A DNA stretch of 64,000 nt from an uncultured Bacteroidia bacterium (lineage in GTDB: Bacteria; Bacteroidota; Bacteroidia; Bacteroidales; UBA932), in NCBI GenBank assembly GCA_902801205.1, contig CADCHE010000008.1, positions 35,457 to 99,456 on the forward strand, read 5' to 3'. The notes beneath the pieces were generated by a model. It made no database searches and was not told the DNA's origin. It saw nothing but the letters and a program-made list of their open reading frames with translations. Made by a program: the position numbers and the translations under genes. Below, in pieces: positions 1-64,000 of the stretch; position 1 is the stretch's first letter, and the number at the start of each line of letters is the position of its first letter.

Positions 1-2870
1 TCAGCGCATCCACCCCGCAGGTGAACGTCGTCCTGAAGGAAGACGCCAACGCGCTTGAGAATGCCGTCGTGACGGGTTACGCCAAGATCCGGAAAGAGAG
101 CTTTACCGGAACGTCCACGACGGTGAGCAAGGAGGACATCCTCCGGGTCTCTCCGACCAATGTCCTGAAGGCGCTCAGCGTGTACGATCCTTCCGTCCGC
201 CTGGTGACCAACAACGAAATGGGCTCCGACCCGAATACGATGCCGGAGTACTACATCCGCGGCCGCAGCGGCGTCTCCGAAATCACCCAGCTCGACCAGC
301 TGACCGGGAATGTGGACGAGTTCGCCCTGAAGAACAATCCGAGCGCGCCCATTTTCATCCTCGACGGTTTCGAGACGGACATCCAGACGATCGTGGACCT
401 CGATCCCAACCGCCTGGAAAGCGTCACCATCCTGAAGGATGCCGCCGCCACGGCGGTCTACGGCACGCGTGCGGCGAACGGCGTGATCGTCTTCGAGACG
501 ACGACGCCCGCCCCGGGCGCGATCCGCGTCGCCTATTCCGGGAACTACTCCCTGACGGCGCCGGACCTGAGCTCCTACGACCTGATGAACTCCGAAGAGG
601 TGCTGACGGCGGAATACCTCGCCGGACTCTATACGCGCGAAGTGGGGGAGAGCAACTGGCAGCCGTACAATGCGGCCGGTCTGACCAACTTCCTCGACAA
701 CATGAATCAGGTCACGCGCGGCTTCAACACGGACTGGATCTCCAAGCCGGTCCGGAACGCGTTCAACCACAAGCACACCCTCTCCATCGAAGGCGGCACC
801 AATGAACTCCGCTGGGGAACCGACCTGACGTACAACGACAATGACGGTGTCATGAAAGGCTCGCTGAGAAGGTCTTACGGCGCGGCCTTGAAGATCGACT
901 ACAACTGGAAGGGACTCCGCATCTCGAACAAGTTCACCTTCAGCAACGGCCAGTCCGAGAATTCCCCCTACGGCGAGTTCAACACTTATTATAAGATGAA
1001 GCCGTACCTCGATCCGATCGATCCGCTGACGGGGACCTACCAGAAGGTGTTCCGCCTGGTCCGTTTCGAGCGGCGCGACTCCGGCAGCATCGGTACGAAC
1101 GTGACGAACCCGCTGTACGACGCGACCCTCAACTCCTTCGACCGGAGCGTCTACAACAGCTTTACCGACAACCTGGGGCTCAACTGGCGCATCACGCCCT
1201 TCCTGACGGCGCGCGGCACCTTCTCGGTCACGTACAAGATCACGGACAACGACCGTTTCATCGACCCCATGTCCGGCCGCTACGCGAGCCAGAAGGATCC
1301 GCTCCTGCGCGGTTCCTACCGCGACAACGACATCCGGAACATTTCCTGGAACGGCAACGCCCAGCTGTCCTATTTCCGTACGATCGAGGACCACAACGTC
1401 AATGTTTCCGCCGGCTTCGAGGCGGCGGAGTCCAAGGGAACGTCCTTTACGGCCAACTACACCGGCTTCCTGGACGGTGTCACCCCGTCTCCGCAGAACG
1501 CCATCCGGATGGTGAACAATCCGCTGTACGGCGACAGCATCACCCGCCGGGCGGGTCTCTTCCTCCAGGCGAACTACACCTACAAGGATATCTATCTGCT
1601 CGACATCTCCGACCGTTACGAGGGTTCTTCCGCGTTCGGCGCCAACAACCGGATGGGTAACTTCTATTCGGGCGGCGTCGGCGTCAACCTGCACAAGTAC
1701 GGGTTCATCGAGAATCTGGGTGTCTTCGACTTCTTCAAGGTCAAGGCGACGTTCGGCCAGACCGGCAAGGCCAATTTCAGCCCTTATCAGGCGCGCACAA
1801 CCTTCACGGTCGACTACAGCGAGCCCTATGTCGACGTGTTCGGCATGACGCTCAAGGCGCTCGGCAACGAAGACCTCCTCTGGGAGAAGGTCGACAAGTT
1901 CGACCTCGGAACCGAGATCGCCCTGCTGGACAACATGTTCCGGCTCACGCTCGACTATTATAATGAAACGACCGTCGACCAGGTCCAGTCGATCACCATC
2001 CCTTCGTCCTCCGGTTTCAAGACCTACATGGGCAACATGGGCAAGATCCGCAACCAGGGTGTCGACCTCAAGTTCAACGTCCGCCTCTTCCGGAACCGCG
2101 ACTGGGACGTCTACGCCTTCCTGAACGGAAACCACAATACCAACCGCATCGTGGAACTGGGCCAGGCGATGGAAGCCTACAACGCCCGGCTCGACGCGGC
2201 CATCGCCTCCAACCGGATGCTGGTCAGCGGGGAGAGCGCCGCCCTGTTCGGGACGGCCTTCACCAAGTACGAGGTGGGCAACTCCCTTTCAGCCATTTAC
2301 GGAATGAAATCCCGCGGTATCGATCCGAACAACGGTATGGAGCTCTATGAGAAGCGGGACGGGTCCCTGACCTACGAATGGCAGTCGTCCGAGCAGCAGT
2401 GCATCGGCGATGCCGATCCCAAGGTCCGCGGCTCGTTCGGCTTCAACGTGCGCTGGAGGAATTGGACGATGTTCACCTCGTTCGCCTATCATTTCGGCGG
2501 GCAGGCGTACAATTACACCCTCCGCGACATCGAGAATGTCTTTCTGGAGCGCTACAGCGGCGACCGCCGCGCCTTGAACGAACGCTGGAAGAAGCCCGGC
2601 GACGTGACTTCGCTGAAGGATATCGCCGACCGCACCTATATCACCAAGGCGACTTCCCGTTTCGTGCAGGACGACAACGTGCTGACGTTCAACAGCCTGT
2701 CCGTCCAGTATACCCTTCCGCACGCGTTGGTCCACCGCTGGGGGCTCAGCGGGGTCCGGGTGAACGCGAATACGTCCGACCTCTTCTATCTCTCTTCGAT
2801 CCGGCGTGAACGGGGAACCTCTTATCCCTATGCGCGCACGTTCACGATGGGAATGAACATCACTTTCTAA
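1..2870 (+). CDS. SusC/RagA-type TonB-dependent outer-membrane receptor (5' end missing)
   Basis: Outer-membrane beta-barrel that imports a ligand captured by SusD, driven by TonB. The reading frame is open from base 3, before the first available start codon (a GTG at base 21 that is probably an internal Val), so the signal peptide and the usual carboxypeptidase-regulatory-like domain lie outside the window. What remains is about 955 residues: the plug, with the SusC signature KDAAATAVYGTRAANGVI near 436-490, then the long barrel, ending in a terminal Phe (GMNITF), the typical outer-membrane insertion signal. It is directly followed by a strong Shine-Dalgarno and a susD gene, and it heads a five-gene operon. 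Family assignment is secure; the substrate cannot be read from sequence, though the missing glycosidases and the downstream metalloprotease hint at peptide or glycopeptide. Confidence 0.96.
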   Translation, partial: SASTPQVNVVLKEDANALENAVVTGYAKIRKESFTGTSTTVSKEDILRVSPTNVLKALSVYDPSVRLVTNNEMGSDPNTMPEYYIRGRSGVSEITQLDQLTGNVDEFALKNNPSAPIFILDGFETDIQTIVDLDPNRLESVTILKDAAATAVYGTRAANGVIVFETTTPAPGAIRVAYSGNYSLTAPDLSSYDLMNSEEVLTAEYLAGLYTREVGESNWQPYNAAGLTNFLDNMNQVTRGFNTDWISKPVRNAFNHKHTLSIEGGTNELRWGTDLTYNDNDGVMKGSLRRSYGAALKIDYNWKGLRISNKFTFSNGQSENSPYGEFNTYYKMKPYLDPIDPLTGTYQKVFRLVRFERRDSGSIGTNVTNPLYDATLNSFDRSVYNSFTDNLGLNWRITPFLTARGTFSVTYKITDNDRFIDPMSGRYASQKDPLLRGSYRDNDIRNISWNGNAQLSYFRTIEDHNVNVSAGFEAAESKGTSFTANYTGFLDGVTPSPQNAIRMVNNPLYGDSITRRAGLFLQANYTYKDIYLLDISDRYEGSSAFGANNRMGNFYSGGVGVNLHKYGFIENLGVFDFFKVKATFGQTGKANFSPYQARTTFTVDYSEPYVDVFGMTLKALGNEDLLWEKVDKFDLGTEIALLDNMFRLTLDYYNETTVDQVQSITIPSSSGFKTYMGNMGKIRNQGVDLKFNVRLFRNRDWDVYAFLNGNHNTNRIVELGQAMEAYNARLDAAIASNRMLVSGESAALFGTAFTKYEVGNSLSAIYGMKSRGIDPNNGMELYEKRDGSLTYEWQSSEQQCIGDADPKVRGSFGFNVRWRNWTMFTSFAYHFGGQAYNYTLRDIENVFLERYSGDRRALNERWKKPGDVTSLKDIADRTYITKATSRFVQDDNVLTFNSLSVQYTLPHALVHRWGLSGVRVNANTSDLFYLSSIRRERGTSYPYARTFTMGMNITF

Positions 2871-2876
2871 AGGAGG
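2869..2876 (+). promoter_or_regulatory. Strong Shine-Dalgarno for susD
   Basis: AAAGGAGG lies immediately after (partly over) the susC stop codon and 7 nt before the susD ATG. Such a full anti-SD match is uncommon in Bacteroidetes, where most genes here have weak or no SD, and suggests that the SusD lipoprotein is made at high level relative to its neighbours. Confidence 0.7.
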
Positions 2877-2883
2877 AACGATC

Positions 2884-4452
2884 ATGGAAAAGAAAAGAAT
2901 CATCACCATACTGCTTGCCGCCGTCCTTCTTGTTACGGGAACCGTTTCCTGCGACAAATGGCTGGACGTACGGAGCACGGACGAAATCATCGAGCGGGAA
3001 GCCTTCAACCAGACGGAAGGATACCGCACCGCCCTCGTCGGCGTCTACCGGATCCTGTCGGATCCCGGCCTGTATGGACGTGAGCTGTCCTGGGGGCTGG
3101 TCAATTCGCTGTCGTGGTGTCACCTGACCGGCTACTCCGATCCGGCGTACCGCCAGGCCCTCCAGGCGGCCTCCGACCCCTATGCGGGCGCCACGGTCCG
3201 TTCCCACATCAATCCGATCTGGGAAAAGGGCTACAACGCCATCGCGAACCTGAACGAGCTGCTTGACAAGATCAAGGACGAGGATCCGTCCCTTTTCGAG
3301 ACGGACTTCGAGAAGGACATGATCATGGGCGAGGCCTACGGCCTGCGCGCCCTGCTGCACTTCGTGATCCTGGAGTGCTTCGTGCCCGCTCCCGTCACCG
3401 GCTATACCGGCCCCGCGATTCCCTATGTGACGAAGTATCCCGACTATCAGCCTGTAACGGCCTCGATGGACGCGGTCCTGAAGGGCATCGTCGCGGACCT
3501 TGGCAGGGCCGTCGACCTGCTGGAGCGGTACGATGTCGTCGAAGGACGGGAAAAGGCCGTGTTCGTCGCCGGGGCCACCGACATGATGAACATGGACTAC
3601 TACTTGTACCAGCGTGCCGGCAACTGGCGGAACGACGGCAAGGTGCGTGACAACGCCTCCGACACCTTCGGATTCTTCGTCAACCGCGGGTACCGCCTGA
3701 ACTGGTGGGGGTGCAACGCGCTCCTCGCGCGGGTCTATTCGTATATGCGTGATTTCGACAATGCGGAGAAGTATGCCGACGTGATCCTGAACGACTGGGT
3801 GAACAAGAACAACTATTCGCTCGACAACTCCGCGCCGAATCCGGACGCCAATCCGAACCTCATCGACACGAAGCGCCGCAAGGAGCAGCTGATCGCCTTC
3901 TACCGCAAGAACCTGGCGGCCGAATACGCCTCCGTCAACAACACCACGTCTTCCGGATACAGCCGCATGGTGAACCCCACGACCCTGTTCGACGACGCCA
4001 ACGACTACCGTCGTACGGGCCTGCTCCGGGGAACGAACGCCGCGCAGTTGTACTCCCGGGTCTGGGAGATGCCCAACGCCGCGTTCTCCGTCAATGCGAC
4101 GATCGACAACCTGTCCCGGCCGCTGATCCCGGTGCTGGAACTCCCCGAGATCTACTTCATCAAGGCGGAATGCCTGGCACGCAAGGGCAACCTCGACGAC
4201 GCCCTCCGTCTCATCAAGGATGTCCGTGACGCCCGTCAGTGCGTGGTCGCCAAGACCGCCGCGGACCTGGATTCCTTCATGTCGCTCCTGGTGGACGAGG
4301 CGCAGCGTGAATTCTTCGGACGCGGAACCGCGTTCTTCTTCCTGAAAAAGCTGGACTGGCCCGAGATGTACCAGGGGACGGCGGTCCGCAAGGTGCTTCC
4401 CGAAGGATGGTACGTCTTCCCGAAGCCTGAGTCTGAAACGGATTATCAATGA
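2884..4452 (+). CDS. RagB/SusD family nutrient-uptake outer-membrane lipoprotein
   Basis: Surface-exposed lipoprotein that forms the lid of the SusC barrel and binds the incoming ligand. 522 residues, normal for SusD. An N-terminal signal peptide with lipobox TVSC puts the lipidated Cys at about residue 23, followed by the acidic/aromatic start DKWLDV typical of the family. The central part has the alpha-helical TPR-like composition (LLARVYSYMRDFDNAEKYAD) and the C terminus has the family pattern of IYFIKAECLARKGNLDDAL and an EFFGRG segment. It lies between susC and the DUF4843 gene, whose start overlaps its stop by 4 bp (ATGA). Confidence 0.95.
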   Translation: MEKKRIITILLAAVLLVTGTVSCDKWLDVRSTDEIIEREAFNQTEGYRTALVGVYRILSDPGLYGRELSWGLVNSLSWCHLTGYSDPAYRQALQAASDPYAGATVRSHINPIWEKGYNAIANLNELLDKIKDEDPSLFETDFEKDMIMGEAYGLRALLHFVILECFVPAPVTGYTGPAIPYVTKYPDYQPVTASMDAVLKGIVADLGRAVDLLERYDVVEGREKAVFVAGATDMMNMDYYLYQRAGNWRNDGKVRDNASDTFGFFVNRGYRLNWWGCNALLARVYSYMRDFDNAEKYADVILNDWVNKNNYSLDNSAPNPDANPNLIDTKRRKEQLIAFYRKNLAAEYASVNNTTSSGYSRMVNPTTLFDDANDYRRTGLLRGTNAAQLYSRVWEMPNAAFSVNATIDNLSRPLIPVLELPEIYFIKAECLARKGNLDDALRLIKDVRDARQCVVAKTAADLDSFMSLLVDEAQREFFGRGTAFFFLKKLDWPEMYQGTAVRKVLPEGWYVFPKPESETDYQ

Positions 4453-5216
4453 TGGATACGATGATGAAAAACATATTGACTCGAATCTGCGCCGCAGCCG
4501 TGATCCTGGCTGTCGGATGCACCAAGGAAGAGATCAAGACTTTCGACGATCTCAATACGGGCAACGCGATCTATTTCTACAACCCGTCGTATGGTTTCGG
4601 CAACACCTACTTCGGCTCCCGTACTTCCTTGCAGGACTCGGTGGAAACCTCGTTCTTCCTCTATCCCGGCCAGAACGAAATCGAAGTGCTGCTCTACGTG
4701 AGCCATACGGGTTTTCCTGAAAAGGATACGCATTACAAGGTGGCCGTGGTCCCCGAAGGGACGACGGCGACATCCGCCGATTTCTCCCTGCCCGCCGATC
4801 CTGTCTTCCCCGCCGGTGAGCGGATCGCTCCGCTGCCGGTGACGCTCAAGTTCTCCGACCGGGTGCAGCATGATACCCTCCGGATCGAGCTTGCGCTTGT
4901 CGAAGGAGGGGACTACACGCTGGGCCCCCTGCACCAGACCCACAAGATCATCAACTTCCACAACGACGTGCTCAAACCGTCGTGGTGGACCGGTCTGGCG
5001 TATGTGGCGAACGGTTTCGGTCCCTTCACGAGGGAGAAATACCTGGTGGTCATGCAGGTGACGAACAATTACCCCTTCTCTGCCGACACCCCGACCTCGG
5101 TCATCCGGGAGCAGGCGCTCAAGGTGCGTGCGTACTTGCGTGAACAGAAGCTCGCCGGCCACCCCATTCTCGAGGCGGACGGCAAGGAGATGGTGATACC
5201 TGCAGGTGGAAACTGA
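4449..5216 (+). CDS. DUF4843 domain lipoprotein of a Sus-type operon
   Basis: 255-residue lipoprotein of unknown biochemical role that travels with SusC/SusD pairs. A short signal peptide ends in lipobox AVGC (Cys about residue 20), followed by KEEIKTFDD and the family-like start of a beta-sandwich (NAIYFYNPS). Several in-frame ATG codons (4449, 4452, 4461, 4464) occur; 4449 overlaps the susD stop as ATGA and was kept, but 4464 would give a more usual signal peptide (MKNILTRICAA). Probably a surface component of the uptake complex. The DUF4843 assignment is by overall resemblance. Confidence 0.75.
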   Translation: MMDTMMKNILTRICAAAVILAVGCTKEEIKTFDDLNTGNAIYFYNPSYGFGNTYFGSRTSLQDSVETSFFLYPGQNEIEVLLYVSHTGFPEKDTHYKVAVVPEGTTATSADFSLPADPVFPAGERIAPLPVTLKFSDRVQHDTLRIELALVEGGDYTLGPLHQTHKIINFHNDVLKPSWWTGLAYVANGFGPFTREKYLVVMQVTNNYPFSADTPTSVIREQALKVRAYLREQKLAGHPILEADGKEMVIPAGGN

Positions 5217-5232
5217 TCTAAACGTGCACGTT

Positions 5233-6858
5233 ATGAAAAGAATGACATATGCCGTCATCGCGGCGGCCGCAGTCCTGGCCGTCCAGGGCTGCATCAAGGA
5301 CGAATCGACGGCGGGACAGTTCTCCGCCGCCGCCGTCAAGCTGGTCGTGGACGACACGCGCAACTTCCCCGTCGGAGAGGAGGCGACGTTCGACCCGATC
5401 ATCGAATGGAACGGCTCGAAAGAGAGCGACTTCACCTATCGCTGGGTGCTCAACGGGGTCGAGGAGATATCGCAGGAGCGCGTGCTCCGCTACACGTTCC
5501 TCGAAGTCGGCCAGCAGTATCTCAACCTGACCCTCACGGACAGGAACGGGCTGACGTACAACCAGGAGTATCTGGTTACGGTTTCCACCCCGTTCCAGAT
5601 GGGCTGGGTGGTCCTTTCGCGGGGAAGCGCCGACGCGTCCCAGCTCAGCTTCCTCCCCATGGACTACGCGAAGTTCTATCCGGACATCTATGCCACGCTC
5701 CATCCCGACAAGCCGCTGGGGACGGGCCCGCTCGGTATCGTCAACCACTGCGTCCGGACGCTGGACGAGATCGTCGTCCGCCAGACCGGCGGCGGATGGC
5801 CGGGGCTGGTCGGCGACTCCTTCGCCGCCATCAGCAGCTTGGAGGAGGAGTTCGTCGGCGGGAAATATCCGGAGGAGCCGGGCGGCTTCGAACCGGTGAT
5901 CTGCCAGTACACCCACCGGGGCGGAGACTTCGTCATCAGCAGGAACGGCCTGCTCTACGACCGGCAGACGAATTCCTCGACGGCCGCGGCCACGACGCTC
6001 TATGACGTCCAGTTCAATACGATTCCCTGGACGTACAAGGGATACGACGAAACGCCTCGCTTCACGTATGCCTGCAAATTCTGCGGAACCTATTACACGC
6101 CTGTCTTCGACGATGCCCACAAGCGCTGGGTCCCCCTCGGCATCAGCACCGTCACGCCCCGCAACATCGTCGGGATGAAGGCGGGCGGTGCGTTCCCGGA
6201 CGGTTTCAACTATGTGACCGGCATGGATGCGGACGTCAACCTGCTGTATGCCCAGAACTATACGGCGACGGCTTCCTGGACGTCGACGTCGCAGTTGTTC
6301 CAGGTGTTGGAAAAGGGCGGCCATGTCTATGCCAACAAGGCGCAGTGGGCGCTGAGCCCGCTTTCCGGCGCCGGCACCGTCACCGTCACCGGCATCCAGC
6401 ACAAGGAAATCCCGGCCGACTGCGGCATCACCAAGGACACGCCGATGTGGATGATGTGCGGGGGAACGGGCACCCCGAGCGGAGAGTTGTGGAACAATCC
6501 CTTCCTGTTCTTCGCCAAGGGGAATGCGCTCTACCTCTATCATTTCCCGACCGGGATCGTCAAGCTGGCGCGCGATTTCACCAAGGGGAGCCATGCCTGT
6601 TCCGGAAAGATCGTCTCCCTCTGCCAGAACGGCGACGGGACCCGGCTGGCCGTGCTCTGCGACAGCGGCGACCTGTATGTCCTCAAGATGACGATGACGG
6701 ATGCGATGAACCTCGTCCAGAACAACATCGATCCGGACGACCCGGATGGCAACGGGCTCGAAGAGACCCATGTCTCCGGCGTCCCCGGGACCCCCATCCA
6801 GGTCATCTTCAAATACGGGAAGGCGGACAATTGGATTAACTTTAAGATACTGTATTGA
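5233..6858 (+). CDS. PKD-like family lipoprotein of a Sus-type operon
   Basis: 541-residue lipoprotein, probably surface-exposed and ligand-binding. The chosen ATG at 5233 starts a compact signal peptide (MKRMTYAVIAAAAVLAVQGC) whose lipobox VQGC gives lipidated Cys20; a GTG at 5206 in the same frame would place nine extra residues before it and overlap the previous gene. Residues 30-115 look like a PKD-type Ig fold (FTYRWVLNGVEEIS, LNLTLTDRNGLTYNQEY). The rest is beta-rich with a possible propeller-like arrangement. Its stop overlaps the start of the metalloprotease gene by one base (TGATG). The order susC-susD-DUF4843-PKD-metalloprotease is a recurring Bacteroidetes arrangement. Confidence 0.75.
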   Translation: MKRMTYAVIAAAAVLAVQGCIKDESTAGQFSAAAVKLVVDDTRNFPVGEEATFDPIIEWNGSKESDFTYRWVLNGVEEISQERVLRYTFLEVGQQYLNLTLTDRNGLTYNQEYLVTVSTPFQMGWVVLSRGSADASQLSFLPMDYAKFYPDIYATLHPDKPLGTGPLGIVNHCVRTLDEIVVRQTGGGWPGLVGDSFAAISSLEEEFVGGKYPEEPGGFEPVICQYTHRGGDFVISRNGLLYDRQTNSSTAAATTLYDVQFNTIPWTYKGYDETPRFTYACKFCGTYYTPVFDDAHKRWVPLGISTVTPRNIVGMKAGGAFPDGFNYVTGMDADVNLLYAQNYTATASWTSTSQLFQVLEKGGHVYANKAQWALSPLSGAGTVTVTGIQHKEIPADCGITKDTPMWMMCGGTGTPSGELWNNPFLFFAKGNALYLYHFPTGIVKLARDFTKGSHACSGKIVSLCQNGDGTRLAVLCDSGDLYVLKMTMTDAMNLVQNNIDPDDPDGNGLEETHVSGVPGTPIQVIFKYGKADNWINFKILY

Positions 6859-9509
6859 TGAAGACGAAACTGATTATCTATCTGTTGTTAGCCGTCTCCC
6901 TGGCCGCCCCCGGGGCATGGGCCGCGGATGACAAGAAGACCGACACGGCGGAAAAGAAAACGGAGACTTCCACGCCCTATCAGAAATTCCTCAAGACGGT
7001 GACGGACTCCACCAAAGGTGAATTCGTCAGTTTCTACAAGGCCAAGGGGAACAAGATATTCATGGAATTCCCGCGCGAACTGCTGGGGAGGAAACTGCTG
7101 GCAGGCAGCACGATCAAGTCCGTCAGCAGCCCGATCCGCGTGGATGTCGGCTACAAGTACGAGGATCCCATGCTGATCCGGATCGAACTGGAAGATTCGA
7201 TCGCCGTCCTGACGCAGCCCAACGCCGGGGCCTCCGTCACCAACGGAGACCCCCGCCTGGAAGCGGCTGCGCGGACCAATTTCATGCCGGTTCTCTACAA
7301 GCGGATTCCCGTGAAGGCCTTCGTCCCCGATTCGTCCCGGTTCATCTTCGAGATCACGGAGATGCTCAAGGACATCGTGAACAAGGGCGTCATCAATCCG
7401 TCCAAGGACAAGACGGCGTATTCGGTCGGCGCGATGAAGTCCTTCTCCGACAACGCCTCCATTGACGTGACCCAGAATGCGGAGATCAAGCGGAGCCTGG
7501 GGCTGTTCTCGCTGGTCTACGGCGAGGTGACGGTCACGTCGACCGCTTCCTTCCTGCTGCTGCCTGAGGAGAAAATGCGTCCCCGTGTCCGCGATTCCCG
7601 CATCGGCATCTTCGCCACCTACAACAAGCAGGGGAACACGGCGATGTACGAGCTGTCGCCTGACGCGGACGGCATCAAGACCTATGTCCTTTCGAACCGC
7701 TGGAAAGTGGAGCCTGTGGACATGGCCGCCTGGAAACGCGGCGAGAAGGTTGCGGTGAAGAAGCCGATCGTCTGGTACGTGGACAACACGTTCCCCGCTT
7801 CCTGGGTCCCTTCCATCAAGAAGGGCGTGCTGGCGTGGAATGCCGCGTTCGAGAAGATCGGCCTGAAGGACGTGATGGAGGTGCGGGATTTCCCGACGCC
7901 GGAGGAGGACCCCGCGTTCGATCCCGACAACCTCAAGTATTCCTGCATCCGTTTCGTCACCACGCCGACGGCGAACGCCATGGGCCCTTCGTGGGTCGAC
8001 CCCACGACCGGCGAGATCCTCAACGCCAGCGTCATCGTGTACAACGACATCCTGAAGCTGATCAACAACTGGCGCTTCGTGCTGACGGCCCAGGTGGACG
8101 AGCGGGTCCGCGCCCGCAGGATGCCCCAGGACGTGATCGACGAGTCGCTGGTCTATGTCATCTCCCATGAGATCGGCCACACCCTCGGACTGATGCACAA
8201 CATGGGCGCCTCCTCCGCCTATCCCGTCGAGAGCCTGCGCGACCCGGCGTTCACCGCGACGCACGGCACGACGCCGTCCATCATGGACTATGCCCGCTTC
8301 AACTATGTGGCGCAGCCCGGCGACAAGGATGTGCGCCTGACCCCTCCCGACCTGGGCGTCTATGACGAGTATGCGATCGAGTATCTTTACAAGCCGGTTC
8401 CGGAGGCCCGGGACATGTGGGAGGAGGCGGAGATCGCCAACCGCCTGATCGACGCCCATGCCGGCGATCCGATGTATCGTTACGGCCCCCAGCAGAGCAG
8501 CACGACGTACGACCCCAGCGCCCTGACTGAGGACCTGGGCGACGATCCCGTCAAGGCTTCCGACTACGGCATCGCCAACCTGAAGTACATTCTGCCCCAT
8601 ATCGATGAATGGATCGACGGCGACGACGACCGTTCGCACCGGACGGCCCTGTACAACCAGGTGGTCAACCAGTACCTGCGCTACGTGAACAACGTGCTGA
8701 ACCAGGTCGGCGGCATCTACCTGAACGACGTGAAAGACGGAACGCCGGGCACTCCCGTGAAATCGGTTCCCCGCGATGTTCAGAAGGCCTCGCTCAAGTG
8801 GGTGGTGGACCAGATCCGCACCTGCGGCGGGTGGCTGAACGCCCCGGAGCTGACGGACGCGTTCGTTCTCCATGCCGACCTGTCCAACTCCATCGCCACG
8901 TCCGTGATGCGGTCGCTGGTGGGTTCCGTCCCTTCCCGGGTCGTCCTGTCCGCCCACGTGGCGAAGGACGGAGGATATCCGCTGGCCGAGTACTATGACG
9001 ACCTGTTCGACGAGGTTTTCGCCTCCACGATCCACCGGAAGGCGCTGTCCTCGGAAGAGAAGGCGATGCAGCGCGACATGCTGTCGACGATGGTCAAGCC
9101 CATCATCACCGCCACGGGGACAAAGCGCGTCGTCGACGGGATCCGCCTGGACGAGCTGGCCCGCTATCCTTCGCTGGACATGCTGATCCTGACCGGAGAC
9201 ATCGATCCGACCATGGCGGAGCAGTTCGGGGACACCCTGCGCGACATCGAGGATCATTACGGAACCGGGGCCGTCGCCGCCCTGATGGAGCGGGAAGGCT
9301 TGTTCCACGATTACTGCTTCGGGGAGAGCAAGGGATACTACCAGACGGCCGTGAGCACGGCTTCGATCGACGAGACGGCTTCGTGCAGGCTTGCTTTCGT
9401 ACAGAAGGTGAACGCCCTCGTCAAGTCCCGCCGCAAGAGAGGTCCCGCCGCGGACCGGGCGCATTACGCCTACCTGTACCAGCTCACTTCGGCGGCGGTG
9501 GGGGAATAA
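6858..9509 (+). CDS. Secreted zinc-dependent metalloprotease (metzincin-like, DUF5117/DUF4953 type)
   Basis: 883-residue exported metalloprotease. The ATG at 6858 overlaps the previous TGA; a TTG three bases upstream is in frame but less likely. A signal peptide ends near APGAWA-ADD with no lipobox Cys, so the product is probably periplasmic or secreted. Zinc ligands are explicit: HEIGHTLGLMH, i.e. HExxHxxGxxH with H437, E438, H441 and H447, followed by a Met-turn-like SIMDYARFNY about 40 residues later. The upstream region has the DUF5117/5118-like beta domain. As the last gene of the Sus-type operon it probably cleaves the imported ligand or a host/dietary protein. The operon ends with this gene. 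Confidence 0.9.
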   Translation: MKTKLIIYLLLAVSLAAPGAWAADDKKTDTAEKKTETSTPYQKFLKTVTDSTKGEFVSFYKAKGNKIFMEFPRELLGRKLLAGSTIKSVSSPIRVDVGYKYEDPMLIRIELEDSIAVLTQPNAGASVTNGDPRLEAAARTNFMPVLYKRIPVKAFVPDSSRFIFEITEMLKDIVNKGVINPSKDKTAYSVGAMKSFSDNASIDVTQNAEIKRSLGLFSLVYGEVTVTSTASFLLLPEEKMRPRVRDSRIGIFATYNKQGNTAMYELSPDADGIKTYVLSNRWKVEPVDMAAWKRGEKVAVKKPIVWYVDNTFPASWVPSIKKGVLAWNAAFEKIGLKDVMEVRDFPTPEEDPAFDPDNLKYSCIRFVTTPTANAMGPSWVDPTTGEILNASVIVYNDILKLINNWRFVLTAQVDERVRARRMPQDVIDESLVYVISHEIGHTLGLMHNMGASSAYPVESLRDPAFTATHGTTPSIMDYARFNYVAQPGDKDVRLTPPDLGVYDEYAIEYLYKPVPEARDMWEEAEIANRLIDAHAGDPMYRYGPQQSSTTYDPSALTEDLGDDPVKASDYGIANLKYILPHIDEWIDGDDDRSHRTALYNQVVNQYLRYVNNVLNQVGGIYLNDVKDGTPGTPVKSVPRDVQKASLKWVVDQIRTCGGWLNAPELTDAFVLHADLSNSIATSVMRSLVGSVPSRVVLSAHVAKDGGYPLAEYYDDLFDEVFASTIHRKALSSEEKAMQRDMLSTMVKPIITATGTKRVVDGIRLDELARYPSLDMLILTGDIDPTMAEQFGDTLRDIEDHYGTGAVAALMEREGLFHDYCFGESKGYYQTAVSTASIDETASCRLAFVQKVNALVKSRRKRGPAADRAHYAYLYQLTSAAVGE

Positions 9510-9521
9510 GGGTCGGACGGG

Positions 9522-9555
9522 CCTCTACCGGACCTTGATCTTGATCCGGTAGAGG
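9522..9555. terminator. Bidirectional hairpin between convergent genes
   Basis: A perfect 11-bp inverted repeat, CCTCTACCGGA (9522-9532) and TCCGGTAGAGG (9545-9555), flanks a 12-nt loop. It sits just after the metalloprotease stop and overlaps the last codons of the opposite-strand gene ending at 9525. No T-tract follows on either strand, so it would be a 3' stem-loop or Rho-assisted stop, not a canonical intrinsic terminator. Confidence 0.5.
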
Positions 9556-10412
9556 TTCGTATTGACCTCCTTGTCCTTGGAAAAGAACGACAAGTAGATC
9601 CAATTGCCCTTCCGGTCGATGCCCTCGGGCTCGATGTCAAAGTCGGAAAGGTCCATGACCAGGAGTTTCTCCTGGGTGGCCATGTCGATGAAATGCAGGT
9701 TCCGCTCGAGCGGCGGACAACCCTGCGGAATGACGGCCAGCCCTTTCCTCACCATGCTGCCCTGGGGCACGCGAACGTCCTGGAACGTCACCGTTTCCAG
9801 GACGTCTTCGTCTGTGAAGGTGACTTTCCCGTCTGCGTCGGAATCCGCCAGGGCGGGCAGGCGGAACTTCTTGAGGAACCGTCCGGCGAGCGGTCCGCCG
9901 TAGGCGTAGATAAAGCCTTCTTCGGGATCGACGCACCAGTCGAGCGGCCCTTTGTAGGCAGGGTCTTCATAGTAGATTTCCTGGACGACCCGTGCGGAGT
10001 CCTTCCGCACATCCAGCACGAAGCAGCGACGCTGTCCGTAGCACTCGGTCACGTAGAGCAGCGGAAGGAGGCCCCCCTTGACTTTTTCTTTCCCGAATCC
10101 GGCATTGTTGCAATGGGCGCGTCCCATGTCCGCCTTGTAGACGGAGACGACTTTCTTCTTCTTGAGGTCGATCAGGTTCACCTGGCCGCCGTCCCGCATC
10201 AGCACGGCGGTCCTCCCGTGGATGGCGAGTCCCTGCGGGGACCCTTTGAAGGCCTGGTCGTCCGACTTCCAGTCCGTCAGGGCACCGAGGTGCTCCGTCT
10301 TGATGATCTGAATCTCTTTTTTCGCGGCCTGCGGGAACGCGGCCGTTCCTGCGGCGAGGGTCCAGGCCATCCCGGCCAGGACGCAAAGCATGTATCTTTT
10401 CCCTGTTTTCAT
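9525..10412 (-). CDS. Exported protein, probable beta-propeller (TolB-like/BF3164-like)
   Basis: 295-residue exported protein of unknown function. The ATG at 10412 was chosen because it directly begins a signal peptide (MKTGKRYMLCVLAGMAW...AAFPQA); the longer open frame to 10484 would run through the promoter. The mature part has repeated WxxDPEEGFIYAYGG / GLAIHGRTAVLMRDGG type blade segments, suggesting a six-bladed beta-propeller, and a DADGKVTFTDEDV segment resembling a Ca-binding loop. It is a single gene, divergent from the DUF5107 gene and convergent with the metalloprotease. The propeller assignment is inference from repeat pattern only. Confidence 0.6.
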   Translation of the reverse strand: MKTGKRYMLCVLAGMAWTLAAGTAAFPQAAKKEIQIIKTEHLGALTDWKSDDQAFKGSPQGLAIHGRTAVLMRDGGQVNLIDLKKKKVVSVYKADMGRAHCNNAGFGKEKVKGGLLPLLYVTECYGQRRCFVLDVRKDSARVVQEIYYEDPAYKGPLDWCVDPEEGFIYAYGGPLAGRFLKKFRLPALADSDADGKVTFTDEDVLETVTFQDVRVPQGSMVRKGLAVIPQGCPPLERNLHFIDMATQEKLLVMDLSDFDIEPEGIDRKGNWIYLSFFSKDKEVNTNLYRIKIKVR

Positions 10413-10435
10413 CCGGAAGCGTTTTGTGTCCGGAA

Positions 10436-10467
10436 CAAAGATACTTCTTTTTCCGATTGAAGAGAAA
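10436..10467 (-). promoter_or_regulatory. Bacteroidetes-type promoter for the gene ending at 9525
   Basis: On the minus strand TATCTTTG (10443-10436) matches the -7 consensus TAnnTTTG exactly; 20 nt upstream is TTTC (10467-10464), one base from the -33 TTTG. The start codon lies 24 nt downstream of the box. Confidence 0.6.
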
Positions 10468-10479
10468 TGATTACATTTG
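10449..10479 (+). promoter_or_regulatory. Bacteroidetes-type promoter for the DUF5107 gene
   Basis: TACATTTG at 10472-10479 is a perfect -7 element; TTTT at 10449-10452 lies 19 nt upstream in the -33 position. The ATG is at 10502, giving a short leader of about 18 nt. This promoter interleaves with the divergent one on the other strand. Confidence 0.6.
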
Positions 10480-10501
10480 TGCAAATCAATGTTGAAGCAA
10501 T

Positions 10502-13420
10502 ATGAAAAGAAGCCTGGCCCTCGTCCTGCTGTCCTGCGCGCTGCTCTGCGCTGCCGTGTCCGCCGCCGCGCAGCAGGTCACGGTGAAAGACACCGTCTGC
10601 ACGACGTATCCTTTCTCGGATCCGGATCCGGTGTACCGCAACGGGAACATCTACCCGTACTACCGTTTTGACACCTATGCCGTCACGCCCGTTTCGCAGA
10701 CTTGGAAGATGGTCGTGCTGGAGAACGATTTCCTGCGCGTGAAGATCTTCCCCGAGATCGGCGGCAAGGTCTGGTCGGTCTACGACAAGACCAGCGGAAC
10801 GGAGCTTTTCTATGACAACGATGCGGTCAAGTTCCGCGACATCGCCCTCCGCGGTCCATGGACGAGCGGCGGCATCGAGTTCAACTACGGCATCATCGGC
10901 CATGCACCCTCCTGCGCATCACCGGTCGACTTCTCGACGGCCACCCTGCCGGACGGCAGCGTGAGCTGCTATGTCGGCGTGCTCGACCTGCTGACCCGTA
11001 CCCGCTGGACGATGGAGATCAATCTGCCCAAGGACAAGGGCTGGATGCGGACCCGCTCCTTCTGGCACAATGCCGCCGGCTCGTTCCAGCCTTACTATCA
11101 CTGGGCCAATTCCGGCGTGACGGCAGGTGACGACCTGCGCCTGATCTATCCGTCGGCGTACTCGGTTGCCCATTCCGGTGCGATCGAGGCTTTCCCCGTC
11201 GATGGACAGGGGCGTGACCTTTCCCTGTGGCGCAACCATGCCTTCGGATCGAGCAAGTCCTTCCATCCGGCCGGTTCCCGCAAGGGCTTCTTCGCCGCCT
11301 ACTGGGAGGACGCCGATGCAGGCATGGTCCACTTCGCCGACCGCGATGAGAAACTCGGCCGGAAATTCTTCACCTGGGCCCTTTCCGACGAGGGAGACAT
11401 CTGGCAGGAACTGCTGACGGACGCCCGTCCGCAATACGTGGAGCTCCAGAGCGGCCGCTTGTTCAACCAGAACATGCCGGCCAATTATGACACGCCTTTC
11501 AAACAGACCTTGTTCTCGCCCTACGGGACCGATGTCTGGGAGGAATACTGGGCGCCGTTTTCCGGTGTCGGTGCGATCCAGGAGGCCGACATGCGCGGCG
11601 CCGCCCGCGTGGAGGTTTCCGGCGGCACGGTGACGGTGCACTATTATCCGATGCGGAACGCCTCCGGAACGCTGGCGCTGCTGGACGGGGAAGGGAAGGT
11701 GCTCGCCTCCGGCCGGGCCGATTTCCGGACGGCAGAACCTGTCAGCCTGTCGTTCCCGGTCCCTGCCGGCGCGCAGGTGGCCCGGATGACCCTCGACGGT
11801 GTCACGCTCTGGGTCTCCGGCGACCGGATCCTCGACCGACCCTCCGCCCTTCCGGAAGGATATGCTTCCGATTCGGTGCAGGAGATGGTGCTGCGCGCCC
11901 GCCTGGCCGTCGGAACGCGGAAGTATGCCAACGCGCTGAAATTCGCCGACAAGGCCCTCAAGAAGGATCCTGATCAGCTGGAAGCCCTGACCCTCAAGGC
12001 GATGGCACAGCTGGCCATGGCGGATGCCGCAGGGGCCTATGCTTCGGCCAACCATGCCCTTTCGGTGAATGAATACGATCCGTGGGCAAACTATGTCTGC
12101 GGCGAGGCCGCGGACCTGCTGGGCCGCACCGAAGATGCCCTGGACCGCTTCGAAGTGGCGGCGCTCAGTGCCGATGTCCGGAGCGGGGCGCAGACTGCGC
12201 TGGCCCGCATCCATTTCCGTGAAGGGGACCGGGAGCGCGCGGCCGCCTATGCCCGGAAGAGCCTGGTCGGCAATGCCTACAATGTGACGGGGTGGGAGAT
12301 CCTGTCCCTTTGCGGTGTGGCGGAAGCCCTGGATCGGATCGCTTCCCTGGATCCGCTCTGCCCCTTCCCGAAATTCGCCGCCTTCCTGCGCGGAGGCCTG
12401 TCGGCCGAAGCGTTGGCCGCTTCGTTCCAGTCGGAATTCCCGTGGCAGGACTATCTCGAGACGGCTGCCTTCCTCTCAGACCTGGGTTTGAAGGACGATG
12501 CGGGGCGCCTGCTGGCTGCCTGCCCCGAACGGAACGCCCTGGTCGGCCTGTGGACCGCCTGGCTGCAGGATGACGCCGCCGCCGTTCCCGCCGCGGAAGC
12601 GGGGGAGATCGACCTGGTCTTCCCGTTCCGTCCCGAGAGCGAGGCGCCGCTCCGCTGGGCCGTTGAAAACGGGGGTTCCTGGCGCAGCCGCCTGCTGCTT
12701 TCCGAACTGCTGGACCACCTGGGCCGGAGCGAGGAAGCCGCGGCGCTGGTGAAAGACCTCTCCGATGTGCCTTTCGCCCCGTTCTACGGCTTCCGGGCCG
12801 GACTGGGCATCGACCCGGAGGCCGACCTGGCGACGGCCGCACGGCTCGATCCGGGGCAGTGGCGCTATGCCGACCGGCTGGCCCGGCGGTATCTCGCCGC
12901 GGGCGATCCGGCCAAGGCCCTTTCCGTCATCGAGCCGTTCTATAAGAAGCATTCCGGCCAGTTCCAGACCACCGACACCTATGTGCGCACGTTGATGGCG
13001 CAGGGGCGGTACGACAAGGCCGACAAGGTGCTCTCGAAGATCCACATCCTGCCGTTCGAAGGACAGCGGGGAAGCCATGAGATGTACCGCGACATCAAGC
13101 TGCACCTGGCCGCGGCGGCCCTTGACAAGGGACGTTATGGCGAGGCTTTGTCCCACCTGGAGGCGTCCCGCCTGTGGCCGCACAACCTGGGCGTCGGGAA
13201 GCCGTACGACAATATGGTCGACAACCGGATGGAAGACTGGATGACCGCCGTCGTGTGGCAGCGCAAGGGCGACACGGCCCGCGCACAGGAATTCCTCGGC
13301 CGTATCCCCGATGCGGACGGGAAGTGGGCGGACCTGTTCGAGCGCGCAAAAGACCGGAAGACGTCCGTCGCCGCCTTGGCCGGCGACCTGGACGCCTCTT
13401 TCGACAAACGGCTTTTCTAA
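10502..13420 (+). CDS. DUF5107 domain protein with C-terminal TPR repeats, exported
   Basis: 972-residue exported protein. Signal peptide MKRSLALVLLSCALLC...AAAQ. Residues about 30-330 carry a DUF5107-like, aldose-epimerase-like beta-sandwich (LENDFLRVKIFPEIGGKVWSV, WTSGGIEFNYG, WANSGVTAGDDLRLIYP), a fold related to carbohydrate-binding/mutarotase domains. From about residue 460 onward there are successive tetratricopeptide units (ALKFADKALKKDPDQLEALTLKAMAQL and others), and further helical repeats to the end. DUF5107 proteins are frequent in carbohydrate-utilisation regions of Bacteroidetes; a glycan-related role is likely but the reaction is unknown. It has its own promoter and is a single transcription unit. 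Confidence 0.85.
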   Translation: MKRSLALVLLSCALLCAAVSAAAQQVTVKDTVCTTYPFSDPDPVYRNGNIYPYYRFDTYAVTPVSQTWKMVVLENDFLRVKIFPEIGGKVWSVYDKTSGTELFYDNDAVKFRDIALRGPWTSGGIEFNYGIIGHAPSCASPVDFSTATLPDGSVSCYVGVLDLLTRTRWTMEINLPKDKGWMRTRSFWHNAAGSFQPYYHWANSGVTAGDDLRLIYPSAYSVAHSGAIEAFPVDGQGRDLSLWRNHAFGSSKSFHPAGSRKGFFAAYWEDADAGMVHFADRDEKLGRKFFTWALSDEGDIWQELLTDARPQYVELQSGRLFNQNMPANYDTPFKQTLFSPYGTDVWEEYWAPFSGVGAIQEADMRGAARVEVSGGTVTVHYYPMRNASGTLALLDGEGKVLASGRADFRTAEPVSLSFPVPAGAQVARMTLDGVTLWVSGDRILDRPSALPEGYASDSVQEMVLRARLAVGTRKYANALKFADKALKKDPDQLEALTLKAMAQLAMADAAGAYASANHALSVNEYDPWANYVCGEAADLLGRTEDALDRFEVAALSADVRSGAQTALARIHFREGDRERAAAYARKSLVGNAYNVTGWEILSLCGVAEALDRIASLDPLCPFPKFAAFLRGGLSAEALAASFQSEFPWQDYLETAAFLSDLGLKDDAGRLLAACPERNALVGLWTAWLQDDAAAVPAAEAGEIDLVFPFRPESEAPLRWAVENGGSWRSRLLLSELLDHLGRSEEAAALVKDLSDVPFAPFYGFRAGLGIDPEADLATAARLDPGQWRYADRLARRYLAAGDPAKALSVIEPFYKKHSGQFQTTDTYVRTLMAQGRYDKADKVLSKIHILPFEGQRGSHEMYRDIKLHLAAAALDKGRYGEALSHLEASRLWPHNLGVGKPYDNMVDNRMEDWMTAVVWQRKGDTARAQEFLGRIPDADGKWADLFERAKDRKTSVAALAGDLDASFDKRLF

Positions 13421-13427
13421 CCTGTTG

Positions 13428-14216
13428 CTAGTTGTACGTGTGGACGCTGTTGCCCCGGGCCGCCGGCAGGTAATTGATTCCCCACCAGCACATCTGCAGG
13501 CAGACGAAGGCTGCCAGCAGAAGGATGAGCGATTGTTTCCACGCATGCGGCTCCGCCCGCCGCAGATGGATGTACAGCAGGTAGCATAGCCATGTGATGG
13601 CTGCCCAGGTTTCCTTCGGGTCCCAGGCCCAGTAGTGCCCCCAGGCGACCTTGGCCCAGAGGGCGCCGAACAGCATGCCGAACGTCAGGAAAGCCAGTCC
13701 GACATAGACCAGGTTGTCCGTGAGGGCCATCTCGTCCGAGGTCGTGTTCCCGCGCCGGACCAGGAGCAGGTACAGGGCCATGAGCGTGGCGGCACCCAGC
13801 AGGGCATAGGAAAACATGTAGACGATGACGTGCGGCGCGAACCAGGGGCTCTGGAGGGCGGGCATCAGCGTCTTGGTGTGGATTTCGGGCTTGAAGAGGT
13901 TGATGCAGATGAAAACCAGGGCCATCATCGTGCTGAAGGAGAGGATCCACTTGTAGCGCCAGCGGACGTAGACGAAGAGTCCGGCGACGGGCATGAAGAA
14001 GGAGTACCACAGACGGGTTTCCCCCATGGTCCGGAGCGGGGGACGCTCCAGGGAGATCCACATTCCGACGATGAACGCCAGGAAGACGGCGATGCCCGCC
14101 GCGGTGCAGGAGACCGCTGCGTTCCGGCTGCCTTTCCATGCGAAGAAAGCGCCCGCCGTCCATAGCAGGACTGCCGGCAGCGCGAACCATGCGAATAAAT
14201 GCCAACTCATCGTCAT
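13428..14216 (-). CDS. ccsA: Cytochrome c biogenesis protein CcsA
   Basis: 262-residue integral membrane protein of system II cytochrome c maturation; together with ResB/CcsB it handles haem on the periplasmic side and attaches it to apocytochromes. The tryptophan-rich haem-handling motif WGHYWAWDPKETWA (WWD domain) is present, with about seven hydrophobic segments and conserved His residues in APHVIVYM and near the C terminus. Its ATG overlaps the resB stop by 4 bp, so translation is coupled. The C terminus NSVHTYN ends convergently 7 bp from the DUF5107 gene. Confidence 0.93.
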   Translation of the reverse strand: MTMSWHLFAWFALPAVLLWTAGAFFAWKGSRNAAVSCTAAGIAVFLAFIVGMWISLERPPLRTMGETRLWYSFFMPVAGLFVYVRWRYKWILSFSTMMALVFICINLFKPEIHTKTLMPALQSPWFAPHVIVYMFSYALLGAATLMALYLLLVRRGNTTSDEMALTDNLVYVGLAFLTFGMLFGALWAKVAWGHYWAWDPKETWAAITWLCYLLYIHLRRAEPHAWKQSLILLLAAFVCLQMCWWGINYLPAARGNSVHTYN

Positions 14217-15421
14217 ACCTCCTTTTTAACGGGTTTCGGCGCCATCAGCAGGAAAAGGCAGGCAGCGCCCGCCAGCATCAGGTAGATGCCGGCGTAGACG
14301 GCCGGATGCCAGGGGTCGCGGACCAGCTCGAACACGCTGACCTCGCTCCATTTGCCCATTTCCTCGTCATAGCTGACCTGATAGATTTTCCATCCGTCGG
14401 CCTTGACCGGCTTGTTTACTTCTACGGTGCCGTGGACCTCCTTCCCATCACGCGTGTAGACCGAGACATCGGAGGCGTAACGCCGGGGCTCCCGGGCAGG
14501 CATCACGAGACTGAATCCGTCCCCCAGCTCCAGGGGATGCATCGGGAAGGCGAAACTGCCGCCGGCGACCCATCCACCGACGCGCACGCCGTCCTTCTCC
14601 GCTTCGACCCGGACGGCGCAGGCGCCGCCGGCTTCGTTCCAGGGGGCGTACCGGAGTTCTTTTTCGCCGGGAACCGCCGCGGCGTCTTCGATGTGCTCCA
14701 GGACGCGCACGTGCCAGTCGCCCAGCATGCCTTCCTCCGTTCCTTCCGCGACGGAGAGCGTGGCGTCGGGGACCCGCTGGCGTGCGTTCCCGTCATAGAG
14801 CGCCAGCACTGCCGGGTATTCCTCGATGGTGAAGTCGTGCAACTCGACGGCCAGGCCCGGCTCCACTTCGTTTCCGTTTTCATCTTCCGCCATCCACTGG
14901 GGGACGCCTTCCCGGACGGTCATTTCCAGGCGTTTCAGGTCCGCGCTGCCGAGAGCGGCGCAGGTGATGGCCAGGAAAACGCCCAGGTGGTTGATGACGA
15001 ACGGGATGTCGCGCCATTTCCAGCGGGAGATGCGGTTCAGGGTCGTCAACCCCGCAATCAGCACCATCCAGGTATAGGTGAGGGTGAACGGCCAGAACGT
15101 GACCATTTGCGAGAGGCCGGGGATGCCGCCTTCGTCCGTCTGGACGGTAAGTCCCATCAGCAGGGTCAGGCACAAGGTGCAGGCGATGGCCGGGACGGCG
15201 GCCTGCGCATGCATCATCCACTCGAAGGCGTAGACTTTCTCCCGAAGCAGGAACATCACGTCGATCACCAGCAGCAGGACGGCCAGCAGGATGATGTTGA
15301 CCGGCCAGGCCAGCGCGTCCCAGTCCACCGGCCCCGCCACGGCCTGCAGGATCAGGCCGAGGAGGATGAGGAAGCCCCCGATCAGGAAGCCTTCCTTGAA
15401 TTTCCAGGGTTTCGTGAACAT
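14213..15421 (-). CDS. Cytochrome c biogenesis protein ResB/CcsB-like
   Basis: 402-residue membrane protein, partner of CcsA in system II haem delivery. The N-terminal half has four hydrophobic segments (FLIGGFLILLGLILQAVAG; IILLAVLLLVIDVMFLL; VPAIACTLCLTLLMGLTV; and FTLTYTWMVLIAGLTTL), then HLGVFLAITCAALGSADL, a large soluble periplasmic region of about 200 residues (DVSVYTRDGKEVHGTVEVN, WKIYQVSYDEEMGKW) and a last TM segment (HPAVYAGIYLMLAGAACLFLL). The topology and the adjacent ccsA justify the call. It is 8 bp downstream of the M1 peptidase gene, which probably shares the transcript. Confidence 0.85.
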   Translation of the reverse strand: MFTKPWKFKEGFLIGGFLILLGLILQAVAGPVDWDALAWPVNIILLAVLLLVIDVMFLLREKVYAFEWMMHAQAAVPAIACTLCLTLLMGLTVQTDEGGIPGLSQMVTFWPFTLTYTWMVLIAGLTTLNRISRWKWRDIPFVINHLGVFLAITCAALGSADLKRLEMTVREGVPQWMAEDENGNEVEPGLAVELHDFTIEEYPAVLALYDGNARQRVPDATLSVAEGTEEGMLGDWHVRVLEHIEDAAAVPGEKELRYAPWNEAGGACAVRVEAEKDGVRVGGWVAGGSFAFPMHPLELGDGFSLVMPAREPRRYASDVSVYTRDGKEVHGTVEVNKPVKADGWKIYQVSYDEEMGKWSEVSVFELVRDPWHPAVYAGIYLMLAGAACLFLLMAPKPVKKEV

Positions 15422-15429
15422 GTTATCAA

Positions 15430-17964
15430 TTAATCATTATCATTTGTTTCCGAAATCAGATGCCCGGCACTTTGCAGGACCTTGCCGCGCAGCAGGGGAG
15501 AGAGGTCCGGATGCGCCTGCAGGTAAGTGGAAACGGTGTCTGCCGCTTCGGGGGAGTCGTGTCCGCGCAGCAGGGCCGCCGCCCAGTTCTTCGGGAAGAA
15601 GATGTCACCGGTCCGCTGGATTTCCTCCAGTTCTTCCAGCGCCGGTCGCAGGTAGGGAAGGGCTTCCTCCTGGCGGAGCGGATGGTTCAGGTAGGCGAGC
15701 GCGGACTGCGCCTGCGGTTCGATGCGGCGGTTCTCCGCATCCAGCAGGCACTGCAGCACGCTGTCCCGACCGGCGCGGTCGGGGGCGACGGCCCGGTAGA
15801 TGAAGTCGAATTCCTGCCGGACGTCTGCATTGTCGATCCGGCTCCGCTGCAGGTCGCCGATCTCCTTGTAGCGGTCCGGTACGCGGACGGCCAGTTCATA
15901 GGCCATCGTGAGGAAGTCTTTCTGCCCCAGCGCGAGACCGTACGGCGCTTCCCCCCGGAGGAAGGCGGACAGGATGTCGCGGGTCGTCCCTTCTTCCTGC
16001 CAGGTGCCGAGCAAGTGCCGGAAGGCCGTCTGCCGGGTTTCCATGCGCAGGCCGGCGGCTCGGACGATCCGCAGCAGGGGCGCTTCCGTCGCGGGCGAAA
16101 GGGCCAGCGGACCGTGCAGCGACAGGTCACCCAGGAAGGCGAGGGCGGCGGCGGACAGGTCGGTGCTGCCTTCGCCCCGGACCACCTCTTCCAACAACGC
16201 CGGGAACGAGCGGGCATCGGGTAGTTCCCCGCGCAGGTAAGCCTCATACAGGGCTGTCAGGACGGAAATCTTCGTCCGCGGGTCGCCGTCTCCCTTCAGA
16301 AGGGCCGGTGCGTGCGCGGTTGCGGCGCTGTCCAGGGAAAAACGGCCGTATCCTTCCGCGCGCGTGTCCGGCCAGGCATACGCCGTGCCGGGAGCGGGGC
16401 ATTTGATCTCAGCCCGGTCCGTCCAGACCTCGATTTCTTCCTTGCCGGTCCCGAAGCGGAGGCGCTGCGGCCAGACGAGCCCGCGTCCGTACGGATCTTC
16501 CTGACGGATGACGAGCGTGTCCGCTTCGATCCGAGCGGAGATGGCCGGCATCCCCTTCTCGTCCACCCAGCTGCGGCTCCAGGCCTTCAGGTCGGTGCCC
16601 GTATGCCGGTCCAGGATGCCGATCAGGTCGTTCCAGTCGGCGTTTCCGTGGAAGTAGGTCCGCAGGTATTCCCGCAGTCCGTCGCGGAAGGCTTCCGGCC
16701 CCAGCAGGCCGGAGAGCATCCGCATGACGACGGGCGCCTTGTCATAGACGATGTTCCCGTAGACGAGTCCGGCCGACGCGAGGTTGTCCAGTTCCTGGCG
16801 GACGGGATTGCTGCCTGCGGTCCGGTCCTCCTTGTAAGCGTTGAGGTTGAAATTCCGGAAATCCCTGACGGCCGCCTCCACCGGGTCGGCGACGCCCTCG
16901 GCCAGCAAGTCGCGGCTCATGAGCGCGGCGAAGTGGTTGGCGAAGACTTCTTTGGTCCAGACATCGTTGAACCAGCGCATCGTGACGGCGTCACCGAACC
17001 ACATGTGCGCCGTTTCGTGGGTGATGAGTTCGGCACGGGCGTAACGCTCGGCCGTCGTGGGGTGTGCGTCCAGGAACATCCGCCGGTCATTGAAGAGGAT
17101 GGCGCCCGGGTGCTCCATCCCGCCGAACTGGAAGCCGGGTACGATGACGAAGTCGTATTTCTCGAAGGGCAGGGGAATGCCCGTATAGTCCTCCATCCAG
17201 CGGACGGCGCCGTCGATGAGGCCGAAGATCTCGTCCAGCTGGGCGGTCTTGGCGGGATCCGTCTCGCGGTAATACGCCGTGTAGGTGCGGTCTGCCGCGT
17301 GGTGGACCGTTTTCTCCCATTTCCCTGCCGCGAAAGAGAACAGGTAGGTGCTGACGGGACCGGCCGTATTGAACGCCATCCGTTTCCGTCCGTCCCGGAC
17401 GGTCTCTTCCCGGCAGGAACCGTTCGCAACGGCCGTCCAGTCCGCCGGGAGGTCCAGGGACAGGGTGTAAAGCGCCTTCAGGTCGGGTTGGTCGAAGCAG
17501 GGGAAGACGGTCCGCGCCCGGTCGGGCACCAGCAGCGTGTACAGGTGGTCGTCCCGCCGGTTCAGGGAAGCGTCTCCCGAGAGGAAGCCGATCTCCACTT
17601 CGTTCCAGCCTTGGCGCAGGTCACGCCGGTCGAGATGAAGGTGCTCGCCGGCATATCGCACCGGCCGTTCCCGTCCGTTGATGCGAAGGCTGCGGAGCCG
17701 GTCGCCTCCTTCCCGGAAATCGATGGGGAGGTCCGTCCTTTCGCGCAGGAAGAAACGCAGCTGTTCCGTTCCGGAGACCGGTGTCTCCCGTTCGGCGGGG
17801 ATGGAGAAATGCAGGGTGTAGCGGATGCTGTCAACCGCTTGCGCACGCCGCTGCGCCAGGTCCAGGCTGACACCGGGGGCTTCCGGCGGGACCATGCGAT
17901 GGCAGGAGACAAGCAGCGGAAGCAGGAGCGCTGCCAGTAGGGGAAGGGAATGCGTTCGTTTCAT
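15430..17964 (-). CDS. M1 family aminopeptidase, lipoprotein
   Basis: 844-residue gluzincin aminopeptidase. The N terminus is a lipoprotein signal (LLALLLPLLVSC-like, lipobox LVSC near residue 21), so it is membrane-anchored in the periplasm or on the surface. Zinc site: H316-E317-T-A-H320 followed by E339 (WTKE), the exact HExxH-x18-E spacing of M1. The substrate-binding GxMEN motif is altered to GGMEH (residues after FQFGGMEHPGAI), a difference seen in divergent M1 members. The C-terminal third is an alpha-helical ERAP-like domain. First gene of a probable operon with resB and ccsA. Confidence 0.92.
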   Translation of the reverse strand: MKRTHSLPLLAALLLPLLVSCHRMVPPEAPGVSLDLAQRRAQAVDSIRYTLHFSIPAERETPVSGTEQLRFFLRERTDLPIDFREGGDRLRSLRINGRERPVRYAGEHLHLDRRDLRQGWNEVEIGFLSGDASLNRRDDHLYTLLVPDRARTVFPCFDQPDLKALYTLSLDLPADWTAVANGSCREETVRDGRKRMAFNTAGPVSTYLFSFAAGKWEKTVHHAADRTYTAYYRETDPAKTAQLDEIFGLIDGAVRWMEDYTGIPLPFEKYDFVIVPGFQFGGMEHPGAILFNDRRMFLDAHPTTAERYARAELITHETAHMWFGDAVTMRWFNDVWTKEVFANHFAALMSRDLLAEGVADPVEAAVRDFRNFNLNAYKEDRTAGSNPVRQELDNLASAGLVYGNIVYDKAPVVMRMLSGLLGPEAFRDGLREYLRTYFHGNADWNDLIGILDRHTGTDLKAWSRSWVDEKGMPAISARIEADTLVIRQEDPYGRGLVWPQRLRFGTGKEEIEVWTDRAEIKCPAPGTAYAWPDTRAEGYGRFSLDSAATAHAPALLKGDGDPRTKISVLTALYEAYLRGELPDARSFPALLEEVVRGEGSTDLSAAALAFLGDLSLHGPLALSPATEAPLLRIVRAAGLRMETRQTAFRHLLGTWQEEGTTRDILSAFLRGEAPYGLALGQKDFLTMAYELAVRVPDRYKEIGDLQRSRIDNADVRQEFDFIYRAVAPDRAGRDSVLQCLLDAENRRIEPQAQSALAYLNHPLRQEEALPYLRPALEELEEIQRTGDIFFPKNWAAALLRGHDSPEAADTVSTYLQAHPDLSPLLRGKVLQSAGHLISETNDND

Positions 17965-18001
17965 GTTGTCCGTCGTCCGTTTCCCAAAGATGCCAAAACT
18001 C

Positions 18002-18032
18002 TTTCAAAAAAACAAAACAATGGTTAACTTCG
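18002..18032 (+). promoter_or_regulatory. Probable promoter of the AI-2E family permease gene
   Basis: TTTC (18002-18005), 19 nt, TAACTTCG (18025-18032): each box differs from the Bacteroidetes consensus at one position, but the spacing is exact. The predicted start of transcription (about 18036) is only a few bases before the ATG at 18039, so the mRNA may be almost leaderless. Confidence 0.4.
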
Positions 18033-18038
18033 CCCATT

Positions 18039-19154
18039 ATGGAAGAAAGATCGATTGACAGGCTCGCTCGTTACGTTATCCTGCTGGGCGGAATCGCCAT
18101 CGTCGCCGCGCTCTGCTGGTATTTCCGCAGCGTGCTCGGCTACATCGCCGGGGCCTTCGTGTTTTCCCTGATCGGACAGCCGGTCATGCACGGCCTTCGG
18201 AAAATCACCATCAAGGGGCACCGGGCACCGGACTGGTTGCTGGCCATCCTGACCATCATCCTGGTGCTCTCCGTCCTGCTGCTGCTGGTCCGGCAGGTGA
18301 TTCCGGTGGTGTCGGGCATCGTGCGGGAAACAGCGGCGATGCATGCGAACAACCACCCGGACGGCAACCTGATCGATATCCTGAACGGTTGGATCGTGAA
18401 TACGTTCCCGAACCTGGGCGGCGACTTCGACCTGGTCGGCTATGTGATGGACAAGCTCAAGGACTTGACGAACATCTCGCGCCTTTCCGGCGTGATCGGC
18501 TCCGTCGCCTCCGTCGCTTCCGGCATCGGCGTCGCCCTTTTCTCCATCGTCTTCATTTCGTTCTTCTTCATCAAGGACGAGCACCTCTTCAGCAAGATCG
18601 TCTGCGCCCTGGTTCCGGACCGTCTCGAGGAATCGGTCGGCAGCGCCGTGCTCGATGTCGAGCGGCTGCTTTCCCGCTATTTCATCGGCCTGCTCATCGA
18701 AGTGGTCGGCGTCGCCCTGGTCGACTTCCTCGGCCTGTGGCTGATCGCCCGCATCGGCGCGAACTATGCCCTGGGCATCGCCTTCATCGCCGGCCTGCTC
18801 AACGTCATCCCGTACGTCGGACCGCTCATCGGCGAGGTGCTGGGCGTGGTGCTCTGCGTGATCCTGAAAATCGGCACCGGCGCCGGCCTGGACGTGAACA
18901 TCTGGATCTTCGCCCTGGTGGTCCTGGGCATCATGCTCGCTGCGCAGCTGGTCGACAACTTCGTCTACCAGCCGGTCATCTATTCCAAGAGCATCCAGTC
19001 CACGCCGTTGGAAATCTTCATCGTCCTGCTGCTGGCGGGGACCGTCGGCGGCGTCTTCGGCATCTTCGTAGCCATTCCCGCCTATACGGTCGTCCGTGTG
19101 ATCGCCGCCCGTTTCTTCAGTGACAGGAAAGCCGTCAAAAGATTGATATCGTAA
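18039..19154 (+). CDS. AI-2E family (PerM-like) transporter
   Basis: 371-residue integral membrane protein. Eight hydrophobic segments in the family arrangement: two near the N terminus, one at about 70-90, a soluble stretch with short helices, then the C-terminal block including the conserved NVIPYVGPLIGEV motif (around residue 255) and QLVDNFVYQPVIYSK. Those motifs define the family; members include ion/proton antiporters as well as putative autoinducer exporters, so the substrate is not known. It starts 2 bp before the acyltransferase gene, suggesting one transcript. Confidence 0.88.
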   Translation: MEERSIDRLARYVILLGGIAIVAALCWYFRSVLGYIAGAFVFSLIGQPVMHGLRKITIKGHRAPDWLLAILTIILVLSVLLLLVRQVIPVVSGIVRETAAMHANNHPDGNLIDILNGWIVNTFPNLGGDFDLVGYVMDKLKDLTNISRLSGVIGSVASVASGIGVALFSIVFISFFFIKDEHLFSKIVCALVPDRLEESVGSAVLDVERLLSRYFIGLLIEVVGVALVDFLGLWLIARIGANYALGIAFIAGLLNVIPYVGPLIGEVLGVVLCVILKIGTGAGLDVNIWIFALVVLGIMLAAQLVDNFVYQPVIYSKSIQSTPLEIFIVLLLAGTVGGVFGIFVAIPAYTVVRVIAARFFSDRKAVKRLIS

Positions 19155-19156
19155 CC

Positions 19157-20275
19157 ATGCTGAACCGACTTGCCCCTTCCGGAAGGATCGTCTTCCTGGA
19201 CTATGCGCGCGTCGCCGCCTGCTTCCTCGTGATCCTGGTGCACGCCGCCGAAAATTTCTATGCCGCCGACGCCTCCGGCCTGGCGGGCAACATGACGTAC
19301 CTTGCCAATGAGGCCAACCGCTTCTGGGTGTCGTTCTACGACGGCCTGGCGAGGGTCTGCGTCCCGCTCTTCATGATTATTTCCTCGTACCTGCTGGTCC
19401 CGCTGAAGGAAGGGCAGACGATGGGGGCGTTCTACCGGAAGCGCTTCCTCCGCGTGGTCCCTCCGATGGTCTTCTTCATGCTCCTGTACACCTTCCTGCC
19501 GCTGCTCTGGGGCGGGATGACGGCGGAGCAGTCGATGCAGGACTTCCGCGGCCTGCCGCTGAACTTCCCCTCGATGGCCGGCCATCTCTGGTTCATGTAT
19601 CCGCTCCTGGGGCTCTACCTGTTCATGCCCGTGATCTCCCCGTGGCTCGAACGTGCCACCCGCAGGGAAGAGCAGGTGTTCCTGGGCATCTTCCTCCTGT
19701 CGACGTTCATGCCCTTCCTGCACCGTTTCGTACAGCCCTACCTGTGGGGTGAGTGCTTCTGGAACGGCTTCCATATGCTCTGGTACTTCTCCGGCTATAT
19801 CGGCTATCTGGTGCTGGCCCACTATGTCCGCTTCCACCTCGACTGGCCGGCCCGCAAGCGCCTGGCCGTCGGTGCGGCGGCGTTCCTGGCCGGCGCGGCG
19901 TTCACCGTCTGGTCATTCTACTGGAAGACGCCCCCGGGCGTCCTCGTCGAGACGCCCGTCGCCGAATGGGCCTGGGAGTTCTGCACGCCCAACGTGCTGT
20001 GCGCGACCTTCGGCGCCTTCCTGCTCTTTTCCTGCATCCGCCGGCCTTCCGCCGTGGTGGAGGGTACGTCACGCATTTCCTTCGGCATCTACCTGGTTCA
20101 CCTGTTCGTCCTGAACGTCTGGGTGCGCTTGCTGGTGGGTGAGGGCGGCGCTGCGGCGCCGGCCGTCCCCGTCGCGGCGGCCATCCCGCTCATCGCTCTC
20201 TGCACTTTCCTGTCCAGTGCGCTGATTGTCAAGGTGTTCTCACTGATTCCCGGCAGCCGCTGGCTGATTGGCTAG
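19157..20275 (+). CDS. Acyltransferase family 3 membrane protein
   Basis: 372-residue multi-pass membrane protein with the acyltransferase-3 signature at the N terminus (IVFLDYARVAACFLVILVHAAENF: conserved Arg and His), about ten TM segments and FGIYLVHLFVL near the C terminus. Such proteins O-acetylate or otherwise acylate surface polysaccharide, peptidoglycan or small molecules using a cytoplasmic acyl-CoA. The acceptor cannot be predicted. It follows the AI-2E permease by 2 bp. Confidence 0.88.
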   Translation: MLNRLAPSGRIVFLDYARVAACFLVILVHAAENFYAADASGLAGNMTYLANEANRFWVSFYDGLARVCVPLFMIISSYLLVPLKEGQTMGAFYRKRFLRVVPPMVFFMLLYTFLPLLWGGMTAEQSMQDFRGLPLNFPSMAGHLWFMYPLLGLYLFMPVISPWLERATRREEQVFLGIFLLSTFMPFLHRFVQPYLWGECFWNGFHMLWYFSGYIGYLVLAHYVRFHLDWPARKRLAVGAAAFLAGAAFTVWSFYWKTPPGVLVETPVAEWAWEFCTPNVLCATFGAFLLFSCIRRPSAVVEGTSRISFGIYLVHLFVLNVWVRLLVGEGGAAAPAVPVAAAIPLIALCTFLSSALIVKVFSLIPGSRWLIG

Positions 20276-20290
20276 GGGACCGCCTCGTTT

Positions 20291-20307
20291 TTGCAACCCG
20301 GTTGCAA
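20291..20307. promoter_or_regulatory. 17-bp palindromic operator (copy 1)
   Basis: TTGCAACCCGGTTGCAA is a perfect dyad of two 8-bp arms around a single C; its core is the 7-1-7 form TGCAACC-n-GGTTGCA typical of Fur-superfamily sites. It ends 11 nt before a -7-like box (20319-20326), the same distance as for the second copy upstream of the P-type ATPase gene (31414-31430). It therefore overlaps the -33 region and would repress. Confidence 0.65.
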
Positions 20308-20318
20308 GGAATAATTCC

Positions 20319-20326
20319 TTTCTTTG
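20319..20326 (+). promoter_or_regulatory. -7 element for the 7-TM protein gene
   Basis: TTTCTTTG differs from TAnnTTTG at the second base. It lies 18 nt before the ATG at 20345 and 11 nt after the palindromic operator. Confidence 0.4.
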
Positions 20327-20344
20327 CCGGCAAAAGTCGGCAAG

Positions 20345-21091
20345 ATGGATCATTTCAAGTTTTCAAGGAAACCTGCCGTCCCGGTCCGGACGGCGTTGCG
20401 TGAAGGGGTGGCCCCGCTGGGAGCGATCGTTCTCATCACCATCGGGCTCGTGGCGGTCTTCGCCCTGTGCCTGCATTTCGGCGCGGATCTTCCGCCGGTC
20501 ATTCCCGAACATCTTGACGACGGCGAGATGGTGGACCCGAACCCGCTCCGGTTCGCCTTCATGCTTGCGGCTTTCGTCCTCTCCTTCTTCCTGGCCCGCC
20601 ATGCGGACCGGCAGGGAGAGCGCGGGAAGGTTTTTCCCGCTTTCCTGACCGGGTATGCCGGCGGTACCCTGCTCTGGCAGTCGGTCGGGGAATGCTCCTG
20701 GCATTTCAGCATCGTCTGTGAAGAATACCTGATGTGTTTCCCGCACATCGAGGGCGCGTCCGCCCTCTTCCTTGTCATCATCACAGTCATTCTCCTGAAC
20801 TACTGCCGGAAACGCCATGCTTTCGGCTGGGGGGTCTGGGTCTTCGTCCTGTCGTTCGTCGGGAACTGGTTCGGCCATTTCCTGCAGATCGGCACGTTTC
20901 CCCTTGTCAGCGCCTGGATGGACGAACACGACTGGTACCTGCTGACCGGCGGCATCCTCGGGCCGGCCGTCGCACTGGCGGCGCTGGCCCTGAATTTCTT
21001 CTGGGCGCAGGACCGCAAGGCGCGCTATTGCTGCTGCCTGCTTCTGTATTTCGGAATCGGGATGATCGTCACCGGCGTGGGCGGGCTCTAG
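20345..21091 (+). CDS. Unknown 7-TM membrane protein under a predicted metal-type operator
   Basis: 248 residues, not recognised. The ATG at 20345 is used; the in-frame ATG at 20324 overlaps the promoter. About seven hydrophobic segments are visible (LGAIVLITIGLVAVFALCL; LRFAFMLAAFVLSFFLA; FPAFLTGYAGGTLLW; ALFLVIITVILLNYC; WGVWVFVLSFVGNWFGHFL; LTGGILGPAVALAALALNFFW; YCCCLLLYFGIGMIVTG). Candidate ligand residues lie near membrane faces: ECSWHFS, CEEYLMCFPH, NWFGH. The gene shares a 17-bp dyad and its promoter geometry with the zinc-type P-type ATPase gene at 31382-29457, so a metal-linked role is the best guess. Its TAG stop overlaps the mutY stop (CTAG). Confidence 0.7.
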   Translation: MDHFKFSRKPAVPVRTALREGVAPLGAIVLITIGLVAVFALCLHFGADLPPVIPEHLDDGEMVDPNPLRFAFMLAAFVLSFFLARHADRQGERGKVFPAFLTGYAGGTLLWQSVGECSWHFSIVCEEYLMCFPHIEGASALFLVIITVILLNYCRKRHAFGWGVWVFVLSFVGNWFGHFLQIGTFPLVSAWMDEHDWYLLTGGILGPAVALAALALNFFWAQDRKARYCCCLLLYFGIGMIVTGVGGL

Positions 21092-22110
21092 CGGCCGCCG
21101 GCCGCCTCGAGCAGCAGTTCGAACAGGCGGGGCTTTCCGTATCCGTCCAGGTCTTTTTCCGCGACCCAGACATACCCGTCCGGCAGGGCGGGCGGCGTCT
21201 GCGTCTCCATGAGATAGAAATCACAGAGCAGGATCCGGTGGGTGAGCACGTGCCTGACCGCTTTGCGCAGGAGGGTGATCCGGGCCTCGGGAAAGGCTGC
21301 CTGCAGGAACCCGTCGGGTGCGTCCTCATACGCCAGCGGCTCCCAAAGCCCCTGCCAGATGTCTCCGGACCCGCGGCGCCGGATGGCTGTCCTGCCGTCG
21401 CAGCGGACATGGACGTAGGTCAGCCGGCGGGTTTTCACCGCTACAGGACGTTTCTTCACCGGCAGCAGTGCCACGCGTCCCGTCCGCAGGGCTTCACATC
21501 CTTCCGCCAGCGGGCAGGAGCCACAGCCGGGTGAGACCGGTGTACACTGGAGGGCGCCGAAATCCATCATCCCCTGGTTGAAGGCGGATGCCTCTTCCGG
21601 CGGAAGCAAATCCTCGGCGAGTGTGCGGAAGGTCTTTGCCGCGGCGGTTGTCCCGATCTCTTCTGCAATGCCGAAATACCGGGCGAGTACCCGGTAGACG
21701 TTGCCGTCCACCACGGCGGCAGGCAGGCCGAAAGCGATCGAACCGATGGCCGCCGCCGTGTACGGGCCGACTCCCTTCAGCGCCAGGATCCCTTCATAGG
21801 TGTCCGGGAAACGTCCCTGCGCGACGATCTGCCGGGCGGCTGCATGGAGGTTGCGCGCGCGGCTGTAGTAGCCCAGCCCTTCCCACAGGCGCATCACCGC
21901 ATCCTCCGGGGCGGACGCCAGGTCGCCGACGGTCGGGAAGGCTTCCATGAAGCGCTCCCAATAGGCGGTGCCCTGCGCGATGCGCGTCTGCTGGAGGATG
22001 ATTTCGCTCAGCCAGATGGCGTACGGGTCGCGCGTCCTGCGCCAGGGCAGGTCACGGCCGTTTTCGGTGAACCATCGGAGGATGGTGCGGGTGAAGACGG
22101 GGTCTTTCAT
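21088..22110 (-). CDS. mutY: A/G-specific adenine DNA glycosylase MutY
   Basis: 340-residue base-excision repair enzyme removing adenine opposite 8-oxoguanine. Visible features: catalytic Glu in WLSEIILQQTR, helix-hairpin-helix LKGVGPYTAAAIGS, catalytic Asp in VVDGNVYRVLARYF, and the 4Fe-4S loop CTPVSPGCGSCPLAEGC (C-x6-C-x2-C-x5-C). The C-terminal NUDIX-like 8-oxoG recognition domain follows (IWQGLWEPLAYEDAP). The ATG at 22110 overlaps the TGA of the upstream outer-membrane gene by one base (TGATG); the longer open frame to 22491 is a shadow of that gene. Confidence 0.95.
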   Translation of the reverse strand: MKDPVFTRTILRWFTENGRDLPWRRTRDPYAIWLSEIILQQTRIAQGTAYWERFMEAFPTVGDLASAPEDAVMRLWEGLGYYSRARNLHAAARQIVAQGRFPDTYEGILALKGVGPYTAAAIGSIAFGLPAAVVDGNVYRVLARYFGIAEEIGTTAAAKTFRTLAEDLLPPEEASAFNQGMMDFGALQCTPVSPGCGSCPLAEGCEALRTGRVALLPVKKRPVAVKTRRLTYVHVRCDGRTAIRRRGSGDIWQGLWEPLAYEDAPDGFLQAAFPEARITLLRKAVRHVLTHRILLCDFYLMETQTPPALPDGYVWVAEKDLDGYGKPRLFELLLEAAGGR

Positions 22111-22865
22111 CAGAAGATCAGCCAAGTGATACCGGCGCCGACCCCGTACCAGCTCTTGAAGGCAGAAGCGCTGAGGTCCCCATATACATCGAGCTGTACG
22201 CGGGGGGAGGGGTGGAACGTGACGCCTCCTTCCACGAGATACTGCGGTGCATCTCCCTTGCGGAAGAAGTTGTTGCTCTCGACGAAGGCGCCGAGCCGGC
22301 CGGTGAAACCGTAGCTGACGCAGAGGGCGGCGTATCCGGCGGGTTCCGTGTCGATGCGGTCCCAGATGCTTCCCAGGTTCCATCCTACGCAGAACGCGTC
22401 GGTGAAGCTGTGTTCGCCAAGCAGCGTCAGGGAAGCGCCGGGCTTGTCGGGCCGGAAGGCAGGACTGGAGACGGGCAGGACGGCGTTGCAAAGGACGGCG
22501 ATCGCCGGCAGCGGGCCGTCTCCCTCCCAGATGCGGATCTTTGTTCCGAGCGAAAGGGGTTCGAGTCCGAAAATGTCGATTTCAGCAGGCCGCGTCTGCC
22601 TTTCCTGCGTCAGGTTCGCTTCCAGGCGCAGTTCCATCCATGGACAGAGGCCGAAACGGAGGAGGGAATTGTTCCAGTTGAAACTGCGCAGGCCGTCGTC
22701 GCGCAGGAAGGAAAGGCCCGTCTCCCATTGGAGGGCGTGGCGTGGAACGATATCGGTCCCCGTGGACATGCCCGGGCGGTCGGCGGAGACGAAATCCTCC
22801 GTTCCCTGCGCTGCTGCCGGGAGGGCCAGCGCGAGCAGGAGGAAGAGGGTCGGGAAAAACTTCAT
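22110..22865 (-). CDS. Outer-membrane beta-barrel protein, MetA-pathway/transporter-like
   Basis: 251-residue exported protein. Signal peptide MKFFPTLFLLLALALPAAAQ; the mature start FVSADRPGMSTGTDIVP and alternating amphipathic strands (LRLEANLTQ, GVTFHPSPRVQLDVYGDLS) fit the Phenol_MetA_deg-like outer-membrane family, and the chain ends with a hydrophobic aromatic (TWLIF). The ATG at 22865 was chosen for the signal peptide and for the -7 box just upstream. Coupled to mutY by a TGATG junction. The ligand, if any, is unknown. Confidence 0.75.
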   Translation of the reverse strand: MKFFPTLFLLLALALPAAAQGTEDFVSADRPGMSTGTDIVPRHALQWETGLSFLRDDGLRSFNWNNSLLRFGLCPWMELRLEANLTQERQTRPAEIDIFGLEPLSLGTKIRIWEGDGPLPAIAVLCNAVLPVSSPAFRPDKPGASLTLLGEHSFTDAFCVGWNLGSIWDRIDTEPAGYAALCVSYGFTGRLGAFVESNNFFRKGDAPQYLVEGGVTFHPSPRVQLDVYGDLSASAFKSWYGVGAGITWLIF

Positions 22866-22875
22866 GGTACGATGC

Positions 22876-22905
22876 TTTGTTTTGCAAAAATAAGGATTAT
22901 CTTTG
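22876..22905 (+). promoter_or_regulatory. Promoter of the iorAB operon
   Basis: TTTG (22876-22879), 18 nt, TATCTTTG (22898-22905): both boxes are exact matches to the Bacteroidetes consensus. The start codon at 22932 follows 26 nt after the -7 box. Confidence 0.65.
22885..22892 (-). promoter_or_regulatory. -7 element of the outer-membrane protein/mutY operon
   Basis: Minus-strand TATTTTTG (22892-22885) is a perfect TAnnTTTG, 19 nt before the start codon at 22865. No clear -33 TTTG is found at 19-21 nt. It lies inside the spacer of the divergent iorAB promoter, so the two promoters compete for space. Confidence 0.45.
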
Positions 22906-22931
22906 TATAACTGACTTACAAATTGAAACGG

Positions 22932-24536
22932 ATGACGGAAAAAAGACTTTTGCTGGGAGACGAGGCCATCGCGCTGGGCGCCCTCCATGCCGGTCTGTCC
23001 GGCGTGTACGCTTATCCGGGCACGCCTTCCACGGAGATTACAGAATTTATACAGAACGACCCTGCGGCCCGTGCGGACGGTGTCCGCTCCCGTTGGTGCA
23101 CCAATGAGAAAACGGCCATGGAAGCGGCACTCGGCATGTCCTACGCCGGCAAGCGCGCCCTGGTCTGCATGAAACACGTGGGCATGAATGTCTGTGCGGA
23201 CGCCTTCGTGAATGCGGCCGTGACGGGCGTGAATGGTGGCCTGGTGGTGCTGGCGGCCGACGATCCTTCGATGCATTCCTCACAGAATGAACAGGATTCC
23301 CGTTTCTACGGGCAGTTCGCGATGGTTCCGGTCCTCGAGCCTTCCGACCAGCAGGAAGCGTACGACATGATGTCTTATGCTTTCGATTTGTCAGAGCGGC
23401 TGCGCGAACCGGTGCTCGTGCGCATCGTCACGCGGCTCGCGCATTCCCGCGCGGCCGTCGCCGTGGGGGAGGGACGGGCGCAGAATCCGCTCTCTCCCGA
23501 CCGTGATCCCGGCCGCTGGGTGCTGTTGCCCGCCATCGCCCGGCGACAGTACGCCGCGCTGGTCGGCAAGCAGGAGGCGTTCCTGGCCGAGTCGCTTGCA
23601 TCTCCTTTCAACCGCCTGCCCGCCGCCGTGGCACCCGCCGACCTGGGCGTGGTTGCTGCCGGCATCGGTTATAATTATGTCAAGGAAACGGCTCCGGAAG
23701 GCGTACCTGTCCTGAAGGTGTCGCAATTCCCGCTGCCTGAAGCACAGGTGCGTGCCCTGGCAGCCGCCTGCCGCAGGATCCTCGTGGTCGAGGACGGCCA
23801 GCCGTTCGTGGAAACCGGCGTAAAGGGCCTGCTGGACGCCCGGTATCCCGTCCTGGGCCGTCTGACGGGCGACCTGCCGCGGACGGGCGAACTGACCCCG
23901 GACAATGTCGCCGCCGCGTTCGGGAAACGGAACATCCCGGCCTTCGCGCCGGCGAAGCACCTGGCGCCCCGCCCCCCGCAACTGTGCCAGGGCTGTGGTC
24001 ACCGCGATGTCTACACCGCCCTCGGCAAGGTCCTGGAAGGATTCCCGGACGCCCGCGTCTTCGGTGACATCGGCTGCTATACACTGGGGGCCCTGCCTCC
24101 TTTCCGGGCCATCGATTCCTGCGTGGATATGGGGGCGTCGATCACCATGGCCAAGGGTGCGGCCGACGCCGGCGTGCGTCCCGCGATCGCCGTCATCGGC
24201 GACTCGACGTTCACCCATTCCGGCATGACGGGCCTGCTGGATGCCGTAAACGACGGCTCCGCCATCACGGTCATCCTGAGCGACAACCTCACCACGGCGA
24301 TGACGGGCGGCCAGGACTCGGCCGGTACCCACAAGTTCGAGGCCATCTGCCTGGCGCTCGGCGTGGCACGGGAGCACCTGCACGTGGTAGAACCGCTGCC
24401 CAGGAACAGGGAGGAGATCACGCGCATCCTTCGGGAAGAGATTGCATATGAAGGCGTTTCCGTCATCATTCCCCAGCGGGAATGCATGCAGACCCTTCGG
24501 CGGAAAATGCGGAATCAGAAAAAGGAAGAGGCATGA
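22932..24536 (+). CDS. iorA: Indolepyruvate:ferredoxin oxidoreductase, alpha (TPP) subunit
   Basis: 534-residue large subunit of the enzyme that interconverts aryl-2-oxoacids (indolepyruvate, phenylpyruvate, hydroxyphenylpyruvate) with arylacetyl-CoA, CO2 and reduced ferredoxin. ATG 22932 preferred over TTG 22923. Residues 1-200 form the pyrimidine-binding domain (YPGTPSTEITEF, NEKTAMEAALG); the pyrophosphate-binding domain has CQGCGHRDVYTAL, GDIGCYTLG and GDSTFTHSGMTGLLDAVNDG. The chain stops after IIPQRECMQTLRRK; the C-terminal two-cluster ferredoxin domain found in longer IorA proteins is absent. Overlaps iorB by 4 bp and heads the arylacetate/aromatic amino-acid operon. Confidence 0.9.
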   Translation: MTEKRLLLGDEAIALGALHAGLSGVYAYPGTPSTEITEFIQNDPAARADGVRSRWCTNEKTAMEAALGMSYAGKRALVCMKHVGMNVCADAFVNAAVTGVNGGLVVLAADDPSMHSSQNEQDSRFYGQFAMVPVLEPSDQQEAYDMMSYAFDLSERLREPVLVRIVTRLAHSRAAVAVGEGRAQNPLSPDRDPGRWVLLPAIARRQYAALVGKQEAFLAESLASPFNRLPAAVAPADLGVVAAGIGYNYVKETAPEGVPVLKVSQFPLPEAQVRALAAACRRILVVEDGQPFVETGVKGLLDARYPVLGRLTGDLPRTGELTPDNVAAAFGKRNIPAFAPAKHLAPRPPQLCQGCGHRDVYTALGKVLEGFPDARVFGDIGCYTLGALPPFRAIDSCVDMGASITMAKGAADAGVRPAIAVIGDSTFTHSGMTGLLDAVNDGSAITVILSDNLTTAMTGGQDSAGTHKFEAICLALGVAREHLHVVEPLPRNREEITRILREEIAYEGVSVIIPQRECMQTLRRKMRNQKKEEA

Positions 24537-25108
24537 AGACGGATATCAAACTTTCCGGCGTAGGCGGACAGGGCATCCTGTCGATCGCCACGGTCATCGG
24601 TGAGGCGGCCACCCGCGCCGGCCTCCACCTCAAGCAGGCCGAAGTGCATGGCATGAGCCAGCGGGGCGGGGACGTGCAGAGCGACCTCCGCCTGAGTACG
24701 GAGGAGATCCACAGCGACCAGATTCCCCTGGGCGGCGCGGACCTCATCGTTTCGATGGAACCGATGGAAGCGTTGCGCTACCTGCCCTGGCTGGCGGCCG
24801 ACGGCTGCGTGGTCACCTCTTCGAAACCTTTCGTGAACATCCCCGACTATCCCGACCGGGATGCCCTGCTTGCAGAACTGGACGCCCTTCCGCAGGTCGT
24901 GCGCTGCGACATCGAGCAGGAAGCCCTCGCCCTCCACGCGCCTAAGAGCGCGAACATGGTCCTGCTGGGGATGGCGGCCCGCCGCCTGAAGATCCTTTCG
25001 CCGGATGACCTGCGGGCGGCGATCCGTTCCGTCTTTTTCCGGAAAGGGGAGAAGGTCGTTGAAGACAACCTGAAAGCATTCGACTGTGGCTATGAAAGTG
25101 TTCAGTGA
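24533..25108 (+). CDS. iorB: Indolepyruvate:ferredoxin oxidoreductase, beta (gamma-domain) subunit
   Basis: 191-residue small subunit with the 2-oxoacid:acceptor oxidoreductase gamma fold: KLSGVGGQGILSIATVIGEAA at the N terminus, HGMSQRGGDVQSDLRLS (about residue 40) and MEALRYLPWL. ATG 24533 overlaps the iorA stop as ATGA; an upstream in-frame ATG at 24482 lies inside iorA. Its 3' end overlaps the next gene by 17 bp, implying coupled translation. Confidence 0.9.
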   Translation: MKTDIKLSGVGGQGILSIATVIGEAATRAGLHLKQAEVHGMSQRGGDVQSDLRLSTEEIHSDQIPLGGADLIVSMEPMEALRYLPWLAADGCVVTSSKPFVNIPDYPDRDALLAELDALPQVVRCDIEQEALALHAPKSANMVLLGMAARRLKILSPDDLRAAIRSVFFRKGEKVVEDNLKAFDCGYESVQ

Positions 25109-26414
25109 CGCCCTTGTGGAAGAGGCCCGCGTCGAGAGCCGCGTCGCCGACCTGTCCCGTGCCACCATCGGGGAGATCCTCCTGGTAGCCCAGTATCTCG
25201 AACGCAAGACCGGCATCCCTTTCATCCGGATGGACCAGGGGTCGCCCGGCCTTCCGCCCAACCGGCTGGGCGTCGCAGCGGAAAAAGAAGCGCTGGACCG
25301 CGGTGTCGGTGCGCAGTATCCGCCTGCCGACGGCGTCCCTGAACTGAAGGAAGCCGCGTCGGCCTTCGTGAAAGCATTCATCGACATCGACATCAGCCCG
25401 CGTTCCTGCATCCCCACAACCGGCTCCGTCGCCGGTTCGTTCGGAGCGTTCATCGCCTGCACCCAGCGGATTCCGGGCAAAGACAAAGTCCTGTTCATCG
25501 ACCCGGGGTTCCCGATCCAGAAGTCGCAGCTCCGTGTCCTGGGCATTTCCTGGAAGGAGTTCGACATCTATCCGTACCGCGGGGCCGGCCTGCGGGCGAA
25601 GCTCGAGGAGGAACTCTCCGCGGGCGACGTGGCCGCCATCGTGTACTCCAATCCGAATAACCCTGCCTGGATCTGCCTCGAAGACAGTGAATTGCAGGTG
25701 ATTGGCGAGCTGGCGACGATGTACGATGCCGTCGTCATGGAAGACCAGGCCTATTTCTGCATGGACTACCGCCGCGACCTCGGCCATCCGTATCGGGCGC
25801 CCTTCGTGCCCACGGTCGCCCGCTACACGGACAATTACATCCTCCTGCTGTCCTCCTCCAAGATTTTCAGCTATGCGGGCCAGCGTATAGCCCTGCTCTG
25901 CATCAGCGACGCCCTCTTCGACCGGCAGTATCCGGCGTTGGCGGCGCGCTATCTCGACGCCGGCGTTTTCGGCGCCACCCTGACGGCCTCCATCCTCTAT
26001 ATGATGACGAGCGGCTGCACGGCCTCCACGCAGTACGCCTACGCGCGTATGCTCACGCTTTCCTGCGAAGGTGCCATCGATTTCGTGGAGGACACCCGTG
26101 TGTATGAGCGTCATGCCCGCCGTATGAAGCAGATCTTCTGCGACAATGGGTTCCGGGTGGTCTACGACCATGACGTGACCCTTCCCGTGGGGGACGGGTT
26201 CTTCTTTACCCTGGGCTATGGCGACCTCTCCGGCGGCGAATTGCTCCGCGAACTGCTGCACTATGGCGTCAGCGCCATCTCCCTGTCCACCACGGGCAGC
26301 CTGCAGCAGGGGGTGCGCGGCTGCACCAGCCGGATGCGCGACGATTTGTATCCCCTGCTGGAGGAGCGCATGCGCGCTTTCCGGGAGGACCATCCGCTGA
26401 ACGAAACGAACTGA
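25092..26414 (+). CDS. Class I/II pyridoxal-phosphate aminotransferase
   Basis: 440-residue fold-type I aminotransferase. Features: substrate/cofactor region GVGAQYPPADGVPELKEAA, IVYSNPNNPAW (Asn of the PLP pocket), VVMEDQAYF (Asp pairing with the PLP nitrogen) and the Schiff-base Lys257 in SSSKIFSYAGQR. Start ATG 25092 is used instead of GTG 25086. Its position between iorB and two phenylacetate-CoA ligases suggests that it interconverts aromatic amino acids and aryl-pyruvates. Confidence 0.88.
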   Translation: MKVFSDALVEEARVESRVADLSRATIGEILLVAQYLERKTGIPFIRMDQGSPGLPPNRLGVAAEKEALDRGVGAQYPPADGVPELKEAASAFVKAFIDIDISPRSCIPTTGSVAGSFGAFIACTQRIPGKDKVLFIDPGFPIQKSQLRVLGISWKEFDIYPYRGAGLRAKLEEELSAGDVAAIVYSNPNNPAWICLEDSELQVIGELATMYDAVVMEDQAYFCMDYRRDLGHPYRAPFVPTVARYTDNYILLLSSSKIFSYAGQRIALLCISDALFDRQYPALAARYLDAGVFGATLTASILYMMTSGCTASTQYAYARMLTLSCEGAIDFVEDTRVYERHARRMKQIFCDNGFRVVYDHDVTLPVGDGFFFTLGYGDLSGGELLRELLHYGVSAISLSTTGSLQQGVRGCTSRMRDDLYPLLEERMRAFREDHPLNETN

Positions 26415-26418
26415 CGAT

Positions 26419-27729
26419 ATGTATTGGAATCCCAACAAAGAATGCATGAGCCGGGACGAGATGTCCGCGCTCCAGGGAAAACGGCTTCACAAGATCGTGA
26501 AGTATGTTTACCACAATGTTCCGTTCTACCGGAACAAGTTGCAGGAGATGGACCTGACGCCGGATGACATCCTCACCATCGAGGACATCGTAAAGCTGCC
26601 CTTTACGACCAAGCAGGACTTGCGGGACAACTATCCGTTTGGCCTTCAGGCTGCGCCGCAGAGTGAGATCATCCGCATCCATGCCTCCTCCGGGACGACG
26701 GGCAACCCCACCATCGTGGGCTATACCCGGAAGGACATCGGGGTATGGTCCGAATGCATGGCCCGCGCCCTGACGGCCTATGGCGTCGTCCGGGACGACA
26801 TCTTCTCCGTCTCCTACGGATACGGCCTTTTCACAGGCGGCCTGGGGGCGCACAACGGCGTGGAGATGGTGGGTGCGGCCGTCGTGCCCGCTTCCACCGG
26901 AAACACCGAGAAGCATGCGAAACTGATCCGCGACCTGGGCATCAGCGGTATCGCCTGCACGCCCTCCTACGCCCTGTACCTGGCGGAGACGATGGAACAG
27001 CTCGGCATTACCCGGGACCAGATCCGCCTGCGCGTCGGTGCGTTCGGTGCGGAACCCTGGACCGCGAACATGCGTCGCGAAATCGAGGAACGCCTCGGCC
27101 TGAAAGGCTACAACCTTTACGGTCTGAGTGAGATCATGGGCCCCAGTGTCAGCTACGAATGCCAGTTGCAGAACGGCTCCCATGTCAACGAAGACCACTT
27201 CTTCCCGGAAATTATCGACCCGGTTACGCTCGCCCCGCTGCCGGCCGGGCAGAGCGGTGAGCTGGTCTTCACGACGCTGACCAAGGAGGGCATGCCGCTG
27301 CTCCGCTACCGGACGCGCGACCTCTGCTCCCTGATGCCCGGTGTCTGTGACTGCGGACGTACGAGCGTACGCATGACGCCGATCACCGGCCGCAGCGACG
27401 ACATGCTTATCATCCGCGGTATCAACGTGTTCCCGTCACAGGTGGAAAGTGTCGTCCTCGACATGAAGGAGATCGCCCCCCGCTACCTGCTGGTGGTGGA
27501 CCGGGTGAACAACCTCGACACGCTGCAGGTCCAGGTCGAGCTGCGGCAGGAGTATTTCACCGCCACCTTCGACACGCCGGCCGCCATCGACGAGCTCAGC
27601 CGCCGGCTGGCGCTGAAACTCCGCAGCGTGCTGAACATCGGCGTGAAGGTCGTCCTCAAGGCGCCCAACACCATCGAGCGCAGCCAGGGCAAGAGCGCCC
27701 ATGTCATCGATAACCGCAACATCCAATGA
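26419..27729 (+). CDS. paaK: Phenylacetate-CoA ligase (AMP-forming), copy 1
   Basis: 436-residue adenylate-forming enzyme that makes arylacetyl-CoA from an arylacetate, ATP and CoA. ATP/AMP-binding motif IHASSGTTGNPTIVGYT near residue 95, GVFGAEPWT-like region (VGAFGAEPWTANMR), YGLSEIMGPSVSYECQ, and the hinge/C-terminal domain with GRSDDMLIIRGINVFPSQVE. Length and domain order match PaaK. It is 4 bp after the aminotransferase and overlaps the second ligase by 4 bp. In anaerobes without the aerobic paa pathway it is used for arylacetate activation or, in reverse, disposal. Confidence 0.9.
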   Translation: MYWNPNKECMSRDEMSALQGKRLHKIVKYVYHNVPFYRNKLQEMDLTPDDILTIEDIVKLPFTTKQDLRDNYPFGLQAAPQSEIIRIHASSGTTGNPTIVGYTRKDIGVWSECMARALTAYGVVRDDIFSVSYGYGLFTGGLGAHNGVEMVGAAVVPASTGNTEKHAKLIRDLGISGIACTPSYALYLAETMEQLGITRDQIRLRVGAFGAEPWTANMRREIEERLGLKGYNLYGLSEIMGPSVSYECQLQNGSHVNEDHFFPEIIDPVTLAPLPAGQSGELVFTTLTKEGMPLLRYRTRDLCSLMPGVCDCGRTSVRMTPITGRSDDMLIIRGINVFPSQVESVVLDMKEIAPRYLLVVDRVNNLDTLQVQVELRQEYFTATFDTPAAIDELSRRLALKLRSVLNIGVKVVLKAPNTIERSQGKSAHVIDNRNIQ

Positions 27730-29045
27730 TGAAGAACGAATCCGCATACTTCCAGCCGGAGATCGAGACGCTGTCCGTCTCCGCCATCCGGGACCTTCAG
27801 TTGAAGGGCCTCCGGGAGATGCTGCAGCGCTGCATGCAGTCGGAGTTCTACCGGAGACGCTTCCGCGAGGCGGGGGTCTCTCCGGAGGACATTCGCTCGC
27901 TGGACGACCTGCAGCGCCTGCCTTTCACGACCAAGGAAGACCTCCGGGAAAACTATCCGTTCGGTCTGTGCTGCGTCCCGTTGCAGGAATGTGTCCGCCT
28001 GCACTCCTCGAGCGGTACGACGGGCAATCCGACCGTCGTGCTGCATACGCGCCGGGACCTGGACGACTGGGCGACCGCCGTCGCCCGCTGCCTGTGGATG
28101 GTGGGGAGCCGTCCCGACGACGTTTTCCAGAATTCGGCCGGGTACGGCATGTTCACCGCCGGGCTGGGCTTCCAGTACGGCGCCGAGAAGGTGGGAATGC
28201 TCACCGTTCCCGCTGCGGCCGGCAACACCCTCCGGCAGATCAAGTTCATCAAGGATTTCGGAACGACCGTCCTCCATGCGATCCCGAGCTATGCCTCGCG
28301 GATCTACGAGGTGATGCGCCAGGAAGGGGTCGATCCTGTCCGCGACACGCGGCTTCGGGTGCTGTGCATCGGCGCCGAACCGCACAGCGAAGAGCAGCGC
28401 CGGCGCATCGAGGAGAACCTGCACGTCAAGGCCTACAACTCCTACGGCATCTCCGAAATGATGGGCCCCGGCGTCGCCTTCGAGTGCCCGGAACAGAATG
28501 GCCTGCACATCTGGGAAGACTATTTCATCGCGGAGATCATCGATCCGGTCACGTTGCAGCCCGTCCCGGACGGCGAGATGGGCGAACTCGTGATCACGAC
28601 GCTCAAGCGGGAGGCGATGCCGCTGGTCCGCTACCGGACCCGCGACCTGACGCGCTTCCTTCCCGGGGATTGTCCCTGCGGCCGGCATCACCGCCGGCTG
28701 GCCCGCCTGCAGGGCCGCAGTGACGACATGATCATCCTCAAGGGCGTGAACATCTTCCCGATCCAGATTGAGAAAATCCTCCTCTCCTTCCCCGAACTGG
28801 GGACCGACTATCTCATCACCCTGGAGAACAAGGAAAGCAATGATACCCTTACCGTCGATGTCGAGCTCAAGGAACTCTTCACTGACGACTACTCGAAACT
28901 TCAGTCCCTGGAAAGGGAGATCACACGCCGGCTTCGGGATGAGATCCTGGTGTCACCCTGTGTCCGGATCGTCCCGAAGGGCAGCCTGAAGGTCTCTGAC
29001 GAAAAGAAAGCGGTCCGCGTGAAGGACTTGCGCAAGCTTTATTGA
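27726..29045 (+). CDS. Phenylacetate-CoA ligase (AMP-forming), copy 2
   Basis: 439-residue paralogue of the preceding gene, with the same motifs: LHSSSGTTGNPTVVLHT, YGISEMMGPGVAFECPEQNG and GRSDDMIILKGVNIFPIQIEK. The two copies are clearly divergent in their N-terminal and C-terminal parts, so they probably prefer different arylacetates (for example phenyl- versus indole- or hydroxyphenylacetate) and do not duplicate one function. ATGA overlap with copy 1; 23 bp before the ACT gene. Confidence 0.88.
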   Translation: MMKNESAYFQPEIETLSVSAIRDLQLKGLREMLQRCMQSEFYRRRFREAGVSPEDIRSLDDLQRLPFTTKEDLRENYPFGLCCVPLQECVRLHSSSGTTGNPTVVLHTRRDLDDWATAVARCLWMVGSRPDDVFQNSAGYGMFTAGLGFQYGAEKVGMLTVPAAAGNTLRQIKFIKDFGTTVLHAIPSYASRIYEVMRQEGVDPVRDTRLRVLCIGAEPHSEEQRRRIEENLHVKAYNSYGISEMMGPGVAFECPEQNGLHIWEDYFIAEIIDPVTLQPVPDGEMGELVITTLKREAMPLVRYRTRDLTRFLPGDCPCGRHHRRLARLQGRSDDMIILKGVNIFPIQIEKILLSFPELGTDYLITLENKESNDTLTVDVELKELFTDDYSKLQSLEREITRRLRDEILVSPCVRIVPKGSLKVSDEKKAVRVKDLRKLY

Positions 29046-29068
29046 CAACCGCCTTAATACCAAAGGAT

Positions 29069-29497
29069 ATGACCATCCATCAATTATCCATTTTCCTGGA
29101 AAACCGGTCGGGCACCCTGATCAAGGTGCTGGACTGCCTCAAGAAATCGAACATCCAGATCATCGCCTCGGCCATTGCCGACACCGCTCAGTATGGCATC
29201 CTCCGGATCATCTGCAGCGATCCTCGCCGTGCTTATCTCGAACTGGAAGAGGCCGGTATCGCCGTGGCCCTTTCCGATGTCTTTGCCATCGAGCTGGAGA
29301 ACAAGCCCGGGCAGGCGGCCGATGCCATCAAGACGTTCAGCGATGCGGGCATCAGCATTACGTACATGTATTCTTTCCTTTACGGACACCAGGGCATCCT
29401 GGTCTTCCGGACGGACAACACCGATGAAGCCCGTGAGGTAATCCTGCGGAATCGGCTCAACTCCGTGACGGAGAAGGATTTGGAGCAATTGGGCTAA
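29069..29497 (+). CDS. Tandem ACT-domain protein
   Basis: 142 residues forming two ACT domains (HQLSIFLENRSGTLIKVLDCL and FAIELENKPGQAADAIKTFSD), each with the Gly-containing ligand loop. ACT pairs bind amino acids and act as allosteric sensors. ATG 29069 is preceded by AAAGGA; an upstream TTG at 29042 is less likely. Its constant place at the end of iorAB/paaK operons suggests that it senses an aromatic amino acid or modulates the ligases. The 3' 41 bp overlap the convergent P-type ATPase gene. Confidence 0.85.
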   Translation: MTIHQLSIFLENRSGTLIKVLDCLKKSNIQIIASAIADTAQYGILRIICSDPRRAYLELEEAGIAVALSDVFAIELENKPGQAADAIKTFSDAGISITYMYSFLYGHQGILVFRTDNTDEAREVILRNRLNSVTEKDLEQLG

Positions 29498-31382
29498 GCG
29501 TCCGCATCGCGTTCAGCACCGCGATGACGGTGACGCCGACGTCTGCGAAGACCGCCATCCAAAGGGCGGCTGCACCCAGTGCGGCCAGTATCAGGACGAG
29601 GACTTTGATGCCGATCGCCAGGGCGACATTTTCGCGGGCGATCCGCAGGGTCCGCCGGGCGATCCGGATCGCGAGCGCCACTTTGGAGGGCCGGTCGTCC
29701 ATCAGCACGACGTCTGCCGCTTCGATGGCTGCTTCGGATCCGAGCGCGCCCATTGCGATACCGAGGTCGGCGCGGGCGAGCACCGGTGCATCGTTGATGC
29801 CGTCGCCCACGAAGGCCAGTTTCCCTTCCGGCAGCAGCCTGCTGACCGCTTCCACTTTCCCTTCCGGCAGCAATCCGGCCCGGAAGGCGTCTGCACCGGT
29901 CGCTGCGGCGGTTTCCGCGACGGTTTCCTCCCGGTCGCCGCTCAGGATCACGACCTGACGGATGCCGTTCCCATGCAGGGCGTCCACTGCCTGCGCTGCA
30001 TCTTCCTTGATCCGGTCCGAGATGACGATATGGCCTGCGTAGGTCCCGTCCGTCGCGACGTGGATGATGGTCCCTTTCCGTTCGCAGGGCTTCCACTGCG
30101 CCCCTTCCGCTTCCATCAGTTTTTCATTCCCCACAGCGACACGCATGCCGTTCACCGTGGCGGTCAGGCCCTTGCCTGCGATTTCCTGGAAACCGCTCAC
30201 TGCGCAGTCGTCCTTTTCTTCAGGATACGCTTCGCGCAGCGCAGCGGCCACCGGGTGGGTGGAGTGCCGCTCGACATGGGCCGCCAGATGGAGGAGTTCC
30301 TTTTCGTCGAGCATTTCCGGGTGGATAGCCTGCACCTCGAAGACGCCTTCCGTCAGCGTACCGGTCTTGTCGAAGACGACGGTGCGTAGTGCGGCCAGCG
30401 TGTCCATGTGCGAGGCACCCTTTACAAGGATGCCCGCGCGCGACGCGCCGCCGATGCCGCCGAAGAACGCCAGCGGAACGGAAATGACCAGGGCGCAGGG
30501 GCAGGAGACGACCAGGAACATCAGCGCACGGTAGATCCAGGTGCTCCAGGCAGCGCCGCCCAGGAGCGGGGGAATCACGGCCAGCAGCAGCGCGAGGGCG
30601 ACGACCACCGGCGTGTAGACCTTCGCGAAGCGGGTGATGAACCGTTCGCTGTGCGACTTGTTCTCCGCCGCTTCCTCGACCATTTCGAGGATACGGGCGG
30701 CCGTGGAAGCACTGTAGGGTTTTTCTGCCCGGATGCGCAGTACGCCAGTGAGGTTGACGCAGCCGGAAAGGATCCCTTCGCCGGGACCGGTCTGCCGGGG
30801 AACGCTCTCTCCGGTCAGTGCGGCCGTGTCGAGGGTGGAAACGCCTTCCAGGACCGTCCCGTCCAGGGCGATCCGCTCTCCGGGGCGCACGAGCACGACT
30901 TCGCCGGGCAGCACTTCTTCCGGTGCCACGTCCAGCGTGTCCGTTCCGCGCTCCACGTGCACGGTGTCCGGCTTCAGGGCCAGCAGGTGGGAGATGGACT
31001 TGCGCGATCGCCCTTCCGCAACGCCCTCGAACAACTCCCCGACTTGGAAGAAGAGCATCACGAAGACAGCTTCCGGGAATTGGCTGGCTGCGTCGGGCAG
31101 GAAGCCGATGGCCAGGGCGCCGAGCGTGGCGACGCTCATGAGGAAGTCTTCGTCGAGCGCCTCGCCGTGCGTGACGGCCTCGAACGCCTCTTTCAAGGTG
31201 TCCCCACCGACAATGAGGTAGGGGACGAGATAGAGCAGGAGGTACTGCCAGGTACTCCAGTGTGTATGCTTTTCGATGATGACGGCGACGCCCAGCAGCA
31301 GGGCGGCGACGGCGATCTTCACAATCCGGACTTTCGGGTTCTCTTCTTCTTCGTGATGGTGTTCGTGTTCCATGGCTGTCAT
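29457..31382 (-). CDS. Heavy-metal P-type ATPase, zinc/cadmium/lead type
   Basis: 641-residue P1B ATPase. It begins with a His/Glu-rich stretch (MTAMEHEHHHEEEEN) in place of a CxxC metal-binding domain. Key motifs: metal-site C294-P295-C296 in TM6, phosphorylation site D338 in DKTGTLTEG, HP motif in ERHSTHPVAAA, and GDGINDAPVLARADLG. The last helices carry Lys (AIGIKVLVLILAALG) and Asp (FADVGVTVIAVLNAM), the pattern of the Zn/Cd/Pb group, not the Cu group. ATG 31382 was chosen (31373 is also possible); the open frame further upstream runs through the promoter. A 17-bp palindromic operator lies at -32 to -48 from the start. Confidence 0.9.
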   Translation of the reverse strand: MTAMEHEHHHEEEENPKVRIVKIAVAALLLGVAVIIEKHTHWSTWQYLLLYLVPYLIVGGDTLKEAFEAVTHGEALDEDFLMSVATLGALAIGFLPDAASQFPEAVFVMLFFQVGELFEGVAEGRSRKSISHLLALKPDTVHVERGTDTLDVAPEEVLPGEVVLVRPGERIALDGTVLEGVSTLDTAALTGESVPRQTGPGEGILSGCVNLTGVLRIRAEKPYSASTAARILEMVEEAAENKSHSERFITRFAKVYTPVVVALALLLAVIPPLLGGAAWSTWIYRALMFLVVSCPCALVISVPLAFFGGIGGASRAGILVKGASHMDTLAALRTVVFDKTGTLTEGVFEVQAIHPEMLDEKELLHLAAHVERHSTHPVAAALREAYPEEKDDCAVSGFQEIAGKGLTATVNGMRVAVGNEKLMEAEGAQWKPCERKGTIIHVATDGTYAGHIVISDRIKEDAAQAVDALHGNGIRQVVILSGDREETVAETAAATGADAFRAGLLPEGKVEAVSRLLPEGKLAFVGDGINDAPVLARADLGIAMGALGSEAAIEAADVVLMDDRPSKVALAIRIARRTLRIARENVALAIGIKVLVLILAALGAAALWMAVFADVGVTVIAVLNAMRTLSPIAPNPSPSRS

Positions 31383-31394
31383 TGCTTTTCTTCG

Positions 31395-31402
31395 CAAAGA
31401 TA
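31395..31402 (-). promoter_or_regulatory. -7 element of the P-type ATPase gene
   Basis: Minus-strand TATCTTTG (31402-31395) is a perfect TAnnTTTG, 12 nt before the ATG at 31382, and lies 11 nt from the palindromic operator. Confidence 0.6.
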
Positions 31403-31413
31403 GCCGGAGATGC

Positions 31414-31430
31414 GTGCAACCGGGTTGCAA
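31414..31430. promoter_or_regulatory. 17-bp palindromic operator (copy 2)
   Basis: GTGCAACCGGGTTGCAA matches the reverse complement of copy 1 (20291-20307) at 16 of 17 positions and has a perfect 7-1-7 core TGCAACC-G-GGTTGCA (31415-31429). It covers the -33 region of the ATPase promoter. No other copy was noticed in the window. Confidence 0.7.
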
Positions 31431-31438
31431 ACTGGCGT

Positions 31439-33124
31439 TTAGCCGATGGCGACCAGGACGAGCGCCTGCGCGATCAATACCTGCAGGAACATCGAAAGCG
31501 GATATACGGCAGCATAGCTGACGGAGACGTGGTCGGTTCCGTAGGCCTCCCGCGTGAAGTCCAGCACAGGCGTGGCAGTGCCCGCTCCGCTCAGCAGGCC
31601 GCAGATCTGATAGAAGTTGAGATGGAACGCCTTCCGGGCGAGGATGCCGGTCACCAGGGCGGGAACGCCGACCAGAAGGGCCGCATAGAGGATCCAGGTC
31701 CATCCGTCTGCGGAGAATGCTGCCGGGAAGGACCTGCCGGCGCCCAGGCCGACGGTGCCCAGCAGGAGGGCGAGCCCGACTTCACGGATCATCTTGTTGG
31801 CGCTGGCTGTCGTATAGGTGGTGATTTTCCAGCGGGGGCCGAAATGGCCGATGAGGATGGCCGCGATCAGCGTGCCGCCGGCCATGCCGAGCCGCGCGCC
31901 GACGCCCATGCCCGGGAAGCGGATGGGCAGCGCGCCCAGGATCAGGCCCAGCGCGATACCGAGGAAGATGGGCATCAGGTTGGGTTTCTCCAGCGATACG
32001 CTGCTGTTGCCCACGAACTCCGCGAAGCGGGTGATGTCTTCCTGCGTCCCGATCACCTTGAGCGTATCGCCCAGTTGCAGGCGCAGGTCGCCCCGGGCCA
32101 CCAGGTTGACACCCGACCGGACAACCCGCGTGACGGTTACGCGGAATTGATCGGTGACGTTCAGCTCATTGATATGCTTGCCGTTGAGGCTGTGCTTCGT
32201 GACAACGACCAACCGGTTGACGACGTTTCCGCGCAGGACGGCCGCCTCTTCTTCCGGCGCGCCGGTCATCTTGCCGAAAATGATGCAGACGTCGCGTTCG
32301 TCCTTCTGCTCGAGGTCGGCCACGATCAGGTCGCCTTTTTCGAGGACGGGGTCATCGGCAGGGGAGATCGTTTGCGCGCCGCGGTTCAGGCCGGTGGCAA
32401 TGAAGGTGCTGCCGAACAGGCGGACGATGTCCGAGAACTTGCGCCCGACGATGGCGGGATTCACGGCTTCGAAAGTCCGTGTCACGATCTTGCGGGAGGC
32501 GCCGTCCTCGCGGTCGATCCGATCCTTCTCCGCTTTCAGGTCGATCCGGAACAGGCCTCGCAGCAGGGCGATGACGCCCGTGAGAACGAGGATGCCGACG
32601 GGGTAGGCGACGGCGAATGCATCGGTGATCTGCGCGGATACCTGCGGGTGGCTGACTTCCTCCAGGAACGTTCCGTACACGGTGTCGTAATAGGTCTGCT
32701 GGGCGGTTCCCAGTCCCGGGGTGTTGGTGAAGGCGCCGGTCAGGCTGCCCACCAGGGTGGCCAGGTCATTTTCCGTCGTGGCATACAGGACCAGGACGAT
32801 GCCGAAGGCCAGGAAGATCAGCAGGGCGGCGAGGAGGTTGAGTTTCAGCCCCTCCTTGCGGAACGAACTGAAAAAAGCCGGTCCCACCTGCAGGCCGATG
32901 GAGAAGACGAACAGGATGAGGCCCAGTTCCTTGATGAAATGCAGGAAGAGGGAATCGGCCTTGACGCCCAGGGCCGAGACGAGGATGCCTGTCCACAGGA
33001 CGCAGACCGTCCCGAGCGAAATGCCTTTGATTTTCAGTTTGCCTATGAGAAGTCCGATGCCGATGACAAGCGACAGGACCATGAGGGAGTGCCCCGTACC
33101 GGAGGAGAAAAACAGATCGTGCAT
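31439..33124 (-). CDS. AspT/YidE/YbjL-type transporter with RCK_C domains
   Basis: 561-residue membrane protein of the aspartate:alanine antiporter-like family. Two hydrophobic halves each with five or six TM segments flank a central soluble region containing two TrkA-C (RCK_C) modules (VVGRKFSDIVRLFGSTFIATG and LNVTDQFRVTVTRVVRSGVNL, GDTLKVIGTQEDITRFAEFVG). Family motifs GLGTAQQTYYDT and SGAGTATPVLDF are visible. ATG 33124 was chosen: the nine codons upstream lack membrane character and lie in the leader. The substrate is unknown; related proteins exchange dicarboxylic amino acids. Confidence 0.85.
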   Translation of the reverse strand: MHDLFFSSGTGHSLMVLSLVIGIGLLIGKLKIKGISLGTVCVLWTGILVSALGVKADSLFLHFIKELGLILFVFSIGLQVGPAFFSSFRKEGLKLNLLAALLIFLAFGIVLVLYATTENDLATLVGSLTGAFTNTPGLGTAQQTYYDTVYGTFLEEVSHPQVSAQITDAFAVAYPVGILVLTGVIALLRGLFRIDLKAEKDRIDREDGASRKIVTRTFEAVNPAIVGRKFSDIVRLFGSTFIATGLNRGAQTISPADDPVLEKGDLIVADLEQKDERDVCIIFGKMTGAPEEEAAVLRGNVVNRLVVVTKHSLNGKHINELNVTDQFRVTVTRVVRSGVNLVARGDLRLQLGDTLKVIGTQEDITRFAEFVGNSSVSLEKPNLMPIFLGIALGLILGALPIRFPGMGVGARLGMAGGTLIAAILIGHFGPRWKITTYTTASANKMIREVGLALLLGTVGLGAGRSFPAAFSADGWTWILYAALLVGVPALVTGILARKAFHLNFYQICGLLSGAGTATPVLDFTREAYGTDHVSVSYAAVYPLSMFLQVLIAQALVLVAIG

Positions 33125-33148
33125 AAAGTGGTTGATCAAAAAAACGTG

Positions 33149-33156
33149 CAAAAATA
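33149..33156 (-). promoter_or_regulatory. -7 element of the AspT-like transporter gene
   Basis: Minus-strand TATTTTTG (33156-33149) is a perfect -7 box, 24 nt upstream of the ATG at 33124. No convincing -33 box. Confidence 0.45.
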
Positions 33157-33161
33157 ATGGT

Positions 33162-33196
33162 TTTGGATGACATTCGGAAAATGATTCCTATTTTTG
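33162..33196 (+). promoter_or_regulatory. Promoter of the nitrilase-family gene
   Basis: TTTG (33162-33165) and TATTTTTG (33189-33196) are exact boxes with a 23-nt spacer, slightly longer than usual. The ATG is at 33220. Confidence 0.5.
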
Positions 33197-33219
33197 TCCG
33201 GATATAAAACGGACATTCC

Positions 33220-34002
33220 ATGAAAATCACGCTGATTCAGACCGCCCCCGTGTGGGGGAATCCCGCCGCCAGCCGGAGCGCCGCGGAGGCCTTGCTGGAG
33301 CGGGCCGATGCCGGCACCGACCTCATCGTCTTCCCTGAAATGTTCAGCACCGGCTTCATTTCCGAACCGGAAGGCGTTGCCGAGCCGGGCGGGGGAGACA
33401 CCCTTCCCTGGATGCGCCGCGTGGCGGCGGAGCGGGACTGCGCCGTGGCCGGAAGCGTGGCGGTCGATGCCGGCGGCCGCTTCGTGAACCGCTTCTTCTT
33501 CGTCTTTCCCGACGGGACGGTCCGCCATTACGACAAGCGGCATCTGTTCTCCTACGGCAGCGAGCACCTGCATTTCACGGCCGGAGAGGAACGCGTCGTC
33601 GTCTCCTGGCGTGGCGTCCGCATCCTGCTGCAGGTTTGTTACGACTTGCGCTTCCCCGTGTTCGCCCGCAACCGGGCCGTCGACGGGGGAGCGGACTACG
33701 ACCTGATCCTCTATGTGGCCAGCTGGCCCACCGCCCGGATCGGGGCATGGGACATCCTGCTGCGGGCCCGGGCCATTGAAAACCAGTGCTATGTAGCCGG
33801 TGTGAACCGGGTCGGGAACGATCCGCTCAACCGGTACTGCGGGCATTCTGCAGCCATCGGACCGACGGGCGACGTGCTGGGTACGTGCCGGGAAGGGGAG
33901 GAAGATGTCGTGAATGCGGTGCTGGACATGGAGGCCCTCAAGGCCTTCCGCCGTCGTTTCCCTGTATTGAAGGACGCCGATCCCTTCTCCGCCGGCCGGT
34001 AA
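33220..34002 (+). CDS. Nitrilase-superfamily amidase (omega-amidase/YafV-like)
   Basis: 260-residue carbon-nitrogen hydrolase. The catalytic triad is visible: Glu40 in FPEMF, Lys106 in YDKRHLF and Cys140 in LLQVCYDLRFP. The YDKRHLF and SWPTARIGAWDILLRARAIENQ segments are those of the NIT2/YafV omega-amidase branch, which hydrolyses 2-oxoglutaramate and 2-oxosuccinamate left by glutamine and asparagine transaminases, and so repairs side products of amino-acid metabolism. Its last 65 bp overlap the convergent symporter gene. Confidence 0.88.
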   Translation: MKITLIQTAPVWGNPAASRSAAEALLERADAGTDLIVFPEMFSTGFISEPEGVAEPGGGDTLPWMRRVAAERDCAVAGSVAVDAGGRFVNRFFFVFPDGTVRHYDKRHLFSYGSEHLHFTAGEERVVVSWRGVRILLQVCYDLRFPVFARNRAVDGGADYDLILYVASWPTARIGAWDILLRARAIENQCYVAGVNRVGNDPLNRYCGHSAAIGPTGDVLGTCREGEEDVVNAVLDMEALKAFRRRFPVLKDADPFSAGR

Positions 34003-35203
34003 AGGCGTCCACGAGGACGGCGGCGACCATGTTTCCCTGCACGTTCAGCAGCGTGGCGGGGATGTCGACGAGTGTCCCGATCACGACGATGATGCCGACG
34101 GCTTCCGGCGGAAAGCCGAGGACGGAGCACAGGAAGATTTCTCCCGTGAAGCCCCCGGAGGGGACGGCGCCGAGTACCATCGCTTCCAGCAGGGCCAGGC
34201 CGATGGCCATGGCGACGAATGCACCGCCGCCGGCCGGTCGGGAGAACAGCAGCGCCAGGAAGGTGATCTTGCAGATGGCGGCCATCACCGATCCGTTTTT
34301 GTGGATGTTCGTTCCCAGCGGGATGACGGCTTCGGCGATCTCGCTCCGGACGCCCGCGTTGCGGACGCTCCGGATGGCGGCGGGCATCGCGACGGCGCTG
34401 CTGGCGGTGGCGACAGCGGTCATCGCTGCAGGCCACAGGTGCTGCCAGAAGGCTTTCAGCCCGTCTTTCCCGCGAGCGAGGAAGACATACAGGCTGTTGA
34501 CCAGCGTGAAGACGAGGAACGACAACACCAGGTAAATCACCAGGATGCGCACGTAACCGCGCATCAGGTCCGTCCCGATTCCGGCCAGGGTGCCGGCGAA
34601 CCAGCATCCGAGTCCGACGGGAGCGGCATACATCAGCAGTTCCATCATCTTTCCGGTTACTTCCGCCCCGGCGTCCAGGGCGCTGGCTACGCGTTCGCCT
34701 TTTTCGCCGGCCAGGGCGGTGCCGCAGCCCAGCAGGACGGCGAAGACGATGAGGGCCAGCAGGTGTTCTTTCGAGAAGAGCATCGGGAAGTCCGGCACGG
34801 AAAGGGCCTGGACGAGGGCCTTCCCCAGCGATCCGTCACTGTTTTCCGCGACCTGCCCGGACGCGTTGGAAAGGAGCTGCGCCGCTGCGCCGTCCAGCGG
34901 ATTGCCGATGGAGACGGCGGCGAGCGCGAGACCCGCTGCGACGATGGACATGCCCAGGAAGACCAGCAAGGTGCATGACATCACCCTGCCCAGCATGCCG
35001 CTGCGGTGCATCCGCAGGACGGCCAGGGCGACGCTGAAGAAGACCAGCGGCACCACGAGGACGAAGATGAGGTTGATAAACAGTTCGCCGACGGGGCGCA
35101 CATACGGCACGGCCCCGGGAAGGAGCAGGCCGCACGCCCCGCCGGCGATGATGCCAGTCAGCAGTGCCAGCGTCTGTCCGTAATGCTTCAGGAAAGCGCT
35201 CAC
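33938..35203 (-). CDS. Dicarboxylate/amino acid:cation symporter (DAACS family)
   Basis: 421-residue secondary transporter. Family motifs: FINLIFVLVVPLVFFSVALAV, the re-entrant serine-rich/hairpin region ATASSAVAMPAAI (about 265), GTNIHKNGSVMAAI, and the second hairpin GAVPSGGFTGEIFL. It imports glutamate, aspartate or C4-dicarboxylates with Na+ or H+. Its start is 1 bp after the GMP synthase subunit stop, so both are probably co-transcribed. The basic C-terminal tail (TGRRRRDRRPSIQGNDGG) is encoded antisense to the amidase gene and looks like a run-on past the usual family end. Confidence 0.9.
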   Translation of the reverse strand: MSAFLKHYGQTLALLTGIIAGGACGLLLPGAVPYVRPVGELFINLIFVLVVPLVFFSVALAVLRMHRSGMLGRVMSCTLLVFLGMSIVAAGLALAAVSIGNPLDGAAAQLLSNASGQVAENSDGSLGKALVQALSVPDFPMLFSKEHLLALIVFAVLLGCGTALAGEKGERVASALDAGAEVTGKMMELLMYAAPVGLGCWFAGTLAGIGTDLMRGYVRILVIYLVLSFLVFTLVNSLYVFLARGKDGLKAFWQHLWPAAMTAVATASSAVAMPAAIRSVRNAGVRSEIAEAVIPLGTNIHKNGSVMAAICKITFLALLFSRPAGGGAFVAMAIGLALLEAMVLGAVPSGGFTGEIFLCSVLGFPPEAVGIIVVIGTLVDIPATLLNVQGNMVAAVLVDAFTGRRRRDRRPSIQGNDGGRP

Positions 35204-35204
35204 G

Positions 35205-36164
35205 CTATTCCCATTCGATGGTTGCCGGCGGTTTCGGGGTGACGTCGTAGACGACGCGGTTCACGCCGTCCACCTGGGCGACGATCTCCTGGGCGACTTT
35301 GATGAGGAACTCGACCGGGAGCGTCACGACTTCGGCTGTCACGGCGTCCACGGAATTGACGGCGCGCAGTGCGACGACATTGTCGAAGGACCGGCGTCCG
35401 TCCTTGATACCCGTGCTGCGGACGGGAAGCAGGACGACGGCAGCCTGCCAGATTTTGTCATACAGGCCTTCACGCCGCAGTGCGTCGATGAAGACGGCAT
35501 CCGCCTCCTGGAGGATGTGGATGCGCTCCGGCGTAAGTTCTCCGAGGCAGCGGACGCCCAGGCCGGGTCCGGGGAAGGGATGGCGGCCCAGGAAGTGCGC
35601 GTTGAGCCCGAGCGCGGCACCCACTTCGCGGACTTCGAACTTGTACAGGTATTTCAGCGGTTCGACGAGTTCGAAGCCGAGGTCTTCGGGCAAGCCGCCC
35701 ACGTTGTGGTGGCTCTTGATCGTCCCTTTGTCCGAGAAGGATTCGGCAATGTCGGGCCAGATGGTTCCTTGTGCAAGCCATTTGGCATCCTTGACCTTGC
35801 GGGCCTCGTCGGCGAACACGTCGATGAATGTCTTGCCGATGGCTTTCCGCTTCAGCTCCGGGTCGGTGATGCCTTTGCAGGCCGCGAAGAACCGGTCGGC
35901 CGCGCGCACGCCGATGACGTTGAGCCCCATCCCCTCATAGTGGGCGAGGACTTCTTCGAACTCGTTCTTGCGCAGCAGGCCGTGGTCCACGAAGATGCAG
36001 ACGAGCTTGTGGCCGATGGCCTTGTCGACGAGCAGCGCCGTTACCGTGGAATCCACACCGCCGGAAAGGCCCAGGACGACGGTGTCGCCGCCGACTTGTT
36101 CTTTGATCTGCGCGATGGATTCTTCAATGAATTGTTTCGGGTTTAATTTTTCTCCGTTGTACAT
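35205..36164 (-). CDS. GMP synthase ATP-pyrophosphatase subunit (no glutaminase domain)
   Basis: 319 residues corresponding to the C-terminal two thirds of GuaA: P-loop SGGVDS at 34-39 in [33 protein letters not shown], and the dimerisation domain ending [17 protein letters not shown]. It amidates XMP to GMP. The N-terminal class-I amidotransferase domain (about 200 residues) of the usual single-chain enzyme is not in frame upstream nor elsewhere in the window, so the protein is a GuaAb-type subunit and needs ammonia or a separate glutaminase. ATG 36162-36164 follows a long, structured leader. Co-transcribed with the symporter. Confidence 0.88.
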
Positions 36165-36184
36165 AAGATAAACGTTATTTTTTT

Positions 36185-36232
36185 GGATGAACGCTCATTG
36201 TTCGTTTTAAAAGACCATGTGCGGTCTCATCC
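36185..36232 (-). other. Potentially structured leader of the GMP synthase gene
   Basis: In the guaA-side transcript three complementary pairs can form: GGATGA (36232-36227) with TCATCC (36190-36185) as a closing stem, AGACC (36227-36223) with GGTCT (36216-36212) followed by TTTT, and GAAC (36203-36200) with GTTC (36192-36189). This three-way arrangement sits between the promoter and the start codon. It does not match the purine riboswitch core I know. It may be a regulatory leader or chance. Confidence 0.3.
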
Positions 36233-36234
36233 TA

Positions 36235-36242
36235 CAAATATA
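36235..36242 (-). promoter_or_regulatory. -7 element of the GMP synthase/symporter operon
   Basis: Minus-strand TATATTTG (36242-36235), a perfect TAnnTTTG. No clear -33 box. The predicted leader to the ATG at 36164 is about 65 nt. Confidence 0.45.
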
Positions 36243-36336
36243 TAAAAAAGAAATAAGAAGACAGCGCGCAAGATTGCGGGATCATGACGGGACCCCGGGT
36301 GCGTTTCCGATGCGTTTGTAACCGGGATTTGAAAAA

Positions 36337-36355
36337 TGATTATAAATTGTAATCA
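36337..36355. promoter_or_regulatory. 19-bp dyad in the guaA-ilv intergenic region
   Basis: TGATTATAAATTGTAATCA: perfect 6-bp outer arms and 8 of 9 base pairs overall symmetric. It lies about 100 bp upstream of the ilv promoter -33 region, in a locally AT-rich stretch. It may bind an activator or Lrp/AsnC-type regulator, but no partner is known. The surrounding 36243-36457 holds no credible gene. Confidence 0.35.
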
Positions 36356-36457
36356 AAAAGGCCATTCGAGGACTCGGATGTGAAGTTTCGGAAGCTTCCA
36401 GCTGTTTTCCGGTGCAGGCGGAAAAATGTGGTGAGGGTTGAATTATTGCATTTTTCT

Positions 36458-36489
36458 CTTGCTTTTCTGGTTTCCATTCCTTATATTTG
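36458..36489 (+). promoter_or_regulatory. Promoter of the ilv-leu operon
   Basis: CTTG (36458-36461), 20 nt, TATATTTG (36482-36489): perfect -7 box and a one-mismatch -33 box with ideal spacing. Transcription should start near 36493, about 23 nt before the leader-peptide ATG. Confidence 0.65.
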
Positions 36490-36515
36490 TCCTCGGTAAC
36501 AATTTGAAAGTGCAT

Positions 36516-36590
36516 ATGACGTATACTTCCATTATTGTCCTCTCCCTGCTTGTCCTCGTCCTTGACCGTCGCGGACTGGGAAGGTTTTGA
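36516..36590 (+). CDS. Branched-chain amino-acid leader peptide of the ilv-leu attenuator
   Basis: A 24-codon open frame too short for routine ORF calls: MTYTSIIVLSLLVLVL then DRRGLGRF and TGA. Eleven of 24 residues are Ile (2), Val (3) or Leu (6), ten of them within codons 6-16. It sits between a good promoter and the attenuator hairpins, directly upstream of an operon that makes exactly these three amino acids. Stalling at codons 6-16 would leave the antiterminator segment (36571-36584, codons 19-23) free; normal translation to the stop at 36588-36590 would cover it. The peptide itself needs no further function. Confidence 0.85.
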   Translation: MTYTSIIVLSLLVLVLDRRGLGRF

Positions 36591-36651
36591 TGGTACGTAC
36601 GGTACGATACGACCCCTTCTCAGTCCGCAGGCTGGGGAGGGGATTTTTTTA
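36571..36651 (+). terminator. Transcription attenuator of the ilv-leu operon
   Basis: Terminator: CCCCTTCTCAG (36613-36623), 8-nt loop, CTGGGGAGGGG (36632-36642), then A and seven T residues (36644-36650); 11 pairs including two G-U. Antiterminator: GCGGACTGGGAAGG (36571-36584, inside the leader peptide) pairs over 14 bp, with one G-U, with CCTTCTCAGTCCGC (36615-36628), which includes the 5' arm of the terminator, so the two are mutually exclusive. A third alternative, CCTCTCCC (36539-36546) and GTCC (36552-36555) with parts of 36573-36584, could act as the 1:2 pause hairpin. ilvD starts at 36664, 13 nt after the T-tract. Confidence 0.85.
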
Positions 36652-36663
36652 TAAAACGGACAA

Positions 36664-38496
36664 ATGAAACATCCTCTCAGAAGTTCCGTCACCACCGAGG
36701 GACGGAGAATGGCAGGTGCCAGGGCGCTCTGGATCGCCGCCGGCATGAAGAAAGAACAGATGGGGCGGCCCGTGATCGCCGTCGTCAATTCCTTTACGCA
36801 GTTCGTTCCGGGGCACACGCATCTGCACGAGGCGGGCCAGATCGTCAAGGAAGAGATCGAGAAGGCGGGCTGCTATGCCGCCGAGTTCGACACCATCGCC
36901 GTCGACGACGGCATCGCGATGGGCCATGACGGCATGCTGTACTCCCTGCCTTCCCGCGAATTGATCGCCGACAGCGTTGAATATATGGTGAACGCCCACA
37001 AGGCGGACGCGATGGTCTGCATCAGCAACTGTGACAAAGTAACTCCCGGCATGCTCATGGCTGCGATGCGGCTGAACATCCCCGCCGTCTTCGTGTCCGG
37101 TGGCCCGATGGAAGCCGGGGTGATGGGGGAGCGGCGGCTCGACCTGATCGATGCGATGGTCCAGTCGGCCGATGCGACCCTGGGAGACGACGAGGTGGCG
37201 CGGATCGAGGCGAGTGCCTGCCCAGGCTGCGGCTGCTGCTCCGGCATGTTCACGGCAAACTCGATGAACTGCCTGACCGAAGCGATCGGCCTTTCGCTGC
37301 CGGGGAACGGCACCATCCTGGCGACCCATGTCCAGCGGACGGAACTCTTCCGCAAGGCGGCGCGGCTCGTGGTGGAGAACGCCTGGAAGTATTACCGCGA
37401 CGGCGACGAAAGCGTCCTGCCGCGGAGCATCGCCTCCCGGGCGGCCTTCCTGAATGCGATGTCGCTCGACATTGCGATGGGCGGATCCACCAATACGGTG
37501 CTGCACCTGCTGGCCGTGGCCCGCGAGGCCGGTGCAGACTTTACGATGAAGGACATCGATGCCCTTTCCCGGAAGGTGCCCTGCCTGTGCAAAGTCGCCC
37601 CGAATACCCAGAAATACCATGTGCAGGACGTCGGCCGCGCCGGCGGTGTCCTCGCCATCATGGACGAGCTTTCCCGCGGCGGGTTGGTCGACACCTCGGC
37701 CGTGCGCGTGGACGGCCTGACCCTCGGGGAAGCCGTCGCCGCATACGGGATCACCCGTCCGGGCGTCTGCGAAGAGGCGGAACGGATCTACCGCTGCGCA
37801 CCGGCGAACCGCTTCAGTACCCGCCTGGGCTCGCAGGAGAACGAATATGACAGCTTCGACACCGACCGGGCGGAAGGCTGCATCCGCGACCTCGCCCACG
37901 CCTATTCCAAGGACGGCGGCCTGGCGGTGCTCTTCGGCAACATCGCCGTGGACGGCTGCGTCGTGAAGACGGCCGGCGTGGATGCGTCCATCCTGCGTTT
38001 CAGCGGCCCTGCCAAGGTCTTCGACTCCCAGGAGGCGGCTTGTGACGGCATCCTCGGCGGCGCTGTCCAGGCGGGGGACGTGGTGGTCATCACGCATGAG
38101 GGACCGAAAGGCGGCCCCGGAATGCAGGAGATGCTCTATCCGACTTCCTACCTCAAGTCGCGCCATCTGGGCAAGGCCTGCGCCCTGGTCACCGACGGCC
38201 GCTTCAGCGGCGGTACTTCGGGACTGAGCATCGGCCATGTATCGCCCGAGGCGGCGGCCGGCGGCGCCATCGGACTGGTGCGCGACGGTGACATCATCGA
38301 CATCGACATCCCCGCCCGCTCGATCTCCGTGCGTCTGTCCGAAACGGAACTCTCCGCCCGGCGCGCGCAGGAGGAAACCCGCGGCGCAAAGGCGTTTACG
38401 GCCCCGCACCGCGACCGGCAGGTATCCGCCAGCCTGAGGGCGTATGCGGCCATGGTCAGTTCCGCCGACAAAGGGGCCGTCCGAATCATCGACTAA
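36664..38496 (+). CDS. ilvD: Dihydroxy-acid dehydratase
   Basis: 610-residue Fe-S enzyme, third common step of isoleucine and valine synthesis: dehydrates 2,3-dihydroxy-3-methylbutanoate and its ethyl homologue to the oxo acids. Cluster ligands are visible: Cys in SNCDKVTPG (residue 123) and the [17 protein letters not shown] segment (from residue 186). Further signatures: [17 protein letters not shown] and [22 protein letters not shown]. First structural gene of the operon, just downstream of the attenuator; 19 bp before ilvB. Confidence 0.97.
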
Positions 38497-38515
38497 ACGA
38501 ACTTACAAGCAATAT

Positions 38516-40237
38516 ATGGATCAGAAAGATCAGAAAATCAATGGCTCGCAGGCACTGTGGCGTTCGCTGGAAGCGGAAGGCGTCCATACCGTCTTCGGTT
38601 ATCCCGGAGGGCAGATCATGCCGGTTTACGATGCCCTGAGCACGTATTCCGGGGATATCCGCCACATCCTGGTGCGCCACGAGCAGGGGGCGATCCACGC
38701 GGCGCAGGGCTATGCCCGCGTCACGGGAGAACCCGGCGTGGTGATCGTTACGTCCGGTCCGGGTGCGACCAATGTCGTCACCGGCATCGTGGACGCGATG
38801 TCTGACTCTACCCCCCTGGTGGTCATCACGGGGCAGGTGGCGCTTGCCGCCCTCGGTACCGATGCCTTCCAGGAGGCGGACGTGACCGGTCTCACCGGTC
38901 CCATTACGAAATGGAACTACCAGATCCGCCGCGCCGAGGACGTGGCCTGGGCGGTTTCCCGCGCTTTCTATGTCGCGCGGAGCGGCCGGCCGGGGCCCGT
39001 TGTCCTGGACTTCACGAAGGACGCGCAGACCGGTCTGACGGACTTCCAATACAAGAAATGCACGTTCATCCGCAGTTACATTCCGGATCCGGAACCTTCG
39101 GAAGCTGCCTTGGACGAAGCGGTGCGCCTGCTGGACGCCGCGGAGCGTCCGCTGTGCGTCTTCGGCCAGGGCGTCCTCATCAGCCATGCCGAAGCGCAGC
39201 TGCAGGCCTTCCTGCGGAAGGGGGATATCCCAGCCGGATCCACGATGCTGGGCCTGAGTGCCCTGCCTTCCGATTTCCCGCTCTACCAGGGGATGATCGG
39301 GATGCACGGGAATGTTGCGCCCAACGTCAAGACAGGGGAGTGCGACGTACTGGTCGCCGTCGGCATGCGGTTCGACGACCGCGTTACCGGCAAGGTGAGC
39401 GGCTATGCGCCCCAGGCCAAGGTGATCCACATCGACATCGACCGGGCGGAACTCGGCAAGATCATTCCTGCCCAGGTACGGATCTGCGGGGACGCCGGCC
39501 AGGTGCTCGCCGTCCTGACGGAACGGATGGCCGGAGGCAGCCACACCGCGTGGGTGGAGAGTTTCCGCGCCTGCGCGGAGACGGAACGCGAGAAGGTCAT
39601 CGACCCCCAGATCCATCCGGCCGGCGGAGCGATCCGGATGGGCGAGGCGGTGGACTGCGTCGCTGCCGTGACGGAGGGGAAGGCCATCGTCGTCACCGAC
39701 GTGGGCCAGAACCAGATGATGGGTGCACGCTATTCACGGTTCGCCCGGCCGCGGAGCTTCATCTCTTCCGGCGGACTGGGGACGATGGGCTTCGGCCTGC
39801 CTGCCGCCATCGGTGCGAAACTCGCCGCGTCGGAGCGTCCGGTCTGCCTGTTCGTGGGCGACGGCGGCATCCAGATGACCCTTCAGGAACTCGGCACCAT
39901 CATGCAGGAAGGCATCGGCGTGAAGATCGTCCTGTTGAACAACAACTGGCTCGGCAACGTGCGCCAGTGGCAGGAACTCTTCTTCGGCTGCCGCTACTCG
40001 CAGACGCGGATGCTCAACCCCGACTATGGGAAGATCGCCGACGCCTACGGGATCCGCTACCGCAGCGTGGAAGACCGCGCCGGCCTGGAACCGGCTGTCC
40101 GGGAAATGTTCTCTGACGATGCGCCCTGCCTGCTGGACGTCCGCGTCATGGAGGAAGACAACGTGATGCCGATGGTGCCCCCCGGACGGTCGGTCGGCGA
40201 GATGATGCTCACGGAAAAAGAATGGTACAGGAAATAG
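38516..40237 (+). CDS. ilvB: Acetolactate synthase, large catalytic subunit
   Basis: 573-residue TPP enzyme that condenses two pyruvates to acetolactate, or pyruvate with 2-oxobutyrate to acetohydroxybutyrate. N-terminal YPGGQIMPVYDAL and the catalytic Glu in VRHEQGAIHAA; FAD-domain GMHGNVAPNV; TPP motif GDGGIQMTLQEL to LLNNNWLGNVRQWQELFF. ATG 38516 is used: it begins the usual short N terminus, and the longer open frame overlaps ilvD. 2 bp before ilvN. Confidence 0.96.
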   Translation: MDQKDQKINGSQALWRSLEAEGVHTVFGYPGGQIMPVYDALSTYSGDIRHILVRHEQGAIHAAQGYARVTGEPGVVIVTSGPGATNVVTGIVDAMSDSTPLVVITGQVALAALGTDAFQEADVTGLTGPITKWNYQIRRAEDVAWAVSRAFYVARSGRPGPVVLDFTKDAQTGLTDFQYKKCTFIRSYIPDPEPSEAALDEAVRLLDAAERPLCVFGQGVLISHAEAQLQAFLRKGDIPAGSTMLGLSALPSDFPLYQGMIGMHGNVAPNVKTGECDVLVAVGMRFDDRVTGKVSGYAPQAKVIHIDIDRAELGKIIPAQVRICGDAGQVLAVLTERMAGGSHTAWVESFRACAETEREKVIDPQIHPAGGAIRMGEAVDCVAAVTEGKAIVVTDVGQNQMMGARYSRFARPRSFISSGGLGTMGFGLPAAIGAKLAASERPVCLFVGDGGIQMTLQELGTIMQEGIGVKIVLLNNNWLGNVRQWQELFFGCRYSQTRMLNPDYGKIADAYGIRYRSVEDRAGLEPAVREMFSDDAPCLLDVRVMEEDNVMPMVPPGRSVGEMMLTEKEWYRK

Positions 40238-40239
40238 CT

Positions 40240-40815
40240 ATGGACAATACAGTCAAGAATTACACGGTCTCCATCTTCACGGAGAACCAGATCGGCCTCC
40301 TGGCGCAGATCTCCAACGTGTTCACACGGCGTAACCTGAGCATCTGGAGCCTTTCCGCAGGGGCGTCCTCCATCGAGGGTATCCACAACATCACCATCAT
40401 CACCGAGGCGACCGAGCGGCGGATCCGCGAGGCCGTCCTCCAGATCGAGAAGCGGGTGGATGTGGTCAAGGCCTTCTATTATACCGACGAACAGATCGTC
40501 TACCGCGAACTTGCCCTGTACAAGGTGCCGACGGACAAATTGCTGGATGGCGGGAACCTGGAAGACCTGCTCGCGCGGAACAATGCCCGGATCGTCGAGA
40601 TGAACCGTACCTTCACCGTTATCCAGAAAACGGGACACACCCACGAGACGCAACGTCTCTACGAGGAACTGCAGGAGGTGGGCGTCCTCCAGTTCGTCCG
40701 TTCGGGACGTATCGCCCTCTCCCGGTCCGCCCAGGAGCCGGTGCAGGGTTTCCTCCAGGAACGCCAGGCGGAAAAGGAACGCCGTCGCGCAGCCCGGGAA
40801 CAACAAGAGAAATAA
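40240..40815 (+). CDS. ilvN: Acetolactate synthase, small regulatory subunit
   Basis: 191-residue regulatory subunit. N-terminal ACT domain (YTVSIFTENQIGLLAQISNVF, NLSIWSLSAG) binds valine or another branched-chain amino acid for feedback inhibition; the C-terminal ALS_ss_C domain contains ELALYKVP and LQFVRSGRIALSR. ATG 40240 lies 2 bp after the ilvB stop. Ends in a charged tail (ERQAEKERRRAAREQQEK). Confidence 0.94.
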   Translation: MDNTVKNYTVSIFTENQIGLLAQISNVFTRRNLSIWSLSAGASSIEGIHNITIITEATERRIREAVLQIEKRVDVVKAFYYTDEQIVYRELALYKVPTDKLLDGGNLEDLLARNNARIVEMNRTFTVIQKTGHTHETQRLYEELQEVGVLQFVRSGRIALSRSAQEPVQGFLQERQAEKERRRAAREQQEK

Positions 40816-40845
40816 TTGGTAATAAATATTTAAAAACAAAACATT

Positions 40846-41889
40846 ATGGCAACGATTAATTTTGGTGGAGTGGACGAACATGTCGTCACTCGGGAAGAGT
40901 TTACGCTGGAGCATGCCCGTGAGGTGCTTAAAGAGGAAACCATCGCGATCATCGGTTATGGCGTACAGGGCCCCGGCCAGTCGCTGAACCTGCGCGACAA
41001 CGGCTTCCATGTCATTGTCGGACAACGCGCCGGCAAGACCTTCGACAAGGCTGTCGCCGACGGCTGGGTGCCCGGTGAGACCCTTTTCAGCATCGAGGAG
41101 GCCTGCTCCAGGGCGACCATCATCCAGTTCCTCGTCTCCGACGCCGCCCAGATCGCCGTCTGGCCGGTGGTGAAGAAACACCTCACCGCAGGCAAGGCCC
41201 TGTATTTCTCCCATGGCTTCGGCATCACCTACAACGACCGCACCGGCATCGTCCCGCCCGCGGACGTGGATGTGATCATGGTGGCCCCGAAGGGGTCCGG
41301 TACGTCGCTGCGCCGGCTCTTCCTCCAGGGGAAGGGCGTCAACTCCTCCTATGCCGTCTACCAGGACGCCACGGGCCGCGCGCTTGAGCGCACCCTCGCT
41401 CTCGGCATCGGCGTCGGTTCCGGCTACCTCTTCGAGACGGATTTCAAGCGGGAAGTCTATTCCGACCTGACCGGTGAGCGCGGCACCCTCATGGGCGCCA
41501 TCCAGGGCATCCTGCTGGCCCAGTACGAGACCTTGCGCGAGCACGGTCACACGCCGTCCGAGGCCTTCAACGAGACGGTCGAGGAGCTGACCCAGTCGCT
41601 GATGCCCCTCTTTGCGGAGAACGGCATGGACTGGATGTACGCGAACTGCTCGACGACGGCCCAGCGCGGCGCCCTCGACTGGATGGGACCCTTCCATGAC
41701 GCCACCAAACCGGTCTTCGAAAAACTCTATGAGAGCGTGGCCAGCGGCCATGAGGCGCAGATCTCCATCGACGCCAACTCCAAGCCGGATTACCGCGAGG
41801 GACTCGAAAAGGAACTGAAGGCCCTGCGCGAGAGCGAACTCTGGCGTACCGGTGCCGTTGTCCGCAAACTCCGTCCCGAGAACAACTGA
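40846..41889 (+). CDS. ilvC: Ketol-acid reductoisomerase
   Basis: 347-residue class I enzyme that rearranges and reduces acetolactate/acetohydroxybutyrate. Rossmann motif [19 protein letters not shown], cofactor loop [11 protein letters not shown] with an Arg that fits NADPH binding, knotted C-terminal domain with [18 protein letters not shown] and acidic metal ligands. A short AT-rich gap (30 bp) separates it from ilvN. Its N terminus is longer than in E. coli-type enzymes, as usual for Bacteroidetes. Confidence 0.95.
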
Positions 41890-41902
41890 TCACGGCAGGA
41901 CG

Positions 41903-43396
41903 ATGGACAACAATCGGGTATACATTTTCGACACCACCCTGCGTGACGGCGAACAGGTGCCGGGCTGCCAGCTCAACACCGTCGAGAAGATCCAGGTCGC
42001 CAAGGCGCTGGAAACGCTCGGCGTCGACGTAATCGAGGCCGGCTTCCCGGTCTCCAGCCCCGGGGACTACAACTCCGTGGTGGAGATTTCCAAGGCGGTG
42101 ACCTGGCCGACCATCTGTGCCCTCACGCGGGCGGTGGAGAAGGATATCGATGTGGCCGCCGAGGCGCTCAGGCATGCCAAGCGCGGCCGGATCCACACCG
42201 GCATCGGCACCTCCGACCTGCACATCCGCTATAAGTTCAAGTCGAACCGCGAGGAAATCCTCGAGCGGGCCGTGCGGGCGGTGAAATACGCCAAGAAGTA
42301 TGTCGAGGACGTGGAGTTCTACGCGGAAGACGCCGGCCGGACCGACAACGAGTACCTCGCCCGGGTCGTGGAGGCCGTCATCGCGGCGGGCGCTACGGTG
42401 GTGAACATCCCGGATACGACGGGTTACTGCCTGCCGGAGGAGTTCGGCGCCAAGATCAAGTACCTTTGCGACCATGTGAAGGGGATCGAGCATGCGGTCA
42501 TTTCCACGCACTGCCACAACGACCTCGGCATGGCGACGGCCAACACGATGGCCGGTATCCTGAACGGGGCGCGCCAGTGTGAAGTGACCATCAACGGCAT
42601 CGGCGAACGGGCCGGCAACACCGCCATGGAAGAAGTGGTGATGATCCTCAAATCGCACAAGGAAATCGGCCTGGACACGAACATCAACACGCAGCGCATC
42701 TATCCGCTCAGCCGGATGGTCTCCGGCTTGATGAACATGCCGGTCCAGCCCAACAAGGCCATCGTCGGGAAGAACGCTTTCGCGCATTCGTCGGGTATCC
42801 ACCAGGACGGTGTGCTGAAGAATGTGTCCACCTACGAGATCATCGACCCGAAGGACATCGGTCTCGACAACAATTCGATCGTCCTGACGGCACGCAGCGG
42901 TCATGCGGCCCTGAAATTCCGTCTGGAGGCGCTCGGCGTGAAGCTTTCGGACGAGCGGCTGGATGCCGTGTACCAGGAGTTCCTGCGGCTGGCCGACAAG
43001 AAGAAGGAGATCCACGACGACGACATCCTGATGCTGGCCGGGGCCGACCGGGCCGAGAACCACCACATCAAGGTGGACTGGCTGCAGGCCACGAGCGGCA
43101 TCGGCATGAAGCCGGTGGCGTCGATCGGCGTGGAGATCGCCGGCGAGAAGTTCGAAGCGGCGGCGACCGGCAACGGCCCCGTGGACGCTTCGATCAATGC
43201 CCTCCGGCAGATCATCAAGCGGCAGGTGACCATCAACGAATACACGATCCAGGGCGTCTCCAAGGGCGCCGACGACTGCTGTAAGGTCCATATGCAGGTA
43301 GAGCACGAAGGACGCGTCTACTACGGCTTCGGCGCCAGCACCGACATCGTCTCCGCCTCCATCGAGGCCTATGTGGACTGTTTGAACAAACTGTAG
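41903..43396 (+). CDS. leuA: 2-isopropylmalate synthase
   Basis: 497-residue first enzyme of the leucine branch: 2-oxoisovalerate plus acetyl-CoA. Barrel motifs [12 protein letters not shown] (Arg/Asp catalytic, metal), [18 protein letters not shown] (HxH metal ligands), [14 protein letters not shown], and [17 protein letters not shown]. The C-terminal LeuA allosteric domain follows (about residues 370-497), so leucine feedback is expected. ATG 41903 chosen; the frame upstream runs into ilvC. Confidence 0.95.
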
Positions 43397-43405
43397 TTTT
43401 GCCAG

Positions 43406-44800
43406 ATGAATACACTGTTTGACAAGATCTGGGACGCGCACGTGGTCGACCTCGTCGAGGACGGGCCCACCCAGCTGTACATCGACCGGCTCTATTGCCA
43501 CGAAGTCACTTCGCCGCAGGCGTTCGACGGCCTGCGGGCGCGGGGCATCCGTCCGCTGCGCCCGGAGAAGATCTTCTGCATGCCGGACCACAATACGCCC
43601 ACCCATGACCAGGACAAGCCCATCGCCGATCCGGTGTCGAAAAAGCAGGTGGATACCCTGGCCGCCAACGCCGCGCAGTTCGGGCTGACGCATTACGGGA
43701 TGATGGATCCGCGCAACGGCATCATCCACGTGGTGGGGCCGGAACGGGGCCTGTCGCTGCCTGGAATGACCATCGTCTGCGGCGATTCGCACACCTCGAC
43801 GCACGGTGCGGTGGGTGCCGTCGCCTTCGGGATCGGGACGAGCGAGGTGGAGATGGTGCTCGCGAGCCAGTGCATCCTCCAGCAGAAACCGCGTTCGATG
43901 CGCATCCGCATCGACGGCACGCTCGGGAAGGGGGTGACGGCGAAGGACATGGCCCTTTTCCTGATGAGCCGGCTGACGACGAGCGGCGCCACGGGCTATT
44001 TCGTGGAATATGCCGGAACGGCCGTGGAGGCCCTGTCGATGGACGGCCGCCTGACCCTCTGCAACCTGTCCATCGAGATGGGCGCGCGCGGTGGTTTCAT
44101 CGCGCCGGACGAGGTGACGTTCGCCTGGCTGAAGGGACGCGAATTCGCTCCGAAGGGAGCGGATTGGGACAAGGCCGTCGCTTATTGGCGGACCCTGCGC
44201 AGCGGAGCGGATGCCGTGTTCGACCGCGAAGTCGTCTTCGATGCGGCCGAAATCGCGCCGATGGTCACGTACGGTACCAATCCCGGCATGGGCATTCCCG
44301 TCGACGGCGCCGTCCCTGCGCTGGAAACGGTTCCGGAGGAGGGAAGGGCTTCCTTCCTCAAGTCCCTGTCCTACATGGGATTCGCCCCTGGTGAAGCGCT
44401 GGTCGGAAAACCGATCGACTATGTCTTCCTGGGCGCCTGTACGAACGGGCGTATCGAGGATTTCCGGGCCTTTGCCTCCGTCGTCGCCGGCCGCCGGAAA
44501 GCCGACGGGGTGACGGCCTGGCTGGTGCCCGGCTCGTGGGAGGTGTCGCGGCAGATCGCTTCGGAAGGCCTGGACAAGACGCTGGCAGCGGCTGGTTTCG
44601 AGATCCGTCAGCCCGGCTGTTCGGCCTGCCTGGCGATGAACGACGACAAGGTGCCCGCCGGGAAGTACTGCGTATCGACGAGCAACCGTAATTTCGAGGG
44701 CCGTCAGGGCCCCGGCGCACGGACCATCCTCGCCAGTCCGCTGGTGGCGGCGGCCGCCGCCGTGACAGGAAAGATAACCGATCCGAGGACCTTGCTATGA
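43406..44800 (+). CDS. leuC: 3-isopropylmalate dehydratase, large subunit
   Basis: 464-residue aconitase-family subunit that isomerises 2- to 3-isopropylmalate (and citramalate to 3-methylmalate in the citramalate route). Cluster cysteines in [11 protein letters not shown] and [35 protein letters not shown] is diagnostic. Ends with the ATGA overlap with leuD. Confidence 0.96.
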
Positions 44801-45396
44801 AACAGAAATTCGACATCATCGAGAGCACCTGCGTGCCTCTCCCGCTGGAAAACGTAGATACCGACCAGATCATTCCCGCCCGTTTCCTCAAGGCGACGAC
44901 ACGCGAGGAATCCTTCTTCGGCGAAAACCTGTTCCGCGATTGGCGCTACCGTCCCGACGGCACGCCGGATCCGGGATTCGTCCTGAACGATCCGCGCTAC
45001 GGGGGCGAGATCCTCGTGGCAGGAAAGAACTTCGGCAGCGGTTCGAGCCGCGAACACGCCGCCTGGGCGATCGCCGGCTACGGTTTCCGGGTGGTGATCT
45101 CCAGTTTCTTCGCGGACATCCACAAGAACAACGAACTCAATAACTTCGTCCTGCCGGTGGTCGTCTCCGAACCGTTCCTGGCGGAACTCTTCGCCACCCT
45201 GGCGGCCGATCCTTCGGCCAAGGTCCGGGTGGACGTGCCCGCGCAGACGGTCACCAACCTGTCCACGGGCCGTACGGAGTCCTTTGAACTGAACGGGTAC
45301 AAGAAGTACTGCCTGATGAACGCTCTGGACGACATCGACTACCTCCTGGAGCAGAAGGCGAAAATCGAAGCATACGAGCAAAAGCACGCGTTATGA
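44797..45396 (+). CDS. leuD: 3-isopropylmalate dehydratase, small subunit
   Basis: 199-residue swivel domain. Substrate loop [17 protein letters not shown] near the N terminus and [17 protein letters not shown]. Four-base overlaps with leuC upstream and the citramalate-synthase-like gene downstream show tight translational coupling of the module. Confidence 0.96.
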
Positions 45397-46907
45397 TCGA
45401 AGTGATGGACACCACCCTGCGCGACGGCGAGCAGACCGCCGGCGTCTCGTTCAATCCGGGCGAGAAACTGGCGATCGCGCGCCTGCTGCTGGAGGAACTT
45501 GGCGTGAACCGCATCGAAGCGGGGTCCGCACGGGTCTCGTCCGGTGAGTACGAGGCTTTTTCGCGGATCTGCGCCTGGGCGTCGACCTGCGGCCATCTCC
45601 GGCAGGTGGAGGCACTGGGCTTCGTGGACGGCGGCGTGTCGATCGACTGGATCTCCTCGGCCGGGGGCCAGGTCCTGAACCTGCTGACGAAAGGTTCGCT
45701 CCGGCACCTGGAGGGCCAGTTGCGGAAAACCCCGCAGGAGCATCTGGACGACATCCTCCGCGACATCGGCCTGGCCGTTTCGAAGGGAATGGAAGTCAAT
45801 GTCTACCTGGAGGACTGGTCCGGCGGGATGGAGGCTTCGCCCGACTATGTCTTCTTCCTGGTGGACGCCCTGCAGGCGGCGCCGGTGCGCCGGGTGATGC
45901 TGCCGGATACGCTGGGCATCCTGGACCCGTCCCGGGCGGGCGCATTCTGCCGGCAGATGAGGGAGCGGTATCCTTCCCTTCATTTCGATTTCCATGCCCA
46001 CAACGACTATGACTTGGCTGCGGCGAATACCTTCGAAGCCGTCCGGGCCGGTTGCCGGGGGATCCACACGACGGTGAATGGCCTGGGGGAACGGACGGGC
46101 AACCTGCCCGTCGCCAGCGCCCTGGGCATCCTGAACGACCATCTCCGGGAGGAGAATACGCTCGACGAGAAGAAACTCATGCATGTGTGCCGCTACGTGG
46201 AGACGATCTCCGGGGTGCGGATTCCGCAGAACAAACCCCTGGTGGGCGAATTCGTCTTCACGCAGACGAGCGGGGTCCACGCCGACGGGGACAAGAAAGC
46301 GGGCCTGTACCAGAATGCGCTGGCTCCGGAACGTTTCGGCCGGCACCGGCACTACGCCCTTGGCAAGACGAGCGGCAAGGCGAACATCGCGCGCAACCTC
46401 GAGGACCTGGGCATCCGCCTGACCCCCGACCAGATGAAAGCGGTGACGGAGCGTGTCGTGGAACTGGGAGACAAGAAGGAGAGCCTGACGCAGGAAGACT
46501 TGCCCTTCATCGTCGCGGACGTCCTGAAAGGGGACTCCCAGCCTGCGGAAGAGCGGATCCGGATCATCAACTATTCCCTGCAGCTGGCCCGCTCGATGCG
46601 TCCGGTCGCCAACCTGCGCATCGAAATCGACGGGACGCAGTACGAGGATGTAGCCACGGGCGACGGACAGTACGACGCTTTCATGAAGGCGCTTTGGAAA
46701 ATTTACGACCGGCTCGGGAAAAAGCATCCCCGCCTGTCGGACTATATCGTGAAGATTCCGCCGGGCGGTAAAACCGACGCCCTGGTGGAAACTTCGATCA
46801 GCTGGGACCTGGACGGTTGGTCGTTCAAGACGCGCGGCATCGACTCCGATCAGACGGAGGCCGCCATCAAGGCGACGCTCAAAATGCTGAATATCATTGA
46901 GAAATAG
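45393..46907 (+). CDS. Isopropylmalate/citramalate synthase family protein, probable citramalate synthase
   Basis: 504-residue second DRE-TIM acyl-CoA condensing enzyme of the operon. [16 protein letters not shown] at the very N terminus, [17 protein letters not shown] metal ligands, [11 protein letters not shown], and a C-terminal LeuA-like regulatory domain from about 390. It differs from leuA in the substrate-pocket segments, and its place between leuD and leuB, with no threonine deaminase in the operon, suggests condensation of pyruvate and acetyl-CoA to citramalate; LeuCD and LeuB would then yield 2-oxobutyrate for isoleucine. A second isopropylmalate synthase or homocitrate-synthase-like activity is the alternative. 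Confidence 0.8.
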
Positions 46908-46918
46908 ATCATTGTCAG

Positions 46919-47980
46919 ATGAAACTGAGAATTGCGAAGCTTCCGGGCGACGGCATCGGGCCGGAAGTGGTGGAGCAGGCCGTAAAGGCCGTCGATGCCG
47001 TATGTGCGAAGTTTGGGCATGAGGTGTCCTACACCCTCGGGTACGTGGGCGCCTGTGCCATCGACCGTACCGGCGACCCGTATCCGCAGGAGACGCACGC
47101 CCTGTGCATGGAGAGCGATGCCGTCCTGTTCGGCGCCGTCGGCGACCCCAAGTACGACAACGACCCTGCGGCGAAGGTGCGCCCGGAACAGGGACTGCTG
47201 GCCATCCGCAAGCAACTGGGCCTCTTCGCCAACCTGCGCCCGGTGGAAACGTTCCGTTCGCTGGTCGGCAAGTCGCCGCTCAAGACCGAACTGGTCGACG
47301 GGGCGGACTTCCTGTGCATCCGTGAGCTGACGGGCGGCATGTACTTCGGAGAAAAAGGACGCAAGGACGGTGGCGATACGGCGTTCGATACTTGTATCTA
47401 CAGCCGTTTCGAGGTGGAACGTATCCTGAAGCTGGCGTTCGAGTACGCGCAGCGCCGGCGGAAGCACCTCACGGTGGTGGACAAGGCCAACGTGCTGGAA
47501 TCCTCGCGCTTGTGGCGCCAGATCGCCCGGGAGATGGAGCCGCAGTGGCCGGACGTGACCGTGGATTACATGTTCGTGGACAATGCTGCGATGCAGCTCA
47601 TCCGCCAGCCGAAGTTCTTCGATGTGCTGGTGACGGAGAACACCTTCGGGGACATCCTGACCGACGAGGCCAGCTGCATCAGCGGATCGATGGGACTGCT
47701 CGCTTCCGCGTCCGTCGGCGCGCACACCAGCCTTTTCGAGCCCATCCACGGCTCGTATCCGCAGGCGGCGGGCAAGAATATCGCCAACCCCGTGGCCGCT
47801 ATCCTGTCGGCCGCGATGATGTTCGAGTACGCCTTCGGCCTGATGGAGGAAGGCGCTGCCATCCGGAAAGCCGTCGCCGCCTCGATCGACGCGGGCGTCG
47901 TCACCGAAGACCTTGCCGCGGGCAGCAAGGCGTATTCCACTTCCGAGGTGGGAGACTGGATTGCATCGGAAATCAAGTAA
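46919..47980 (+). CDS. leuB: 3-isopropylmalate dehydrogenase
   Basis: 353-residue NAD-dependent oxidative decarboxylase. [15 protein letters not shown] at the start, [48 protein letters not shown], and [14 protein letters not shown] with the catalytic Asp residues. In the citramalate route it would also act on 3-methylmalate. 11 bp after the citramalate-synthase-like gene and 13 bp before ilvE. Confidence 0.96.
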
Positions 47981-47993
47981 AACAGCATACCCT

Positions 47994-49031
47994 ATGTCAC
48001 AGATCGATTGGGATTCGTTGGGCTTCGACGCCTACAGGACCCGGACCGTGGTCCTTTCCCGCTTCCAGAACGGTCAGTGGTCTCCGGCCGAGACGACCGA
48101 GACATTCTCTTTCACGCTCGACCCCTTCGCGCAGGTCTTCCATTACGCGATCTCCTGCTTCGAGGGACTGAAGGCGTTTACCCAGAAAGACGGACGCATC
48201 GTGATCTTCCGTCCCGACGAGAATGCGGCGCGCATGCAGCGGACGGCGCGTTACCTGGGCATGCCGGAACCGCCGGCAGACCTTTTCATCCGGATGTGCG
48301 AACTGTGCGTGAAGAACAACCTCGAATTCCTTCCGCCCTATGGGCACGGCGCATCGATGTACCTGCGTCCGCTGCTGATGGGCGTCCATCCGCAGATGCA
48401 GCTCGTCCCGTATCCCGAGGCCGTGCTGGCCGTCATGTGCGCGCCGGCGGGTTCGTACTACGGGGCACATCTGAAATCCTCTTCCGCCGTGATTCCCGGG
48501 GACTATGACCGGGCCGCGCCGAAGGGATCCGGCAGCTACAAGGTCGGCGCAAACTACGCCGCCACCTTCAAACCTTACAAGATCGCCCACGACCAGGGGT
48601 ACACCGAACTGCTGTACCTGAACAGCGGCACGCGCGAGTTTGTCGACGAATTCGGCTCCTCGAACTTCTTCGGCATCAAGGGAAACAAGTACGTTACGCC
48701 GCTCTCCGACAGCGTGTTGCCTTCGATTACGAACAAGTCGCTGCAGCAGGTGGCCGCCGACCTGGGCATGGAGGTGGAGAAGCGCCCGATCCCGGTGGAG
48801 GAGCTTGCGGAGTTCGACGAGGCCGGTGCCTGCGGCACGGCCGTCGTCATCACGCCGATGTCACACATCGACCTCAAACCGGTCCTGGCCGGAGAGGAAG
48901 TGGCCTGCACCTGGCGTTTCGTCCCCGACGGATCCGTCGGTCCGGTCTGCACGAAACTCTACAGGCAGATCACCGGAATCCAGTTCGGTGAGCTGGAGGA
49001 CGTGCACGGCTGGTGCCACGAGGTCAGATAG
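47994..49031 (+). CDS. ilvE: Branched-chain amino-acid aminotransferase
   Basis: 345-residue fold-type IV PLP enzyme, last step for Ile, Leu and Val. Signatures: HYAISCFEGLKAF, RMQRTARYLGMP, the PLP lysine in GSGSYKVGANYAATF, and EFGSSNFFGIKGNKYVTP. ATG 47994 gives a normal N terminus; the longer open frame overlaps leuB. Last gene of the operon; the final 8 bp overlap the convergent S46 peptidase gene. Confidence 0.95.
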   Translation: MSQIDWDSLGFDAYRTRTVVLSRFQNGQWSPAETTETFSFTLDPFAQVFHYAISCFEGLKAFTQKDGRIVIFRPDENAARMQRTARYLGMPEPPADLFIRMCELCVKNNLEFLPPYGHGASMYLRPLLMGVHPQMQLVPYPEAVLAVMCAPAGSYYGAHLKSSSAVIPGDYDRAAPKGSGSYKVGANYAATFKPYKIAHDQGYTELLYLNSGTREFVDEFGSSNFFGIKGNKYVTPLSDSVLPSITNKSLQQVAADLGMEVEKRPIPVEELAEFDEAGACGTAVVITPMSHIDLKPVLAGEEVACTWRFVPDGSVGPVCTKLYRQITGIQFGELEDVHGWCHEVR

Positions 49032-51147
49032 CGCGGCGTTTTCCTTTCTTTGCCGGCGGGTCGGTAAACTGCATCTCGTCCAGCAGCCAGCCGGCGCCGC
49101 CGATGTGTTCGACCACGAAGAGCAGGTACCGGATGTCGAGGGAGATGTTCCGGCAAAAGGCCGGGTCGTAGGCGATGTCACTCATCGTGCCTTCCCACAC
49201 CCGGTCGAAGTTGATGCCGACCAGGTCGCCGTCCGCATTGAGGACCGGGCTTCCGGAATTGCCTCCGGACGTGTGGTTGGTCGCCAGGAAGCATACGGGC
49301 TGCGTGTCGATCCCGCCGCGGGCGTACAGGTCACGCAGCCGCTGGGGAATGTCGTAGTCGTAGATGTCCGGATTATCCTTCTCGATGATGCCTTTCACCG
49401 TGGAGACGGGAGGGTAGTAGGCGCCGTCGGCAGGGGAGTATCCCTTCACATGCCCGTAGGCCACGCGGAGGGTCAGGTTGGCGTCCGGGTAGAAGACCTT
49501 GTCGGGTTCGAAGGCCATCTGTCCGCGCATGTAGCGGCGGTAGGCGAGGCGGATCCGTTCGTTCGCGGCACCGACGACCGGCATCAGTTCCTCCTTGTAC
49601 CAGGCGTAGAAGGCCCGTTGGAGCCGGCAGGCTGGGTCTTGCCGTACCTGTTCCAGGTCCGCTTTCGTCAGGGCTTTCACGCGCGCTGCATCCGTGAAGA
49701 GGGACTGGCCGAAGAGCTCGTCTCCAATCGCTGCGACACTGCCTTTTTCCTTCAGGATTTCTTTGAAGAAGGCGGGTTGGAGTTCCGCAGGCACTTCCCG
49801 GGCGAAGGCTTCCATCAGGGCGTCGAAGGACTCCCGGTCAATGGGAAGGTACCAGTCTTTGAAGAAGGCGTCTGCCAGTTCTCCGACGGCGGCCGACGGC
49901 TCTTTTGCGGTTGACAGGGCATTCTCGACGGCGGCGGCCAGTTGCAGCAGTTCCACGCTGCGGGCGGTTTCGACGTAGTATTCCGAAGCCAGGTAATACG
50001 GATTCCGGATGGCGTACCACCGGGCCAGCGTGTCGAGCACGCCTTCGTAGGCGGTGCCTTCCGCCCACTGCCGGAAGCAACGTTCGTAGGCTTCCTTCGC
50101 GGCGACCGTCTTCATCCGGGCGATGCCGCGCGCTTCTCCCTGCCATTTCTTCCAGGCATTCGCCACGGAAGCGTTCTTGGATGCGTACTGGATGCGCACG
50201 GCCGGGTCGGCGTCCATGTATTTTTTCTGGATGTCCAGCCGGAGGGTGCGCAGGGCGATCTTCCGCGGATCGGACGTCTCGCTCACATAGCGGACCTCAT
50301 CGGAAGTGACATATTCCTTGGTGCTGCCCGGGCAGCCGTAGATCATCGTGAAATCGCCTTCCTGCACGCCTGCACGCGAGATGCGGAAGAATTTCTTCGG
50401 GTGGTAGGGAACATTGTCCGGGGCATATTCCGCCGGGTTGTTGTCCTTGTCGGCGTAGATCCTGAAGATCGAGAAGTCGCCGGTGTGCCGGGGCCACATC
50501 CAGTTGTCGGTGTCGCCGCCGAATTTCCCGATCGAAGAGGGCGGGGCGGCCACCAGGCGCACGTCGCTGAAGACGCGGTAGACGAACAGGTAGTAGGCGT
50601 TGCCGTAGAAGAGAGCTTCCACGCTGGCACGCAGTCCCTTGCCGTCCGCGACGGCCTGGCGGATGAGCCGGGCGCCGTTCGCATGGACGACGGAGTCGCG
50701 CTGCCGCTCGTCCATCGTCCGCTCGTCATAGCCTTGCAGGACGATGCCGGTGACGTCTTCCATCCGGTCCAGGAAACTGACGGTCAACCCCTTGTTCGGG
50801 AGCTCGCCGCTGCGGTCCATGGCCCAGAAGCCGTCCTTCAGGTAATCGTGTGCAATGCTGCTGTGTTTCTGGATGTAGCTGTATCCGCAGTGATGGTTGG
50901 TCAGGAGCAGTCCGTCCGCCGATACGAGTTCACCGGTACAGCCGCCCCCGAACAGGACGACGGCGTCTTTGAGGGAAGCCTGGTTGACGCTGTAGATGTC
51001 CTCCGCGGTGAGGCGGAAGCCTTTGGCCTGCATGTCGCCGATCCGCTGCGAGATCAGGGCGGGAAGCCACATGCCCTCGTCAGCGCGTGCGACAGGCGAC
51101 AGGACACCGGCAAGGAGCAGGAACAGGAGGGGAAGATTCTTTTTCAT
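49024..51147 (-). CDS. S46 family dipeptidyl-peptidase, DPP11-like
   Basis: 707-residue periplasmic serine exopeptidase that removes N-terminal dipeptides. Signal peptide MKKNLPLLFLLLAGVLSPVARA. Catalytic His in LLTNHHCGYSYIQ, Asp in DNWMWPRHTGDFS, Ser in TSGGNSGSPVLNADGD. Eighteen residues after the serine comes Arg (GINFDRVWEG), the position of Arg673 in Porphyromonas gingivalis DPP11 and Gly in DPP7, so cleavage after Asp/Glu is predicted. It has its own promoter and is divergent from the FAD-protein gene. Confidence 0.93.
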   Translation of the reverse strand: MKKNLPLLFLLLAGVLSPVARADEGMWLPALISQRIGDMQAKGFRLTAEDIYSVNQASLKDAVVLFGGGCTGELVSADGLLLTNHHCGYSYIQKHSSIAHDYLKDGFWAMDRSGELPNKGLTVSFLDRMEDVTGIVLQGYDERTMDERQRDSVVHANGARLIRQAVADGKGLRASVEALFYGNAYYLFVYRVFSDVRLVAAPPSSIGKFGGDTDNWMWPRHTGDFSIFRIYADKDNNPAEYAPDNVPYHPKKFFRISRAGVQEGDFTMIYGCPGSTKEYVTSDEVRYVSETSDPRKIALRTLRLDIQKKYMDADPAVRIQYASKNASVANAWKKWQGEARGIARMKTVAAKEAYERCFRQWAEGTAYEGVLDTLARWYAIRNPYYLASEYYVETARSVELLQLAAAVENALSTAKEPSAAVGELADAFFKDWYLPIDRESFDALMEAFAREVPAELQPAFFKEILKEKGSVAAIGDELFGQSLFTDAARVKALTKADLEQVRQDPACRLQRAFYAWYKEELMPVVGAANERIRLAYRRYMRGQMAFEPDKVFYPDANLTLRVAYGHVKGYSPADGAYYPPVSTVKGIIEKDNPDIYDYDIPQRLRDLYARGGIDTQPVCFLATNHTSGGNSGSPVLNADGDLVGINFDRVWEGTMSDIAYDPAFCRNISLDIRYLLFVVEHIGGAGWLLDEMQFTDPPAKKGKRRAI

Positions 51148-51165
51148 ATGCTTTCTTTACAAAGA

Positions 51166-51173
51166 CAAAGATA
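51166..51173 (-). promoter_or_regulatory. -7 element of the DPP11-like gene
   Basis: Minus-strand TATCTTTG (51173-51166), a perfect -7 box, 18 nt before the start codon at 51147. Confidence 0.5.
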
Positions 51174-51180
51174 CGTTTTT

Positions 51181-51211
51181 TTTGGTGTTCCGAAGGATTT
51201 CGTTATTTTCG
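51181..51211 (+). promoter_or_regulatory. Promoter of the FAD-protein gene
   Basis: TTTG (51181-51184), exactly 19 nt, TATTTTCG (51204-51211, one mismatch). The ATG at 51237 follows 25 nt later. Confidence 0.55.
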
Positions 51212-51236
51212 TATCCATAGATACCTGCATGAGCGA

Positions 51237-53129
51237 ATGAAAAGAATGAAAATACTGGCCCTGCTTTGCGCCGTGCTGGCCGGGGCCGCGGTTCCGGCAT
51301 CGGCCCGGAAGGGTTCTTCCGGCATCTGGGTGGAGGCGGAGGCTTTCGCCGCGAAAGGCGGCTGGGTCGTCGACCAGCAATTCATGGACGAAATGGGCTC
51401 TGCCTACCTCCTTGCCCACGGCATGGGCGTTCCCGTCGCAGACGCGGTGACGCAGGTCGCCGTACCGGCGGCCGGATCGTGGCATGTCTACGTACGCACC
51501 TACAACTGGACGGCGCCCTGGTCGGACAAGCGGGGGCCGGGCGCATTCCGGATCGCCGTCGGCGGCAAGACCCTCGAACCCGAACTCGGGGTGACGGGCA
51601 GCCGTTGGGAGTGGCAGGAAGCCGGATGCGTGCAACTGCCCAAGGGAATGACGGAACTCCGGCTCCAGGACCTGACCGGTTTCGACGGCCGCATCGACGC
51701 GGTGTACCTTTCACGGAAGGCGGTCGTCCCGCCAGCGGACGGGGAGGCCTTGACAGCGTTCCGCCGCCGGATGCTCGCCCTGCCGGACGACCCCGCCGAA
51801 ACCCGATCCTATGATTTCGTTGTCGTCGGAGGCGGCATCGCCGGCATGTGTGCGGCCGTGGCCGCCGCCCGCCAGGGACTCCGCGTGGCCCTTGTGAATG
51901 ACCGGCCCGTCCTGGGCGGCAACAACAGTGCGGAAGTTCGTGTCCATCTGGGCGGGCAGATCGAACTCGGCCGGTATCCCGCCTTGGGGCGGATGCAGCG
52001 GGAATTCGCCCATTCCACATTTGGAAATGCCCGTCCGGCAGAGAGTTATGAAGATGAGAAGAAGCAGGCGTTCATCTCCGGCGAGCCGCTGGTGGAATTG
52101 TACGCCCCGTGGCGGGCGGTGTCCGTTCGGATGGCGGCCGGGCCGGGGGAGCGGCGCATCGCATCGGTGGTGGTCCGGCAGATCGAATCCTCCCGTGAAA
52201 TTTCCCTTTCCGCCCCCCTGTTCGCGGACTGCACCGGCGACGGGTCCCTCGGCGTGATGGCCGGTGCGGACAGCCGATATGGCCGCGAGTCCCGCGAGGA
52301 ATATGGGGAAAGCCTGGCGCAGGAAAAAGCCGACAGCACGGTGCTGGGCGCTTCCGTGCAGTGGTACTCGGAGGAACGCCCCGGCACCTTCCCTGCATTC
52401 GACTACGGGCTTCCGTTCAGCGACGAGAGCGTGCAGCGGGTGACGATGGGCGAGTGGACCTGGGAGACCGGGATGCAACGCGACATGACGCGCGAATTCG
52501 AGCGTATCCGCGACTACGGCCTGCTGGTCATCTACTCCAACTGGAGCTACCTCAAGAACCGCCTGGGACTCTATCCGGAGCGTTCCCTGGGCTGGGTGGC
52601 CTACGTGTCCGGAAAACGCGAGTCGCGCCGCCTGCTGGGGGACTATGTCTTCAAGCAGGACGACATCGACAAGAACGTCTTCCATGAGGACGGGACGTTC
52701 TCCGTCTCCTGGACGATCGACCTGCATTTCCCCGATCCGGCGAATGAAAAATACTTCCCGGACGAGCCGTTCAAGGCGAAGACCCGGCACACGCCGGTTT
52801 ATCCGGCGGCCGTTCCGTACCGCTGCCTGTATTCACGCAACGTGGGGAATCTCTTCATGGCCGGCCGCGACATCTCCGTCACGCACGTGGCCCTGGGGTC
52901 GACCCGCGTGATGCGTACGTGCGGCATGTCCGGTGAGGTGGTCGGCCTGGCCGCCGGCGTCTGCCATGCGCATGGCGTGACGCCCCGCGAAGTCTACCGG
53001 AACCACCTGTCCGAACTGCAGGCCCTGATGGAAAAAGGGGCCGCCATCGAGGGGCCCCTTCCGGATAACCAGCATTTCAATACGTCTTCGGTGCTCGCGG
53101 TTCCCAGACTGTTGAAGGAAGTGCGCTAG
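51237..53129 (+). CDS. Exported FAD-dependent oxidoreductase with N-terminal beta-sandwich domain
   Basis: 630-residue exported protein. ATG 51237 begins the signal peptide MKRMKILALLCAVLAGAAVPASA; the longer frame upstream crosses the promoter. Residues about 28-170 resemble a carbohydrate-binding-like beta-sandwich (GIWVEAEAFAAKGGWVVDQQF, SWHVYVRTYNWTAPW). From about 190 a FAD_oxidored (PF12831-type) domain starts with DFVVVGGGIAGMCAAVAAARQ and GGNNSAEVR, and later CTGDGSLGVMAGAD and NVGNLFMAGRDIS, VMRTCGMSGEVVG. Homologous proteins occur in glycan-utilisation loci; the reaction is unknown. Monocistronic, convergent with the SpoIIE gene. Confidence 0.85.
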   Translation: MKRMKILALLCAVLAGAAVPASARKGSSGIWVEAEAFAAKGGWVVDQQFMDEMGSAYLLAHGMGVPVADAVTQVAVPAAGSWHVYVRTYNWTAPWSDKRGPGAFRIAVGGKTLEPELGVTGSRWEWQEAGCVQLPKGMTELRLQDLTGFDGRIDAVYLSRKAVVPPADGEALTAFRRRMLALPDDPAETRSYDFVVVGGGIAGMCAAVAAARQGLRVALVNDRPVLGGNNSAEVRVHLGGQIELGRYPALGRMQREFAHSTFGNARPAESYEDEKKQAFISGEPLVELYAPWRAVSVRMAAGPGERRIASVVVRQIESSREISLSAPLFADCTGDGSLGVMAGADSRYGRESREEYGESLAQEKADSTVLGASVQWYSEERPGTFPAFDYGLPFSDESVQRVTMGEWTWETGMQRDMTREFERIRDYGLLVIYSNWSYLKNRLGLYPERSLGWVAYVSGKRESRRLLGDYVFKQDDIDKNVFHEDGTFSVSWTIDLHFPDPANEKYFPDEPFKAKTRHTPVYPAAVPYRCLYSRNVGNLFMAGRDISVTHVALGSTRVMRTCGMSGEVVGLAAGVCHAHGVTPREVYRNHLSELQALMEKGAAIEGPLPDNQHFNTSSVLAVPRLLKEVR

Positions 53130-53136
53130 CCCCGGC

Positions 53137-55320
53137 TCAGATCAACTTTTTCATCTTTAGGATGTTGTGCCCGCCTTCCCGGGCATAGGAAACCTTGTCC
53201 ATGATGCTGCGGACGAGGTGGATGCCGAGGCCGCCGACAGGCCGCTCGTCCACGCCGAGCTCCAGGTCCGGCTGCTCGGCGAGCGTCGGATCGAAGGGAC
53301 GTCCGCTGTCATCGACGATGAACTCAATCTCCTTTTTCGGCCGGATGATGGCGGTGATCTCCACCATGCCGTCCGTCCCCTCGGGGTAGGCGTACAGGAT
53401 GACATTGGTCACGGCCTCTTCCAGGGCGAGGTTGAGGCTCATCGCCGTGCCCTGGTTCAGGGAGCCGGCCTGGGCGACGGTCTCGATGAAGCCGGCCAGC
53501 TGGGGGATCTGCTTGATGTCGTTGTGCAGGACCAGGTGCTTCTCCGAGGTCTCCGCCGGCGTTTCGCCCAGATACCGGATGGCCAGCATCGTCTTGTCAT
53601 CGCTCTGCGCAGCGGTTCCGATGTACGTGAGGATGGCCTGGTCGACGGCATCGACCTGCGCGCGGGCGCTCATGCCGGCCGTCTTCGCGGCCGCCTGCCG
53701 CAGCCGTTCCTCCCCGAAGAACTGCAGCCCTTCGTTTTCCGCTTCCGTCAGTCCGTCGGTGTATAGGAAGATGCTTTCTCCCGTCGCCAGGTGGGTTTCC
53801 TGGGCGGTGTACTTCATCTTCTCCATGACGCCCAGCGGCAGGTTGGGCTGGACGTCCAGGAAGTCCGCGCGGCCCTCCCCGAGCAGCAGCGGGGCATTGT
53901 GCCCGGCGTTGCAGTAGCGGAGCGTGCCGTCGCGCAGCGACAGGATGCCCAGGAAGAAGGTGACGAACATGTTGCTTTCATTGGTCTCCGACATGGCGCC
54001 GTTCATCTGGGAGAGGATCTTGTCCGGTTCGGATTCGCGGGCGGAAACGGTGCGGAACAGGCTCCGGGTGACCGCCATGACCAGAGAAGCGGGAATGCCT
54101 TTGCCGGATACGTCCCCGATGCAGAAGAACAGGTTCTCGTCGCGGAGGAAGTAATCGTACAGGTCGCCGCCGATTTCCTTGGCGGAGACAAGGGACCCGT
54201 ACAGGTCGACCTCGTCGCGCTCGGGGAAGGGCGGATAGGTTTTCGGCAGCATCGCCCGCTGGATGCCGCTGGCGATGTGAAGCTCGTTTTCAATGCGGTC
54301 TTTCCGCTCCTGTACCTCCTTGATCTTCAGCTGATTCTTGACGATCCTGTGGATGACGAAGGCCAGCAGGGCGAGGCCCAGCAGCTGCAGCAACTTGACG
54401 ATCATCCCGATCCGGTTGACGTTGCCGTAGATCTCGGTGCCGGGAATGACGATGGCCATCGACCAGCCCGCCCGCTGCACGGGGGCGTAGAAGACTTCGT
54501 TGTTCCGGTCGTCCATGCGTATGCTCTTGTTCCCGCTTTCGCCGGAGAGCATCGCCCGGTTGATCTCTTGGATTGCTTCCGGATCGTCCAGTTTCGTCGC
54601 GGCTTCCTGGATCGTGGAACGCATCACCAGGGTCTCGACGGGACTGACCATGATCCGTCCCGTGCGGCTGACCATGATGCTGTAGGCGTTGGGATAGACC
54701 TTCAGGTTGCCCACCATTTCTGTCAGCCAGTCCAGCGAGATATCGGCCGTGAGAATGGCACGGATGGTGCCGTTCCCGTCGCGGACCGGGGCCGAGAACG
54801 TCGTCATCAACGTTTCGCCGCCACCGGTATCGAAATACGGTTCACTCCAGTATCCTTCGCCCTTTTCAAGCGGGACCTTGAACCATTCCTTCGAAGGATA
54901 GTCGTATGCTTCGCCGGTCAGCTGGATCGTGGCGATGCTGTCTGCCGACTGGTAGGAATAGGGAGCGAAAGCCCTGTCCGTTCCGGGCACCAGGGCGACG
55001 CAGCTGCCGAAGACGACGGCGTTGTCCTCCACGATGTCGCGGCTGACCGCGGCGAGGCTGTCGGGCAGGCCGAGCCGCTCGCGCACTTGTCGCACGTTGC
55101 TGTGTACGGCCGTCTCCACCTGGTCCATGACCCCGGTGATGCGCAGGCCGGTGGCTTCCAGTTCGCTTTCCGCGCGCATGGCCGCTTCTTCGCGGATTCC
55201 CTTGCGCGAGAAATAATACTGGATGATGGAGGTGGCCTCCAAGGCCAAGGCGGCGATAATGACGATAAGCAGGCCCTGGCGGGCGTAAAAGCGCCTGGCG
55301 GCGCGGCTGATGGCACCCAT
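53137..55320 (-). CDS. Membrane stress sensor: Cache-like domain, SpoIIE PP2C phosphatase and RsbW-type kinase domain
   Basis: 727 residues. TM1 (LLIVIIAALALEATSIIQYY, about 17-37), a periplasmic double-Cache-like sensor (YWSEPYFDTGGGETLMTTFSAP, DISLDWLTEMV), TM2 (about 305-327), a short coiled coil, then a SpoIIE/PP2C domain with acidic metal ligands (SAKEIGGDLYDYF, GDVSGKGIPASL, AQSDDKTML), and finally a HATPase domain (LNLALEEAVTNVILYAYP, VDDSGRPFDP, GGLGIHLV). Phosphatase and anti-sigma-like kinase in one chain suggest it both phosphorylates and dephosphorylates a STAS protein, presumably the one encoded at the head of this operon (58807-58499). Last gene of the module. Confidence 0.9.
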   Translation of the reverse strand: MGAISRAARRFYARQGLLIVIIAALALEATSIIQYYFSRKGIREEAAMRAESELEATGLRITGVMDQVETAVHSNVRQVRERLGLPDSLAAVSRDIVEDNAVVFGSCVALVPGTDRAFAPYSYQSADSIATIQLTGEAYDYPSKEWFKVPLEKGEGYWSEPYFDTGGGETLMTTFSAPVRDGNGTIRAILTADISLDWLTEMVGNLKVYPNAYSIMVSRTGRIMVSPVETLVMRSTIQEAATKLDDPEAIQEINRAMLSGESGNKSIRMDDRNNEVFYAPVQRAGWSMAIVIPGTEIYGNVNRIGMIVKLLQLLGLALLAFVIHRIVKNQLKIKEVQERKDRIENELHIASGIQRAMLPKTYPPFPERDEVDLYGSLVSAKEIGGDLYDYFLRDENLFFCIGDVSGKGIPASLVMAVTRSLFRTVSARESEPDKILSQMNGAMSETNESNMFVTFFLGILSLRDGTLRYCNAGHNAPLLLGEGRADFLDVQPNLPLGVMEKMKYTAQETHLATGESIFLYTDGLTEAENEGLQFFGEERLRQAAAKTAGMSARAQVDAVDQAILTYIGTAAQSDDKTMLAIRYLGETPAETSEKHLVLHNDIKQIPQLAGFIETVAQAGSLNQGTAMSLNLALEEAVTNVILYAYPEGTDGMVEITAIIRPKKEIEFIVDDSGRPFDPTLAEQPDLELGVDERPVGGLGIHLVRSIMDKVSYAREGGHNILKMKKLI

Positions 55321-55332
55321 AGCGGTATCCGG

Positions 55333-56751
55333 TCAATAAATGGTTCCTTCCAGCATCGCGCGGAATTCCGGCATCGGCCGCCGGGTGTCCCGCTCGACAA
55401 TCAGTGTTTTGAGTCCTGCATAGATCCTGACTTCCGCCTCGACGGCGGCGAGGTCGGCGTCGGGACCGAAGTAGGCGGGAGCGAACGCGTCCCAGAAAGC
55501 GGACGCCGTGGCGTTGTCCATGTGGTAGGCTTCCAGCGTATATCGCTCTTCGTTGAGTTTGCAGGTGAGGTAGACCATCCCAAGGTCGAACATCGGGTAG
55601 CCGTAGCAGAAATCGCCGAGGTCGATCAGCCAGCGGTTCTCTCCGGCGATCAAGGCGTTCCCGAACTGCAGGTCGCCGTGTATGGCGGTGTCCGCGTCCG
55701 GGGCGGCGTGGATGAAGTCGGCGATCTTCCGCTTCTGCGCTGCGTCGAAGAACGGGTTTGCGGCGAGCAGGCGCAGGTAGCGGTCCTTCACGTTCTCGAA
55801 CAGGGAGGTGTCCACGTGCGTCTCGTGGAGGCGTTTGCACAGGGCGGCGAAGTCGCCGGCGAGCCCGGCGGCGCGTTCGGGGTGGTTGCCCACGGCGCGT
55901 GCAAAGGAGACTTTGTCGCGGATGCGGCGGAAACGGATGCCCGTCAGCGTCCCGTCCGTGACCAGGTCACCAGGTTCCGGGGTGGGGATGCCGGCGGCGT
56001 ATACGTTCCGCGCGACGCGGAGTTCGTCGACCGCCTGCCGCTCCTTCCCCTTGAAATACAGTTTCAGGAGGATGTCCGGGTCGGTCCGGTGGTTGAAGCT
56101 GGCCCCGTTGGACCCTTCTCCCGCGCGCTCGTAATCACGCAGGTCGATCCGGACGGGCTTGATTTCCTCTTCCTGCCGGGGGAATACCTCATCGATCAAC
56201 CGGACGAACTCGCGGTAAGCGTAGGTGTCCGCCAGGTCCGCAAGGGCGCCGGCCAGGCCGCGGTAGTGCCATTCGTGCGCCGTCCGGTCCTTGACATGGA
56301 ACAGGTCCCAGATGGCGTCTCCGCGGAGCGCATAGTCGCGGGCGATGGCACGCATGTTCGACAGTTTGTCCCCGAGTGCCACGATCTTGGCCTCGCGCGG
56401 GGCGGCGGCCAGCCGGTCGATGGCGGCCTGCTTGCGGGCATGCCAGCTTTCGGAGGGTGGCAGGAGCGGCATTTCCACGTCGCTCTCTGCCGCCACGAGC
56501 GCTGCGATCCGGTTGCCGAATGCCGCCCGGATCTCTTCCAAGGTGGTGTCGGTATCTTCAACGACATCATGCAGCATGGCCGCGGCGAGCAGCTCCGGGT
56601 CGGACGTCTCAGACGCCACGATGGCTGCCGCCTCCATCGGGTGGATGATGTAAGGGAATTCCTTGCCACGCCGTTCCGTCCCTGCGTGCGCCTGCAGCGC
56701 GAAGCGGGCGGCCCTGTCGAACAGGTCGGTGTCCAGCGGTGCGTTACCCAT
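55333..56751 (-). CDS. RSH/MESH1-type HD hydrolase fused to an aminoglycoside-phosphotransferase-like kinase
   Basis: 472 residues. Residues 1-170 are an RSH hydrolase (HD) domain: R28, H37, H61-D62, E65-D66, D128 and N132 reproduce both identity and spacing of the Rel_Seq (p)ppGpp hydrolase site (R44, H53, H77-D78, E81-D82, D144, N148). Residues about 200-460 are an APH/choline-kinase-like domain with Brenner motif HGDLQFGNAL and IDLGDFCYGYP. No synthetase or TGS/ACT regions. It overlaps the upstream kinase-like gene by 8 bp. The HD part probably degrades an alarmone (the synthetase is two genes upstream); the substrate of the kinase part is unknown. Confidence 0.88.
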   Translation of the reverse strand: MGNAPLDTDLFDRAARFALQAHAGTERRGKEFPYIIHPMEAAAIVASETSDPELLAAAMLHDVVEDTDTTLEEIRAAFGNRIAALVAAESDVEMPLLPPSESWHARKQAAIDRLAAAPREAKIVALGDKLSNMRAIARDYALRGDAIWDLFHVKDRTAHEWHYRGLAGALADLADTYAYREFVRLIDEVFPRQEEEIKPVRIDLRDYERAGEGSNGASFNHRTDPDILLKLYFKGKERQAVDELRVARNVYAAGIPTPEPGDLVTDGTLTGIRFRRIRDKVSFARAVGNHPERAAGLAGDFAALCKRLHETHVDTSLFENVKDRYLRLLAANPFFDAAQKRKIADFIHAAPDADTAIHGDLQFGNALIAGENRWLIDLGDFCYGYPMFDLGMVYLTCKLNEERYTLEAYHMDNATASAFWDAFAPAYFGPDADLAAVEAEVRIYAGLKTLIVERDTRRPMPEFRAMLEGTIY

Positions 56752-57406
56752 TCTTGCGGGAGGCTTCGATCCTCTCGAGGATGAGGCCGGCGGCCTCTTC
56801 CTCCGTCATGTTGTCCACGTTCACCACCAGGTCATAGTTCCGCACATCGTACCGGCTGGTCCCGGAGAAGCGCTGCACGAAGTTCTCGCGGGAAGCGTCC
56901 ACGGCATCGATGACGATTCCGGCTTGTTCTTCGCTCAGCTGCTGCTTTTCCATTACGCGGCGGATGCGTTTCGGACGGGAGGCGTGGATGAAGACGTCGA
57001 ACTTGTTCGGGTGGTCCTTCAGGATGAAGAAACCGGAGCGTCCGGCGATGACGCAGGAGCCTTCCTCCGCGAGCCCCTTGATGATCTCGGATTCGGCCTG
57101 GAAGAGTTCATCGGTCGTGACGTCCTTGTTCCAGTCCTCGCCGTAACGGGGCTTGAATCCTACGAAGGATTCAGCGTTCGGCACGGGGGTGACCCGGTCG
57201 AGGAAGTCGGCGAACCAGTTCTTTTTCTTCGCCTTGATCCGTTCGATTTCGTAGATGGACAGGTTGAATTCTTTCACCAGGGATTCGATGACTTCCTTGT
57301 CGCAGTAGCGGACGCCCAGTTTTTCGGCGAGCAGTCGTCCGATGGTACGTCCGCCGGAACCGAGTTCGCGGCTGATGGTAATGACGAATTTCTGATCGGT
57401 GTTCAT
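56744..57406 (-). CDS. Cytidylate-kinase-like P-loop protein
   Basis: 220 residues of the cytidylate-kinase-like (AAA_26) family. Walker A variant near the N terminus in ITISRELGSGGRTIGRLLAEKLG, then GRSGFFIL and a DVFIHASRPKRIRRVME segment with the lid arginines, and DLVVNVDNMTEEEAAGLIL at the end. These proteins occur widely in gut anaerobes, are not the essential Cmk, and lack a known substrate. Being between the alarmone synthetase and the hydrolase-kinase fusion, it may act on a nucleotide in the same response. Confidence 0.85.
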   Translation of the reverse strand: MNTDQKFVITISRELGSGGRTIGRLLAEKLGVRYCDKEVIESLVKEFNLSIYEIERIKAKKKNWFADFLDRVTPVPNAESFVGFKPRYGEDWNKDVTTDELFQAESEIIKGLAEEGSCVIAGRSGFFILKDHPNKFDVFIHASRPKRIRRVMEKQQLSEEQAGIVIDAVDASRENFVQRFSGTSRYDVRNYDLVVNVDNMTEEEAAGLILERIEASRKNG

Positions 57407-57413
57407 AGTGGTA

Positions 57414-58502
57414 TCAGTTGATTTTCAATTCTTTGGCTTGATCCAGGACGAGGCCGGCCATGGCATCGTTCCCTTGTGAGGGGCCGTAGAGCGCGTCGAA
57501 CATCATGCGGAGCCCCGCCCTTCCGGCGCCTGCTTCCAGGATGCGGACGATGCAGATATTCTGGAGGGCGACACTGGAAGTGATGATGTCGATGTCCGTC
57601 ACTCCCAGCTGGTAAACGGCCAGCCGGAAGGCTTTTTCTTCGCACGCGCGGACCATCTTGTCGACGTCCCCCAGTGTCTTCAGTCCCATCCCTTTGAGCA
57701 CGGGGAGGAACGGCAGCAGCGACACCTCCTGGATCTCCGCCTGGTTGATGGCGGCGATCCGTTCGTTCAGCCGGTCGAAAGGCCGCGTATCGAGATAGCT
57801 CTTGAACGTGTCGCCATCAAGCAGGACTTCGTCCAGCTGCCCCTCCGCGACAAGTGCGTGCACGCGGCGCCGGTAGCTGGTGATCTTGCTGCGGATGCGG
57901 CAGAACTGCTCGTCGGCCAGTTCCAGCAGGCCGGCCAGCCGGTTGATATCGCGCAGGTATTCGCGCGGGATCTCGATCCCGGACTTGTAACCGGAGTCGT
58001 GGTTGATCGTGGCCCAGGCATGCTGCAGCGCCGTCCGGATCTGGATCTCGAACCGGATTTCGCCCATCTCGGGATACGCGGGGTCGCTGTAGAGCGATTC
58101 GGGAATCCGGCAGATGTAGTGGAGCGAGTTGTAACCGAAGCTGTCCAGTTCGTGCATCTTCCGCTTGTCTACGGAATTGTCCCAGTCGATGTCGAACAAG
58201 TTCTCGACCATGGCCGCGATCTTGTCGACGTCGTCGCTGTAAAACGTGATGACACGGGCGCCCAGCAGGTCGGTGATCTCGGACAGGCTGGCGTATTTCC
58301 CGCCTTTCCGCTCCAGTTTGCCCGCGAGGCTCTCTTCGGTCTTGATGCGCGCTTCCGTTCCTGTCACCATCAGCCCCTTGTCGGCGATGTCGTTCCGAAG
58401 GATATCCAGGACGACATCCTTCATCCGCTTCAGGAGCGGCTGTGCCGCCCGGAAGTCCTCCAGGATCATCCGGTCTTGCGGTCTCAGTCTGCCCGCCGTC
58501 AT
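57414..58502 (-). CDS. RelA/SpoT-type (p)ppGpp synthetase with C-terminal extension
   Basis: 362 residues. The synthetase domain (about 20-180) has the expected catalytic positions: R52-x-K54-x3-S58 with K62, DLLGAR (D78, R83), GYNSLHY (Y124, H128), EIQIRT (E152, Q154, R156) and HAWATINHDSGYK. No HD, TGS or ACT domain is attached. Residues about 190-362 form an extra domain I do not recognise. It is thus a stand-alone synthetase longer than the usual RelQ/RelP. The ATG overlaps the STAS stop by 4 bp and the gene is 7 bp from the next, so it is made together with the partner-switching proteins. Confidence 0.88.
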   Translation of the reverse strand: MTAGRLRPQDRMILEDFRAAQPLLKRMKDVVLDILRNDIADKGLMVTGTEARIKTEESLAGKLERKGGKYASLSEITDLLGARVITFYSDDVDKIAAMVENLFDIDWDNSVDKRKMHELDSFGYNSLHYICRIPESLYSDPAYPEMGEIRFEIQIRTALQHAWATINHDSGYKSGIEIPREYLRDINRLAGLLELADEQFCRIRSKITSYRRRVHALVAEGQLDEVLLDGDTFKSYLDTRPFDRLNERIAAINQAEIQEVSLLPFLPVLKGMGLKTLGDVDKMVRACEEKAFRLAVYQLGVTDIDIITSSVALQNICIVRILEAGAGRAGLRMMFDALYGPSQGNDAMAGLVLDQAKELKIN

Positions 58503-58807
58503 GCCTGCTGCATTTCGAAGAGGTTGTAGAAGCCGGTCATCAGGAACACCTGTCCGATCTCTTTGCGGAGGTTCCTGACGATGACTTTACCGCCCTGGCG
58601 CGACGCTTCCTTGCGGATGGTCAGGAAGATCCGCAGCCCGGAGCTGCTGATGTATTCCAAGTCACTGCAGTCAAGCGTGACCGTTCCCCCGGCGTGTTCC
58701 AGGACGGGCTGGATGTCCTTGGATACCTGCTGGGCGGCCAGCGTGTCAAGACGGCCCTTCAATGCGCAGAGGACATTGGCTCCGTCGATACTGATGATTG
58801 TTTCCAT
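58499..58807 (-). CDS. STAS-domain anti-sigma-factor-antagonist-like protein
   Basis: 102-residue single STAS domain. DCSDLEYISSSGLRIFL is the SpoIIAA/RsbV signature; Ser56, immediately before Gly-Leu, is at the position phosphorylated in SpoIIAA. Its expected partner kinase and phosphatase are domains of the membrane protein at the end of the operon (53137-55320). No sigma factor is encoded here, so the target of the switch is open. First gene of the operon; 4-bp overlap with the synthetase. Confidence 0.92.
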   Translation of the reverse strand: METIISIDGANVLCALKGRLDTLAAQQVSKDIQPVLEHAGGTVTLDCSDLEYISSSGLRIFLTIRKEASRQGGKVIVRNLRKEIGQVFLMTGFYNLFEMQQA

Positions 58808-58829
58808 ATCCGTGTGGTGGGTTTGAGGA

Positions 58830-58837
58830 CAAAGATA
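58830..58837 (-). promoter_or_regulatory. -7 element of the stress-module operon
   Basis: Minus-strand TATCTTTG (58837-58830), perfect TAnnTTTG, 22 nt before the STAS ATG at 58807. No convincing -33 box; a T-rich stretch (58850-58855 region) lies upstream. Confidence 0.5.
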
Positions 58838-58868
58838 GCAAATTTACGTTTTTTTCGCCAGCGGCGGC

Positions 58869-60485
58869 CTATTCGTCGACGCGGCGGTACGGGGCGGTCG
58901 GGTCGGTCTCGACGCGGGTCTGCGTGTCGAACACCATCACCTGGCGGCCGTCGGTAGTGAAAGCAGGCCAGGGGAGTTCCTTCGTGGACGGGTCGCCCGT
59001 ACGGATGAAGGCCGCCCAGGCGTGCGCCATCTGGCGGGACAGGAATTCGCTTTCCGGGTGGAGGACGACGCGCATCTGCAGCGGCAGGTCGGCGGTGTGC
59101 CAGGCGCAGTCATAGCCTTCTCCGAACGGCGCGGGGGCATCGTACTCGATAAGGTAGTGGAACACCGGCGCGCCGCCCTGCGCGGCATACGCCATGGCTT
59201 CGTGGAAGGCGCCGCCGCCCAGGAAACTGGCCATGGACACGATGTTGAGGTAGGTGTGCCAGGGCGCGTTGCCCTTCTTGTCAGCGGCCTTGAATGCCTC
59301 GACGAGGCGCGCGGCCTTCTCCGAGGTGACGTGCATCCCTTCCGCCACTTTCTCCACCAGGTTCTCCTCCGTGATGCCCATCTGGGCGATGGGGACGAAG
59401 ACGCCCATTTCGTCGGCGGAGGAGCCGACCATCAGCGGGATGTCCTTGGAAATGTCATACGCCTGGATTTCGTTACCTGGAATGTATTTCAGGTTGATGT
59501 CGTCCGCGACGGGGGCGAGCTGCAGGCCGGCGGAGGCGGCGTAGATCTCCTCGGCCGGCAGGGTGAGCAGCTGCTTCCAGTTCTCACGGGTGAGCCCGAG
59601 GGCTTTCAGGAGCCGTTCGGCCTGCGCGGCGGCGGCTTCCTTGGAGAAGTTGCCGACGACGTTCGAACCGCTCTCGACGATCGCCTTCGAGAACAGGCCG
59701 TGTGCGGCGTCCATCGCCATCAGGGTGCTGACCTTCATGCCGCCGCCGGATTCGCCCATGATCGTGACGCAGTCCGGATCACCGCCGAAAGAGGCGATGT
59801 TGTCCTTGACCCATCGGAGGGCGAGGACCAGGTCCAGCATGCCGGCCATGCCTGAAGACGCGTAAGCGGGGTCGAGGTCGCCCAGGTACAGGAAACCGAA
59901 GACGTTCAGGCGGTGGTTGACACCGACGATGACGATGTCTTCCTCCCGGGCCCATCCGTCCGCACCGAGGGTGAGGGTGCCCGTTCCGGAGGCGAATCCG
60001 CCGCCGTGGATGTAGACGACGACCGGCCGTTTCGCCTGGTCGATGCCGGGTGTCAGGACGTTGAGGACCAGGCAGTTCTCATCTTTCACCTCCTCTGCGA
60101 CGCCGAACCGTTCCGGGTGTCCGCCGTTGAAGTATTCGCCCAGTCCGGACGGGTTGCCGGAGATGCTCGGCGCCCCGGCCTGGATGGCGGCGGGGCCGTT
60201 CTTCGTGCAGTCGCGGACGCCCTCCCAGGGCTGTGCCGGCGCAGCTGGCAGGAAGCGGCCTTCGCCGTCCACGGGCGCACCGTAGGGAATGCCGCGGAAG
60301 ATGGCGATGCCGTCCCGGTTCTCGCCGCGGACGGCCCCGCAGGTCGTCTGTGCGACGGGTTCGGATTCCGTGACGATGCCCCAGACGGGCTCACCATATT
60401 GTTTCTTTTCGGTTTTGCATGCATTCAGCGCGGCCATTGTCCCGAAAACGGTGAGGCAGACGCAAAGGAATTGTCTTGTTTTCAT
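58869..60485 (-). CDS. Type-B carboxylesterase, lipoprotein
   Basis: 538-residue alpha/beta hydrolase. Lipoprotein signal with lipobox LNAC near residue 23 (CVCLTVFGTMAALNACKTE). Type-B motifs: FRGIPYGAP, EDENCL-like DENCLVLNVLTP, oxyanion VVYIHGGGFASG, nucleophile in MGESGGGMKVS, acidic member near SSADEMGVF, and His in YDCAWHTADLP. Probably removes ester substituents (acetyl, feruloyl or similar) from glycans outside the cytoplasm. It is 17 bp downstream of two DUF4832 genes and probably co-transcribed. Confidence 0.92.
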   Translation of the reverse strand: MKTRQFLCVCLTVFGTMAALNACKTEKKQYGEPVWGIVTESEPVAQTTCGAVRGENRDGIAIFRGIPYGAPVDGEGRFLPAAPAQPWEGVRDCTKNGPAAIQAGAPSISGNPSGLGEYFNGGHPERFGVAEEVKDENCLVLNVLTPGIDQAKRPVVVYIHGGGFASGTGTLTLGADGWAREEDIVIVGVNHRLNVFGFLYLGDLDPAYASSGMAGMLDLVLALRWVKDNIASFGGDPDCVTIMGESGGGMKVSTLMAMDAAHGLFSKAIVESGSNVVGNFSKEAAAAQAERLLKALGLTRENWKQLLTLPAEEIYAASAGLQLAPVADDINLKYIPGNEIQAYDISKDIPLMVGSSADEMGVFVPIAQMGITEENLVEKVAEGMHVTSEKAARLVEAFKAADKKGNAPWHTYLNIVSMASFLGGGAFHEAMAYAAQGGAPVFHYLIEYDAPAPFGEGYDCAWHTADLPLQMRVVLHPESEFLSRQMAHAWAAFIRTGDPSTKELPWPAFTTDGRQVMVFDTQTRVETDPTAPYRRVDE

Positions 60486-60502
60486 TATTGGGGTCGATTG
60501 TC

Positions 60503-61939
60503 TTATTCTGCGATGCGGATGCTGCCCATCTTGTAACGGTGGTGACCATCATCACCGCCGTAGGGGAGGGCGAGGGTCGGCGAACCGTAGACGGTGCCGA
60601 CGGAAAAGTAGATGTCGAAGTCGCCGGTCTGGCAGACGCGTGCGAAGGTTCCGAAGCTGTTCTGGAAGGCCTGGGCGACGATGAATTCGCGTTCGCTCAC
60701 GGCGGACTTGGCCTCTCCGGGCGCCGCCACGGCGAGGTCCTTCACGTTGAATTCGGTGTCGACGAGGACGGCGACGATGCCGCCCTTCTTGTTCTTGATG
60801 GTGTAGCAGGGATAGCCGCCGCCGTAGCAGGGGGCGACGCCCACGTTCTTCCAGAGGCTGCGGATCGTGAAGGGCTCGTTCCGGCGGATGGTCTTCGGCC
60901 AGTCGGCGCGCTCCATGTTGAGCCGGTAGCCCATGCGCAGGTTGATCCGGTCGATGATGTCCTTGTTCGCCTTCAGTTCCTCGCGCGGCCACCAGTGGAT
61001 GGACAGGAAGGAGGCGTGATAATCCTCTACCGATTTGAGCAGCAGCTCCTTGTCCCAGGCACCGCGGTCACGGCTGCCGCCGAAGTGCTCGTGCTCGAGG
61101 ATCACGGGCACCGTCGGCCAGAAGATCTGCGCCATACCGTCATGGTACCAGGAATCCGGCCAGGGCTGCACCAGGATGCTGTCGTCCTTGATGGTGATGC
61201 CCTTCTTGCGGGCGTAGTCGGTGATCTGGAAGCGGGCACGCCGGTCGTTGTGTCCGGCGAAGTCATCGGAGATGCAGAGCTGCGTCTTCTTGAAATGCTT
61301 CCTGTAGATGTCGATGATGCGTTTCTGGCTCTCGAATCCCCACGACTTGCCGTGGACGGGTGTGGTGAGGACGGTGTGCCCCTCCCCCCACATGCCGTAC
61401 AGGCCGATGGCGAAGAACGACACGGCTGGGTCGCCGTCATAGCGCTCCGCCATCTTCTCGACCAGGTGGTCGACGGCTTTCAGGAAGACGGGATCGTCGT
61501 AGTCGGGCTCCAGGTAGCCGTTGACCTCGTAGCATTTCGCACCTTCGTCGAAGACCCACTGCGGGGTGCCTTGCCGGGTCCAGTTTTCCGTGGCGGAGAT
61601 GCAGAACGCCATCTGCCGTCCGGTCTGCAGCCAGCGCTGGGCAGGGGTGTCGATGATCTCCCAGTTGAACTTGCCTTTTTCCGGCTCCAGGAATGCCCAG
61701 GGCAGGCGGAGGAATACGGTGCCGACGCCGGGGAAATCCTCGACAGTGTCTTCCGGGGCCAGTTTGGAACCGTAGTTGTCCAGGATGTTGGAATAATAGT
61801 AGAGCATCCAGCCCATGCCGGGGTTGACGAGGGCCTTGCCGTTGTCCGTCGGGGCGAACGTTTCTGTGGCGGGCTGGGCGTTCGCTGCGGCGGTACCCAG
61901 CATCAGCGCCAGCGAGAGGAGGATCCAGAGTCTTTTCAT
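60503..61939 (-). CDS. Exported DUF4832 family protein, copy 2
   Basis: 478 residues. ATG 61939 starts the signal peptide MKRLWILLSLALMLGTAAANA; the open frame upstream of it is shadow coding from the neighbouring copy. The N-terminal region resembles a glycoside-hydrolase TIM barrel (FLRLPWAFLEPEKGKFNWEIID; GLYGMWGEGHT; VILEHEHFGG) and the C-terminal region is a beta-sandwich (LWKNVGVAPCYGGGYPC). It is a tandem paralogue of the next upstream gene with long near-identical blocks. Two Glu candidates (in GMWGEG and ILEHE) could be catalytic; glycosidase activity is inference. Confidence 0.82.
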   Translation of the reverse strand: MKRLWILLSLALMLGTAAANAQPATETFAPTDNGKALVNPGMGWMLYYYSNILDNYGSKLAPEDTVEDFPGVGTVFLRLPWAFLEPEKGKFNWEIIDTPAQRWLQTGRQMAFCISATENWTRQGTPQWVFDEGAKCYEVNGYLEPDYDDPVFLKAVDHLVEKMAERYDGDPAVSFFAIGLYGMWGEGHTVLTTPVHGKSWGFESQKRIIDIYRKHFKKTQLCISDDFAGHNDRRARFQITDYARKKGITIKDDSILVQPWPDSWYHDGMAQIFWPTVPVILEHEHFGGSRDRGAWDKELLLKSVEDYHASFLSIHWWPREELKANKDIIDRINLRMGYRLNMERADWPKTIRRNEPFTIRSLWKNVGVAPCYGGGYPCYTIKNKKGGIVAVLVDTEFNVKDLAVAAPGEAKSAVSEREFIVAQAFQNSFGTFARVCQTGDFDIYFSVGTVYGSPTLALPYGGDDGHHRYKMGSIRIAE

Positions 61940-61958
61940 GATCGTATGCTTTTGTCGT

Positions 61959-63419
61959 TTATTCTTCGATGCGGATGCGGCCCATCTTGTAGCGCTTGTG
62001 GCCGTCGTCGCCGCCGTAGGGGAGGGCGAGGGTCGGGGAACCGTAGACGGTGCCGACCGAGAAATAGATGTCGAAGTCGCCGGTCTGGCAGGTGCGCGCG
62101 AAGGTCCCGAAGTCGTTGGTGAACGCCCGGGCGACGGTGAACGCACGCTCGCTGACGGCGGATTTGGCTTCGCCGGGAGCGGCCACGGCGAGGTCCTTCA
62201 CGTTGAATTCCGTGTCGACGAGGACGGCGACGATGCCGCCCTTGCCGTTCTTGATGGTGAAGCAGGGATAGCCGCCGCCGTAGCAGGGAGCGACGCCGAC
62301 GTTCTTCCACAGGCTGCGGATCGTGAAGGGCTCGTTCTTGCGGATGGTGCGGGGCCATTCGGCCTTCTCCATGTTCAGGCGGTAGCCCAGTCGGAGGTTG
62401 ATCCGGTCGATGATGTCCCGGTTGTCGTTCAGTTCCTCGCGCGGCCACCAGTGGATGGACATGTATGAGGCGTGGTAGGCCTCGATGGATTTCAGCAGCA
62501 GCTCCTTGTTCCAGGGGATGAGGTCCATGTGGCCGTGTTCCAGGATCACCGGCATGTCGGGCCAGAAGAACTGCGCCATGCCGTCGTGGTACCATGGATT
62601 GGGCTCGGCTTCCACGAGGATGCTGTCATCCTTGATCGTGACGCCTTTCCTGCGGGCGTACTCCGTGATCTCGAAGCGCGCGCGGCGGTCGTTGTGCCCG
62701 GCGTAGTCGTCGGAGATGCAGAGCTGCGTCTTCTTGAAATGACGCGTGTAGATGTCGATGTATTTCTTCTTGGTGTCATCCCCCCAGGAATGCCCGTGGC
62801 TCGGGGTGGTGAGGACGGTGTGCCCTTCCCCCCACATGCCGTAGAGGCCGATGGCGAAGAAGGCGACGGACGGGTCGCCGTCATAGCGCTCCGCCATCCG
62901 CTCCACCAGGTGCTCGACGTTTTTCAGGAAGACGGGGTCGGCATAGTCTGGCTCCAACATGCCGGGGGTGTCATAGACCCGGTCTCCCTCGACGAAGTGG
63001 CTGGCTTCGTAGTATTTCGCCCCCTCGTCGAAGACCCACTGCGGGGTACCCTGCCGGGTCCACTGTTCGGTGGCGGAGATGCAGAAGGCCACCTGCCGCC
63101 CGCTCTGCAGCCAGCGCTGGGCGGGGGTGTCGATGATCTCCCAGTTGAAATTGTCTTTTTCCGGCTCCAGGAACGCCCAGGGCAGGCGGAGGAAGACGAC
63201 GCCCATTCCGGGGAAATCTTCGACGATGTCTTCGGGAGCGAGCTTCGCTCCGTACCGGTCCAGCACGTTGGTGTAATAATAGAGCATCCATCCCATTCCG
63301 GGATTGACGAGGGCCTGGCCGTTGTCCGCCGGGGCGAAAGATTCCATGTCGGGGGCTTGCGCCCATGCGGCCGGTCCTGCCAGCATGGCCAGGAGGACGA
63401 GGGAAAGTATCCGTTTCAT
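61959..63419 (-). CDS. Exported DUF4832 family protein, copy 1
   Basis: 486 residues with signal peptide MKRILSLVLLAMLAGPAAWA. Same architecture as the downstream copy: LRLPWAFLEPEKDNFNWEIID, FFAIGLYGMWGEGHTVL, PVILEHGHMD, and the C-terminal VDTEFNVKDLAVAAPGEAK. It has an insertion absent from copy 2 (around ASHFVEGDRVYDTPG) and lacks the GGSRDRGA segment of copy 2, so the two differ mainly around the putative active-site cleft. First gene of the operon that continues with copy 2 and the carboxylesterase. Confidence 0.82.
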   Translation of the reverse strand: MKRILSLVLLAMLAGPAAWAQAPDMESFAPADNGQALVNPGMGWMLYYYTNVLDRYGAKLAPEDIVEDFPGMGVVFLRLPWAFLEPEKDNFNWEIIDTPAQRWLQSGRQVAFCISATEQWTRQGTPQWVFDEGAKYYEASHFVEGDRVYDTPGMLEPDYADPVFLKNVEHLVERMAERYDGDPSVAFFAIGLYGMWGEGHTVLTTPSHGHSWGDDTKKKYIDIYTRHFKKTQLCISDDYAGHNDRRARFEITEYARRKGVTIKDDSILVEAEPNPWYHDGMAQFFWPDMPVILEHGHMDLIPWNKELLLKSIEAYHASYMSIHWWPREELNDNRDIIDRINLRLGYRLNMEKAEWPRTIRKNEPFTIRSLWKNVGVAPCYGGGYPCFTIKNGKGGIVAVLVDTEFNVKDLAVAAPGEAKSAVSERAFTVARAFTNDFGTFARTCQTGDFDIYFSVGTVYGSPTLALPYGGDDGHKRYKMGRIRIEE

Positions 63420-63487
63420 CGGGTCTTTTTTAGTCGAAAAAGCGTTATTCCTTGCAAGATACGGAAAAACCGCGAATAATCCAACAC
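63420..63487. other. Intergenic region with weak promoter-like box
   Basis: Upstream of the DUF4832 operon. On the minus strand TATCTTGC (63461-63454) differs from TAnnTTTG in the last two bases and is centred on an 8-bp palindrome CTTGCAAG (63451-63458). No other signal is evident. Confidence 0.3.
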
Positions 63488-63583
63488 CGCTTTTCCGCCC
63501 GCTTTTCCGCCCGCTTTTCGTGCGCTTTCCCGTGCGTTCTTCCGTGCGTTCTTTCGTGTGCTTTTCCGCCCGCTTTTCATGTG
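63488..63583. repeat. Degenerate 12-bp tandem repeat
   Basis: Eight consecutive units based on CGCTTTTCCGCC, with variants ending in CGTG (63488-63499, 63500-63511, an 11-bp unit 63512-63522, then 63523-63534, 63535-63546, 63547-63558, 63559-63570, and a 13-bp unit to 63583). The minus-strand translation gives a 4-residue basic repeat (ARKA/GGKA), but I see no support for a gene. Confidence 0.75.
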
Positions 63584-63599
63584 CCGGACACCTCCGCCC

Positions 63600-63930
63600 A
63601 TACCTTGCTCACCCGTCCCGCCTGCTCTTCCGCCCGTCCCGCCAGCTGCTCGGTCGCCCTGCCCGCCCGCCCTGCCCGCCCGCCCGGTCGCCTACCCGGT
63701 CGCCCCGTCAGCTGCTCGGTCGCCCTGCCCGTCAGGTTCGCCGCCCGGCTTGCCTTGCCCGCCTTGCCCGCCTGCCCGGTCGCCTTGCCCGCCTTGCTCG
63801 CCTGCCCGGTCGCCTGCCCGGTCGCCTTGCTCGTCAGGTTCGCCGCCCGGGCTCGCCTTGCTCACGCCATCCCGGACGTTCCCCGGCCGTTTCGCCGCGC
63901 CCTCCCCGTTCTCCCCATTTCTCGCTGACG
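63600..63930. repeat. C/T-rich low-complexity tandem repeat region
   Basis: Built of short CGCC-YTGCCCG-like modules with longer repeated blocks: a 23-bp block at 63643-63665 and 63709-63731, and an 18-bp block GTCAGGTTCGCCGCCCGG at 63731-63748 and 63833-63850. The plus strand is strongly pyrimidine-rich. Frames are open on both strands because of composition, with no family resemblance or start signals. After 63930 there are about 70 bp of ordinary AT-richer sequence with nothing identifiable. Confidence 0.7.
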
Positions 63931-64000
63931 CCTAAAGTGCTGTATGATAGCATAATGCATGATTCCCATACCCCGAAAACCGCCAGGGTAAATACGTTAT

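Follow-up and report, generated by a model that had tools for sequence, protein, structure and literature searches.

Related Partner-Switching and Alarmone Systems

Alarmone synthesis is mostly known to be set by starved ribosomes, by transcription or by a few binding proteins. Among the described systems that resemble the locus analysed here, SiaABCD of Pseudomonas aeruginosa comprises the phosphatase SiaA, the kinase SiaB and the antagonist SiaC, which control SiaD; SiaC binds SiaD, and the likeness lies in a phosphatase, a kinase and an antagonist governing a nucleotide second-messenger synthase (PMC8457831). The sensor of our locus is matched by the SiaA model NF038263 at 5.2e-14, which falls well short of that model's cut-off. 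In P. aeruginosa the output is SiaD, a GGDEF c-di-GMP cyclase, whereas the output candidate here is a RelA_SpoT protein and not a GGDEF one. SiaB is a separate kinase, while its place is usually taken here by the HATPase domain of the sensor, and the operon has a hydrolase and an APH-fold kinase in addition.

All three domain families of RsbU-RsbV-RsbW and SpoIIE-SpoIIAA-SpoIIAB are present with conserved motifs. In contrast to these systems, none of the five genes of the operon encodes a sigma factor or a separate anti-sigma factor, and phosphatase and kinase reside in one protein, with an alarmone enzyme as the candidate output.

On the alarmone side, Treponema denticola combines a small alarmone synthetase (SAS), Tde-SAS (DsRel), whose C-terminal domain of about 180 aa acts as a brake, with a separate hydrolase (SAH), Tde-SAH (ActSpo2); our locus likewise has a SAS with a C-terminal domain and a separate SAH-like protein, but the Tde-SAS domain is a TPR domain and the locus tags TDE1711 and TDE1690 are non-adjacent (PMC10434055). 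The words STAS, SpoIIE and operon do not occur in the main text of that article. From RelQ and RelP the synthetase studied here (SYN) differs by an extra C-terminal domain of about 150 aa, an identity of only about 20-25% and its operon context. The earlier note knew of no described system encoding both partner switching and alarmone enzymes, plus two extra kinases, as one operon, and our full-text literature search, which covered few subscription journals and preprints, listed none that joins partner switching to alarmone enzymes.

Organization of the Operon

The window, a stretch of 64,000 nt from an uncultured Bacteroidia bacterium (Bacteroidales; UBA932), contains five coupled genes at 53137-58807 (Table 1). 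Their strand, place and junctions, as first read from the sequence, were borne out by the ORF coordinates and by Pfam matches over the curated cut-offs for all five proteins. In the order from STAS to sensor, the junctions are a 4-bp overlap, a 7-bp gap, an 8-bp overlap and a 12-bp gap.

Table 1. Genes and putative promoter elements of the operon (positions within the window).
Feature	Position	Strand	Description
STAS gene	58499..58807	-	single-domain, RsbV/SpoIIAA-like
SYN gene	57414..58502	-	RelA_SpoT stand-alone synthetase
CMK gene	56744..57406	-	Cytidylate_kin2, cytidylate-kinase-like; optional member
HD-APH gene	55333..56751	-	fusion of small-alarmone-hydrolase-like HD and APH-fold kinase
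Sensor gene	53137..55320	-	TM - dCache - TM - SpoIIE (PP2C) phosphatase - HATPase_c_2 (RsbW-like kinase)
Two adjacent TANNTTTG motifs	58830-58837, 58839-58846	-	just upstream of STAS

The paired TANNTTTG motifs, which we take to be the Bacteroidetes -7 consensus, are the likely promoter of the operon, as judged from sequence; the motif occurs 15 times in the window versus 5.9 expected. A carboxylesterase gene on the same strand ends 61 bp before STAS, so that read-through into the operon may also occur.

Conserved Catalytic Parts of the Module

The STAS protein matches PF01740 (2e-15) and scores over the cut-off of TIGR00377. Within its motif YISSSGLR, S54, S55 and S56 are conserved in 97, 99 and 96% of 75 rows, and S55 is the predicted phosphoserine; it is kept in one locus (L131) where the motif reads YTSSQG. 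The sensor carries SpoIIE (PF07228, 3.3e-53) and HATPase_c_2 (PF13581, 2.8e-24) domains, and its Cache region (MCP-like_PDC_1, PF22673, 1.2e-26; dCache_1, PF02743, 1.3e-16) is flanked by hydrophobic segments at residues 11-29 and 301-319. In the SpoIIE domain D386, D403, D522, D574 and D575, presumably the metal-site aspartates, are 97-99% conserved, and in the HATPase domain the same holds at 99-100% for E635, N639, D671, G673, G696, G697 and G699, which we take to form the N, G1 and G2 boxes. By sequence, the parts are thus of the RsbV/RsbW/RsbU type: a single-domain STAS protein with its serine, a SpoIIE/PP2C domain with its aspartates and a HATPase_c_2 domain with its boxes.

SYN matches RelA_SpoT (1.3e-19) and has no HD domain in the same chain. 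It consists of a catalytic domain (about residues 1-210), a long helix (180-219) and a helical C-terminal domain (about 220-362). R52, K54, S58, K62, D78, R83, Y124, H128, E152, Q154 and R156 are invariant in 81 rows, and the predicted model has the SAS fold, so that SYN has the catalytic motifs and fold of a SAS. The model is closest to RelQ/RelP, which rank above CapRel and FaRel2, a fold match that says nothing of the substrate; the structure matches listed cover residues 1-206 or little more. The product of SYN would be a (p)ppGpp-type alarmone.

Outside the module, the nearest kin of SYN occur as single genes in prophages, plasmids and phages. The phage SAS family phrog_9640 (365 positions) matches residues 26-285 at 2.2e-62, and the C-terminal domain is matched weakly by 3 of 20 viral SASs, which means that this domain is not wholly unique to the module. 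The stretches around these 20 viral loci differ from the operon in having no STAS, HD, APH or SpoIIE match. A profile of residues 205-362 gave no match at E<1 in ten outgroup loci (L114-L118, L134, L135, L165-L167), and the C-terminal domain profile gave one match, at E 0.56, among PDB sequences.

The fusion protein combines HD_4 (5.8e-19, residues 1 to about 192) and APH (5.7e-19, about 197-472), with the motifs HDVVED at 61, HGDLQFGN at 358 and IDLGD at 376. H37, H61, D62, E65, D66, D128 and N132 of the HD domain are 99-100% conserved, and with its HDxxED motif and its metal and substrate residues the domain is of the RSH type that characterizes SAHs (MESH1). Its best solved relatives (7qoe, 4yf1 and 7qoc) are all HD-only chains, and 7qoe and 7qoc are, to our understanding, SAHs. 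The APH part reaches 203 bits with TIGR02172, a family of APH-like paralogs presumably named for a Fibrobacter origin, which is below the NCBI cut-off of 228.2. CMK matches PF13189 at 3.4e-48. Catalytic motifs are conserved across all parts of the module.

Conservation of the Module in Bacteroidales

We searched Bacteroidota and Fibrobacterota genome samples, GTDB contigs, plasmids, phages and viral contigs; the GTDB contigs were scanned once with close-relative patterns, and 80 of 112 were kept. Rumen MAGs make up many of the related records. Of the related loci, 57 had sufficient flanking DNA; SYN had SpoIIE nearby in 55 of them, STAS in 54, HD in 52, APH in 51 and CMK in only 8, and the genes followed 17 different arrangements. 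Dozens of genomes share the linkage although their gene orders differ, so that it is more than chance. In the window's genus, a module-type STAS was present in 22/22 genomes with SYN versus 1/15 without it; this co-occurrence and the recurrence in related loci rule out a chance neighbourhood of a single genome. Beyond the window's genome, several families of Bacteroidales keep the gene set, and it is kept in part in the Fibrobacterota. Exceptions are L133, in which SYN is accompanied by HD only, L094, which looks alike but is cut by the contig end, and L095 with SYN alone.

Two members of the operon do not belong to its core. HD and APH are separate genes in most Bacteroidales relatives and the fusion is the minority state, which rules it out as a defining part, and CMK is ruled out as a core member by its low count. 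A gene for a tyrosine phosphatase (Y_phosphatase3), which the window lacks, accompanies the module more often than CMK does (43/85 loci). The earlier note was right that partner-switching and alarmone-enzyme genes travel together, but its "two extra kinases" proved unequal: APH is near-core and usually a separate gene, CMK optional.

Proposed Circuit

These data favour, at a probability of roughly 60%, a dedicated Cache-gated partner switch with a small alarmone synthetase as its output. The circuit rests on gene content, linkage across gene orders, unlinked co-occurrence, catalytic motifs and the predicted synthetase fold; from these we infer activities, phosphosite, STAS-SYN contact, direction, product and signal. 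Ligand binding to the periplasmic Cache domain would set the balance between SpoIIE phosphatase and HATPase kinase within the sensor, the former dephosphorylating and the latter phosphorylating STAS at S55. One phospho-form of STAS, which by analogy would be the unphosphorylated one, would bind SYN and switch (p)ppGpp-type synthesis on or off, with the long connecting helix or the helical C-terminal domain as the most likely contact. HD would remove the product and reset the system; APH, the optional CMK-like kinase and Y_phosphatase3 may be accessory enzymes. The full chain, in which an extracytoplasmic signal acts through the sensor, STAS phosphorylation directly gates SYN and HD is the eraser, is more tentative and falls just short of even odds.

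If true, no alarmone synthetase before SYN would have been found under the control of a partner switch, as far as the literature was searched, and the module would be a Bacteroidales partner switch whose output is not a sigma factor. The principle of SiaABCD and c-di-GMP would extend to a second nucleotide messenger, and central growth control in gut and rumen bacteria would gain a further input, namely an outside ligand acting through a dedicated alarmone synthetase. The parts are small and conserved and, apart from the sensor, soluble, so that the model is testable with purified proteins.

Alternative Outputs of the Switch

The alternative that survives best, though we hold it unlikely, is that the target of the switch is unlinked, perhaps a sigma factor sequestered by the HATPase, and that the alarmone enzymes are merely co-expressed in one stress operon. 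The Fibrobacterota lend it some weight. There, the partner switch is unlinked from SYN in all nine genomes checked for location, yet it co-occurs with SYN in genomes, a comparison confounded by phylogeny; STAS is missing from the stretch around SYN in 14 of the 20 loci read (of 46 strong ones). A module-type STAS is found in 21/104 Fibrobacterota genomes without strong SYN and must therefore have other outputs there. In addition, the scan of 6 kb around SYN showed an ECF-type sigma-factor gene in 8/23 Fibrobacter-phylum loci, which places a sigma factor in the wider neighbourhood there. This gene is, however, on the opposite strand in 7 of the 8 loci and 4 kb upstream in L172, and it is accompanied by a small membrane-protein gene of its own and an LTXXQ-like gene. 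Against an unlinked target also speaks that the Bacteroidales gene set stays together through rearrangements and that, on inspection by eye, no sigma factor is among the 14 families most widespread in the flanks of these loci. In the window's genome the one STAS (PF01740), the one SpoIIE and the one RsbW-type HATPase (HATPase_c_2) over the cut-offs all lie within the operon, and no second copy of any of them was found over the cut-off, which weakens the unlinked target that the earlier note had left as an option.

A second alternative, which we also consider rather improbable, keeps SYN as the output: the HATPase and not STAS would bind and hold SYN, unphosphorylated STAS would free it, and SYN would replace the sigma factor. 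This fits the canonical logic in which RsbV frees sigma-B from RsbW (PMC8256260). It also fits the co-divergence of the SYN C-terminal part with the HATPase (partial r 0.30, 0.16-0.42). On the other hand, the HATPase is tethered to the membrane sensor in most loci, and in the most diverged locus, with the order STAS > SYN, the 14 kb read contains no match to SpoIIE or HATPase.

For the direct STAS-SYN contact of the preferred circuit, distance-matrix co-divergence gave a weak signal that was not robust. The SYN C-terminal part exceeded the SYN catalytic part, HD and APH in 88% of bootstraps (84% at equal length); columns 61-120 of the catalytic part also reached 0.25, and in the main clade the expected partner HATPase dropped to -0.11. 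Mutual information between STAS and SYN was not enriched, but with the expected positive pair STAS-PP2C at only 1.17 times background (Neff 35) the method was uninformative. Fusions of STAS, HD or SpoIIE to SYN, which might have served as proof of contact, were absent from the seven SYN frames longer than 440 aa. The extra length of these frames appeared by eye to be read-through upstream of the gene.

Least probable in our view is that SYN acts on tRNA or ATP in the manner of a toxSAS, with HD as its enzymatic antidote and the switch timing its release, perhaps in phage defence, a reading for which speak the phage, prophage and plasmid kin of SYN described above, its match to the padloc candidate defence family PDC-S33 (1.7e-17), the weak match of CMK to a pVip-kinase model (2.3e-7), the same-strand arrangement of HD within 1.7 kb of SYN in 16/20 Fibrobacterota loci as the most constant pair there, and the frequent company of toxic synthetases and SAHs noted in PMC9765508.

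As a minor observation, a pgi gene lies beside the SYN-HD pair of Fibrobacter in 10/23 loci, mostly in divergent orientation.

The Operon and Its Relation to Known Systems

Partner switching and small alarmone synthetases and hydrolases are each known. The earlier note had described five closely spaced minus-strand genes, and re-reading of the ORFs in the window bore out both their position and their junctions. Profile searches gave unambiguous domains for all five proteins: a STAS protein, a stand-alone RelA_SpoT synthetase (SYN), a Cytidylate_kin2 protein (CMK), a protein with a small-alarmone-hydrolase-like domain (HD) and an APH-fold kinase (APH), and a sensor with the architecture TM - dCache - TM - SpoIIE - HATPase_c_2. 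The motif TANNTTTG, which we take to be the Bacteroidetes -7 consensus, occurs twice directly 5' of STAS. A carboxylesterase gene lies 61 bp upstream of the operon on the same strand, and a convergent FAD oxidoreductase gene follows downstream. At 98.7% completeness, the genome comprises 2.47 Mb in 22 contigs and contains three RelA_SpoT matches, namely SYN and two within long frames of 821 aa and 744 aa.

The operon is real and conserved. It links all elements of a partner switch with enzymes predicted to synthesise and hydrolyse alarmones, and is apparently undescribed: our literature search found no description joining partner switching with alarmone enzymes, STAS is absent from the main text of the 2011 RSH survey (PMC3153485), and ppGpp does not occur in a STAS review (PMC8256260). 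For Fibrobacteres, the survey gives Rel, two unplaced divRel and Mesh1-L (PMC3153485). SiaABCD is a precedent for an antagonist-controlled messenger synthase; the operon is not a member of that system, but by analogy may work like it. The predicted wiring of the partner switch with the alarmone enzymes is well supported by genomics; contact between the proteins, the nucleotide made and the signal sensed are putative.

Conservation and Gene Order

GTDB genome contigs were scanned with SYN and the best 80 of 112 relatives were taken, by title three Fibrobacter and otherwise Bacteroidales or Bacteroidetes records. Linkage was counted in those 57 of the 80 loci whose flanks exceed 4.5 kb to either side of SYN, the other 23, cut by contig ends, being left out; a neighbour counted if it shared the strand of SYN and its centre lay no more than 5.5 kb from that of SYN. 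SpoIIE was found near SYN in 55/57 loci, STAS in 54/57, HD in 52/57 and APH in 51/57, and CMK in just 8/57. Incomplete sets included, these loci show 17 arrangements, the most frequent being SpoIIE > STAS > SYN > APH > HD (34/57). With ten outgroup rows excluded, the loci of 106 module SYNs show the complete set in five orders: SpoIIE-STAS-SYN-APH-HD, SYN-HD-APH-SpoIIE-STAS, STAS-SYN-HD-APH-SpoIIE (the window's order, its CMK omitted), SpoIIE-STAS-SYN-HD-APH and SYN-HD-SpoIIE-STAS-APH. That the set is reshuffled yet kept together is evidence for joint function.

In this comparison the HATPase is a separate gene in L131, L132 and L176. Among deep lineages, L131 reads HATPase (136 aa) > Cache-SpoIIE (632 aa) > STAS > SYN > HD-APH, with the Cache part assigned by eye; L176 reads SYN > HD-APH > HATPase > STAS, and the order comparison gave no phosphatase match there. 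The simplest version of the STAS-SYN link is L186, on a long branch in the tree, with STAS > SYN alone.

Several further genes accompany the module (see table). In roughly half of the Bacteroidales loci studied (43/85), the gene directly 3' of it encodes a Y_phosphatase3 protein (PF13350) with the P-loop HCxQGKDRTG, which had no match within the window. A multi-pass membrane protein of about 250 aa is encoded inside the module in L048 and L102 and beside it in L131 and L132 (4 loci altogether). The second set in L084 suggests a related partner switch tied to a CMP-kinase-like protein.

Coordinates of the operon and of accompanying or related features
Feature	Record	Position	Description
Five-gene operon	window	53137..58807	minus strand
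Pair of similar genes	window	60503-63419	minus strand; two adjacent, highly similar genes of ~490-550 aa, tandem duplication by eye
Y_phosphatase3 gene	L074	12577-13380	example
Membrane protein gene	L048	11136-11879	inside module
Membrane protein gene	L131	4191-4976	beside module
Second SpoIIE > STAS set	L084	12780-15732	divergent, after CMK gene, 3' of complete module
Second HD gene, two extra APH genes	L083	16941-19979	other strand, 2 kb from complete module
ECF-type sigma cassette	L178	7930-10058	Sigma70_r2 1.3e-12
Plasmid SAS (H4)	NZ_CP058965.1	2462-3061	3.5-kb Klebsiella sewage plasmid record; 37% identity with SYN across residues 10-210

Distribution and Co-Occurrence of STAS and SYN

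Presence across taxa is patchy. Of 61 genomes searched around the window's genus, SYN was found in 22/37 of the genus and 0/24 others. The order sample gave 11/393 genomes, own genome counted, two being weak partial matches. The phylum sample gave 6/395; apart from the own genome, these are five partial matches with no other module parts found near them. In the Fibrobacterota sample SYN matched in 64/150 genomes, strongly in 46 (E 4.6e-90 or better). Of these 46 strong loci 20 were read: in 16 of them HD shares the strand of SYN and lies no more than 1.7 kb away, and in one more it lies at 2.6 kb; STAS is on the same strand in 4 (L173, L176, L181, L186), on the opposite strand in 2, and was not found in the stretch in 14.

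STAS and SYN also co-occur when unlinked. In the genus, this STAS type (E 1e-10) is present in 22/22 genomes with SYN versus 1/15 without, many being incomplete MAGs. In Fibrobacterota it is present in 45/46 strong-SYN genomes versus 21/104 others (Fisher p 7e-21, kinship ignored), at a cut-off of 1e-20 picked after the list was inspected. Around STAS in 9 Fibrobacterota genomes (10 loci), SpoIIE-HATPase adjoins it in 8 and a HATPase match in 2, and SYN was not found near it in any of the 10. One genus genome, G008 (SYN 70% identical to the window's), has SYN > CMK > HD > APH > SpoIIE without STAS, which lies with its own stand-alone HATPase gene on a different contig; G015 (SYN 71%) has the same STAS-HATPase pair, its SYN contig stopping inside APH. 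Together with the unlinked Fibrobacterota STAS genes, these genomes indicate that STAS can persist after linkage is lost. In the sole genus genome with this STAS type and no SYN match (G018, locus L202), SpoIIE > STAS precedes a long, membrane-protein-like frame on the same strand, possibly a different output of the same switch.

Where STAS Might Bind

Co-divergence was assessed by distance correlations over 59 loci with all parts, the effect of the other parts removed. STAS distances correlated with PP2C (0.48), the C-terminal part of SYN (0.25) and HATPase (0.20), and not with the SYN catalytic part (0.05), HD (-0.09) or APH (-0.03). Adjacency would favour the catalytic part, since that gene end adjoins STAS in the most frequent order. 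The strongest stretch of SYN comprises alignment columns 181-240 (0.41), around a long helix; columns 61-120 also reach 0.25. The ordering of the signal held in 88% of bootstraps, and in 84% with the lengths made equal. Within the main clade alone the HATPase correlation vanished (-0.11), and no support for a STAS-SYN contact site came from mutual information. The signal is weak and may serve to suggest SYN positions for mutagenesis. By analogy, STAS might sit at the long helix, much as SiaC clasps SiaD by its helical stalk (PMC8457831). A study on Tde-SAS describes a C-terminal domain able to brake a SAS (PMC10434055).

A Possible Separate Sigma-Factor Output

A separate anti-sigma output is unlikely in the window's genome, because its one STAS (PF01740), one SpoIIE and one HATPase_c_2 over the cut-off all sit in this operon; one further, sub-threshold HATPase_c_2 match is by eye an ordinary hybrid histidine kinase. 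Against this, the client of this HATPase could nonetheless be a sigma factor. An ECF-type sigma gene lies near SYN, mostly on the opposite strand, in 8/23 Fibrobacter-phylum loci. In these 8 loci the sigma gene is accompanied by an LTXXQ-like gene (sub-threshold) and a small membrane-protein gene, a possible anti-sigma; the ensemble looks like a separate envelope-stress cassette.

Relatives on Mobile Elements

Beyond the module, the nearest relatives of SYN that were found are synthetases of about 340-400 aa, encoded by prophages, by plasmids and in the record of a filamentous Vibrio phage. PHROG 9640 (phrog_9640), a family of unknown function, matches SYN at 2.2e-62. STAS, HD, APH and SpoIIE had no match in the stretches covered of 20 viral loci. 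The host module may descend from a phage- or plasmid-type gene, or the reverse; because of long branches the tree cannot settle the direction. The phrog_9640 synthetase genes in phages, prophages and plasmids (L165, L166, L167, L207-L226) are single and are possibly exclusion or defence genes; in L165 and L166 the gene is oriented against most of the genes around it, as a cargo gene might be.
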